Below are positions 1-47,827 of a stretch of 47,827 nt of DNA, piece by piece. Source of the stretch: Acetobacteraceae bacterium (GTDB lineage Bacteria > Pseudomonadota > Alphaproteobacteria > Acetobacterales > Acetobacteraceae); NCBI GenBank assembly GCA_009693795.1, contig SHWN01000002.1, positions 1 to 47,827 of the forward strand. The letters run 5' to 3'. The notes below the pieces were generated by a model, which saw nothing but the letters and a program-made list of their open reading frames with translations, had not been told where the DNA came from and did no database searches. The position numbers were made by a program, and so were the translations under genes. Each line of letters opens with the position of its first letter. Position 1 is the stretch's first letter.

Positions 1-640
1 CATAGCGCGAGGCCAGGGGCGAAGATTTCGTCGCCCCGCCGGACCGACCGGCGCGCTGGTCGGTCCGGCAGAGGTGATGCCGGCAGCATTGGCCGGTGCG
101 TGATCGTGATAGAGCGACTGCGCGACATGCAGGATTTTGTCCCGCGTGACACCTTGCGTGGCACACCTATCGAACAAAAAACGAAAATTGCGCGGATCGG
201 GTTTGTAGGAGCCAATATCCTCAGCCGTGTGGATGGCATCGAAGATGCCGCCAAGACGGCGATTGCTGCCGGCGAAACTCGTGCGGCCCACATTGGAGAG
301 AATGATGAGTTTGAATGTCTTTCCCAGTTCCCCCACCGCGGCGGCCGAACGGTCAGTCGGGAATGGACCCGTCAAACGCGGTGTTTTCCACCGCCGTGCT
401 GGGCACGCCCCATTCCTGGGCCAGTGCAGCATGGACATGGGTGAGGATCTCCGCATAGCGCATGGTCGGGGCCGCAGATTCCTTGGCGCTTTTGGCGCGG
501 GCGAAGTCGGCCGGAGCCCGCTCCGCCGCGATGCCGGCACGCGCCATCAATGGTGCCAAGGTCGCCAGCAGACCGGTCTCCTAGTCGATCAGGGTCCCGT
601 AACAGTCAAATGATAGAAATTTGAAGTCCGTCAGACGCAT
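1..640 (-). pseudogene. Haloacid dehalogenase type II-like (HAD superfamily) pseudogene, runs off the left edge
   Basis: Minus-strand translation from 640: MRLTDFKFLSFDCYGTLID*ETGLLATLAPLMARAGIAAERAPADFARAKSAKESAAPTMRYAEILTHVHAALAQEWGVPSTAVENTAFDGSIPD, then frameshift into SAAAVGELGKTFKLIILSNVGRTSFAGSNRRLGGIFDAIHTAEDIGSYKPDPRNFRFLFDRC...HDHAPANAAGITSA, then a further shift (RAGRSGGATKSS). HAD motifs DCYGTLID, LSNVGR and YKPDPRNF are visible but interrupted. Confidence 0.85.
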
Positions 641-752
641 TCTTGTCTCGTTTTCTGATTTGCCCGGCGAGTGAATATAGGATTAGGCTGACGCCGACAT
701 AACCACATCACTGCCTTATCACCGCCCAATGATCGAAAGAATGGAGGATATC

Positions 753-1901
753 ATGCACTATAAGAGGATATCGGCCGACTGCCATTTAGATATGCCCTGG
801 ATGCCACCGGAGCTGTTCACCTCCGAAGCGTCGCGGGACATGAAGGACCGGATGCCCTATGTCACCGATGGCCCGGATGGGCCGCAATGGGTGACCAAGA
901 AGGGGGCCCATTTCGGCCTGCTGAACGGTGTCGGCCCGGGGGGCGCCAAGCTGGTGCCGGGGCAGAACCGCCGCGTCGACATCATGGCCGAGACCGGCAT
1001 GTTCGCCGACGGCAAGAAAGGCATCCAGCGCCCGTCCGACCCGCATCTGCGGTTGAAGGAAATGGAACGTGATGGCGTTGATGCGGAAGTGATCTTTGGC
1101 ATTCTCGGTTCCGCATCGAAGATGCAGGACAATGAAGCAGCCGCGGAAATGTTTAGAATTTATAACGACTGGCTGAAGGAATTCTGCAGCCATTATCCGG
1201 ACCGCCATATCGGCCTTGCCTGCATTCCCTATGGCGATATCGACAAGGCGGCGGAGGAAATCTACCGTACCGCGAAGCTCGGCCTGCGTGGCATCGAATT
1301 GTCCTGTTCGTGGGACATGGAGCCGATGTGGCATCCGTGCTGGGAGCCGGTGTGGAAAGCGATGCACGACATCCAGATCCCGCTGCATTTCCACACGTTC
1401 CCGACCATCAACCCGAAGGCCCGAGAAATGGCCAAGGGGCTGACCGGGCGCGCTGCCTTGTTTACCGGCGTGTCATCGTTCCAGATGGGGCTGATCCACA
1501 TCATCGCCGGCATGATGGGCGCTGGTGTGTTCGAGCGTTATCCGAACCTGCGCGTATCTTTTGGTGAAAGCGGCATCGGCTGGATCCCCTACGCGCTCGA
1601 TCGGATGGATTTTGAGTTCGAGGATCGCTTCCGCGACCTGATGAAGTTAAAGCCTAGCGAATACTGGCAGCGCCAATGCAAGGCGACTTTCCAGTACGAC
1701 GTGATCGGACCGAAGCTGATCGGCACCAATAATCTGATGACGGTAGACACGTTGATGTGGGGTTCCGACTACCCGCACACTGACGGCATCTGGCCGGAAT
1801 CCACCAAATATATCGAACAACAATTCGCGGGCCTGTCCGCCGACGACATCCACAAGATCACCTGCGAAAATGCGGCGAAATTCTACAACCTGACGAATTG
1901 A
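753..1901 (+). CDS. Amidohydrolase family (amidohydrolase-2 / ACMSD-like) protein
   Basis: ORF 729..1901, likely start MHYKRISADCHLD; ends with TVDTLMWGSDYPHTDGIWPESTKYIEQQF, typical of amidohydrolase-2 proteins. Confidence 0.85.
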   Translation: MHYKRISADCHLDMPWMPPELFTSEASRDMKDRMPYVTDGPDGPQWVTKKGAHFGLLNGVGPGGAKLVPGQNRRVDIMAETGMFADGKKGIQRPSDPHLRLKEMERDGVDAEVIFGILGSASKMQDNEAAAEMFRIYNDWLKEFCSHYPDRHIGLACIPYGDIDKAAEEIYRTAKLGLRGIELSCSWDMEPMWHPCWEPVWKAMHDIQIPLHFHTFPTINPKAREMAKGLTGRAALFTGVSSFQMGLIHIIAGMMGAGVFERYPNLRVSFGESGIGWIPYALDRMDFEFEDRFRDLMKLKPSEYWQRQCKATFQYDVIGPKLIGTNNLMTVDTLMWGSDYPHTDGIWPESTKYIEQQFAGLSADDIHKITCENAAKFYNLTN

Positions 1902-1932
1902 TTTGGAGAATCGCCTCCGGATACGGTTTTGC

Positions 1933-1992
1933 TTGCATCGACGCGATGAGACCCGCAAGCTGGACTCCTCGAAACCAATTGAAAGGAGGTGA
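1933..1992 (+). other. Candidate leader mini-ORF (TTG start) LHRRDETRKLDSSKPIERR*, stop embedded in the extended Shine-Dalgarno of the next mini-ORF
   Basis: Hand translation of ttgcatcgacgcgatgagacc...gaaaggaggtga; codes ERR* through aaaggaggtga. Confidence 0.4.
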
Positions 1993-1996
1993 TCCA

Positions 1997-2083
1997 GTGT
2001 CTCATTGTTTGACGTCGGCATCGGCTGCCACGAGCGTGATTGTGGCGTGGATTTCCATCACCTGTTTGCGGGTGGCGGTGTAG
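1997..2083 (+). CDS. Candidate small protein of 28 aa, (V/M)SHCLTSASAATSVIVAWISITCLRVAV, hydrophobic
   Basis: GTG start 7 nt after ggagg in gaaaggaggtgatccag; followed by palindrome ccggcagcgctgccgg and a strong terminator. Confidence 0.5.
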   Translation: MSHCLTSASAATSVIVAWISITCLRVAV

Positions 2084-2121
2084 TCCGGCCCGCCTCCGGC
2101 AGCGCTGCCGGCCGATAATGC

Positions 2122-2158
2122 GAAAGCCCCGGGGGCATCCCCCGGGGCTTTCTTTATT
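2122..2158. terminator. Strong rho-independent terminator between convergent genes
   Basis: Perfect 14-bp stem gaaagccccggggg / cccccggggctttc with loop cat, followed by tttattt. Confidence 0.9.
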
Positions 2159-2196
2159 TGGGCGTCCTGAGGGAGGTCGTCCCTTGGGGGGCTATT

Positions 2197-3036
2197 CTAT
2201 TTCAGCGGGAAGCCGAGGGACCGCAGCCAGCCGACCATTTGATGGCGCCCGCTCAGGCCCGCCAGTTTGGCGGCGCGGCCCATCAGGCGTTCGGTCCAGG
2301 TGCCGGCCGCCATTTCGTTGCGTTTGGAGAATTCCAGCAGCACCGCATCATATTCCTCGCGATTCTTGGTCTCATTGCCGACATTATAGGTGTCGTGGCT
2401 GAGGATGACGGATTGCGGCAGGCGCGGCTTTACTTCCGTTTTCGCTTCCGGCTTGGCGTAGCCAATGCAGTGGCCAAACACGCCCACCACGCCCTGGGGC
2501 AGCTTCAGTAATTCTGCCACGCGTTGCGGGTTGTTGCGCAGCGCGCCGATATAGACATTTGCCAGACCGAGGGATTCCGCCGCGACGGACGCATTTTGCG
2601 CCGCCAGGGCGGCGTCGATCGCGGCGACGAGAAAGGTTTCGAACCAGGGCAGCGCCTCGAACTCTATCTTTACATCGTCGCTGATCCGGCCCAGGCGGGA
2701 GACATCGGCCAGCCAAACCAGGAAGATCGGGCATTCGACGATATGCTGCTGCTTATTGGCGATCTGGGCGATTTCCGCCTTCACCACTGGGTCCCTCACC
2801 ACCATCACCGACCAGGTTTGCAAGTTGGAACTGGTGGCCGCCGATTGCGCCGCTGCGATCAGAGTTTCTAACGTGCCTTCCGGCACCGGATCGGTCAGAA
2901 AGCCACGGGTGGAGCGGTGATCGAGCAGGCAGGCAATCACATCGTTCCACGGACCCGCCGCCGGGATGAAATTTTCACCATAGCGCTGCGCCAGGGCATC
3001 ACGCTTGGTATTGGCCGAGCTGGTATTGGCATCCAC
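2197..3036 (-). CDS. Nitroreductase family protein
   Basis: RSTRGFLTDPVPEGTLETLIAAAQSAATSSNLQTWSVMVVRD N-terminal FMN-binding signature; 279 aa. Confidence 0.88.
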   Translation of the reverse strand: MDANTSSANTKRDALAQRYGENFIPAAGPWNDVIACLLDHRSTRGFLTDPVPEGTLETLIAAAQSAATSSNLQTWSVMVVRDPVVKAEIAQIANKQQHIVECPIFLVWLADVSRLGRISDDVKIEFEALPWFETFLVAAIDAALAAQNASVAAESLGLANVYIGALRNNPQRVAELLKLPQGVVGVFGHCIGYAKPEAKTEVKPRLPQSVILSHDTYNVGNETKNREEYDAVLLEFSKRNEMAAGTWTERLMGRAAKLAGLSGRHQMVGWLRSLGFPLK

Positions 3037-3172
3037 GCCACAAATCCTTTCCGAAGATCGGCGCGCACTCTAGCGGCGGTTGCGTTGGCGGCAAGAGCGC
3101 GGGTGAGCGGAAGGTTGGGGCTTTTCCGCCAATCGTCCTTTTGTCGACCCAGGTGCTGAAACCCAGCCCAGG

Positions 3173-4567
3173 TCAGCGGATCGGGGCGCGCCGTTTGTGC
3201 CAGTCAGTGGCGCGTTCATAGGCTTGGGCAACGCGGAGCACGGTCGCGTCAGCGAAATACCGACCGACAAACTGCACCGAGAGCGGCAGGCCGACGGACG
3301 AAAATCCGGCACACATGGCCAGCGCGGGGTGGCCGGTCACGTTGAAGGGCGTACGGGCCTGACGCGGATAGGTGCGCGATGTCTCGGCAAAATCATGAAT
3401 ATCGGAGGCTGGGTCCATGGAGCTGGCGCACATTAGAATGTCATGATCGCGCAAGGCATCATTGACGGCGGCGATCATGCTCAGGCGGCGGCGCTGGGCA
3501 TTGATGTAATCGCCCGCGGGGATGAAGGCGCCAGGCATCAGGCGCTGGCGAGACAATTCACCATAATTCTGCGGTTGCTCGCGCAGCCATTTGGCATGGA
3601 TCGCCCAGGCTTCCGATGTCAGGATCACGCGGTTGACGGCAGAAAATTCGTCGAGGCTTGGCAGCGTGATCGTGCGTACCGACGCCCCCTCGGCTTCCAG
3701 TACGCGTTCGGCGATCTCCAGTGCGGCGGTGACTTCCAAATGGGCGGGCATGTCCGTTTCGTGGAAATGGCGGATGAAGCCAATACGCAGCCCGCGCACG
3801 CCATGCCCGAGCTCGCGGCCGAAGTTTTGTGCCTTGGTGGCGGCGCTACCAGGATCGGCGGGATCATGCCCGGCGATCACGTCCAGCAAGGTGGCGTTAT
3901 CGGCGACAGTGCGTGTCATCGGCCCGACATGGTCCAGGGTGAAGGACAGCGGAAACACACCTCGGCGGGAGACCAGGCCGTATGTCGGCTTCAGCCCGAC
4001 AATGCCGCAGGCGCTGGCCGGATTGCGCACCGAGCCGCCGGTATCCGACCCCAGCGCCAATGGAAACTGCCCGGAGGCAAGGCCCGCGCCGGACCCGGAC
4101 GACGAACCACCCGGATGGTGATCGGGGTTCCACGGATTGCGCGCCGCCGGCCAGGGCAGATCGTGGCTAGGCCCGCCAATGGCGAATTCATGCGTTGCGA
4201 GCTTTCCCATAATGATAGCGCCGGCACCGCGCAATTTGCCGGTTACCACCGCATCGGCGCTGGCGATATTGTCGATCAGCACGCGCGAATGCGCCGTGGT
4301 GGGCAGGTTGGCGACATCGATGATGTCTTTCAGCCCCACTGGCACGCCATGCAGCTTGCCACGTGTGCGCCCGGCCATGATTTCTGCTTCCGCCGCGCGC
4401 GCGGAGGCGAGTGCGCCTTCTGGGTCGATGCGGATGAAGGCGTGCAGCTTTGGTTGCAGTTTTTCGATGCGTGCCAGCAACGCCTGGGTCAGTTCCACGG
4501 GCGAAAGTGTTTTGGCGGCATAGGCGGCGGCGATATCGGCGGCGGAGAGCCAGTGCAGGTCGGTCAT
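3173..4567 (-). CDS. Amidase (amidase-signature family)
   Basis: MTDLHWLSAADIAAAYAAKTLSPVELTQALLARIEK...; GLKDIID, PGGSSSGSGAGLASG, GSDTGGSVRNPASACGIVGLKPTYG signature. The 4843 ORF start is upstream non-homologous extension. Confidence 0.9.
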   Translation of the reverse strand: MTDLHWLSAADIAAAYAAKTLSPVELTQALLARIEKLQPKLHAFIRIDPEGALASARAAEAEIMAGRTRGKLHGVPVGLKDIIDVANLPTTAHSRVLIDNIASADAVVTGKLRGAGAIIMGKLATHEFAIGGPSHDLPWPAARNPWNPDHHPGGSSSGSGAGLASGQFPLALGSDTGGSVRNPASACGIVGLKPTYGLVSRRGVFPLSFTLDHVGPMTRTVADNATLLDVIAGHDPADPGSAATKAQNFGRELGHGVRGLRIGFIRHFHETDMPAHLEVTAALEIAERVLEAEGASVRTITLPSLDEFSAVNRVILTSEAWAIHAKWLREQPQNYGELSRQRLMPGAFIPAGDYINAQRRRLSMIAAVNDALRDHDILMCASSMDPASDIHDFAETSRTYPRQARTPFNVTGHPALAMCAGFSSVGLPLSVQFVGRYFADATVLRVAQAYERATDWHKRRAPIR

Positions 4568-4581
4568 GTACATTGCCCCCG

Positions 4582-4764
4582 TTACAATTCTGGACCGGCC
4601 TGCATCGGCGGCCAGGGTTCGGCGCGTGGATCGGCGGGTTCGGGGATGGCGCCGGCGGTGCGCAGCGCCTGCTCGGCGGCGGCGCGGACGTCGTCGGGGT
4701 AAGCGGCGAAGGTTCTTTCCAGACCCGATGCCCGGATCAAGGCACGGAATAATTCTTCGTCCAT
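4582..4764 (-). CDS. Small protein upstream of amidase, possibly AtzG/GatC-like partner
   Basis: 60 aa MDEELFRALIRASGLERTFAAYPDDVRAAAEQALRTAGAIPEPADPRAEPWPPMQAGPEL; 14 nt ahead of the amidase start. Confidence 0.6.
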   Translation of the reverse strand: MDEELFRALIRASGLERTFAAYPDDVRAAAEQALRTAGAIPEPADPRAEPWPPMQAGPEL

Positions 4765-4826
4765 CTTTCATCTCCCCGATGCGGTGGTGGCCATGCTGCC
4801 TAATGCCGGGGAGCAGGGGAAGAGGC

Positions 4827-4866
4827 AAAAAAAAGGGCGGCACATCGGTGATCCGACGTGCCGCCC
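4827..4866 (-). terminator. Rho-independent terminator (minus strand)
   Basis: gggcggcac / gtgccgccc arms; on the minus strand followed by eight T. Confidence 0.85.
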
Positions 4867-5041
4867 TGAGGTGTTGTGCGACCTCCGGGAAAGGGACGCA
4901 CGCATTCGGTGAGGAAACGGAAAACGGCAGGGAATGCCGCCGACCACGAGCGCAGTATGCCGATTAAATTATTACTAGAAAATTACTGAATTCCACGAAG
5001 CGCGTTAGTTCACGCGATTGGGGAGATTTTGTCAGGCAAAC

Positions 5042-5425
5042 TCACCGCCGGCGCCAATGCGTCATCACCGCGCGCCAGACCAGAGCGACGCCGAACAGCA
5101 CAAACAGTGCTGGCAGCAGTGCAAAAGGTGCCGAGGCTACGCCCCAAAGGCCACCGGCTAGAAACAACAAGCCGAACAGCATGGCCATGCCGGAGATTTT
5201 CAGATCGTGCATGCCTTGGAAGATGGCTTCGCCCAGGAAGATCGCACCCAAGCCGACCATGCCCCAGTAGCCGCCGAGACTGGCGAACCAGGTCAGGCCC
5301 AGCCAGACGAAAATCAATCCCCAGGTGGCAGTTTCCACCTGGCGGGACAGCCGGTTCGCTGCCTGGGCGTCCAGCAGCGGTCGCAAGGGCTCATACGACG
5401 ATGGCGGGGATGGGGGAAGGGTCAT
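5042..5425 (-). CDS. Small integral membrane protein, unknown function
   Basis: 127 aa with several hydrophobic segments (WGLIFVWLGLTWFASLGGYWGMVGLGAIFL, MAMLFGLLFLAGGLWGVA, ALLPALFVLFGVALVW); just downstream of ftsY. Confidence 0.7.
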   Translation of the reverse strand: MTLPPSPPSSYEPLRPLLDAQAANRLSRQVETATWGLIFVWLGLTWFASLGGYWGMVGLGAIFLGEAIFQGMHDLKISGMAMLFGLLFLAGGLWGVASAPFALLPALFVLFGVALVWRAVMTHWRRR

Positions 5426-5436
5426 CGTTCGGTACC

Positions 5437-6360
5437 TTATGCTGCGCCGACCAGGGAGCGGGCAAAATCGCGCGCGTCAAATGGCCTTAAATCACCGGCT
5501 TGTTCGCCCACGCCCACGGCATGGATGGGAATAGAAAAAATCTCTGCCAGGGCCACCACGATGCCGCCGCGCGCCGAGCCGTCAAGCTTGGTGACGATCA
5601 ACCCGGTCACGTCCACCATCTCCTTGAAGACTTTTACTTGTTGAATGGCGTTCTGCCCGGTGGTGGCATCCAGCACCAGCAGCACGGAATGCGGCGCGGT
5701 GGGGTCTTTTTTCTTCAGCACGCGCATGATTTTGCGCAACTCCTCCATCAGGGTGGCCTTGTTGTGCAGACGCCCGGCGGTGTCGATCAAGAGGACATCG
5801 GCGCCGGCCGCCTGGGCGCGCGTCAGGCCATCAAACGCCAGGCCGGCGGCATCGGCATTCTGCGGCGCGGTGATGACCTCGGCCTGTGTGCGCTGGCCCC
5901 AGATTTGTAGTTGTTCGACTGCCGCCGCACGGAATGTATCGCCGGCCACCAGCATCGGGATGAGGCCGGATTCGCGATATTGTTGCGCCAGCTTGCCGAT
6001 AGTGGTGGTTTTCCCCGTGCCATTCACGCCGACCACCAGCACCACATGCGGCTTATGCGAGCGTTCGATCACCAAAGGCTGCGCAACGGGTTCCAGAATC
6101 GCGGCAATTTCGCTGGCCAGTGTTTCGCGGATTTCCTCGTCCGTCACTTCCTTGCCGAAGCGCGTGCGGCGAAAATTTCCGATGATGTGCGCCGCCACCG
6201 CAGCACCCAGGTCCGCACTGACCAGAATATCCTCGAGCTCCTCCAGCGCCGCGTCATCGAGACGACGCTTCTTGAAGATGGCGTTGATGCTTTCGGTGAT
6301 TTTTTGGGTGGATCGCGCCAGGCCTTCCTTCAGCCGCGCAAAAAATGCGCCCAGTGCCAT
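5437..6360 (-). CDS. ftsY: Signal recognition particle receptor FtsY
   Basis: GVNGTGKTTTIGKLAQQY, LLIDTAGRLHNKATLMEEL, VTKLDGSARGGIVVALAE SRP GTPase motifs. Confidence 0.97.
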   Translation of the reverse strand: MALGAFFARLKEGLARSTQKITESINAIFKKRRLDDAALEELEDILVSADLGAAVAAHIIGNFRRTRFGKEVTDEEIRETLASEIAAILEPVAQPLVIERSHKPHVVLVVGVNGTGKTTTIGKLAQQYRESGLIPMLVAGDTFRAAAVEQLQIWGQRTQAEVITAPQNADAAGLAFDGLTRAQAAGADVLLIDTAGRLHNKATLMEELRKIMRVLKKKDPTAPHSVLLVLDATTGQNAIQQVKVFKEMVDVTGLIVTKLDGSARGGIVVALAEIFSIPIHAVGVGEQAGDLRPFDARDFARSLVGAA

Positions 6361-7589
6361 CAGACAGGTTCCGCCAAAATATATTTTTCGTGGGCTTCGA
6401 TCACACGCGCGCGCAGCAGCCGGGCCGTATCCACGGGTATGGTCAGGCGCACCGCGACAAAATGTTCCGAATGGCCCGTGATTTCGGTTTCAGTCAGGAG
6501 ATTGATCACGCGGCCAGTTTGCGCGGCATGGAACGCGGTGGCGTTGATCTGCCCCGCCGCGCGCAATCGGGCGGCGCGCTCCTTGCGCAGGCTCACGCTG
6601 ACCGCTGGCATGCGTGCGGCTGGCGTGCCGGGGCGCTCGCTATAGGGGAACACATGCAGGAACGGTATTTTTTCGCTGCGCATGAATGCCAAGGTCTCGT
6701 CGAACAAGGTGTCGGTCTCGGTGGGGAAACCGGCAATGACATCGGCGCCAATGGCAATGCCTGGCCGCAAATCGCGCGCGCGCGCGATTACAGCGCGCGC
6801 ATCGGCGGTTAAATGCCGCCGCTTCATGCGCTTCAGGATCAGATCGGACCCGGCCTGCAGAGATAGATGCAGATGCGGCATCAGCCTTGGTTCATCGGCC
6901 AGCAGGCGCCACAGATCCTCATCGATTGCGGCGGGATCTATGGAGGAAAGCCGCAAGCGAGAAAGTTCCGGCACCTGGGCCAAAAGCCGGCGGCACATTT
7001 GCCCCAATCCGGGCCGTCCCGGCAGATCGGCACCGTAACTGGCAATATCAACGCCGGTCAGCACCATTTCCTGATAGCCCGCCACCACCAGCGCGCGCAC
7101 CTGCTCGACGATCACACCGATAGGGACAGATCGGTTCGGCCCACGCCCGAAGGGGATGATACAAAAAGTACAGCGATGATCACAGCCTTGCTGCACCTGG
7201 ACGAAAGCACGCGCGCGTCCGGCAAAATCCGTCACCAGATGCGGGACGGTTTCCCGGGCTGCCATGATATCGGACACCGCTGACCCGGCCCCCGATAACC
7301 AGCTTGCCGCCTTTAACTTTTCTTCATTGCCCAAGACGCGTGCTACGCCGGGCAATGCCTGCCAGCGCGCCGGATCGATTTGCACAGCGCAGCCCGTGAC
7401 AATAATTTGCGCGTCGGGATGCTCCCGATGCGCCTTGCGAATGGCCTGGCGTGCCTGACGTTCGGCCTCCCCCGTGACGGCGCAGGTATTGACGATGATG
7501 GTTTGCGCGAGGCCGGAGGTATGCGCGCGCATTACCTCGCTCTCATAGGCGTTCAGCCGACAGCCAAAGGTTAGAATTTCAGCACTCAT
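6360..7589 (-). CDS. mtaB: tRNA N6-threonylcarbamoyladenosine methylthiotransferase MtaB (radical SAM)
   Basis: [20 protein letters not shown]..., [19 protein letters not shown] radical SAM cluster motif. TGATG junction with ftsY. Confidence 0.93.
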
Positions 7590-8422
7590 GAGGGGTCGTC
7601 CGAAAATTCCAGCATGCCGGTGAAACTGGTCGCGACCGGCCCGGTCATCAGCACGTGATCGTCCTCGCGCAAGGCCAGTTCTAGCACGCCGCCATCGGCG
7701 ATGATTGTCGTGCGTCGTCCTACCAATCCGCGCCGATGCGCGTTCACCATCGCCGCGCAGGCGCCGGAGCCGCAGGCCAAGGTGAGCCCCGCGCCGCGCT
7801 CCCACACGCGCAGGCGGATTTCCCCCGGTGACAGCACGTGCGCGAAGCCGATATTTGCCCGGTCTGGGAAAATTGGATTTTTTTCCAGTGCCGGCCCGAT
7901 GGCAGAAATATCCAACGCCATCACGTCGGGGACAAAAAACGTCGCGTGAGGATTGCCCATGGAACAGGCCGCCGGGTCGGCCACAGATCCACATGCGAGA
8001 GGAAGATGCAGGGTGTCCATCGGGTGAGCCAGCGGGATTTGGTCCCATTCCAGCCGCGCCCGACCCATATCCACCCGCACCTGGCCATCTGACAAAATTT
8101 CGGTCGGCAAGTCGCCGGAAGTGGTGCGGATCACCAGCCGGCGTGCCCCGCTTTCGCCCGCCAGCAGGCTGGCCACGCAACGCGTCGCGTTGCCGCAGGC
8201 CCCAGCCTCGCTTCCATCGGGATTGCAAATACGTATAAATGCGTCCGCCCCTGCCTCGGGCGGGGAGATGAGAATGATCTGATCGCACCCCACGCCAAAA
8301 TGCCGATCCGCGATGGCAGCGGCACGCGCCGGCGTTAGGCCAAGCGTTCCCGCTCTCGCGTCAAGAATGACGAAATCATTGCCGCAGCCGTGCATTTTTC
8401 GGAATGGGACGTGCATCACCAT
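7586..8422 (-). CDS. dapF: Diaminopimelate epimerase
   Basis: [48 protein letters not shown] with the two catalytic Cys; ATGA overlap with mtaB. Confidence 0.96.
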
Positions 8423-8686
8423 ATACTCTATAGCGCATTTTCGCCGGCAATCATCGGGGGGCGAACGCGTGGCTAGAATGCAAAGCTGAGCCACGAAATC
8501 ACCGAGCCGCGTGAAAGCTGAGTGTCCTGTCCGATCGCGCCATAACAGACACGTGAAAGTCGATTTGCCTGACCGGCGTCAAGAAACTCTCTACATTAGC
8601 GAGATATGCTATCCTGTTGGACCAAACAGACGCGACTGCTCGATCCGATGACGTTGGAACAATCGCGGCGATGCCTGCGGGAAGAG

Positions 8687-8710
8687 GTGAAGGCCCCTGT
8701 GGGCCTTCAC
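8687..8710. terminator. Hairpin, possible terminator of the Liv operon
   Basis: gtgaaggccc / gggccttcac perfect 10-bp stem, loop ctgt; no clear T-run. Confidence 0.5.
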
Positions 8711-8735
8711 CCGTCCGTCAACCGTCGCGAATGCC

Positions 8736-9986
8736 TCAGTTCTTCGGCCAGGTCACCTGCGCCACGGCGATGCTCTCCGGGAACACCGCGCGCGGCTTGC
8801 CGTTCTGCCACTGCACCAGCGCCATCTGTGCACCGACCCGGCGGCCATTAGCATCGAACTTGATCCGCCCGTCCGGATATAGTTTCGCGGGTCCATCGGT
8901 GATGTCGAGTTCCCTCAGCGCCTGCGCCACCGCCTTGCGGTCGGTCGATTTTGCCCGCTCGATCGCTGCCTTCAGGATCATCACGTGGGCATAGGCGAAG
9001 ATCGAGTCATGGCCGAACCACGGTTCCCCCGTCTTTGCCATGAAGCGCTGCTCCAGGTCGCCGATCGCCTTGCCCGGCCAGTTCGCCAGACCGACGATGA
9101 GGCCCTCCATGTTCTCCTTGCCGACGATCTTCAGCATTTCCGGCGTGCACCAATGCCCGCCGCCGCCAACCTGCGGCACTTTGGCGGTGCTGATGCCGAG
9201 TTCCACGAACTTGTCGATCAGCAGTTTGTTATCCGATGGCGTGGTGGACTGAAACATGACGAAGTCGGGACGTCCCAAACGGACCTTCTGCACCAGGGTC
9301 GTCGCGTCTTGCAGCGGCGCTGTATAGACCTCATCCACCACGGCAGTCAGGTTTAAGTCCTTCAGCACGAATTCGCGGATCGGCTTCATGAAGCTGACCG
9401 GAGATGCCGAGTTATCGCCGAGGAATGCAACCTTGGTCGGACGCTTGCCGGTGGACTTCTCGGCCAGCCGCATGATCGCCGGCACCAGTTCCTTGGCCTG
9501 GGTTTCGGCTGTGGGGGAGGTCTGGAAGACGTATTTGAAGCCACGTCCGGTGATGGTGTCGGAGTAGGACAGGGTCAGCCAGGGCAATTCCACCCGCTCG
9601 GTGACTTCGGTCACGGCCAGGGTGAAGCTGGACAGCCAGCAGCCGAAGCCGCCCGACAGATCGGTTTCCTGCGCGACCATGCGTTGGGCCGCGCCCTTGG
9701 CCTTTTCGACGTTCTCGCCGGCATCGAATTCCAACAGGGTCATCTTGGCCCCGCCGAGGGACTGGATGCCGCCGGCGTTGTTGATGTCCTCGATCGCCAG
9801 GCGGGCGCCCATCTGCTCCAGGATGCCGGCGCGTGCCCAGGGGCCGGACAGCGGCACCAGTATCGCGATTTTCGCCTCTTTCGGCGCCTGCGCGCGGGCG
9901 AGCCGGGGGGTGGCAAGAGCGGTCGCGCCGCCGGCCAGTCCCAGGCCCATGGCGGTACGCCGGCCAAGCGGTGGAAGTGTTGTCAT
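8736..9986 (-). CDS. ABC transporter substrate-binding protein (branched-chain amino acid/LivJ type)
   Basis: KIAILVPLSGPWARAGILEQMGARLAIEDINNAGGIQSLGGAKMTLLEFDAG Peripla_BP_6 type N-terminus after a Tat-like leader MTTLPPLGRRTAMGLGLAGGATALA. Confidence 0.92.
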   Translation of the reverse strand: MTTLPPLGRRTAMGLGLAGGATALATPRLARAQAPKEAKIAILVPLSGPWARAGILEQMGARLAIEDINNAGGIQSLGGAKMTLLEFDAGENVEKAKGAAQRMVAQETDLSGGFGCWLSSFTLAVTEVTERVELPWLTLSYSDTITGRGFKYVFQTSPTAETQAKELVPAIMRLAEKSTGKRPTKVAFLGDNSASPVSFMKPIREFVLKDLNLTAVVDEVYTAPLQDATTLVQKVRLGRPDFVMFQSTTPSDNKLLIDKFVELGISTAKVPQVGGGGHWCTPEMLKIVGKENMEGLIVGLANWPGKAIGDLEQRFMAKTGEPWFGHDSIFAYAHVMILKAAIERAKSTDRKAVAQALRELDITDGPAKLYPDGRIKFDANGRRVGAQMALVQWQNGKPRAVFPESIAVAQVTWPKN

Positions 9987-10023
9987 TGAAGCATTCTCCC
10001 TGTTGTCATTGAAGCATTCTCCC
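9978..10023. repeat. 23-bp tandem duplication covering RBS and start codon of the substrate-binding protein gene
   Basis: tgttgtcattgaagcattctccc occurs twice in direct tandem (9978-10000, 10001-10023). Confidence 0.97.
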
Positions 10024-10037
10024 TGGTGGTATCTGGC

Positions 10038-10772
10038 TCAGGCATCGGGCAGCCCGAGATAGGATCGGCGGACCCGGTCGTCGGCCAGCAAAGTTTCGTA
10101 AGACCCGTCAAGCACGATATGGCCAGTTTCTAGCACATAGCCGTGGTCGGACAGTTCAAGTGCCTCGACCGCCCGCTGCTCGACCAGCAGGATGGTGACG
10201 CCATCCTCCCGATGGATCTGCGAGATACGTTCGAAGATCGTGTCGGAGACGGCTGGGGCAAGACCCATCGACGGTTCGTCCAGCATCAGCAGCCGCGGCG
10301 CGCAGGCCAGACCTCGGCCGATGGCGACCATCTGCTGTTCCCCGCCCGAGAGCGTGCCAGCCATCTGGCTGGCGCGTTCGGCAAGAATCGGGAACAGGGT
10401 GTGGATGCGGTCGATCGTCCGAGCCCAGGCGGCTTGGCCGGATTTGGGATAGGCGCCCATCTCCAGGTTTTCCCGCACGGTCAGGGTCTTGAACACCTGC
10501 CGCCCTTCCGGGACATGAGCGATACCCAGATGGGCCCGTTCCGACGGGGCGCGGGACAGCAGGTCCTGGCCTTGGAAGGCGATCCCTCCGGAGACCGGCG
10601 GAACGATGCCGGAAATCGCCTTGAACAGTGTGGATTTGCCGGCCCCGTTCGGGCCGACCACGGTGACGAACTGGCCCTCGTTAACCGTCAGGTTCACGTC
10701 TGTCAGCGCCCGCAGGCCACCATAGGCGACCGACAGGTTCTTGATGTCGAGCATCACGCGGGCCCCGCTCAT
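10038..10772 (-). CDS. ABC transporter ATP-binding protein LivF-like
   Basis: VVGPNGAGKSTLFKAI Walker A, LSGGEQQMVAIGRGLACAPRLLMLDEPSMGLAP signature/Walker B. Likely start MSGARVMLD, ATGA overlap with upstream gene. Confidence 0.93.
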   Translation of the reverse strand: MSGARVMLDIKNLSVAYGGLRALTDVNLTVNEGQFVTVVGPNGAGKSTLFKAISGIVPPVSGGIAFQGQDLLSRAPSERAHLGIAHVPEGRQVFKTLTVRENLEMGAYPKSGQAAWARTIDRIHTLFPILAERASQMAGTLSGGEQQMVAIGRGLACAPRLLMLDEPSMGLAPAVSDTIFERISQIHREDGVTILLVEQRAVEALELSDHGYVLETGHIVLDGSYETLLADDRVRRSYLGLPDA

Positions 10773-12544
10773 GCCGCTTCCGCCTTCTGCCGAGCGAGCC
10801 ATTTCTTGCCGAGATAGGCCTCGATGACGGCGTCGTCCTCGAGCACGTCGCGCGGCAGTCCGGTCGCCAGCACGCGGCCGTGATCCAGCACGACGAAGCG
10901 GTCGGCGATGCGCAGCATGGCTTGCATTGTGTGCTCGATAATGCAGATGGTGATACCCTCGTCACGCAAACGCGCCAGAACATCCAGCACGTCGTTGCAC
11001 TCGTCACGGCTCAGTCCGGCCAGGGTCTCGTCCAGCAGCAACAGGCGCGGATTGCCGGCCAGCGCGCGCGCCAGTTCCATCAACCGCAACTGCTTGTTGG
11101 TGAGTTGCCCGGCCGCGATCCCGGCCTGGTCCTGCAGGCCGACCATGTGCAGCGCGCGCACGGTGGAGGCCAGAGCGTCCTGGTCCGACAGTCCGGCGCC
11201 ATAGGCTCCGACGATCACGTTGTCGATGGTGGGGGCGCGGGGGAAGCTGCGCACCACCTGGAAGGTGCGGCCGATACCCATGCGGCAGACCTCGAACGTT
11301 TTGCGACCCAGCATCTGCTGGCCGGCCAGTTCGGCGGAGCCTTCGTCAGCGGACAGCACGCCGTTCAGCAGGTTGAACAAGGTGGTTTTGCCGGCGCCGT
11401 TCGGGCCGATAATGCCCAGGATTTCGCCCTCTCCGACGGTAAAGCTGACCTTGCTGACCGCACGCAGGCCACCGAAGGACCTGGAAATGCCTTGCACTTT
11501 CAGCATCGGAATTCCGGCGGCGAGCCTGGCGGGCCGGGGCGGCGGCGAAAGATGGCCCAGATCCGGGATCGGCTCGGGGGCCTTCGGCTTGAACCAGCGG
11601 TCCCGCAACGTCCAGAACAGCCCATCCGGCGACCACAGCATGATGGCGATAATTGCCGCCCCATACACGACGCCTTGGATACCCGGCAGTACACTACCCA
11701 GCTCCGCCTGCAACGTTTCCGACAAGGGCACCAGGATGGCCGCACCGATAACCGGTCCCCAGACCGAGGCAACACCGCCGAACAGCGTCACCACCACCGC
11801 CTGCGCCGAGACGATCAAGCCGAATACCGAGTCCGGCGTGACCACCAACAGCACGCAGGCATAGAAGCCTCCCGCGGCGGCGGCGATGATGCCTGACACG
11901 ATCAGGGACCGCATTTTCCAGCCACGGGCATCGATCCCGGCGGCCTCGGCGGCGAGCTCGTTCTGTCGGATCGCCAGAAGTGCCAGGCCAAAGCGGGAGT
12001 TTTCGATGATCAGGGACACGATCACGCTGGCGATCAGCAGCACCATGGCGATCAGCGTGTACATGCGCTTGTCGCTGAACTCCATATACATAAACGGACT
12101 TTCCCGCTGCATTGGGAACGACACTTCCTGGTATCCGAGATATTGCATGAAATACAAAATCGCCAACGGGTAGGCGAGCATCGACAGCGCGAAGTAATGC
12201 CCGCGCAACCGGAAGGTCGGGATGCCGATGATCACCGCCGCGACGGCACCCATCACCATGGCGAGCGGGATGCCCAGCCACGGCGTCATCCCGAAATGCA
12301 CCAGCAGCAGGGTAACGGTGTACGCTCCGATGCCGAAGAACGAGGCATGGCCGAACGACAACTGCCCGCCATAGCCGGACAGGATGTTCCACGACACGCC
12401 GAACGCCGCCCAGATCGGCACCAGGGTCAGGATCAACTGGTAGTAGCTGTTGGTGACGAAGGCAGAGATGCCCAGATAGATAACCGAGATGATAGCCAAA
12501 GCCGTCAAGTGCTTTTTCAGCCGGGGGCCGGCGCCTTGTCTCAT
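10769..12544 (-). CDS. Fused branched-chain amino acid type ABC permease (LivM) + ATPase (LivG)
   Basis: Single ORF: permease domain (MRQGAGPRLKKHLTALAIISVIYLGISAFV... IAIMLWSPDGLFWTLRDRWFKP) followed in frame by ATPase (MLKVQGISRSFGGLRAVSKVSFTVGEGEILGIIGPNGAGKTTLFNLL). Confidence 0.93.
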   Translation of the reverse strand: MRQGAGPRLKKHLTALAIISVIYLGISAFVTNSYYQLILTLVPIWAAFGVSWNILSGYGGQLSFGHASFFGIGAYTVTLLLVHFGMTPWLGIPLAMVMGAVAAVIIGIPTFRLRGHYFALSMLAYPLAILYFMQYLGYQEVSFPMQRESPFMYMEFSDKRMYTLIAMVLLIASVIVSLIIENSRFGLALLAIRQNELAAEAAGIDARGWKMRSLIVSGIIAAAAGGFYACVLLVVTPDSVFGLIVSAQAVVVTLFGGVASVWGPVIGAAILVPLSETLQAELGSVLPGIQGVVYGAAIIAIMLWSPDGLFWTLRDRWFKPKAPEPIPDLGHLSPPPRPARLAAGIPMLKVQGISRSFGGLRAVSKVSFTVGEGEILGIIGPNGAGKTTLFNLLNGVLSADEGSAELAGQQMLGRKTFEVCRMGIGRTFQVVRSFPRAPTIDNVIVGAYGAGLSDQDALASTVRALHMVGLQDQAGIAAGQLTNKQLRLMELARALAGNPRLLLLDETLAGLSRDECNDVLDVLARLRDEGITICIIEHTMQAMLRIADRFVVLDHGRVLATGLPRDVLEDDAVIEAYLGKKWLARQKAEAA

Positions 12545-12581
12545 GCCAGGACTCCCAGGGCGAGTGAGGTGAGGGGCCGCA

Positions 12582-13538
12582 TCACGCGCGCTCCGCCGAA
12601 CGGCCAAACAGGCCTTGCGGGCGCAGCAGGACGATCATCAGGAAGACGACGAAGATGGCGGCGTTTTGCAATTGTGGCGGCAGGATCAGGGCCGAGAACT
12701 GCTGCACGAAGCCGACCGTCAGCCCGCCCCAGAAGGCGCCAAGAATACTGCCCATGCCGCCCAGCACCACGCCGGAATACATGATGATGACGTAGTCGAA
12801 GCCGACAAAGGGGCCGAACGATAAGTAAGACGCCATCAGCCCGCCCGCGACCGCGGTAATGCCGCTGCCCAGGCCGAACGCTACGCGATAAGTGCGATCG
12901 ACGTTGATGCCCATATAGGTGGCCGCGGTAGGATTGTCGGCGGCGGCGCGCAACGATTTGCCCAAACGCGTGTATTCCAGGACCACATACAGCGCGATGG
13001 CCACCACGACCGCGACGCCGCAGGCGATCAGGCGGGCCTTGTTCAGAAAGATCGTGGCGTCGCCGTAGAACGGCCCGATCAGGATCGCGCTGGACGATAG
13101 CGGCGTCTTCACGGTTTCCGGCGTGGAGCCGAACAGGATCAGCCCGCCATTCTGCAGAACCAGCGAAATCCCGAGCGTGATGATCAACTGACCGAAATGG
13201 CCCTCGTCGGCCGAACCGGCGGTGCGCAAGCCGGACACGCGAGATATCAGGAACTTGTGCATTAGCGCGCCGGCGATGAACACGACCGGTGCTGCGAGTA
13301 GCGCACCGACGAACGGGCCGACATAGGGGCCGAGGAACGCCAGCACACCACCGCCCGTCACCAGATAGAGGCTGGTGAACATGCCGAGCATGAGGAGCTC
13401 GCCCTGGGCGAAGTTGACGATCTTCATGATGCCGAAGATCAGCCCCAGACCAATACACATCAGGCCATAGATGCAGCCAATCGTGATGCCCGCGGTCAAC
13501 GCGTTCAGCACCATCTCAATCAAGATTTCGGTGTCCAC
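12582..13538 (-). CDS. Branched-chain amino acid type ABC permease LivH-like
   Basis: Hydrophobic 318 aa, IYGLMCIGLGLIFGIMKIVNFAQGELLMLGMFTSLY LivH signature. Confidence 0.93.
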   Translation of the reverse strand: MDTEILIEMVLNALTAGITIGCIYGLMCIGLGLIFGIMKIVNFAQGELLMLGMFTSLYLVTGGGVLAFLGPYVGPFVGALLAAPVVFIAGALMHKFLISRVSGLRTAGSADEGHFGQLIITLGISLVLQNGGLILFGSTPETVKTPLSSSAILIGPFYGDATIFLNKARLIACGVAVVVAIALYVVLEYTRLGKSLRAAADNPTAATYMGINVDRTYRVAFGLGSGITAVAGGLMASYLSFGPFVGFDYVIIMYSGVVLGGMGSILGAFWGGLTVGFVQQFSALILPPQLQNAAIFVVFLMIVLLRPQGLFGRSAERA

Positions 13539-13649
13539 GTAGCTTCCGTCTGCCCCCCATTCGCCTTCCCACGTTGGGCGGCCTGCGTTACGGGGATCAT
13601 AAGGGGTTATCGTGGGCGTCTCAAGCGGTTGAGTTCTTGGACGTCCGTG

Positions 13650-15362
13650 TCATCCCCGCACGAGCCGTCCTGGCAATGCACCGGTCGGTTCTCCGTTCCG
13701 ATACACCACCTGGCCGGATACGATGGTCGCATCGAACCCCTCGGTCCGCTGGACCAGCCGCTTCCCGCCGGCAGGAAGGTCGTAGACGATTTCCGGAGAA
13801 CGCAGGCGCAGTTGGTCGTAGTCCAGGATGTTGATGTCCGCCTTCATCCCCACACGCAGAACGCCGCGATCTGTCAGTCCGATCGCATTGGCATTGTCGG
13901 CGGTCAGGCGCTTGACGATCCAGGACACCGGGAACAGCGATCCGCGCGTACGGTCGCGCGTCCAATGCGTTAGGGTGTAGCTGGTGGCCGTCGCGTCGCA
14001 CATGATGCCGACATGGGCGCCTCCGTCACCGAGGCCCAGTAACGTGTTCGGGTCGGCGATCATTTCGTGCACAACGTCCAGGTTGCCGGCGGCGTAATTG
14101 GTGACCGGCAGATACAGGATCGCCTTGCCGTCCCGCTCCAACAGCAGGTCGTAGGCGACTTCCTCGGGCGTGCGGCCTTCCCGGGCCGCCTGGGCGGTGA
14201 CGCTCTTGTCGGTTGAGGGCTCGTAATCCGGCGGATCGCCCAGCGGGAACATGCGGTCCCAGTTTTCTACCCGGCGGCTGCGGCGGCTTCCCTCGAACGC
14301 TTCGGCCAGGATGCGGGTGCGGAATTCCGGATCGCGCAGGGCCGCCAGCCGTTCCTGAAATGGTAGATGCGCAATCCGCCGATAGCTTGGCCGGCCCATG
14401 AACGGGTTCTGCGACAGTTCCAGACCCAGCAGCACGCTGGTGGGGCGGGATCGGATCTGGCCGGTGATGCGCAGGCCGGACTCGTTGGCGTCTTTGATCT
14501 GCGACAGCAGGTCCCGCCAGCCATCCGGGCGAGTGTCGGATTGCAGCAGGGTGATGGTTACCGGCCGGGTGGAGGCGCCGGCCAGGCGGCGGAACAGGCC
14601 GAATTCCCCGTCCTGATCCTCGAAATCAGAGACGATCTGCATCCAGCCTTTGCCCGCGTCGCGCATAGCGTGGGCGATTTCCGTGAGTTCGGCTTCCTCG
14701 GCCCGCAGGGTGGGGATGTGTTTGCCGTCCAGAGTACGGTGATTGAGCGTGCGAGAGGTGGAAAACCCTAGCGCACCGGCGGCCAGGCCTTCCTTTGTGA
14801 GTTCGGCCATGCGACGGCGGTCGTCCGCGGTTGCTGGTTCTCGGTCGGCGCCGCGCTGGCCCATGACGTAGACGCGGAGCGCGGCGTGCGGGACCTGTGC
14901 GGCGATGTCGACGTCGTAACGTCGGGCAGCGAGCGCGTTCAGGAAATCCGGAAAACTGTGCCAGTTCCAGGGCAGGCCCTCCGTCAGGACGACTTCGGGG
15001 ATGTCTTCGACGCCTTCCATCAGCTTGATCAGCATCTCCCGCTGGCTTTCGTGGCAAGGGGCGAAGCCGACGCCGCAATTGCCCATCAGGGTGGTGGTGA
15101 CACCGTTCCACGATGATGGGGAGAGGCGGTCGGACCAGGTGACCTGTGCGTCGTAATGGGTGTGGACGTCGACGAAGCCGGGGGTAACTAGCTTACCGCG
15201 TGCGTCGATTTCTTCCACGGCCCTGCGGCCTGCCATGGGAATGGAGCCACCGATGGCGGAGATCTTGCCGTCGGTAATGGCCAAGTCAGCCTCATACGGA
15301 TCCCCGCCGGTGCCGTCGATGATGGTGCCGCTGCGGATCACCAGGGTCGGGGAGGGGGGCAT
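13650..15362 (-). CDS. N-acyl-D-amino-acid deacylase (D-aminoacylase) family amidohydrolase
   Basis: LVIRSGTIIDGTGGDPYEADLAITDGKISAIG...TPGFVDVHTHYDAQVTWSDRLSPSSWNGVTTTLMGNCGVGFAPC. Confidence 0.92.
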   Translation of the reverse strand: MPPSPTLVIRSGTIIDGTGGDPYEADLAITDGKISAIGGSIPMAGRRAVEEIDARGKLVTPGFVDVHTHYDAQVTWSDRLSPSSWNGVTTTLMGNCGVGFAPCHESQREMLIKLMEGVEDIPEVVLTEGLPWNWHSFPDFLNALAARRYDVDIAAQVPHAALRVYVMGQRGADREPATADDRRRMAELTKEGLAAGALGFSTSRTLNHRTLDGKHIPTLRAEEAELTEIAHAMRDAGKGWMQIVSDFEDQDGEFGLFRRLAGASTRPVTITLLQSDTRPDGWRDLLSQIKDANESGLRITGQIRSRPTSVLLGLELSQNPFMGRPSYRRIAHLPFQERLAALRDPEFRTRILAEAFEGSRRSRRVENWDRMFPLGDPPDYEPSTDKSVTAQAAREGRTPEEVAYDLLLERDGKAILYLPVTNYAAGNLDVVHEMIADPNTLLGLGDGGAHVGIMCDATATSYTLTHWTRDRTRGSLFPVSWIVKRLTADNANAIGLTDRGVLRVGMKADINILDYDQLRLRSPEIVYDLPAGGKRLVQRTEGFDATIVSGQVVYRNGEPTGALPGRLVRG

Positions 15363-15500
15363 GGGCTGTCGCTCCGGGTTTGCGCCAACGAAGGTATCGA
15401 CCGGGGTGGGGAAGGGCAAGGTTTCCGGGATTGTTCGGTGGCAGCGGCACAGACCTTCTGAGCGTCGCTAACCAACCGCAAGCGCCTCGTCCAGACGGCG

Positions 15501-15756
15501 TCAGAATCTGACCGACATGATTAGCAATCGGCCATGTACGACCACACTGGCGCCGTACTTGCTTTCATACTGCAAGCGGAAATTCATGATCCGGCCGGTA
15601 TAAAGCTGCACGCCTGCGGTGACCCGCCCCGCTGCCTGGTCCATCGGCACGGTGGTCGTGAAGGACCCAGCCCCGGCAGGCGCTCTGATCAGCCGCCCGG
15701 TCTGCTTCCACTGATCGTTGCCCTGGAAGCTCGCACCGGCCACTAGGATTAGAAGC
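15501..15756 (-). pseudogene. C-terminal fragment of an autotransporter/outer-membrane beta-barrel protein
   Basis: MAGASFQGNDQWKQTGRLI...GRVTAGVQLYTGRIMNFRLQYESKYGASVVVHGRLLIMSVRF*; alternating hydrophobic pattern and terminal aromatic F. Confidence 0.55.
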
Positions 15757-15775
15757 AGGCCCCCGTTTGGCCAAA

Positions 15776-15955
15776 TATCAATTCTGGAAAATTATTTTAA
15801 CGTTTTGCACTTGGAATTTATTTATCACAAATCGCGACTTGTCCATCTGTAAAATTACAACGAAAAGAAAGAGTTTGTGAAGACGCCGCTGAATTGTAAG
15901 TTACATAAAAAATAATTGAGAACTAAATTTTTATTACTAAATCTTTAAGTTCAGG
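15776..15955. other. AT-rich non-coding island
   Basis: Long A/T-dominated stretch (attattttaacgttttgc...taaaattacaacgaaaagaaag...acataaaaaataattgagaactaaatttttattactaaatcttt) inside GC-rich DNA. Confidence 0.85.
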
Positions 15956-16232
15956 GCAGCAATCTCGCCGCCACCAGAGATACCATCAGTCCTGTCCTCC
16001 GCACTACTGGCGCGGCATTGGTGGCGATGTCTGGCATCGTGACTGCATTTCATCTGTTTGGGCCTTAAGCCCAAAGTGAACAACCGGTCGTGGGTCATCC
16101 CGGCCATTCGATTGGCCTGGAAATCTCAGCCAAGCCTAAGCTCTTTACCTGTGAGCGCGCACCCTCGAAAATCCGGTCAAGACTGTTTCTCCTCCAGGGC
16201 GAGGATAAGCCAGAAGATTATTTCATTGCTCC

Positions 16233-16535
16233 TTACTTTCGGCCGCGGCCCAGCCAGGTAACCGTGACGTCGCCGCGCGGACGGGCGCGGCAGGCTAGGG
16301 TTTGGCCGGCCTTGATCTGCTCCGGCAGCAAGGAGGCATCGCCGCGCGGCAGTAAGGAGACTTTTCCACTATCGAGACGGCAGATGCAGCTGCCGCAATT
16401 GCCGCTGGCGCAGGCATAGGGGAAATCGATGCCGGCCATGAGTGCTGTGTGCAGCACGGTGTCATTGTCTGAGCCGTTGATAGTTTTTTTGACGTTGGCG
16501 ATGGTGATGCGGTGAAGTTTTTTTTGGGGGGCCAT
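16233..16535 (-). CDS. 2Fe-2S ferredoxin
   Basis: DFPYACASGNCGSCICRLDSGKV...LACRARP: C-x4-C-x2-C...C plant-type ferredoxin motif. Confidence 0.9.
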   Translation of the reverse strand: MAPQKKLHRITIANVKKTINGSDNDTVLHTALMAGIDFPYACASGNCGSCICRLDSGKVSLLPRGDASLLPEQIKAGQTLACRARPRGDVTVTWLGRGRK

Positions 16536-16543
16536 GCGATTGT

Positions 16544-17128
16544 TCAGACCATGGCCGGCTGGCGACGCGACACGCAGGCGCGCACTGATTTATATTGCGG
16601 ATGAAACCAGACCACGCCGGGGAAGTTCACCAGAGCATAGCCATAAAGCGCGAGGCCAATGGCCGGTTCGTCGCCAACCACATCCGTGCTGTGGATGTCG
16701 TGATCGGCCATTGCCATGCCGCTGCCGGGCTCGACCATCACTTCGCCAACCTTGACTACGACGGCCTGGCCCGGCTTGTCGCCGCCATCGGTGCGGCGGA
16801 AGAATTTATGCCGTTCACGGCCAGATACGGCGGCGTTGACGCACCAGATGCCGTGATCATGCGGCGCGGCTACCTTGCCGGGTAGGCTGATCGTCAGATA
16901 CAGGCCGTGGCCGTCATTGTCTTCCACTAGGAGCGGATGATTACGTCCTTGCGAGACCGGCATGGCGAAATCAGCCAAGGGAAACAAATCCGTCCGTTTG
17001 GCGAGCGCCACCAGTTTCAGCTTGATGGCGTGCAGCGCGCTGGGGGTGATGCCTTCCTGGACGGTGATGGCGTGTACGTCGTCCATCAGTTTCGCGCAGG
17101 CTTTCTGGCGCTTGGCGGCAATGCTCAT
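16544..17128 (-). CDS. Cupin-fold (cysteine-dioxygenase-like) metal-dependent enzyme
   Basis: ISLPGKVAAPHDHGIWCVNAAVSGRERHKFFRRTDGG...VMVEPGSGMAMADHDIHSTDVVGDEPAIGLALYG. Confidence 0.75.
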   Translation of the reverse strand: MSIAAKRQKACAKLMDDVHAITVQEGITPSALHAIKLKLVALAKRTDLFPLADFAMPVSQGRNHPLLVEDNDGHGLYLTISLPGKVAAPHDHGIWCVNAAVSGRERHKFFRRTDGGDKPGQAVVVKVGEVMVEPGSGMAMADHDIHSTDVVGDEPAIGLALYGYALVNFPGVVWFHPQYKSVRACVSRRQPAMV

Positions 17129-17470
17129 GCGGGGTCCTCCGATTGCGGTGGTGAGGTTAAAGGGCGGATCGCGGTGACGGCAAGGGGGTGTTTGAGGATC
17201 TCGGACGCGTGCCGCGCCAGTCCGTACGGTGTCAGGACCGCATGGTCCGCGCCGCCCGCCGGTCAGGCGCATGGCGTGGGTCGAGCCCATGGCGGCGAGG
17301 CCAGACGGGCAAGCGCCATCCTTGCTGGCGGTCAGGGATCGCCCGGTTGGGCCGGGGAGGAACAGCCAGTGCAACGCCGCACGGTAGCAACTTTCCAAAC
17401 AGGGTTCGTTCCATATGTCCCACACACCTTGGGGCTTTCCGCCATGCAGACAAGTCGGCATAAGCGGGCC

Positions 17471-18553
17471 ATGTTCCCCCCCATCGTCTCGACCCTTGCT
17501 TCCGCCGTGCTGCCGTTGCTGCGCCTGCTGGACGCCGAGCGGGCGCACGGGCTGGCATTGCGTGCCCTGACCTGGGGATTGGGTGGGGTGGACACGGCGG
17601 CGGATGATCCAATCCTGGCGGTGTCGGCTTTTGGGCGCACATTCACAAACCCGATCGGACTGGCGGCGGGGTTCGACAAGGATGCGGTGGCGGTGGCGCC
17701 GCTGATGCGGCTGGGATTTGGGTTCGTGGAAACCGGCACCGTCACGCCGCGCCCACAGGCCGGCAATCCCCGCCCGCGCCTGTTTCGGCTGACCGAGGAC
17801 GCCGCGGTGATCAACCGCATGGGGTTCAATAATGGCGGGCTGGCGGCCTATTGCGCGCGGCTGGCGGGCTTGGATCGGCGCACGGTGCCGCTGGGTGCCA
17901 ATGTGGGGATTAACAGGGACGGTGCCGATCCGGAACGCGATTACCCGGCATTGATTGCCGCCGTGGCGCCTTACGCGGATTATGTGGTGATCAATGTGTC
18001 CTCGCCGAACACTCCTGGCTTGCGTGATTTACAGGGGGAGGAACGGCTGCGTGCCATCCTCGCTGCCGTGCGCGCCGGCGTGGCGCAACATCCGCCGTTA
18101 CTCGTGAAGGTGGCGCCGGATCTGTCCCAGGACGGGTTGGCGAGCGTGGTGGAAACCTGCGTGGCGGCGGGGGTGGCGGGGTTGATCGTGTCCAATACCA
18201 CAACCTCCCGGCCTACCGGATTACGCTCGCGGCATGTCTCGCAGCCGGGCGGGTTGTCTGGGGGGCCGCTGTTTCGGCTGTCCACTGTCGCGCTGGCGCG
18301 GGCGTTTTTACTGGCCCAGGGGCGGCTAACCCTGATCGGTGCGGGTGGAGTGGCATCCGGCGCGCAGGCCTTGGTAAAGATTCAGGCGGGGGCGCATCTG
18401 GTGCAGCTTTACACTGGCTTTGCTTATGGCGGACCGGCTTTGATCCCGCACATCAAGCGGGACCTGGCGGCCAGGCTGCGCGAAGACGGCTTTGTGCATG
18501 TGGGCGATGCAGTGGGCGTCGCGGCGGAACAAATCGCGGGAAGTTATCGATGA
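17471..18553 (+). CDS. pyrD: Dihydroorotate dehydrogenase (quinone), class 2
   Basis: NPIGLAAGFDKDAVAVAPLMRLGFGFVETGTVTPRPQAGNPRPRLFRL, NVSSPNTPGLRDLQ, SNTT, LIGAGGVASG. Confidence 0.96.
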   Translation: MFPPIVSTLASAVLPLLRLLDAERAHGLALRALTWGLGGVDTAADDPILAVSAFGRTFTNPIGLAAGFDKDAVAVAPLMRLGFGFVETGTVTPRPQAGNPRPRLFRLTEDAAVINRMGFNNGGLAAYCARLAGLDRRTVPLGANVGINRDGADPERDYPALIAAVAPYADYVVINVSSPNTPGLRDLQGEERLRAILAAVRAGVAQHPPLLVKVAPDLSQDGLASVVETCVAAGVAGLIVSNTTTSRPTGLRSRHVSQPGGLSGGPLFRLSTVALARAFLLAQGRLTLIGAGGVASGAQALVKIQAGAHLVQLYTGFAYGGPALIPHIKRDLAARLREDGFVHVGDAVGVAAEQIAGSYR

Positions 18554-19410
18554 CCTATCTATCCAGCTTCGCAGCGCTGGCGGAACGTTATGACGGCTTC
18601 ATCCTCGATCTCTGGGGTGTCATCCATGACGGTGTCAATCCGCTGCCCGGCGCGGTGGACACACTCACGCGGCTGCGCGCGCTGGGCAAACGTTCCGTGC
18701 TATTGTCGAACGCGCCGCGGCGGGCCTGGGCGGCGCAGGCCTCGATGCGCAATATGGGCATCGGCGACGAACTTTATGACGGCATCCTGACCAGCGGCGA
18801 GGCCGTCTGGCTGGCCTTGCGCGACCGCCCGGATGGCTGGTGGCACGATCTCGGCGCGCGGGTGTTCCATCTGGGGCCGGAACGCGACCGCAATGTGATG
18901 GACGAACTCGGCCTCGATATGGTGGCCACGCCCGCCGAAGCGAGCTTCGTGCTGAACACCGGCCCCGACGATCTGCGCGATCCCACCACCTTGGCGGAAT
19001 TCGAGGATGTGTTGCTGGCCTGCCTGAACGCTCGCCTGCCGATGGTATGCGGCAATCCCGATATGGAAGTGATCCGCGGCGGCAAACGCATTCTCTGCGC
19101 CGGGTCACTCGCGGCGCGCTATATTGCGCTCGGCGGCGATTGCCGGATGTTGGGCAAGCCCGATCCCGCCATCTACGATCCTGTGCTGCGCATGCTGGGG
19201 CTGGAGAAATCCCGTGTCCTCGCGGTGGGCGATGCGCTGGCCACCGATATCGCTGGGGCGGGGCGTATTGGCATCGATGCCTGCTGGGTGCTGGGGGGCA
19301 TCCATCTGGCGGAGACCCAGGGCGATCCGGATCGGGCGGTGGCAGCGGCGCGGGCAAAGGGGCTGGCCCCCGTCGCGATTATTTCCTCGTTCGGCTGGTC
19401 AGCGGGGTAA
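18550..19410 (+). CDS. HAD superfamily class IIA hydrolase
   Basis: YDGFILDLWGVIHDGVNPLPGAVDTL...VLLSNAPRRAWAAQ...GKPDPAIYDPVLRML...AVGDALATDIAGAGRIGID. Confidence 0.92.
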   Translation: MTYLSSFAALAERYDGFILDLWGVIHDGVNPLPGAVDTLTRLRALGKRSVLLSNAPRRAWAAQASMRNMGIGDELYDGILTSGEAVWLALRDRPDGWWHDLGARVFHLGPERDRNVMDELGLDMVATPAEASFVLNTGPDDLRDPTTLAEFEDVLLACLNARLPMVCGNPDMEVIRGGKRILCAGSLAARYIALGGDCRMLGKPDPAIYDPVLRMLGLEKSRVLAVGDALATDIAGAGRIGIDACWVLGGIHLAETQGDPDRAVAAARAKGLAPVAIISSFGWSAG

Positions 19411-19489
19411 ATTCGCGCTCCACGCAGCGCAAAAAAACTGCTAGGCTCCGTGTAAGCCGGAAGCATATTCCGCAACTTGGAGGAACCCC

Positions 19490-19885
19490 ATGGTACTGAC
19501 ACTCGACGAAGCCAACCACATCACGCAAGGCGCGCTCAAAAAAGCCCGCGCCCTGAACATCAAAATCAGCGTCGCCGTCTGCGATGCCGGCGGGCGCCTG
19601 CTAGCGTTCCAGCGCATGGATAATGCCATCTGGGCCAGTGCCTATGGCAGCCAGGGCAAGGCCGTCGCCTCCGCCGCCTTCGCGCGCCCCAGTGGCGAAT
19701 TATCGGCGCGAGCCGACCACCCCACTCCACGTGGTATTGCCGCCGCCGAAGGTGGGCACATGATCATGGGCCAGGGCGCAGTGCCCATCGAACGCAACGG
19801 CATCACCATTGGTGCCTGCGGCGTCGGCGGCGGCACCGCCCAGGAAGACGAGGACTGCGCGCGGGCGGGAGCGGAGCATCTGTGA
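19490..19885 (+). CDS. GlcG/HbpS family heme-binding-like protein (DUF336)
   Basis: LTLDEANHITQGALKKARALNIKISVAVCDAGGRLLAFQRMDNAIWASAYGSQGKAVASAAF...GACGVGGGTAQEDEDCARAG. Confidence 0.92.
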   Translation: MVLTLDEANHITQGALKKARALNIKISVAVCDAGGRLLAFQRMDNAIWASAYGSQGKAVASAAFARPSGELSARADHPTPRGIAAAEGGHMIMGQGAVPIERNGITIGACGVGGGTAQEDEDCARAGAEHL

Positions 19886-19939
19886 TATCGGGGCCTGCGG
19901 GGCGTGGCAGCATGATTGGGTCTGGTATAGGGGGTGGGT

Positions 19940-20683
19940 ATGCGGTTGGCGGGCAAGGTTGCGATTATTTCGGGGGCAGCTTCGGGGATGGGGGCGGCGA
20001 CGGCGCGGATGTTCGCACGCGAAGGGGCCAAGGTCGTTATCGGCGATCTGCTGGAGCATGAGGGCAAGCAGGCGGCCGATAGCCTGGGTTCGCAGGGGCA
20101 TTTCGTAAAACTTGATGTGACCGATGAGGCCAGCTGGGAAGCGGCGATTGCCGAGACAATGAAGCATTTCGGCAAGCTGGATATCTTGGTGAATAACGCA
20201 GGCGTTTCGGGCAGCGCGGAGCAGGATTTGTACAGCACGGCAGCCTGGAATCGCATCATGAATATCAATTCGACCGGCACGTTTCTTGGCATCAAGCACG
20301 CGCTGCCGGCAATGCAAGCGAATGGCGGCGGATCGATTGTTAATCTGTCGTCCGTGGCAGGGATCGCGGGCAGCGACAATATTCATATGGCGTATCACGG
20401 ATCAAAGGCGGCAGTGCGGCTGATGACGAAATCAGCGGCGGTGCAGAATGCGCGTCATAAGATTAGAGTAAATTCCATCCATCCCGGCATGATGCCAGCG
20501 ATGCGCACGTCGGGGCGGACAGCCGATCCAGCAACGCGCGCGGAACGGCTGCGTACCGTGCCGATGCGCCGCCCGGGGGAGGTGGATGAGGTCGCCTACG
20601 CAATCCTGTTCCTCGCGTCCGACGAAGCGTCCTACATCACCGGCGCCGAACTCCACGTCGATGGCGGCGCCATGGCGCTGTGA
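19940..20683 (+). CDS. SDR family oxidoreductase
   Basis: GKVAIISGAASGMGAATARMF, NNAGVSG, YHGSKAAVRLMTKSAAV, YITGAELHVDGGAMAL. Confidence 0.93.
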   Translation: MRLAGKVAIISGAASGMGAATARMFAREGAKVVIGDLLEHEGKQAADSLGSQGHFVKLDVTDEASWEAAIAETMKHFGKLDILVNNAGVSGSAEQDLYSTAAWNRIMNINSTGTFLGIKHALPAMQANGGGSIVNLSSVAGIAGSDNIHMAYHGSKAAVRLMTKSAAVQNARHKIRVNSIHPGMMPAMRTSGRTADPATRAERLRTVPMRRPGEVDEVAYAILFLASDEASYITGAELHVDGGAMAL

Positions 20684-20712
20684 TGCGGGGGGGTGACACC
20701 CCCCCCGCATCA
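20680..20712. repeat. GC-rich hairpin spanning both stop codons of convergent genes
   Basis: gtgatgcgggggggt gac acccccccc gcatcac: near-perfect stem (one extra C). Confidence 0.9.
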
Positions 20713-21171
20713 CCGCTTCGCGGCGAAGAAGTCGCGCAGGAGGGTGGCCGCTTCGGTTTCGCGCAGGCCGCCGATGATTTCGGGTTTATGGTGGGCGGAC
20801 ACGGCGTCGAAGATGCGGGGGCCGTGTTCGACGCCGCCACTTTTTGGATCGTAGGCGCCGAAGATCAGGCGGCGGATGCGGGCGAGCGAGATCGCCTGGG
20901 CGCACATCGGGCAGGGTTCCAGGGTGACATAAAGATCGCAGCCGATCAGGCGGGGTGAGCCAAGCCGCGCCGCGGCGGATCGGAGGGAAAGAATTTCGGC
21001 GTGGGCGGTGGGGTCGTTGCAGGCTTCCACCTGATTGCCGGCGCGGGCGAGGATGGTGTTGTCCGGGCCGACCACCACGGCGCCCACGGGAACCTCGCCG
21101 CGCGCGGCGGCATTGCGGGCCTCGGCTAGGGCTTCTTCCATTGGGACCATCTGATCTTCTTGCCCTTTCAT
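20710..21171 (-). CDS. tadA: tRNA-specific adenosine(34) deaminase
   Basis: DPTAHAEILSLRSAA, LEPCPMCAQAISLARIRRLIFGAYDPKSGGVEH. Confidence 0.95.
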   Translation of the reverse strand: MKGQEDQMVPMEEALAEARNAAARGEVPVGAVVVGPDNTILARAGNQVEACNDPTAHAEILSLRSAAARLGSPRLIGCDLYVTLEPCPMCAQAISLARIRRLIFGAYDPKSGGVEHGPRIFDAVSAHHKPEIIGGLRETEAATLLRDFFAAKR

Positions 21172-21195
21172 GGCGCGCGGGTCTAGCAACGCGCC

Positions 21196-21912
21196 ATGAC
21201 AACACTTCCCCTGATTGGCGTGACCCTGGATTCGGAGCAGCCGGGCGGCTATTCGAAATATCCCTGGTATGCGCTGCGGCAGAATTACGCCGATGCAATC
21301 ATTGCCGCTGGCGGGCTTCCGGTGGCGTTACCGCATCATCCGGACTTTGCGGCCGCCTATCTGGATCGTATCCAGGGGCTGGTGGTGACCGGCGGGGCAT
21401 TCGACGTCGATCCGGCCCTGTATGGCGAGGGCAGCCGGCATACCACCGTGACCTTGAAGGAAAACCGCACCGATGCGGAGCTTTCCCTGGTGCAGGGGGC
21501 TTTGGCACGGAATATGCCGGTGCTGGGGATTTGCGGCGGCCAGCAATTGCTAGCTGTAGCGTTAGGCGGGACCTTGATACAACATATTCCCGATAGCGTG
21601 GCGAACGCGCTGGAGCATGAACAGCCGAACCCTCGGCATGAACCCGGCCATGCCGTCGCCGTTACGCCGGGGACGCTGCTGCATCGAGTGGTGGGGAGTG
21701 CCGCGATGAACGTGAACTCCGCGCATCATCAGGCGGTGCGCGCGGCTGGGCCGCATGCGGTGGTGAATGCAGTGGCGCCGGATGGGGTGGTCGAGGGGGT
21801 CGAGGATTCTCGCTATCTCTTTGCGCTGGGCGTTCAATGGCATCCGGAGTATCTGATCGATCCGGGCGATGTGAAAATTTTTGCCGCGTTTATCGCCGCG
21901 TGTCGGGTATGA
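21196..21912 (+). CDS. Gamma-glutamyl-gamma-aminobutyrate hydrolase family (class I glutamine amidotransferase-like)
   Basis: GLVVTGGAFDVDPALYGE, MPVLGICGGQQLLAVALGGTLIQHI, FALGVQWHPEYL. Confidence 0.93.
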   Translation: MTTLPLIGVTLDSEQPGGYSKYPWYALRQNYADAIIAAGGLPVALPHHPDFAAAYLDRIQGLVVTGGAFDVDPALYGEGSRHTTVTLKENRTDAELSLVQGALARNMPVLGICGGQQLLAVALGGTLIQHIPDSVANALEHEQPNPRHEPGHAVAVTPGTLLHRVVGSAAMNVNSAHHQAVRAAGPHAVVNAVAPDGVVEGVEDSRYLFALGVQWHPEYLIDPGDVKIFAAFIAACRV

Positions 21913-22655
21913 GCGACGCAGCCGCAGAACGCGGCGAACGCATTGCAAAATTCCTATCGCGCGCCGGCGTAGCCAGTCGCCGCGATGTGGAAAAACTGAT
22001 CGCCGAGGGTCAGGTTAAAATCAACAACACTAAAGTCACGCATCCAGCCACCTTCGTCACCGAGGGCGATCTGATCACGGTGGGTGGCAAACTGGTGGAG
22101 CCGGCGGCGCGTACTCGCTTGTGGCGCTACCACAAAGCCGCCGGGCTGATGACCACTCATCGCGACCCCGAAGGTCGGCCAACCGTGTTCGAAAAGCTGA
22201 AAGACCGGCTGCCACGCGTGATCAGCGTAGGGAGGCTCGATCTGAACAGCGAGGGACTTCTTCTGCTCACCAATGACGGCGAACTCGCGCGCCGCCTCGA
22301 ACTGCCGGCCACTGGTTGGCTGCGCCGCTACCGCGTGCGGGTGAACGGCAACCCGGACCCGCAATCGCTCGCCACTCTCGCCAAAGGCACCACAGTGGAT
22401 GGCGTGCGCTATGGCCCGATCGAAGCCGGGCTCGATTCCCGCAAGGGCGATAATTCCTGGCTGACGATCAGCCTGCGCGAAGGCCGTAACCGGGAAATCC
22501 GCAAAGTCATGGCGCATCTGCATCTGCCGGTCAGCCGCCTCATCCGCATCGCCTACGGCCCGTTCCAACTCGGCACTTTGGCACGCGGCGACGTCGAGGA
22601 AATTCCCGCCCGTGTCCTGCGCGACCAACTGCCGGCAGCGGGGCGCATCGGGTGA
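21909..22655 (+). CDS. rRNA pseudouridine synthase RluB-type (S4 domain)
   Basis: RIAKFLSRAGVASRRDVEKLIAEGQVKIN, VGRLDLNSEGLLLLTNDGELA, EGRNREIRKVMAHL. Confidence 0.95.
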   Translation: MSDAAAERGERIAKFLSRAGVASRRDVEKLIAEGQVKINNTKVTHPATFVTEGDLITVGGKLVEPAARTRLWRYHKAAGLMTTHRDPEGRPTVFEKLKDRLPRVISVGRLDLNSEGLLLLTNDGELARRLELPATGWLRRYRVRVNGNPDPQSLATLAKGTTVDGVRYGPIEAGLDSRKGDNSWLTISLREGRNREIRKVMAHLHLPVSRLIRIAYGPFQLGTLARGDVEEIPARVLRDQLPAAGRIG

Positions 22656-22667
22656 TGCGGGGCGTGA

Positions 22668-22725
22668 AAGGATGGGGGCTTTGCCCACGGACCCCTACCG
22701 AGGTTTGGGGCGGAGCCCCATCCTT
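22668..22725. repeat. Intergenic palindromic repeat, copy A
   Basis: Arms aaggatgggg / ccccatcctt; inner gggggctttgccc and ggggcggagcccc. Confidence 0.75.
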
Positions 22726-22743
22726 CCACCCTCTGCAACCTTG

Positions 22744-23304
22744 ATGCGCATCGTCGCTGGCACATGGCGGGGGCAGGCGTTGGTCGCACCTGTGGGGATG
22801 GGGACGAGGCCGACATCCGATCGGGTACGGCAGGCGGTGTTTGACATGCTGATGCATGCGGGTTGGGCCGGGCGCGCGGCGGTGGACGGGGTCCAGGTGC
22901 TGGATGGGTTTGCTGGCACGGGGGCGTTGGGGTTGGAGGCGTTGTCGCGTGGGGCGTCGGGGGCCGTGTTCATGGAGCGGGACCGCACGGCGCTGGCGGC
23001 ATTGCGGGCTAATATTACTGGCTGTCGGGCGGAGGCGTTGTGTCGGGTGCTGGCGGTGGATGTAGTGGCACCGCCGCCGGGGGTATCTTGTGGGTTGGTC
23101 TTCCTGGACCCGCCTTATGGCCAAGGCTTGGTGGCGCACGCGGTGGCGGCGCTGGATGTGGCGGGTTGGCTGGCGCCAGCGGCGCTAGTGGTGGCTGAGA
23201 CGGGGCGTGCCGAAGAATTGGCCTTGCCCGGCGAGAAGCTGGCCGAACGCGCACATGGCGCGGCGCTGGTGACGTTCTGGCGGATCCAAAACAAGGCGTT
23301 GTGA
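22744..23304 (+). CDS. rsmD: 16S rRNA (guanine(966)-N(2))-methyltransferase RsmD
   Basis: [67 protein letters not shown]. Confidence 0.94.
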
Positions 23305-23494
23305 TAGCGGCCATGAGACGCAGAATGCCGCGTGTCCGCTGGAACTTCACCAGCGTTGACCAGTCCGTATAGAGCCTATCGAAGATCTCGGGATGAATCG
23401 GAAACGCTGCCAGGATCCGCTTCTCGTAGTCGTGGCCTCGGCACTCCGGCGGAAACTCGGCCGCTTGGGCATGATAGAGATCGGCAAAAGCGCG
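23305..23494 (-). pseudogene. Fragment of a DUF499-type ATPase (defence-module associated family)
   Basis: Uninterrupted minus-strand translation [65 protein letters not shown]; both ends missing, butts against rsmD stop. Confidence 0.7.
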
Positions 23495-23580
23495 CGCTTA
23501 ATCTCGAGAGCGAGTGAGCGGCTGCGGGCGTTGGAGCTTTTGGAGAAAATTTATGACGTGTCGCTGGTCAAGGAGCGGCC

Positions 23581-24030
23581 CTGAATACCGGATTGCTGGC
23601 GATCATGCGCGCTAGCAAGGCGACGCCCTTTGCCCGCCGCTTCCATCTGTTTGCCTCGGTGATCGACCGAGTGTTCGATCGGGACACCACCCTGCAAGGC
23701 GCGATCGGTCCGGCCTGGGTAGGTCTTGCCAGCGTGGATCGTGAGGCTTTGCGGTCCGAGTTTCGGCACTTCACGATCGCCAGTTGGGTGGCTAATTTCG
23801 ATAATTTCGCCGGCGAGGTGTTCCGCGTGAAGCCAGATATCCGGTCGCTGAGCGCGGCGGGGCAGGTGGTCGGCACGGAGTTTTTCGTCCCCGGCTCGGA
23901 CCTAGTTAAGCTCAGTTATGTGCTGCGCGCGCGGCGAAGGTTGGCGGGTGGTGGATGTGCTGGCGGACGCACGATCAGCCATGTGGCCGCGCAGCTGTGC
24001 CAGAAAAACGCGGGATTGCTGGCCGGGTAG
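23581..24030 (+). pseudogene. MlaC/HpnM (Ttg2) family relic with 5' truncation and paired frameshifts
   Basis: LNTGLLAIMRASKATPFARRFHLFASVIDRVFDRDTTLQGAIGPAWVGLASVDREALRSEFRHFTIASWVANFDNFAGEVFRV...LVKLSYVLR then shifted frame RGEGWRVVDVLADA then original frame TISHVAAQLCQKNAGLLAG*. Confidence 0.75.
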
Positions 24031-24275
24031 GCCTTGGGTTACCTCAGTCTGCACCACAATAGCGGAAATATTTTACTTGTCATTGTGCAACGCAGCATCC
24101 ATATGTCGCTGGCAAGTCTCGTGATCGCGTAATTGGCGCGCCGGCCGGTATGGCCACCGCCCCTCCCGGGACCTCGCATCCGAAACTGGTTCGCCCCCAT
24201 TGTTACGCGGGGTTGGCGGACGCAAGGCGACCCGTCGCGGCCACAGGCCAGAGGGCGCCGGAGAGACTGATACCT

Positions 24276-25523
24276 TTGACCCAATCGACCTTTGCGTCCC
24301 TCGGCTTGTCCGAGGCTATCCTGCGTGCGCTCGCCACGCAGAACTTTACCATTCCGACACCGATCCAGTCTGGCGCCATTCCGGCGCTGCTGGAAGGGCG
24401 CGATTTGCTCGGCGTCGCACAGACCGGCACCGGTAAGACGGCGGCCTTCGCGCTGCCCATCCTGCAAATGCTGGCGGCCACACCGTCCCGGCCCAAGCCG
24501 TTTTGCACGCGCGTGCTGATCCTGGCACCGACGCGGGAGCTGGCCTTGCAAATCGATGCCGCGATTAAGGATTTCAGTGCCGGGCAGCGCATCTTTACCT
24601 GCGCCATTTTGGGTGGCGTCGGACGTCGGCCGCAGGAAGAACGTATGAAGCGCGGCCCCGATATCGTTGTCGGGACGCCGGGGCGCATCAAGGATTTGAT
24701 GAACACGCGCCATCTACGTTTGGATGAAGTGACGCATTTTGTCCTCGACGAAGCCGACCGCATGCTTGATCTCGGCTTCATTAAGGATATCCGTCATATC
24801 TGTTCGGTGCTGCCGCAAAAGCGTCAGTCGCTGTTGTTCTCCGCCACCATGCCGACGGAAGTTGAGAAGTTGGCAAATACCTTGCTGCATCATCCAATAA
24901 AGGTGGAAATCACCCCGGATGTGCGCACGCCGGACAAGATCGAACAGGTCGTGCATTTCGTCGCCACCGCCGAAAAGCGCGCCTTTTTGCAAACCCTGCT
25001 GGAAGATGCCGGCATGGCGCGAGTGATCGTGTTTACCCGAACGAAACATGGCGCCGATCGGTTGGCCAATGGGCTGGAAGGGGGTGGTATCGTTGTGGAG
25101 GCGTTGCATGGCAATAAAAGCCAGTCACAGCGCGAAAAAGCGCTGGACCGGTTTCGCTCCGGCCGCGCCCGCGTGCTGGTGGCCACCGACATCGCCGCGC
25201 GCGGCATCGATGTGAATGGCATCACCCATGTGGTGAATTACGATCTTCCGGTGGAAGCGGAATCTTACGTCCATCGCATCGGCCGCACCGCGCGCGCCGG
25301 GGCCGCTGGCGTGGCGATCTCGCTGTGCGACCGGTCTGAATATGGCGCGCTACGCGCCATCGAACGGGCCGCAAAAATTCGCCTATTGCCCGACAATATG
25401 AGCCACGTGGGCCATGACGAAAAGAAGCCAGCCCACCCGCAGAACCGGCCCAATGGCGCCAAACCAGGCAACAAACATCGAAACCGCCGTACCTTCAGCG
25501 CACCAAGCCGCGCAGCGGCTTAA
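24276..25523 (+). CDS. DEAD-box ATP-dependent RNA helicase (RhlE-like)
   Basis: GVAQTGTGKTAAFALPIL, LAPTRELALQI, FVLDEADRMLDLGF, SATMP, ARGIDVNGITHVVNYDLP, YVHRIGRTARAG. TTG start proposed. Confidence 0.95.
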   Translation: MTQSTFASLGLSEAILRALATQNFTIPTPIQSGAIPALLEGRDLLGVAQTGTGKTAAFALPILQMLAATPSRPKPFCTRVLILAPTRELALQIDAAIKDFSAGQRIFTCAILGGVGRRPQEERMKRGPDIVVGTPGRIKDLMNTRHLRLDEVTHFVLDEADRMLDLGFIKDIRHICSVLPQKRQSLLFSATMPTEVEKLANTLLHHPIKVEITPDVRTPDKIEQVVHFVATAEKRAFLQTLLEDAGMARVIVFTRTKHGADRLANGLEGGGIVVEALHGNKSQSQREKALDRFRSGRARVLVATDIAARGIDVNGITHVVNYDLPVEAESYVHRIGRTARAGAAGVAISLCDRSEYGALRAIERAAKIRLLPDNMSHVGHDEKKPAHPQNRPNGAKPGNKHRNRRTFSAPSRAAA

Positions 25524-25547
25524 GGCTGGAGGTCTGTAAGGAAGTAT

Positions 25548-25564
25548 AGGGGGTTCGCCCCCCT
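25548..25564. repeat. Intergenic palindromic repeat, copy B
   Basis: ggaagtataggggg ttcg cccccct ggacgcctcccaccaagga; stem aggggg/cccccct. Confidence 0.7.
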
Positions 25565-25652
25565 GGACGCCTCCCACCAAGGATACCTGTTCAGTTTGTG
25601 ACGCGCTGTCTTAGTCTTCCGTGAAGAACTCAAACCCTTTAATTTATGATTA

Positions 25653-25778
25653 GAGCATTCGTAACCTAAGTCGGCACTTTCCCACTCCCCCACCCAGCCA
25701 CCCAACGAGCTTACACTGCTGTGGGTGGCCGGCTGCGGGAGCGGGAAGGTGCGGATTCAGCCTAAGCGGCGAATGCTC
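25653..25778. repeat. 126-bp long-hairpin (MITE-like) inverted repeat
   Basis: Left arm gagcattcg...cactttcccactcccccacccagccaccca and right arm tgggtggccggctgcgggagcgggaaggtg...cgaatgctc; 17-nt loop; 25/30 matches in the inner arm and perfect 9-bp ends. Confidence 0.85.
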
Positions 25779-25979
25779 AAGACTTTGGTTCCGGCAAGCA
25801 ATCGCGATTGCCGGGTTCCTGGCCTTCGCCCGGCGTTATCCTGCTAATTGATCCGATGCGATACGGTGTGTTTCGCTGCACCCTTGGCATTTGGTAAGCG
25901 TGATGCGGCCAGTGGAACGGCGTGATAGTGGGCAGCATGATCTGCTGCGCGCACGGCTGGGTCGGATTGTCGATCTCGC

Positions 25980-26544
25980 GCACCCGTTGGCGAAGCTGGC
26001 GTGCGGCACCTATCCGAGAATGCGGCTTTACCAATCCCATTCTCACCGACGGCGATCGCGGCATTACTGCCGGGCAGGGGCGGCTTCTGGCGGCGCGTAA
26101 GCTGCGCATGCCGAAGCGCCTTTCATCGAGCGGGCGCACCCCATCCCGGCGCAGAAGCAGGCCAACATCCTCGCTGAGAACCACCTCGCCCTATCCGCTG
26201 GTTGGGATAACGATCTACTCCGGCTGGAACTCGGGGCACTGCGGGCGGATGGGTTTGATCTGTCGCTCCCAGGCTTCGATATCAGCGAGATCGACGCCTT
26301 GTTCACGTTACCCGCTGGCGGCCTGTCTGGCCTCGATGACATTCCCGAGATTCCCGGTGATCCAGTCAGCCCCCCGGACGATATCTAGCTTCTCCGTCGG
26401 CACAACCTGATTTGCGATAATGCCACCGATCCGGCAGTTGTGGAGGCAGGGCTGGCAGGACTGCGCCCGCATCTGATGGTCATCGATCTCCCATATGGCG
26501 CGGATTATGACCTCCCGAGCGGGGGCTTTCGCATCCAATCGTGA
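25980..26544 (+). pseudogene. ParB-domain DNA methyltransferase (phage-type N6/N4 methylase) pseudogene
   Basis: IRECGFTNPILTDGDRGITAGQGRLLAARKL, frameshift, ILAENHLALSAGWDNDLLRLELGALRADGFDLSLPGFDISEIDALF...DDI* LLRRHNLICDNATDPAVVEAGLAGLRPHLMVIDLPYGADYDLPSGG. Confidence 0.85.
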
Positions 26545-26609
26545 TCCCTTCGGCGTGATGTCAGCGTCCCTCTCTTTGGCCGCTCGGCAGCCTGGAGGGG
26601 CAAGCGGGG

Positions 26610-26687
26610 ATGATCGGCGTGGAGATAATTGGCAGGATCCGGCGCTCCTACTTAGAGCAGCAACGGCCAGTTAACGTCGTAGCGCTT
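26610..26687 (+). mobile_element. IS21-like IstA N-terminal fragment
   Basis: MIGVEIIGRIRRSYLEQQRPVNVVAL* resembles the start of IstA-type transposases. Confidence 0.45.
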
Positions 26688-26851
26688 TGACAGAGCCCTC
26701 AGGCCCCCTCGACTATGCAGTTTCGCTCGCCGGACTGCCTCTGTTGTGGCGCTGCCCTGCAGAAGCTGGCCCATCGGGCGTTCCTCCATTCTGGAGAACT
26801 TAATACCCCATCAAACTCCGGGACTGAGCATCTAACGTTCAATCGCGCACA

Positions 26852-28447
26852 TTACGCGGCTATGTCTTCGCGGATCATGGTGGCGGCTTTTTCGCCGATC
26901 ATAATGGTGGGGGCGTTGGTGTTGCCGGTGGTGAGGGTGGGCATCACCGAGGCGTCGGCGATGCGCAGGCCGGTGAGGCCGCGGACGCGCAGGCGAGAAT
27001 CGACGACGGCGCCGGGGTCTTCGCCCATGCGGCAGGTGCCGACGGGGTGATAGATGGTGGTGCCGAAACGACGGGCGTAATCGGCCAGGGCGTCGTCCGA
27101 TTGCACCTCGGGGCCGGGCAGGATCTCGGCGACGCTGTGCTCGGCTAGGGCGGGTTGGGCGAAGATTTTTCGGACATAGCCCATGCCGGATTGCAGGACC
27201 TGCAAGTCGCTTTGCGCTGAGAGATAATTGGGGCGGATGATGGGTTTGGCGAATGGATCAGCGGAGGCGGCCATGATGCTACCGCGGCTATCGGGGCGGA
27301 CTGGGCAGATCGCGACCGTCATGCCTTTTTCGCGTTCGAGGGTGCCGAATTTGGTTGGGTCGTAGCTGGCAGGGGTAAACAGCAATTGCAGATCAGGGCT
27401 GGCAAGACCTTCACGCGAGCGGCAGAAAACCTGCGCGCTGGTGACGCCAAACGTTAAGGCGCCGTTGCCGGCGAGGGCGAACTTTACTGCCTCAGCCATC
27501 AGCGGCAGACCGCGCGAGAGCTGGTTGATGGACGTGGCGCTGCTCACGCGGTGCGAGACGCGCGTCACGTAATGATCCTGCAAATTGCCGCCGACATTGG
27601 CCATATCGTGGATCACGTCGACGCCGATGGATTGCAGATGTGCGGCGGGGCCGATGCCGGAGAGTTGCAGAAGATGCGGCGAATTCACCGTGCCACCCGA
27701 TAGAATAATTTCCCGCGTCGCGCGCAGTTCGCGGTCCTGGCCGTTTTGGCGGAAGGCGACGCCGACGCATTTCTTGCCGTCGAATAACAGGCGGGTGGCG
27801 ATCGAGTTGGTCTCTACGCGCAAATTCCGCCGCCCCTTTGCCGCCGCCAAAAATGTGCGGGCGGTGGAGCCGCGCCATTGGCCTTTACGGGTCATTTGCG
27901 AATAGCCGACACCTTCCTGTTCCTCGCCGTTTAGATCGCGCCGAAACGCATGGCCGGCCTGTTGCGCGGCGGCGACGAAGGCGTGCGTCAGGGGTAGGAT
28001 GGTGCGGTAATCCTCCACTTGCAGCACGCCACCTTTGCCGCGGAAATTCGGATCGCCGCCTTGCACGTAATTTTCCGATTTGCGGAAGACGGGCAGCACA
28101 TCGTCATAACTCCAGCCGCGCGCGCCCATTTGCGACCAGCCATCGAAATCGGCGGGATTACCGCGCACGTAGAGCATGCCGTTGATGGAGCTGGAGCCGC
28201 CGAGCGTCTTGCCGCGCGGCCAGTGAATGGCGCGCCCATTGGTGCCGGGTTCGGGCTGGGAAGCAAAATTCCAGTTAAGGGTTGGGTGATGAAGCAGCCT
28301 GAGAATCCCTGCGGGGATATGGATCCACGGATGCGAATCTTTCGGGCCGGCTTCCAGCAGCACCACGCGCGCGCCGGTTTCGCTCAGCCGGCTGGCGACG
28401 ACGCAGCCGGCGGAACCGGCGCCCACGACGATATATTCGGCATCCAT
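26852..28447 (-). CDS. GMC family oxidoreductase (choline dehydrogenase-like)
   Basis: YIVVGAGSAGCVVASRLSE, HWPRGKTLGGSSSINGMLYVRG, ILSGGTVNSPHLLQLSGIGP, YHPVGTCRMGEDPGAVVDSRLRVRG. Confidence 0.95.
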   Translation of the reverse strand: MDAEYIVVGAGSAGCVVASRLSETGARVVLLEAGPKDSHPWIHIPAGILRLLHHPTLNWNFASQPEPGTNGRAIHWPRGKTLGGSSSINGMLYVRGNPADFDGWSQMGARGWSYDDVLPVFRKSENYVQGGDPNFRGKGGVLQVEDYRTILPLTHAFVAAAQQAGHAFRRDLNGEEQEGVGYSQMTRKGQWRGSTARTFLAAAKGRRNLRVETNSIATRLLFDGKKCVGVAFRQNGQDRELRATREIILSGGTVNSPHLLQLSGIGPAAHLQSIGVDVIHDMANVGGNLQDHYVTRVSHRVSSATSINQLSRGLPLMAEAVKFALAGNGALTFGVTSAQVFCRSREGLASPDLQLLFTPASYDPTKFGTLEREKGMTVAICPVRPDSRGSIMAASADPFAKPIIRPNYLSAQSDLQVLQSGMGYVRKIFAQPALAEHSVAEILPGPEVQSDDALADYARRFGTTIYHPVGTCRMGEDPGAVVDSRLRVRGLTGLRIADASVMPTLTTGNTNAPTIMIGEKAATMIREDIAA

Positions 28448-28467
28448 ATGCTGTTCCTCACGCGCTT

Positions 28468-30552
28468 TCAGTTGGCGGCGATTGCCGCCAGCACCGTGCC
28501 CTCGGTAAGCAATTGCGGCAAGATGTGGCCAGCTTTGCCCAGGGGTAAACCGGCGGGAAAGAAGACATAAAGTGGCACACCGTCGCGCCCGTGCTCGCGC
28601 AAGAAGATGGTGATGGCATGGTCCTGGCGGGTCCAGTCGCCTTTTAAATAAACGATCTTTCGTTCCTCGAAGGCGACGCGGACCGCAGCGGGGGCCAGGG
28701 CGATCCGTTCATTCACCAGACAGGTGATGCACCAGGCGGCGGTCATGTTGACAAAAACCGGGCTTCCAGCGGCGCGCAGGGCAGCCAGACGGGCGGGTGA
28801 AAACGCTTCCACGCCGGCCGCAGCGAGCGGGCGCCCGGCCTCGGGCGGCTGGGCGGCGAGGCCGGGCAGCAAGGCCAGAGCAATCCCTAGCGCAAGGCTG
28901 GCCAGGGCATGAAATAGGCCCGGACGTGACGCCCGCTGCGCATGGCCCAAAGCCCAGCCGGCGACGCCGATCAACAAGGCTCCAGCTAAAACGAACAGCA
29001 CGCCGGACGGGCCGAGTAACTGGCTGACCACCCACACCAACCAGATGGTGGCAGCATACATGGGAAACGCCAGGATTTGCCGCAGCAGATCCATCCAGGG
29101 GCCGGGGCGCGGCAACGACCGTGCCAAGCCGGGGATCAACACCAGCGCGACATAGGGCGCGGCCAGGCCCAAGCCCATGGCCAGAAACACCGCCAATGTA
29201 ACGCCCGGGCTGGCGGCCAGGGCCGCGGCGATGGCGGCGCCCATGAAAGGGGCGGTGCACGGGGTGGCGACCAGGGCCGCGAGCAGGCCAGTGGCGAAAT
29301 TTCCTACCGCGCCGCCGCGCATTACCAGGGTTTGGCCCACTCCCGCGAGGCGGGTTGCAACCTGGAAAACGCCGGACAGATTGAGCCCGACGGCGAAAAA
29401 CACCCAGGCCATGACGGCGACGAAGGCCGGCGACTGGAACTGAAACCCCCAGCCCGCCGCCCCACCGGCCTGACGTGTCGCGAGCAGGGCAGAAGCCAGG
29501 ATGGCAAAAGCCGCCAGAATACCCAGCGTATAAAACGCCGCGCCTTGGCGGGCGGCGCGGCGCGGCTGGCCTGCAAGACCGGCAAGCGATACCGCCTTCA
29601 TGGCGAGCACGGGGAAGACGCAGGGCATCAAATTGAGGATCAGGCCGCCGAGAAAAGCGAACAAGGCAGCCTGGGCGAAGGGCAGGCGGACCGAGAAGGG
29701 CGATGGGGGGACCGTCAGCATGGCCGGCACACCCGGTATGTCGGACGGCCGCGACGCCGTCAGAGAAAATGCACTGCGTTGGCCGGCGCGGTCGGAAACC
29801 ACCAGCACCCCGGCGAAATCCGCCTCCAGAGCCCGCTCAGCCAAGCTCAGCCGCAAGGTCAGGCGGTCAGCATCCATGGCGACGGGCTGGGGCTTGCTGT
29901 GGGTAATCCGATCCGGGTCATAGGGAAAGAACCAGGCTTCCGCCGGCTGGGTCTGGGCAATGTCGGGGCTTGCGATCACCAGCGCGCCGTCTGCCGTAAT
30001 CTGTGCCGAGCCAGGGAGCAGGCGCGGCACGGTTTCTTCGGCCGCAACAAAAAGCGGCGTTTCGGCGGCGGGCAGGCCGGGCCCGCTGGCGAGGGCTAGG
30101 CGGAATTTACCTTCCTCCGGCACGCAGATTTTTTCACAGATGAGCCAGTTTGCGGTGGCTTCAATGGGGCCAATTTCGGCGCCTGGGGTGATCGTCACGG
30201 CGAGCAGCACATCCCCGGTATAGCCGTAGGTCATCAACGGGCCTTCGGGCAAGCGCTCGGGTGTCGGCCATGCGATCTTGGATGCCTGCGCGCCGGCGGG
30301 CAGCGTGACGGAAAAATCCGGCGGCAGGCCAGCATCGCCGGAATTGCGCCAATAGATGTGCCAGCCAGGGCTGAGGCGAAAGCGTAGGCCGAGGCGGAAG
30401 GGCTGCCCGGGCATGGGGGCGTCGGTGTCGGAGATGAGGGTGACACTGGCGCGCGGGCTGCGCACGGCGGTGCTTTCCGCCGCGCCGGCTGGGGCGGTCA
30501 CCGCTAGCAGCATCAGCAAGGCGACAAGCCAGAGTATGCGCATACGGTTCAT
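28468..30552 (-). CDS. DsbD/ScsB-like thiol:disulfide interchange protein (N-terminal DsbD-like domain, TM domain, thioredoxin-like C-terminus)
   Basis: Signal peptide, LILNLMPCVFPVLAMKAVSLAGLA, AALVATPCTAPFMGAAI, C-terminal VNMTAAWCITCLVNERIAL. Confidence 0.93.
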   Translation of the reverse strand: MNRMRILWLVALLMLLAVTAPAGAAESTAVRSPRASVTLISDTDAPMPGQPFRLGLRFRLSPGWHIYWRNSGDAGLPPDFSVTLPAGAQASKIAWPTPERLPEGPLMTYGYTGDVLLAVTITPGAEIGPIEATANWLICEKICVPEEGKFRLALASGPGLPAAETPLFVAAEETVPRLLPGSAQITADGALVIASPDIAQTQPAEAWFFPYDPDRITHSKPQPVAMDADRLTLRLSLAERALEADFAGVLVVSDRAGQRSAFSLTASRPSDIPGVPAMLTVPPSPFSVRLPFAQAALFAFLGGLILNLMPCVFPVLAMKAVSLAGLAGQPRRAARQGAAFYTLGILAAFAILASALLATRQAGGAAGWGFQFQSPAFVAVMAWVFFAVGLNLSGVFQVATRLAGVGQTLVMRGGAVGNFATGLLAALVATPCTAPFMGAAIAAALAASPGVTLAVFLAMGLGLAAPYVALVLIPGLARSLPRPGPWMDLLRQILAFPMYAATIWLVWVVSQLLGPSGVLFVLAGALLIGVAGWALGHAQRASRPGLFHALASLALGIALALLPGLAAQPPEAGRPLAAAGVEAFSPARLAALRAAGSPVFVNMTAAWCITCLVNERIALAPAAVRVAFEERKIVYLKGDWTRQDHAITIFLREHGRDGVPLYVFFPAGLPLGKAGHILPQLLTEGTVLAAIAAN

Positions 30553-30609
30553 ATCGTGCATCGGTGGTAAAAATGCCAGCGCTACGGCGTCATGCTACCA
30601 GCATCCCGC

Positions 30610-33042
30610 ATGACCCATTTTTCGTTTCCTGACCTACCCGTGGCCGACGCGTTGCCGGCGCTGTTGGCGGCGCTGGCGGATGGGCTCAATGCCGTGCTGG
30701 TGGCCCCGCCGGGCGCCGGCAAGACGACCCTGGTGCCGCTGCATCTGCTGCGGGCACCGTGGCGCGGCGATCAGCGCATCGTGATGCTGGAGCCACGCCG
30801 GCTAGCGGCGCGGGCGGCGGCGACGCGGATGGCATCCCTACTTGGCGAGGCTGTGGGCGAGACAGTGGGTTACCGGACGCGGATGGAAAGTGCGGTCTCC
30901 GCGCGGACCAGAATCGAGGTGGTGACGGAGGGCATATTGGTCCGCCGCTTGCAGTCCGATCCGGGGTTGGACGGCGTGGCGGCAGTAATTTTCGACGAGG
31001 TGCATGAACGGGCACTGGAGGGTGACCTAGCGCTCGCCTTTTGCCTGGATCTACAACGCGCGTTGCGCCCCGAATTTCGTCTGCTGGCGATGTCGGCGAC
31101 GCCGGATACGGCGCGGCTGGTAGCGTTGTTGGCGGCGGCGCTGATCGAGAGCCCCGGGAAAATATTTCCGGTGGTGGTGCGCCATGCGGGGCGCGATCTC
31201 GCGAGTGTGCGCGATTTGCCGGAGGCTATGGCCCGCGCGGTGCGGATGGCCTTGGCCGAGCATGAGGGAGATATTCTAGCATTTCTGCCGGGCATGGGGG
31301 ACATCAGGCGCACGCAAGCCGCGCTAGATCGCTGCGGGGCGCTGGTGTTGCCGCTGCATGGCGATCTGCCGGTGGCCGAGCAGGATCTTGCGTTGCGGCC
31401 GGCAGACGGACGGCGGGTGGTGCTGGCGACCTCGATCGCCGAAACATCTCTGACCGTGCCGGGGGTGCGGATTGTCATCGATGGCGGTTGGCGGCGGGCG
31501 CCGCGGCTAGATGCAGCGACGGGGCTGACAAGGCTTTCTACGCTGCGGATCAGCCGGGCGGCGGCGGAACAACGCTCCGGGCGCGCGGGGCGGGAAGCGC
31601 CGGGGGTGGCGATCCGGCTGTGGTCCCCTGCTCTGCATCGCGGGCTGGCGGCGCAGGAGAGGCCGGAGATTCTGGAAGCCGAACTGTCTTCCCTGTTGCT
31701 GGATTGCGCTGGTTGGGGCGCAGCGCCTGGTGATCTGCCGTTCGCCGACCCCCCCCCTCGGGGGCCGTTGGCGGCGGCGGCGGTGTTGCTGCGGGAATTG
31801 GGGGCGCTGGATAATGACGGCCGCATCACCGATACGGGACGGCGGATGGTGGTGCTGGGGGCGCATCCTAGGCTAGCGGCAATGATGCTGGCGGCGGGCT
31901 CGGCGGAAGAAGCGGCGTTGGCAGCGACTTTGGCGGCAATTCTAGAAGAACGAGATATGTTTCGCGGCCCCGAGGCTCCGGCCGATATCGGGCTGCGGCT
32001 GGCGGCCTTGGCCGCGGGCGATGCGGCGGCGGATCGCGGCGTGCTGGGGCGGGTGCGTCAGGCGGCAGGTCAGTATCGGCGGCGGTTGCGGCTGCCGGGC
32101 GGTGTGGTGCCCGATGGCGATGCGGGCATGTTGCTGGCGGCAGGGTTTCCTGACCGGATTGCGCAAGCGCGCGGGGAAATCGGCGCATTCCGGCTGTCCG
32201 GTGGCGGCGCCGGAAAATTGCCGCGCGCCGACAAGCTGGCGACGGCGCGCTTCCTGGTGGTGCCGGCACTGGAAATGAAGCTTTCCGCGCGCATCCGGCT
32301 GGCGGCGCCACTGGACCCCGATGCCTTGCCACAAGCGCTGGCGGTACGGGTAACGGAAACAGTGGAAACAACGCTCGACCCGACCTCCGGCGCGCTTTTG
32401 GCTCGGCGGCGGCGGCGGTTGGGAACAATTATCCTGTCCGACCGGATCGAGCAGGCCGATCCCACCGATCTGGCCGGCGCGCTGGCAGATACGATCGCGG
32501 GGCAAGGCTTGCGCCCGCTGGACTGGACCGAGGCGGCGCGGCAATGGCAGGCCCGTGTGGCGTGGATGCGGGGGCTGGAGACGGAAGCATGGCCGGACCT
32601 GTCTGATGCCGCCCTGATCGCCACGGTTCGCGATTGGCTGGCACCTTATTTGGTCGGCTGCACGAAGCTGGCAGACGCGGGGAAACTAGAGCTGCTGGCC
32701 ATCCTGCGCGACCGGCTGGGCCGGGAGGCGGTAGCTCGACTGGATCGGGACGTGCCGGTGGCCTTGGCCCTGCCGGCCGGCCGGGCTGTTATCGACTACA
32801 CGCAGCCCGAGCCCGTGGCCTCGGCACGGGCGCAGGCGTTTTTCGGCTTGGCGCAGACCCCGGTGCTGGCGGGCGGGCGGATCAAATTGAAACTGGCCTT
32901 GCTATCGCCGGCGCAACGTCCGGTGGCGATCACCGCCGATATCGCCGGGTTCTGGAAAACTGGCTGGGCCGATGTGCTCAAGGAGATGCGGGGGCGCTAT
33001 CCGAGGCATAACTGGCCGGAGGATGGGGGGAAGGGCGTCTGA
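30610..33042 (+). CDS. hrpB: ATP-dependent helicase HrpB
   Basis: VLVAPPGAGKTTLVPLHLL, VIFDEVHERALEGDLALAFCLDLQ, LATSIAETSLTVPGVRIVIDGG, EQRSGRAGREAPGVAIRLW. Confidence 0.96.
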   Translation: MTHFSFPDLPVADALPALLAALADGLNAVLVAPPGAGKTTLVPLHLLRAPWRGDQRIVMLEPRRLAARAAATRMASLLGEAVGETVGYRTRMESAVSARTRIEVVTEGILVRRLQSDPGLDGVAAVIFDEVHERALEGDLALAFCLDLQRALRPEFRLLAMSATPDTARLVALLAAALIESPGKIFPVVVRHAGRDLASVRDLPEAMARAVRMALAEHEGDILAFLPGMGDIRRTQAALDRCGALVLPLHGDLPVAEQDLALRPADGRRVVLATSIAETSLTVPGVRIVIDGGWRRAPRLDAATGLTRLSTLRISRAAAEQRSGRAGREAPGVAIRLWSPALHRGLAAQERPEILEAELSSLLLDCAGWGAAPGDLPFADPPPRGPLAAAAVLLRELGALDNDGRITDTGRRMVVLGAHPRLAAMMLAAGSAEEAALAATLAAILEERDMFRGPEAPADIGLRLAALAAGDAAADRGVLGRVRQAAGQYRRRLRLPGGVVPDGDAGMLLAAGFPDRIAQARGEIGAFRLSGGGAGKLPRADKLATARFLVVPALEMKLSARIRLAAPLDPDALPQALAVRVTETVETTLDPTSGALLARRRRRLGTIILSDRIEQADPTDLAGALADTIAGQGLRPLDWTEAARQWQARVAWMRGLETEAWPDLSDAALIATVRDWLAPYLVGCTKLADAGKLELLAILRDRLGREAVARLDRDVPVALALPAGRAVIDYTQPEPVASARAQAFFGLAQTPVLAGGRIKLKLALLSPAQRPVAITADIAGFWKTGWADVLKEMRGRYPRHNWPEDGGKGV

Positions 33043-33200
33043 CAGGGCCGGGGCCCCGCTGTTGGTAAATTTGACTCTCGGCAAGCCACAAAGGTTACAG
33101 CGATTTATAAATCCTATTCTTGTTGTGTCCCGGCGCGCGTGCCATGTCCTGAGGCATGGCGTCATAGTTGCTTCGCACAGTCACAGGAGAGTTTCAGACG

Positions 33201-34024
33201 ATGATGCCGGCGTTGGTCGTTCCTTCCCGCGTGTTGTGCGGCCTGGTTCTGGGCCTAGCGTTTTGTGCCTCGGTCTGGTTAGCCCGGTCTGCCCTGGCGC
33301 GTGGCCCGGCCTCGCCGCCGGAATTGCCCGGCACGCGCCTGAGTAGCAATTCCGAGAACGTTTTGGCGGGCGGCAACAGACCACGGGGCCGTGGCCTAGT
33401 TTTACCGTCGATCCGGCCGGGTTCATTGTGACCAATCGCCATGTTGTTGGGCGCGCGGATCACATCAAGGCAGCCCTCGCCGATAGCACGGAATCTGAGG
33501 CGCGGATGGTCGGTGCCGATGAGCTGACCGATATCGCGTTGTTGAAAGTGAACGCGCCGCGGCCCTTGCCCTTTGTGGCGCTTGGCGATTCCAAACAGAT
33601 GAAAGCGGGCGATTGGCTTATTGCCGCCGGCAATCCGTTTGGCCTGGGCGGGTCCGTCGGCATTGGCTTTGCCATCCCAAGCGATATCATGGTGCGCGTG
33701 GGGCAGGAATTGCGCGAAAAAAGCCGCATTAATTGCGGCCGACTGGGCGCCTCGGTGCAGGAAGCTCCAAGCACTGGCCTGGGGATAGCGGGCGTGGAGC
33801 GCACGGGGTCGGCAGCGCGCGAGGGATTGCAGCCGGGCAATGTCGTGATCACGGTGGATGGCGTGAAGGTGGAAACCGCGCGTGAACTGATCCGCGTGGT
33901 GGGGTGCAAACTTCCCGGCGCCAAAGTGACGCTGAATGTGCGCCGCCAGGCGCGTGACGTTGAAATTCCGGTGACCTTTGGGAAACGTCCCCCGACTTCA
34001 ACAGCCAACGGAGTAGAGGATTAG
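33201..34024 (+). pseudogene. DegP/HtrA-like serine protease remnant lacking the catalytic serine block
   Basis: Signal-peptide-like MMPALVVPSRVLCGLVLGLAFCASVWLARSALA in one frame; then DPAGFIVTNRHVVGRADHIKAAL...DELTDIALLKV...AAGNPFGLGGSVGIGFAIPSDIMVRV and PDZ region in another frame; no GNSGGP. Confidence 0.85.
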
Positions 34025-34027
34025 AGC

Positions 34028-34711
34028 ATGCGTATTCTCGTGGTGGAGGACGACAAGGATGTTGCCGGTTTCGTGGTCCGCGGGTTGAAGGAGGCCGGGC
34101 ATGTGGTGGAGCATGCCGATAATGGCCGCGATGGGCTTTTCCTCGCGGCCAGCGAGGCGTTCGACGCCATCGTGCTGGATCGCATGTTGCCGGGCGGCGT
34201 GGATGGGCTGCGCATTCTGGAAACCTTGCGGGGCCAGCAGAACACGGTGCCGGTGCTGTTTCTGTCCGCCATGGCGGAGGTGGATGACCGGGTGCGCGGA
34301 TTAAAGGCCGGTGGCGATGATTATGTGACCAAACCCTTCGCGTTTTCCGAATTGCTGGCGCGCGTGGAAGCGCTGGCGCGGCGTGGCAAAAGCGACGCGC
34401 CGGTGACGAAGTTAACCGCTGGAGATTTGGAGATAGATTTACTTTCGCGCCAGGTACGGCGTGCCGGACAGAAAATCGATTTGCAGCCGCGTGAATTTCG
34501 CTTGTTAGAGTATCTGATGCGCCATAGTGGTCAGGTAGTGACGCGCACGATGCTTCTGGAAGGCGTATGGGACTATCATTTTGATCCACAAACCAATGTG
34601 ATTGATGTGCATATCTCGCGCTTGCGTCAGAAGATCGACAAGCCGTTTGGCTCGGTTCTGATCCATACCGTGCGTAATGCCGGCTATATGGTGCGGGCCG
34701 AAACGGGGTGA
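34028..34711 (+). CDS. OmpR/PhoB family response regulator
   Basis: MRILVVEDDKDVAGFVVRGL, VLDRMLPGGVDGLRIL, KPFAFSELLARVEAL, winged-helix C-terminus DVHISRLRQKIDKPFGSVLIHTVRNAGYMV. Confidence 0.95.
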   Translation: MRILVVEDDKDVAGFVVRGLKEAGHVVEHADNGRDGLFLAASEAFDAIVLDRMLPGGVDGLRILETLRGQQNTVPVLFLSAMAEVDDRVRGLKAGGDDYVTKPFAFSELLARVEALARRGKSDAPVTKLTAGDLEIDLLSRQVRRAGQKIDLQPREFRLLEYLMRHSGQVVTRTMLLEGVWDYHFDPQTNVIDVHISRLRQKIDKPFGSVLIHTVRNAGYMVRAETG

Positions 34712-36312
34712 ATTTCTGGCCTCGCATGATCGGGCGGAATGATGCGGTGGCGGTGTCGCGTGACGACGCGCGGCCTGTTGTGCACCCGGTGCGGTCTCTG
34801 CTATCTCGCCTGCCTGCCTTTCTGCGTGCCTTTCTGCCTGCCTTTCTGCGTGCCGCAGCGTGGCTTCGCTTGTCATTACAGCGCTCGGCGGCGGGGCGTT
34901 TCGCCTGTATCTATGGAATTTTGCTGGCATTAAGTGCTGCGACTTTGGCGATGTTTCTGTGGTGGGCGACGGCGGGATTGCTCGACCGACAGACGGAGGC
35001 GGCGGTGCGCGCGGATGCGCAGGGCCTGTCAGAGCGGTGGCTGGACGGCAATCTGCCGGCGCTCATGCTCACCATCGATGACCGGTTGGCACAGAATATT
35101 GATGACGATGCGATTTACTTATTGGTGGACCCGCGCATGCGCCGGTTGGCCGGCAATCTTTCCGCCTGGCCGGCGGTGGTGACCGCGGCGAATGTTTGGC
35201 ATCAGCTGCCAGTGGAGCATGTGGGGGTGAAATCACTAGCGCGGGTGCAGCGGTTCGATCTGCCGGGCGGGTATCATTTGCTGGTCGGGCGCGATGTGCG
35301 GTTGCGCGTGCAGTTGCGCGAATTGCTGACCGATGCGCTGGTCTGGGCGTTGGTGGTCGTGGTGGGCATGGCCAGTATCGGCGCCGTGATTGCGCGCAAT
35401 TTGTTTCGGCGCACGATTGCGAATATATCCGATACCGCGACGGCGATCGCCGGAGGGAACTTCGCGCGCCGTGTGGCGTTGTCCGGGCGCGGTGATGAGT
35501 TTGATCAATTGGCCGACACGATCAATGACATGCTGGACCGGATCGGGCGGCTGATGGATGGGGTACGTCAGGTTTCCAACGCCATTGCGCATGATCTGCG
35601 CACCCCGATCGCACGCGCGCGCACCAAGCTGGAGGACGCCGCGCTGCACGCTCATGGCGAGGCCGATCTGCGCGCCGCCATCGAACAGGCGACCGGCGAT
35701 CTAGATGGAATTGTGCGGGTGTTTCAGGCCTTGCTGCGCATCGCGGAAATCGAGGCCGGATCCCGGCGCAGTGCTTTTGCGGCAGTGGATTTGGTGCCGC
35801 TGCTGGCGGATCTGGCGGAGCTTTATGGGGCGGTCGCCGAAGAGCGCGGTTTTACCTTCGTGCTGGACGTCCCCCCTGCCCTGCCGCTGCTGGGCGATCG
35901 GGATATGATTCAGCAAGCCGCCGCCAATCTGTTGGACAATGCGTTGAAGTTTTCGCCGCCCGGCGGCGCGGTGCGGCTGAACGCGCGTGCCACACGCAAT
36001 AGCGTGGAGATTATGGTCACGGACCAGGGGCCGGGTATTCTAGCCGCGGAGCGCGCGCATGCGACCGAGCGGTTTTACCGTGGCGAGGCCGCGCGCAGCA
36101 CGCCGGGCTCTGGGTTGGGACTTGCGCTGGTGCAGGCGGTGGCCCAGTTGCATGATGGGACGCTCGCCCTGGCCGACGCAGCACCTGGATTACAGGCGAT
36201 TCTGATCTTGCCGCGTGGAAATAATATTCTGTCAAACAATGGCGCCTATCCTGGCGGAATGGCTTTGGGCCTTGCATCGCCGGGTGGTGGAGATGTAGGA
36301 CGCGAACCATGA
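34708..36312 (+). CDS. Sensor histidine kinase
   Basis: HAMP-like region, QVSNAIAHDLRTPIARAR H-box, AAANLLDNALKFSPPGG N-box, DQGPGI, GSGLGLALVQAV. ATGA overlap with the regulator. Confidence 0.95.
   Translation: MNFWPRMIGRNDAVAVSRDDARPVVHPVRSLLSRLPAFLRAFLPAFLRAAAWLRLSLQRSAAGRFACIYGILLALSAATLAMFLWWATAGLLDRQTEAAVRADAQGLSERWLDGNLPALMLTIDDRLAQNIDDDAIYLLVDPRMRRLAGNLSAWPAVVTAANVWHQLPVEHVGVKSLARVQRFDLPGGYHLLVGRDVRLRVQLRELLTDALVWALVVVVGMASIGAVIARNLFRRTIANISDTATAIAGGNFARRVALSGRGDEFDQLADTINDMLDRIGRLMDGVRQVSNAIAHDLRTPIARARTKLEDAALHAHGEADLRAAIEQATGDLDGIVRVFQALLRIAEIEAGSRRSAFAAVDLVPLLADLAELYGAVAEERGFTFVLDVPPALPLLGDRDMIQQAAANLLDNALKFSPPGGAVRLNARATRNSVEIMVTDQGPGILAAERAHATERFYRGEAARSTPGSGLGLALVQAVAQLHDGTLALADAAPGLQAILILPRGNNILSNNGAYPGGMALGLASPGGGDVGREP
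34810..34857 (+). repeat. 12-nt tandem repeat x4 (24-nt higher-order unit x2) coding LPAF LRAF LPAF LRAA
   Basis: ctgcctgccttt ctgcgtgccttt ctgcctgccttt ctgcgtgccgca. Confidence 0.93.
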
Positions 36313-36758
36313 AGCTATTTTGGGTTCCTCGGTCGGGCGCGACGATGTTGCTCACCTTGCTGGCGCTGGCGCCGCTGCCGGCCTGGGGGCAGGAAGGTCC
36401 GATTCCGCTGTTGCCGGCGCCGGCGCCGCGAATGGCCAGCCAGGCCAATCTGGGTGGATCGACAACCGTCACCGCCGCGACAGAGACTGTCACCATGGGC
36501 AGTGCCGCCACGATGGGTGCAGCTGCCGGCAGCCTGCGAACGACGACGGATTCGGCGGAGTATTGCACCGAGCTGCATGGCCGGGTTGATATTCTGGTCC
36601 GCGATGCCAAGACGCCAAAAGCGGAACAAGCGCTGAGCCTGTCACAAGAGGGTGAACGGCTGTGCAAGCATGGCCAGATGCGCAGTGGCATTCTGCATCT
36701 GCGGCGGGCTTTTATCCTCACTCGCCCGCCGGAGGGATCCCCGGAGGCCGGGCGCTGA
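36309..36758 (+). CDS. Secreted protein of unknown function, third gene of the two-component operon
   Basis: 149 aa, signal peptide LLTLLALAPLPAWGQE; starts at ATGA overlap with the kinase stop. Confidence 0.65.
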   Translation: MKLFWVPRSGATMLLTLLALAPLPAWGQEGPIPLLPAPAPRMASQANLGGSTTVTAATETVTMGSAATMGAAAGSLRTTTDSAEYCTELHGRVDILVRDAKTPKAEQALSLSQEGERLCKHGQMRSGILHLRRAFILTRPPEGSPEAGR

Positions 36759-36783
36759 CCTGACAAAAGCCGGCGGGCGTTGA

Positions 36784-36967
36784 TCTTACCGGGGCCGCTC
36801 TAGGGTCTGCCCGGAGAGTTTATGTATGATTGCATAGCTTTTGGGCATGAGCCTGATCGAGGCCACACGCAGGAAGGCGAGGCCCTTGTGGTTCAGGCAC
36901 TCCCAGTCCTTGGCGAGCCTGCGGCATCGATTGAGCCACGCGAAGGTGCGCTCCACAACCCACCGCT
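36784..36967 (-). mobile_element. IS5-family transposase C-terminal fragment
   Basis: [41 protein letters not shown]. Confidence 0.85.
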
Positions 36968-36989
36968 TCGGAGCGTTTGACGATCTCGA

Positions 36990-37262
36990 CGTTCACACGC
37001 GCCATGACTTTCTTTGCGGCTGCGCGAAATAGCGGTCAGCGAGTTCACGCCATATTTGCGGCCAGCCATAGGCCCCCCTTCATCTCGGCAAAGACCGCCC
37101 TGATATGAACCAGAAGAGCCATGTCGCGGATACGGCCCGGCTGACCAGCGCCAAAACGCCCCGACCCTGGGCAACCGAGGACAGCAATTGACCGCCACTA
37201 ACCAGCCGAGCCGCATCCTGCTTGAACTCCAGCGTCTAGCGCGCCCGCACAATTTCCGTCAT
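36990..37262 (-). mobile_element. IS3-family orfA/orfB fragments, mutated
   Basis: MTEIVRAR*TLEFKQDAARLVSGGQLLSSVAQGRGV (orfA-like) and RDMALLVHIRAVFAEMKG...WRELADRYFAQ (orfB-like) on the minus strand. Confidence 0.75.
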
Positions 37263-37360
37263 GTCCGCTCTTCCAAAACTGATGATACACATGCAGCCTG
37301 GGGAGACGTTCTTTAGGGATAAGGTCACAGACCTTCACGTACGATCGATCATGCCCCTCA

Positions 37361-38842
37361 TCACGCGATCCAGCTTAGGCTTTTCCCCACTGCTTTGGTC
37401 CAGGAGCCGCGCAGGGCGGCGCGTCGGGTGGCTGTCATTGTCGGTTGCCAGGTTCTTGCCGCTACCCAGTTGCGAGCCAGTTCGTCGGTGTCTTGCCAGT
37501 ACCCCACGGCCAAGCCGGCGGCATAGGCGGCGCCCAGCGCGGTGATTTCAATGGAGGCCGGGCGGATGACTAGCGTGTCGAGGATATCAGCCTGGAACCC
37601 CATCAGGGTTTCGTTCACCACCATCCCACCATCGACGCGCAGTGCGGCCAGAGCAATACCGGAATCTGCCACCATGGCATCCAGTATGTCGGCGGTTTGA
37701 TAGGCGCTGGCTTCCAGCGCCGCGCGCGCGATATGGCCGGCATGGGCGAAGCGCGTGAGGCCGGCGATGACGCCGCGGGCATCGGCGCGCCAATGTGGTG
37801 CATACAGGCCGGAGAAAGCGGGCACGATATAGACATCGCCATTATCGGGAACGGTGTTGGCCAGCGCCTCTATTGCGTCGCTGGAGGGGATAATTTTTAA
37901 GTTATCGCGCAGCCATTGCACCAGCGCGCCGGCGATGGCGACGGAGCCTTCCAGGGCGTAGCACGGTGCGGCATTGCCGAAACGGTAGGCGACGGTGGTG
38001 AGCAGGCCAGCCTGGGAGGGGACAGGTCTTTCGCCCGTGTGCATCAGCAGAAAACAGCCTGTGCCATAGGTGTTTTTAGCTTCTCCTGGTTGGAAACAGG
38101 CCTGTCCGACAAGCGCTGCCTGTTGGTCGCCGAGAATCCCTGCGATTGGCACGCCGGCGAGAATGCCGCGCGCTTCGGCGTGGATATCTGATGACGAAAC
38201 AATGCGCGGCAGCACGGCGCGCGGAATGTCAAATGCCGCCATGAGATCGTCGTCCCATCTGAGAGAAAACAGATTCATCAGCATGGTGCGGCTGGCATTG
38301 GTGACATCGGTGACGTGCTCGCCGCTCAGACGCCAGATCAGCCAGCTATCGATAGTGCCGAATGCCAGTTCGCCGGTCATCGCGCGGGTGCGGGCGTTGG
38401 GGATGTTGTCTAGCAGCCAGCGTAGTTTGAGCGCGGAGAAATAACTGGCCAGGGGTAAGCCGGTTTGCGCGCGGAACCGGTCCTGGCCACCGGCGCGGGT
38501 GAGGATGGCGACCAGAGGCTCGACTCGCGTGTCTTGCCAGACGATGGCGTTGTGCAGGGGTTGGCCGGTGGTGCGGTCCCAGAGAATGGTTGTTTCGCGC
38601 TGATTGGTAATGCCGACCGCCGCCAGGTTCCTGGCGGTCAGGTTGGCGCCGTTTAGGGCGTCGGCGATCACCGCTTCGGTGTTTTTGAAAATTTCCAGCG
38701 GATCGTGTTCCACCCAGCCGGGTTGGGGAAAGATTTGCGCGTGTTCCTTTTGCGCCTGTGTGACAATCTGGCCGGCGTGGTTGAAAACGATGAAGCGGGT
38801 GGAGGTGGTGCCCTGGTCGATGGCGCCGATATAACGGGTCAT
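37361..38842 (-). CDS. glpK: Glycerol kinase
   Basis: [90 protein letters not shown]. Confidence 0.97.
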
Positions 38843-38926
38843 GCGATTTTCTACTCCCTCCATCCGCCGGCTTGCCCGGGCGACGATTCCACCGATTGAT
38901 ATGGACTGAAACAACAGGGGCTGGGA

Positions 38927-39670
38927 ATGGTGACGGAACAGAGATTCGCGGGGCAGGTAGCGGTGATCACTGGCGGTGTCTCCGGCATCGGCCTTGGTAT
39001 TGCCGAGCGGCTGGCGGCCGAGGGGGCCACGCTGGCGCTGTGGGATATGGACCGCGCCGCGCTGGACCGTGAAGGCGCGCGCCTGGTGGCGCACACCGAG
39101 GCGCTGGACATGACGGATGCCGAGGCCGTGCAGCGCGCCGCCGACAGCACGGCGGCAGCACTGGGGCGGATCGATATTGTGGTGGCCTCGGCCGGGATCA
39201 CGGGGCCGAACACCAATGTGTGGGAATACCCGCTGGATGCCTGGCGGCGGGTGATCGATGTGAATTTGAACGGGGTGTACTACACCAACCGCGCTGTGGT
39301 GCCGCACATGCTGCGTGGCGGGTACGGGAGAATTATCAATATTGCCTCCATCGCCGGCAAGGAGGGCAATCCGAATGCCGCCGCCTATTCAGCATCCAAG
39401 GCCGGGGTGATCGGGTTAACGAAATCGCTCGGTAAGGAATTGGCAGGGACGGATATTCGGGTGAATTGCGTGGCGCCAGCGGTGGCGAAGACGCCGTTAT
39501 TTGCGCAGATGACGCAGGCGCAGATCGGTTACATGCTGTCGAAAATTCCGATGGGGCGGTTTGCGGAGATTGCTGAAATTGCGGCACTGGTGTGTTGGCT
39601 GGCCAGTCGGGAATGTAGTTTTTCGACAGGAGCGGTGTTCGACGTGTCCGGTGGGCGTGCCACTTACTGA
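38927..39670 (+). CDS. SDR family oxidoreductase
   Basis: [68 protein letters not shown]. Confidence 0.93.
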
Positions 39671-39685
39671 TTGCAGGAGATGACC

Positions 39686-41095
39686 ATGGATGACGATATC
39701 ATTGCCTTTACCCCGGCCATCGAACTGGCGTCGCTGATGCGTGAAAAGCGGATCTCGCCCGTTGAGGTGATGCGCGCGACGCTGGATCGGATCGAACGGT
39801 TCAATCCGCGCATCAATGCCTTCGCCCATCTGGCATCGGAGGCGGCAATGGTGGAGGCCCGCGCGGCTGAGGCTGCTTTGATAAAAGGCAGGCCGTTGGG
39901 CCGGCTGCACGGTCTGCCGGTGACCATCAAGGATCTGGCCATCACGAAGGATATGCCGACGCAATTCGGCTCGAATATTTTCAAGGGCAATCAGCCCGCG
40001 GAGGATTCCGTGTTCGTGCGGCGCCTGCGCGCGGCGGGCGCTATTGTGACGGGTAAGACCACGACATCGGAGTTTGGCTGGACCGGCGTTTCGCACAGCC
40101 CGCTGACGGGGATTACGCATAACCCGTGGCAGCATGGAATGAATGCGGGCGCGTCCTCGGCTGGCGCGGGGGCGGCGGCGGCGGCTGGCTTCGGGGCCTT
40201 GCATCAGGGTAGCGATGGCGCGGGATCGGTGCGTATGCCAAGCCATTTTTGCGGTGTTTTCGGTCTGAAGCCGACCTATGGGCGCATTCCTTATTATCCG
40301 GTGGGCGGGGGCGATAATACATCCCATATTGGGCCGATGACACGCTCAGTGGCGGACTCGGCGCTGATGATGGAGGTGATGGTGGGGCCTTCGGCTCTTG
40401 ATTATTCCACGCTAGAAAGCTGGGGCGCCGATTATACCGGGCGGCTGATGGAAGGGGTGAAGGGCAAAAGAATTGCCTTTTCGCCCGATCTGGATTTAGC
40501 ACGGGTTGACCCGGATGTGGCTGAACTGGTGAAGCGCGCGGCGCATCGGTTTTCGGAATTGGGGGCGCATGTGGAGCAGGTGGCCACGCCCTGGGCGAAG
40601 GAAGGGCCGGAGCTGATCCGTGCCACCTGGCCCGCGCATCTGTCGCGCCTGATCCCGCGTCTGGCGGAATGGGAATCGCGCATGGACCCCGGTCTGGTCG
40701 CCTGTATTCGTGCGGGTGAGGGCGTGACGATGACCGATTATCAGTTGGTGCGCGAACGCAAATACGCCTATTGCTCGCGGCAACTCGCGTGGCTGGAGGA
40801 GTATGATTTTCTGCTCACGCCGGCTGCCTCGGTCGCTGCCTTTCCCGCCGAGCGGCTGATGCCGCATCATTGGCCCGAGCATGAATGGGATTGGGTATCC
40901 TGGGCGGAGTTTTCCTATCCATTTAATTTCTCGGGCGCGCCGGCGGCCAGCGTGCCGTGCGGATTTACGCCGGAGGGATTGCCCGTAGGATTGCAGATTG
41001 TCGGTAAGCGGTTCGACGATCTCGGTGTGTTGCAGGCGGCGGCAGCGTATGAGGCGATCGCGCCCTGGGCGGCAAAGCGGCCGCCGTTAAGTTAA
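39686..41095 (+). CDS. Amidase (amidase-signature family)
   Basis: LHGLPVTIKDLAITKDMPTQFGS, NAGASSAGAGAAAAAGFGALHQGSDGAGSVRMPSHFCGVFGLKPTYG. Confidence 0.92.
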   Translation: MDDDIIAFTPAIELASLMREKRISPVEVMRATLDRIERFNPRINAFAHLASEAAMVEARAAEAALIKGRPLGRLHGLPVTIKDLAITKDMPTQFGSNIFKGNQPAEDSVFVRRLRAAGAIVTGKTTTSEFGWTGVSHSPLTGITHNPWQHGMNAGASSAGAGAAAAAGFGALHQGSDGAGSVRMPSHFCGVFGLKPTYGRIPYYPVGGGDNTSHIGPMTRSVADSALMMEVMVGPSALDYSTLESWGADYTGRLMEGVKGKRIAFSPDLDLARVDPDVAELVKRAAHRFSELGAHVEQVATPWAKEGPELIRATWPAHLSRLIPRLAEWESRMDPGLVACIRAGEGVTMTDYQLVRERKYAYCSRQLAWLEEYDFLLTPAASVAAFPAERLMPHHWPEHEWDWVSWAEFSYPFNFSGAPAASVPCGFTPEGLPVGLQIVGKRFDDLGVLQAAAAYEAIAPWAAKRPPLS

Positions 41096-41745
41096 ATGCC
41101 GGGATTCCAGCCGCAGCGTTTCAGGGCCGCGTGCATGTGGATTGGTGGTTCGGCTGTCGCGGCGATGGGGGGTGTCAGGTCCAGGTCCAGCGTGCGGGCC
41201 AGGAGGTGAAGCGGTCCGATGCCGTCGCCGTAAACGGGGTCGCCCAGGATCGGAAAACCCTGGGTCGCGCAATGGACGCGCAGTTGATGGGTGCGCCCGG
41301 TGTGGGGTCGCAATTCCAGCCAGGTCATGTTTGGGGCGCGCCCTAAAACACGCCAGGCGGTGACAGCGTGTTGGCCTTGGGGGTCTACCGCCATACGCCA
41401 GCCTGTTGGAGATGTGCGGCGCAGGAGTGGAAAATTCAGTCCGCCGGTTTCCTCGGCCGGGCCGCCGTGCACGACTGCCCAATAGGTCTTGCGCACGCGG
41501 CCGGCGGCGAATTCCGCTTGCGCCGTGATCAAGGGCGCCTTGCGCAGGGCCACCAGCAGGCAGCCGGACGTGTCCGTATCCAACCGATGCGCCAGCCATG
41601 GCCCGTCCTTGCGAAGGGAGATTTTGGTAAAGAAATCCTCTAGGCTCGGGCCACCCTGGCGGCCAGGATGCACGGGCAGGCCGGCGGGCTTGTCGAACAC
41701 CACGAAGCGTGCATCTTGAAAGAGAATTTTTGGAAGCTCGGTCAC
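41092..41745 (-). CDS. RluA-family pseudouridine synthase
   Basis: FVVFDKPAGLPVHPGRQGGPSLEDFF, LAHRLDTDTSGCLLVALRK, ELRPHTGRTHQLRVHCATQGFPILGDPVYG. Confidence 0.93.
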   Translation of the reverse strand: MTELPKILFQDARFVVFDKPAGLPVHPGRQGGPSLEDFFTKISLRKDGPWLAHRLDTDTSGCLLVALRKAPLITAQAEFAAGRVRKTYWAVVHGGPAEETGGLNFPLLRRTSPTGWRMAVDPQGQHAVTAWRVLGRAPNMTWLELRPHTGRTHQLRVHCATQGFPILGDPVYGDGIGPLHLLARTLDLDLTPPIAATAEPPIHMHAALKRCGWNPGI

Positions 41746-41795
41746 GCGCTTTCATGCCGAAGGCGCATCCGGGCGGCAAGTAAAAGGACAAGACC

Positions 41796-42083
41796 ATGAT
41801 TCCAAAGCTGACGGACGCCGAACGCACCGCCTTGCCGGCCATGCTGCCGGACTGGTCGCTGGTGACGGGCCGCGATGCCATCGCACGGGAGTTCTGCTTC
41901 AAAAATTTCAACGAGGCGTGGGGGTTTATGAGCCGCGTCGCTCTGTTGGCGGAGCAACAGGACCATCACCCGGAATGGTTCAATGTGTGGAACAAGGTCA
42001 GCATCACCCTGGCCACACATGACGCGGGCGGCCTTAGCCCGCGCGATGTCAAGTTGGCGAAAGCGATTGATGCGGTGGCCTGA
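41796..42083 (+). CDS. phhB: Pterin-4a-carbinolamine dehydratase
   Basis: [58 protein letters not shown]. Confidence 0.95.
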
Positions 42084-42123
42084 TGCCGGGGTGCGGTGCG
42101 GCCGATTGATCGTCAGGAAGTTT

Positions 42124-42332
42124 GGGGGCTTTGCCCCCCGTGAGCTTCGAAGAAGATCACGCCCCACCAGGGACGTGTCATTCCTAGACCTCCGTCCGTA
42201 TGGTACTGATTGAGAAGGGGGCTGAGGGACTGTTTTTACTAGCACCTCTCTCCCCTTCTCAATCAGCGCCAAATGAATGGGTTCTAAGGGTGCTACGCCC
42301 CTAGCGGGGTTCGGGGCAGAGCCCCGACCTTA
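42124..42332. repeat. Cluster of three hairpins between convergent genes
   Basis: gggggctttgccccc (42124-42138); perfect 15-bp arms ctgattgagaagggg (42206-42220) / ccccttctcaatcag (42252-42266); tcggggc aga gccccga (42311-42327). Confidence 0.85.
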
Positions 42333-42365
42333 CTTGCTATCGGTCGGTCGCACCGGACCTCGGAA

Positions 42366-43382
42366 TCAAGTCACTCGGATTACAACTTTGCCGACGTGGA
42401 TTTGCGATTTCATGTAGTGGTAGGCGGCTTTGGCGTCGGCGAAGGGAAAGATGCAGTCGATTTCAGGCTTTATCTTGTGTAGGTCGATGGCGGCGTTCAT
42501 GGCTTCGAACATCTGGCGGGAACCGACATAGATGCCGCGTACGACGAGGCCTTTGCGCATCATGGTGACCGGGCTGACTTCGCCGCCTCCGCCGCTGAGG
42601 ACGCCGATGAGCAAAATATTGCCGCCCTGGCGGGTGGCATCGATGGAGCGCGGCAGGGTGCCGGGGCCGCCGACTTCCACGACGTGATCGACGCCGCGGC
42701 TGTTGGTGAGGCGTAGCACTTCGGTCTGCCATTCGGGGTGTTGGCGGTAGTTCACGGTGTCTGTGGCGCCGAGGGCGCGGGCTTTGGCCAGCTTTTCGTC
42801 CGAGGAGGAGGTGGCGATAACTCGGGCGCCGGCGGCGCGGGCAAATTGCAGGGCGAAGATGGACACGCCGCCAGTGCCGAGCACGAGGGCGGTTTGGCCG
42901 GGGCCGATCGGACGCAGATGGAACAGCGCGTTCCAGGCGGTGACGGCGGCGCAGGGCAGGCAGGCGGCTTCCTCGAACGAGAGATGCGCGGGGATGGGGA
43001 CGAGGCCGTCCTGATCTAGCACAACATACTCGGCCAGCATGCCGTTAATGGCGCCGCCCATGGAGCTGGCGGCGTGGTGCGGCTCGGTCTCCCCGCCTAA
43101 CCAAGTTTGCATGAACAAGGCGGCGACGCGGTCGCCGGGTTTGACGCGGGTGACGTCGGCGCCGATTTCCACTACCTCGCCGGCGCCGTCGGAGAGGGGG
43201 ATGAGGTCGGGCGGTGTGGGGCCGCGCGCGCCGCTGCCGGAGGCGACCATCAGGTCGCGGTAGTTCAGGCTGGTGGCGCGCACGCGGACGAGCACCTGCC
43301 CGCGTCCGGGGCGTGGGGTGGGGGCTTCGGCCATGGCCAGCGTGTCGATGCCGTTGGCCTGGGGGAATTTCCAGAGTTTCAT
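42366..43382 (-). CDS. Zinc-independent MDR-type alcohol dehydrogenase/quinone reductase-like protein
   Basis: VLVRVRATSLNYRDLMVASG, PLSDGAGEVVEIGADVTRVKPGDRV, ALVLGTGGVSIFALQFARAAGARVIATSSSDEKL. Confidence 0.9.
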   Translation of the reverse strand: MKLWKFPQANGIDTLAMAEAPTPRPGRGQVLVRVRATSLNYRDLMVASGSGARGPTPPDLIPLSDGAGEVVEIGADVTRVKPGDRVAALFMQTWLGGETEPHHAASSMGGAINGMLAEYVVLDQDGLVPIPAHLSFEEAACLPCAAVTAWNALFHLRPIGPGQTALVLGTGGVSIFALQFARAAGARVIATSSSDEKLAKARALGATDTVNYRQHPEWQTEVLRLTNSRGVDHVVEVGGPGTLPRSIDATRQGGNILLIGVLSGGGGEVSPVTMMRKGLVVRGIYVGSRQMFEAMNAAIDLHKIKPEIDCIFPFADAKAAYHYMKSQIHVGKVVIRVT

Positions 43383-43392
43383 CGGTTTGTCC

Positions 43393-44373
43393 TTAGTAGC
43401 CGCGTATGGGATCGACTTTGGTGGGGGGTATTTGCCCGGCGTTCAGGGTGCGGAGATTTTTGAAAAACAGGTCGATGGTGAAGGCGTTGTAGGTGCGCGG
43501 GTCGTCGGCGCAGGTATGCGGGCTCATGATCAGGTTTTTAGTGGTCCAGATGCGGTGGTTCGCGGGGACGGGTTCGGGGGTGAAAACGTCCAGAATGGCG
43601 CCGCCGAGATGGCCGGTATCGAGCAGGTCGCAGAGCGCGTCCTGATCGAGCAGCGCCCCGCGGCCGATATTGATGACATTGGCGCCTTTGGGGAGCGCTG
43701 CCAGGCGCTGGCGGGCCAGCATGTTGCGGGTGGCTGGGGTGCTGGGGGTGGCGATGAGCAAAAATTCGGTATCGGGTAGGACGTGGTCGAGATCGGCTTC
43801 GGTGATCACGATGTCGCAGGCCTTGTGTGGCGTGGCGCTACTGCGCACGCCGGTGATATGCATGCCGAAATTCCTGGCGTGTTGCGCGCCGCTGGCGCCA
43901 AGTGCGCCGAGGCCGATGACGGTCAGGCGCCGGCCGGCCAGGACGGAGCCATAGTGCTTGTCCCAACGCCGTTCGCGTTGGTTGGTGGCGAAGACGGGCA
44001 TGCGGTTGGCGAGCATGAGGATGGCCATGATGGCGAACTCGCCGGCCTTCGCCGCATGCACGCCGCGATTGGACCAGAACTGTACGCCGGCTGGCAGCCA
44101 ATCGAGGGGCATCAGCCCGTCCACGCCGGCCATGGTGGCCTGGATGATTCGCAGGTGCGGCGCTTGCAGGGGGATCTGGGCGCGGATGACGCCGGTGTCG
44201 CCGAACAGAATCTCCGCCGTCTTCAGGGCTTCGGTGCAATCGGCGTGCGAGCGGCCGATGCTGATGTCGTGCCCCTGACCCAGCATGCCGGCGCGTTGGG
44301 CGGCCGCCTGCCATTGGTTGAACGAGAAATCGAACAGCGGGTCGTTGTCGGGGTTTTGCAGATGTATGCGCAT
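43393..44373 (-). CDS. D-2-hydroxyacid dehydrogenase family protein
   Basis: LAGRRLTVIGLGALGASGAQHARNFGM, NVINIGRGALLDQDAL, LGGAILDVFTPEPVPANHRIWTTKNLIMSPH. Confidence 0.92.
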   Translation of the reverse strand: MRIHLQNPDNDPLFDFSFNQWQAAAQRAGMLGQGHDISIGRSHADCTEALKTAEILFGDTGVIRAQIPLQAPHLRIIQATMAGVDGLMPLDWLPAGVQFWSNRGVHAAKAGEFAIMAILMLANRMPVFATNQRERRWDKHYGSVLAGRRLTVIGLGALGASGAQHARNFGMHITGVRSSATPHKACDIVITEADLDHVLPDTEFLLIATPSTPATRNMLARQRLAALPKGANVINIGRGALLDQDALCDLLDTGHLGGAILDVFTPEPVPANHRIWTTKNLIMSPHTCADDPRTYNAFTIDLFFKNLRTLNAGQIPPTKVDPIRGY

Positions 44374-44448
44374 TACGACGAAACATGCCACGGGCGGCGG
44401 GGCATGGGTAGGCTTGACCTGTCCGCGCTGGCCTGCGCCGATAGCGGA

Positions 44449-44868
44449 ATGAACGCGCCCTCCGCATTTACCACCTCGCCCGGCCCGGACGACCTGATCG
44501 CCCTGGCCGAGCGCGCCTTTGCCGCCATTCCAGCGCATCTGGCCGTGCATTTGCGGGGGATCGGCATCGTTGTGGAGGACGCGCCGGACGACGAGATTCT
44601 AGAGGAGATGGGGGTCGAGACGCCGTGGGAGCTGACGGGCCTGTATCGGGGGCGGCCGCTCACGCAGCGGAGCGTCAGCGATGTGGTGCAGGAACCGGAC
44701 ATGATTATTCTCTACCGTGAACCAATCCTGCTGGAATGGATCGAGACGGGGGAGGATCTGTATCATCTGGTGCGCAACGTGCTGGTGCACGAAATCGCGC
44801 ATCATTTTGGCTTTTCGGATGCGGAGATTACGGCGCTGGAAACCCAGATGGACAAGAACACGGATTAG
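44449..44868 (+). CDS. Zincin-like metallopeptidase family protein
   Basis: NVLVHEIAHHFGFSDAEI HExxH motif; EDAPDDEILEEMGVETPWELTGLYRG. Confidence 0.9.
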   Translation: MNAPSAFTTSPGPDDLIALAERAFAAIPAHLAVHLRGIGIVVEDAPDDEILEEMGVETPWELTGLYRGRPLTQRSVSDVVQEPDMIILYREPILLEWIETGEDLYHLVRNVLVHEIAHHFGFSDAEITALETQMDKNTD

Positions 44869-44871
44869 ACG

Positions 44872-45243
44872 ATGGCGCGGGAGACAACTCTGACGGAACC
44901 GGGATGGCGCGCATTGTGCCGCGTGGACGAAGTCGCAGATGGCGAATCGAAAGGGTTTCCGCCCGTCCGGGAGGGCTATGCTGGGTTGTTCGCCGTGCGC
45001 AAGGGCGAGAGGATGTTTGTGTATGTCAATTCCTGCCCGCATATCGGCGTGCCGCTGAATTGGCGCAACGACGATTTTCTGACCTTGGACAAAATCCGCA
45101 TCATCTGCGCGACGCATGGGGCGGAATTCAGAATCGCCTCGGGCGAGTGCCTGCTTGGCCCTTGTGTGGGGGAGTATCTGGATACGGTGGAGCTAGATAT
45201 CCGGGATGGGGTGATCTTTGTGCCACCGGATGCCGGATTATAA
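44872..45243 (+). CDS. Rieske [2Fe-2S] domain protein
   Basis: VNSCPHIGVPLNW...IICATHGAEFRIASGECLLGPC: C-x-H...C-x2-H. Confidence 0.9.
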   Translation: MARETTLTEPGWRALCRVDEVADGESKGFPPVREGYAGLFAVRKGERMFVYVNSCPHIGVPLNWRNDDFLTLDKIRIICATHGAEFRIASGECLLGPCVGEYLDTVELDIRDGVIFVPPDAGL

Positions 45244-45280
45244 GAGTGCGAACGAGTTAGAGAGACAGGAGTAAGTATCA

Positions 45281-47215
45281 ATGCCGGATGATCAACTCAT
45301 TAAGGTGCGGCCGGAGATCGCGGCGCAGGCGCATATCAATGCGGCGCAGTATCAGGAGTTGTACGAACGGGCAGAGCGCGATCCGGACGGGTTCTGGGCG
45401 GAGCAGGTGGATCGAATCGCCTGGATGAAGAAGCCGACCAAGATCAAGAATGCGTCCTTTACCGGTGATGTCTCGATCAAATGGTTTGAGGATGGGGTGT
45501 TAAATGCCTCTATCTCCTGTTTGGACCGCCATGCGCAGGCGCATGGGGATCGGGTGGCGATTATCTGGGAGGGGGACGATCCGTCGCACTCGAAGAAGGT
45601 GACGTACCGGGAATTGCATGCCGAGACGTGCCGGTTGGCGAATGCGATGAAGACCATGGGTGTGACCAAGGGCGATGTGGTGACGATCTATATGCCGATG
45701 GTGCCGGAAGCGGCGGTGGCGATGCTGGCTTGCGCGCGCATCGGGGCCATTCATTCGGTGGTGTTCGGCGGATTTTCGCCCGATAGCCTGGCCAACCGCA
45801 TTCAGGATTGTCGTTCCGTCGCTGTCATCACTGCTGACGAGGGACGGCGTGCCGGGCGCACGGTGCCGTTGAAGGCGAATACCGATGAGGCGCTGAAGCA
45901 GTGCCCGACGGTCAAGAACGTCATCGTGGTGAAGGTGACGGGGGGCGGTCCGTCCATGCAGCATGGGCGTGATCATGATTATCACGTGGTGCTGGCCGCC
46001 GCCGCAGCCGATTGCCCGGCGGAACCGATGAATGCGGAAGACCCGTTGTTTATTTTGTATACTTCTGGCTCAACCGGGAAACCGAAAGGCGTGCTGCACA
46101 CCACCGGCGGCTACATGGTTTGGACTAGCTACACGCATGAGAATGTGTTCGATTATAAACCCGGAGAGATTTACTGGTGCACTGCTGATGTTGGCTGGGT
46201 GACCGGGCATAGCTATGTCGTGTATGGGCCGCTGGCGAATGGTGCCACCACGTTAATGTTCGAGGGAGTGCCGAATTATCCCGATAGTTCGCGGTGCTGG
46301 CAGGTGGTCGATAAGCATCAGGTGAATATTTTTTATACCGCTCCGACAGCGATTCGCGCACTGATGAGAGATGGAGAGGCGCCTGTTGAGAAAACGTCGC
46401 GCAAATCCTTGCGGCTGTTGGGTAGCGTGGGCGAGCCGATCAATCCGGAAGCCTGGTTGTGGTATTATCGTGTTGTAGGCGATCATCGCTGCCCGATTGT
46501 CGATACTTGGTGGCAGACGGAAACCGGTGGAATTCTAATTTCTCCGTTGCCGGGGGCGACGGATTTAAAGCCGGGTTCGGCGACGAAGCCATTGCCGGGA
46601 GTGAAGCCGATCATCGTCGATAATGATGGGTATGAATTGCATGGTGCAGCGGAAGGTAATCTTTGTTTGGCAGATTCCTGGCCGGGGCAGATGCGCACCG
46701 TTTACGGCGATCATGAGCGGTTTGTGCAGACGTATTTTTCGACGTTCAAGGGGCTTTACTTTACTGGCGATGGCGCACGGCGGGATGCGGACGGGTATTA
46801 CTGGATCACCGGGCGCGTGGATGACGTGATCAATGTTTCGGGCCATCGCATGGGCACCGCTGAGGTGGAAAGCGCGTTGGTGGCGCACGTGCAGGTGGCG
46901 GAAGCCGCGGTAGTGGGATTTCCGCATGAGATCAAGGGGCAGGGCATTTATGCTTATGTGACGTTGAAACTCGGCGTGGAGCCGACGGATGCGCTGCGCC
47001 GGGAGTTGGTGCTGAGGGTGCGTAAGGAGATCGGCGCCATCGCGGTGCCCGATGCGATCCAATGGGCGCCGGGGCTACCGAAGACGCGGTCAGGGAAAAT
47101 CATGCGGCGGATTTTGCGGAAAATCGCGGCGAATGAGACGGATAGTTTGGGCGACGTCTCCACCCTGGCCGATCCGGGGGTGGTGACGGATCTGGTGAAT
47201 AACCGGGTGGGGTGA
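45281..47215 (+). CDS. acs: Acetyl-CoA synthetase
   Basis: [103 protein letters not shown]. Confidence 0.98.
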
Positions 47216-47250
47216 ATAACCGGGTGGGGTGAATAACCGGGTGGGGTGAA
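47194..47250 (+). repeat. 17-bp tandem repeat (3 full copies plus partial) across the acs stop codon
   Basis: ggtgaataaccgggtgg at 47194, 47211 and 47228, then ggtgaa. Confidence 0.97.
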
Positions 47251-47261
47251 CGGCCGGAAGT

Positions 47262-47312
47262 TAGAGCATGATGACTGAAGGCGGAATCGCCGAAAGTTTG
47301 AATGATGCTCTC
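47262..47312. repeat. Small imperfect palindromic element
   Basis: tagagcatgatgactgaaggcgga...tcgccgaaagtttgaatgatgctctca; perfect 7-bp ends agagcat/atgctct. Confidence 0.6.
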
Positions 47313-47417
47313 AGATATACAAGCTAGAGTGCAATCTGACCTGCATGAATCATAGGGGATTCTGGCTCGGCAGAAAATCTTCTTCACCCTGCATACTGGA
47401 TCAGGTGGGCAGCATGA

Positions 47418-47827
47418 ATGGGGGAATACTCATCTGCTGACCTTCGTTCTCGTGTGATCACGGCGGTGGCGGGTGGCGTGTCCCGCCATGCAGCCGTGGA
47501 GCGATTTGGTGTTGGGGTAGCGAGTGCGATCCGCTGGGTGCGCGAGTGGCATGAAACTGGCAGCACATGTGCAAAGCCACAGGGCGGGGACCGACGATCG
47601 CATCGGATCGAGGTATATCGGGATATCATCCTGGGTACGATTGAGGCGCAGGTGGACATCACCCTCGTTAAGCTGGCCGACATGCTGCGCCGGGATCAGG
47701 GTGCCTGCTTTGCGCCCAGCATGGTCTGGCGCTTCCTTGACCGTCACGCCATGACCGCTAAAAAAACGGCGCACGGGCACCGCTCACGCTGTCATAGGCG
47801 CGCAGATATCAGTTCCCCAATCTTGGC
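47418..47827 (+). mobile_element. IS630-family transposase, 5' part, runs off the right edge and possibly truncated near 47775
   Basis: MGEYSSADLRSRVITAVAGGVSRHAAVERFGVGVASAIRWVREWHETGSTCAKPQGGDRRSHRIEVYRDIILGTIEAQVDITLVKLADMLRRDQGACFAPSMVWRFLDRHAMTAKKTAH; open to the window end, so absent from the ORF track. Confidence 0.88.

Follow-up and report, generated by a model that had tools for sequence, protein, structure and literature searches.

The window analysed here, a 47,827-nt stretch of an Acetobacteraceae contig, contains a compact unit flanked on the left by an amidohydrolase-family gene (729-1901) and on the right by a nitroreductase-family gene (2197-3036) that lies convergently on the minus strand. 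What looks like a haloacid dehalogenase-type gene at the left edge of the window (1-650, minus strand) has an in-frame TAG after its FDCYGTLID motif; it seems broken, perhaps as a pseudogene or through an error in the assembly. The original prediction, made from the sequence of the window, had described the unit as a minimal transcription unit. It is judged to be real, with an exceptional Shine-Dalgarno (SD) sequence and a small frame that is very probably translated, and comprises the following features:

1933-1938, plus strand: -35 box TTGCAT of a sigma70-type promoter, at the TTG(A/C) peak of the family, here at -52 from GGAGG
1956-1961, plus strand: -10 box CAAGCT after a 17-nt spacer, at the YANNNT peak of the family, here at -29 from GGAGG
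1973-2151, plus strand: full-length match to RF01867 (CC2171 sRNA), model positions 1-159, 58.1 bits, E 9.7e-12
1981-1997, plus strand: maximal SD, a 17-nt complement to the alphaproteobacterial 16S 3' tail
1987-1996, plus strand: ribosome-binding strand of helix A, AGGTGAT (1987-1993) and GATCCA (1991-1996), corresponding to the family helix GATCCXG/CYGGATC
1997-2083, plus strand: 28-codon GTG frame (MSHCLTSASAATSVIVAWISITCLRVAV) with stop TAG at 2081-2083, conserved boundaries and GC3 periodicity
2003-2009, plus strand: 5' strand of P1, CATTGTT, codons 3-5
2048-2063, plus strand: internal 16S-tail-like strand of helix A within the frame, TGGATT (2048-2053) and ATCACCT (2057-2063), at the position homologous to CTGGATC of relatives
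2096-2111, plus strand: 16-nt palindrome CCGGCAGCGCTGCCGG, belonging to the variable hairpins within P1, not fixed in the family
2114-2120, plus strand: 3' strand of P1 at the terminator base, GATAATG (GACAATG in most relatives), covarying in the family
2122-2158, plus strand: intrinsic terminator read from the window sequence, a 14-bp stem (2122-2135/2139-2152) followed by a T-rich tail

Across 172 non-redundant copies of the family, TTG(A/C) peaks at -54 to -50 and YANNNT at -31 to -29 from GGAGG; a generic promoter scan of the window did not flag the 1933-1961 promoter. Transcription is predicted to begin near 1968 and would yield a transcript of about 190 nt ending at the terminator. From the conserved promoter and the terminator, the unit is predicted to be expressed as a discrete small RNA. 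Both the perfect 14-bp terminator and the 16-bp palindrome claimed beforehand are present. The upstream 19-codon frame that had also been claimed (LHRRDETRKLDSSKPIERR, from TTG 1933 to TGA 1992) exists in the sequence and is not a real gene. Since its TTG start lies in the conserved -35 box, and since the upstream region is identical at only 14 of 48 positions to a same-genus relative, as opposed to 34 of 35 in the SD/start block, this frame was rejected as a mini-ORF and is regarded as accidental.

At the Rfam gathering threshold no match was returned in the window, the cut-off for RF01867 being 75 bits; RF01867 appeared in E-value mode only. Because its score falls below that cut-off, the unit is classed as a divergent homologue and not as a formal member, while by architecture the full-length covariance alignment, the identical conserved 5' block GAAAGGAGGUGAUCCAGUGUCUCAUUG, the P1 stem and the terminator are all present. 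Comparison thus supports the block as a divergent homologue of CC2171, a Caulobacter sRNA, a relationship to a known RNA family that the original prediction overlooked. The copy in the window departs from the Rfam description, in which the structure has no helix masking the ribosome-binding site and the family, filed as an sRNA, is given no reading frame. Four relatives (L123, L147, L109 and L018) score 81.7-88.6 bits against RF01867, above the cut-off. Weak Rfam matches to His_leader, ctRNA and BjrC68 fell mostly in the terminator region and were set aside as chance-like. An sRNA labelled RF01867 has been reported in Mesorhizobium huakuii (PMC5596092); CC2171 is an orphan RNA family, and the literature found on it consists of listings.

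AAAGGAGGTGATCCAGTG, the SD-start block, is present in 18 of 60 relatives, once in each. A longer core, GGAGGTGATCCAGTGTCTCATTG, sought with up to three mismatches, turned up in 89 of 200 genomes from the same family, almost always as a single copy; the reversed controls gave 0 in both searches. The block thus recurs in related genomes, the check that had been proposed for it. A scan of named genomes across Alphaproteobacteria returned at least 120 stretches with the SD-start block, and among the matches listed are Methylobacterium, Bosea, Microvirga, Pseudolabrys, Kaistia, Brevundimonas, Roseomonas-like genera, Acidisoma and others. Relatives of the unit occur in Rhizobiales, Acetobacterales and Caulobacterales. 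RF01867 itself was matched in 61 of 289 genomes of the class, 9 of which exceed the cut-off; Caulobacter vibrioides, the control, was recovered too. One element (L143) sits on a contig assigned to the betaproteobacterial genus Ramlibacter; this contig is probably a misbinned alphaproteobacterial one. Two further sequences (L244 and L245) were rejected for an apparent longer coding stretch and a poor fit to the family. Another two (L225 and L226, near position 1500, minus strand, genomes of one family) carry the extended SD AAAGGAGGTGATCCCGTGTC ahead of a 55-56-codon frame that resembles a small signal-peptide protein; this is a gene type different from the CC2171 unit, and the pair was left out of the family because the SD precedes a lipoprotein-like gene. 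On the best reading of these comparisons, the unit is a free-standing small-RNA gene with its own promoter and terminator, its transcription here being predicted.

The sequence at 1981-1997, GAAAGGAGGTGATCCAG, is an exact 17-nt complement to the alphaproteobacterial 16S 3' tail, as originally claimed, and it recurs in relatives. The reference is the alphaproteobacterial tail, that of the genome itself seeming absent from the assembly: a whole-assembly search of the 2.36-Mb assembly found a single exact copy of AAAGGAGGTGATC, the one in the unit, and the end of the 16S gene is thus apparently lacking in this MAG. The SD is nearly invariant among the 172 non-redundant copies, its duplex with the 16S tail is computed at -32.4 kcal/mol, and GTG 1997 lies 7 nt downstream of GGAGG.

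The 28-codon GTG frame that had been proposed is borne out at 1997-2083. Stops in codons 5-18 occur in 1 of 172 non-redundant copies, compared with 41 in shuffles (minimum 32) and with 80 and 19 in the +1 and +2 frames. The frame closes at codons 19-30 in 164 of 172 copies, against 49 in shuffles and 27 and 43 in the other two frames. Both ranges were fixed, and the test is close to unbiased past the first codons because retrieval was conditioned on the first few codons at most, or on the covariance model. TGA, TAA and TAG each serve as the stop among family copies, and ATG replaces GTG in several clades. Base composition follows the same boundaries: GC3 in the frame is 0.747, compared with 0.646 and 0.637 for GC1 and GC2, and becomes flat (0.655) in the 30 nt past the stop; per copy, the excess amounts to 0.104 +/- 0.009 within the frame and to 0.000 +/- 0.012 beyond it. 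Related copies are counted separately in the frame and GC3 tests, which overstates independence, though the contrasts are large. From these patterns we strongly infer translation of the frame. For Caulobacter, Schrader 2014 (PMC4117421) reports that two ncRNAs known from earlier predictions are translated, in a statement that does not name them, and in S. meliloti one third of newly found translated sORFs sit on annotated sRNAs.

The peptide itself, by comparison, drifts. Over 42 independent close pairs, substitutions are spread over the three codon positions as 141/140/116, the synonymous fraction is 0.32 in frame compared with 0.31 and 0.30 out of frame, and no purifying selection on the peptide is detectable; a conserved peptide is accordingly not supported. 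The window copy and its same-genus relative differ at 9/7/6 sites over the codon positions, and compensated frame shifts are seen within the related copies L071 and L078. Pfam and NCBIfam searches of the peptides gave nothing convincing. The synonymous-site bias sought in the GTG frame as a check on the original prediction is hence absent from these pairs, and the hydrophobic small protein it had envisaged is unsupported as a conserved product. That the start and stop of the frame are kept while the peptide is not suggests that the act of translation outweighs the peptide. Four copies from other clades of the family (L210, L211, L214 and L224) have MSNE, MSSE or MSSD starts and share a SEQP-like end. 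Similar nucleotides, GGAGCAGCCTC and GGGGCAGCCTC, are kept in the 3' part of their frames, and L211 reads them in another frame, which points to selection on RNA rather than on peptide.

Two helices involve the frame. In helix A, GATCCXG, which lies between the SD and the start, has its partner CYGGATC some 40 nt inside the frame, with 90% of alignment cells paired and 10% unpaired. At the X-Y position, 43 of 64 aligned copies have A-U and 13 have G-C; C-G and U-A combinations are also seen in the wider set, and T variants are mostly uncompensated. The duplex between SD and frame is computed at -15.8 kcal/mol, compared with -10.9 for shuffled sequences, and is the stronger in 166 of 171 copies. 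In the window, GATCCA pairs with TGGATT and AGGTGAT with ATCACCT, 1987-1993/2057-2063 forming an exact inverted repeat. In family copies where ACC comes next (CCCGGATCACCG), the internal strand mimics the 16S tail further. Some copies have a weak helix A or none, which counts against the gated model set out below.

P1 pairs CATTG/CATCG, in codons 3-5, with CAATG/CGATG ahead of the terminator. In an alignment restricted to copies that have the complement, 98.7% of its cells are paired; when the partner base is not constrained, T-A is found in 109 copies, C-G in 11 and other combinations in 3, and 17 copies have no recognisable site. The P1 of the window has 7 pairs only, 2 of them G-U, a further point against the gated model. 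Over both helices, 94% of cells are paired, compared with 22-44% in slid controls, and 6 pairs show double changes, compared with 3.3 in shuffles. Since helix A crosses P1, the two would form either a pseudoknot or mutually exclusive pairings. Folds of the window constrained to one or the other helix A register or to P1 reach -87.7, -86.9 and -88.7 kcal/mol, compared with -89.6 unconstrained, the three alternatives lying within 2 kcal/mol of one another. The crossing helices could also make up a stable pseudoknot that does not switch, which again counts against gating. Homology, promoter, frame boundaries, helix A and P1 are each supported by comparison among copies, so that the anatomy of the unit is on firm ground; its function, the switching or pseudoknot and any regulatory output are putative.

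The proposal is that of a free-standing, translation-gated riboregulator that is neither a leader, a 16S remnant nor an ordinary protein gene, and on it we are evenly divided. The internal 16S-tail-like motif would mask the bases from the SD to the start, and P1 would tie codons 3-5 to the terminator base. Binding of the 30S subunit to the SD would compete with helix A, a ribosome travelling 19-30 codons to the stop would open helix A and P1, and the folded state, regulatory or stable, might then report the amount of initiation. The gating reading is preferred because it explains jointly the maximal SD, the self-masking 16S-tail mimic, the strict frame limits and the free peptide.

Several other explanations were weighed. 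One is that of an ordinary tiny mRNA, whose 19-30-aa peptide is the product and whose function resides in loose features such as a Met-Ser-His-Cys start, the length and a small C-terminal residue. It would account for the conserved frame boundaries, the codon-like GC3 and the MSHC/MSHR start of most copies, but third-position and synonymous changes show no excess in close pairs, other clades begin with MSSE, MSNE, MSDE or MSHG, no protein family is matched, and the CAT-TG/CG behind MSHC/MSHR is accounted for by P1 pairing with compensation; this explanation seems somewhat unlikely. Another, a non-coding base-pairing sRNA with an incidental frame, agrees with the Rfam type 'Gene; sRNA' and with the conserved RNA helices, yet is improbable in light of the stop depletion and frame closure (1 and 164, where 41 and 49 were expected), the GC3 periodicity that ends exactly at the stop and the GTG/ATG exchange at the start. 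A sponge for 30S subunits or ribosomes, in which the perfect SD ties up initiating ribosomes and the frame only loads and releases them, draws on the maximal, almost invariant SD complementarity and on its being the sole exact AAAGGAGGTGATC in the assembly. It would need extreme abundance, as one transcript amid very many mRNAs, and the conserved self-masking of the SD is hard to square with constitutive action, which makes it unlikely. The ribosome-sequestering RNA of the original prediction thus keeps a small probability.

The remaining explanations can be given far less weight. A leader peptide or attenuator, also suggested originally, would fit a short frame followed by a terminator, but requires a conserved, co-directional downstream gene. 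None was found: immediate neighbours are not conserved among family copies and form clusters within narrow groups only, the downstream gene lies on the same strand in 11 cases and on the opposite one in 13, as expected at random, and the gene that follows in the window is convergent, making this reading very improbable. In favour of a chance match or a 16S rRNA gene relic is the stretch of 17 nt identical to the antisense of the 16S 3' end. Chance is contradicted by the recurrence of the SD-start block across relatives with a reversed control of 0. No 16S homology was found outside the 17 nt, the identity ending between CCAG and TG with unrelated flanks, and no rRNA match was found in the window, so an antisense 16S gene or relic was excluded. 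With a structured, mostly single-copy unit recurring in many genomes, the probability of either is vanishingly small.

An extension of the translation-gated reading, possible rather than probable, is that CC2171-type RNAs throughout the class need translation and not the peptide, that a ribosome-gated pseudoknot would sense initiation capacity, and that the SD and the 16S-tail mimic are co-selected. With selection on the frame, its start and its stop, a covarying helix within the RNA that masks the ribosome site, and a span over much of Alphaproteobacteria, CC2171 can be put to the test as an RNA that would have to be translated although its peptide may drift. For annotation, the copy in the window lies below the RNA database cut-off and its peptide is missed by protein-family models.

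Related systems offer partial parallels. Sinorhizobium meliloti rnTrpL-peTrpL (PMC10117765, PMC7298713) is likewise a small alphaproteobacterial RNA with a translated mini-ORF, but it is leaderless and derives from the trp attenuator, whereas the unit described here is free-standing, has a maximal SD and lacks an associated operon. The alphaproteobacterial sRNAs RFMSmelA075 and RFMSmelA099 (PMC3927594), which carry CCUCCUCCC loops, share sequence related to SD:anti-SD pairing; they display the anti-SD in loops, whereas the unit in the window displays the SD itself together with an internal 16S-tail-like strand.
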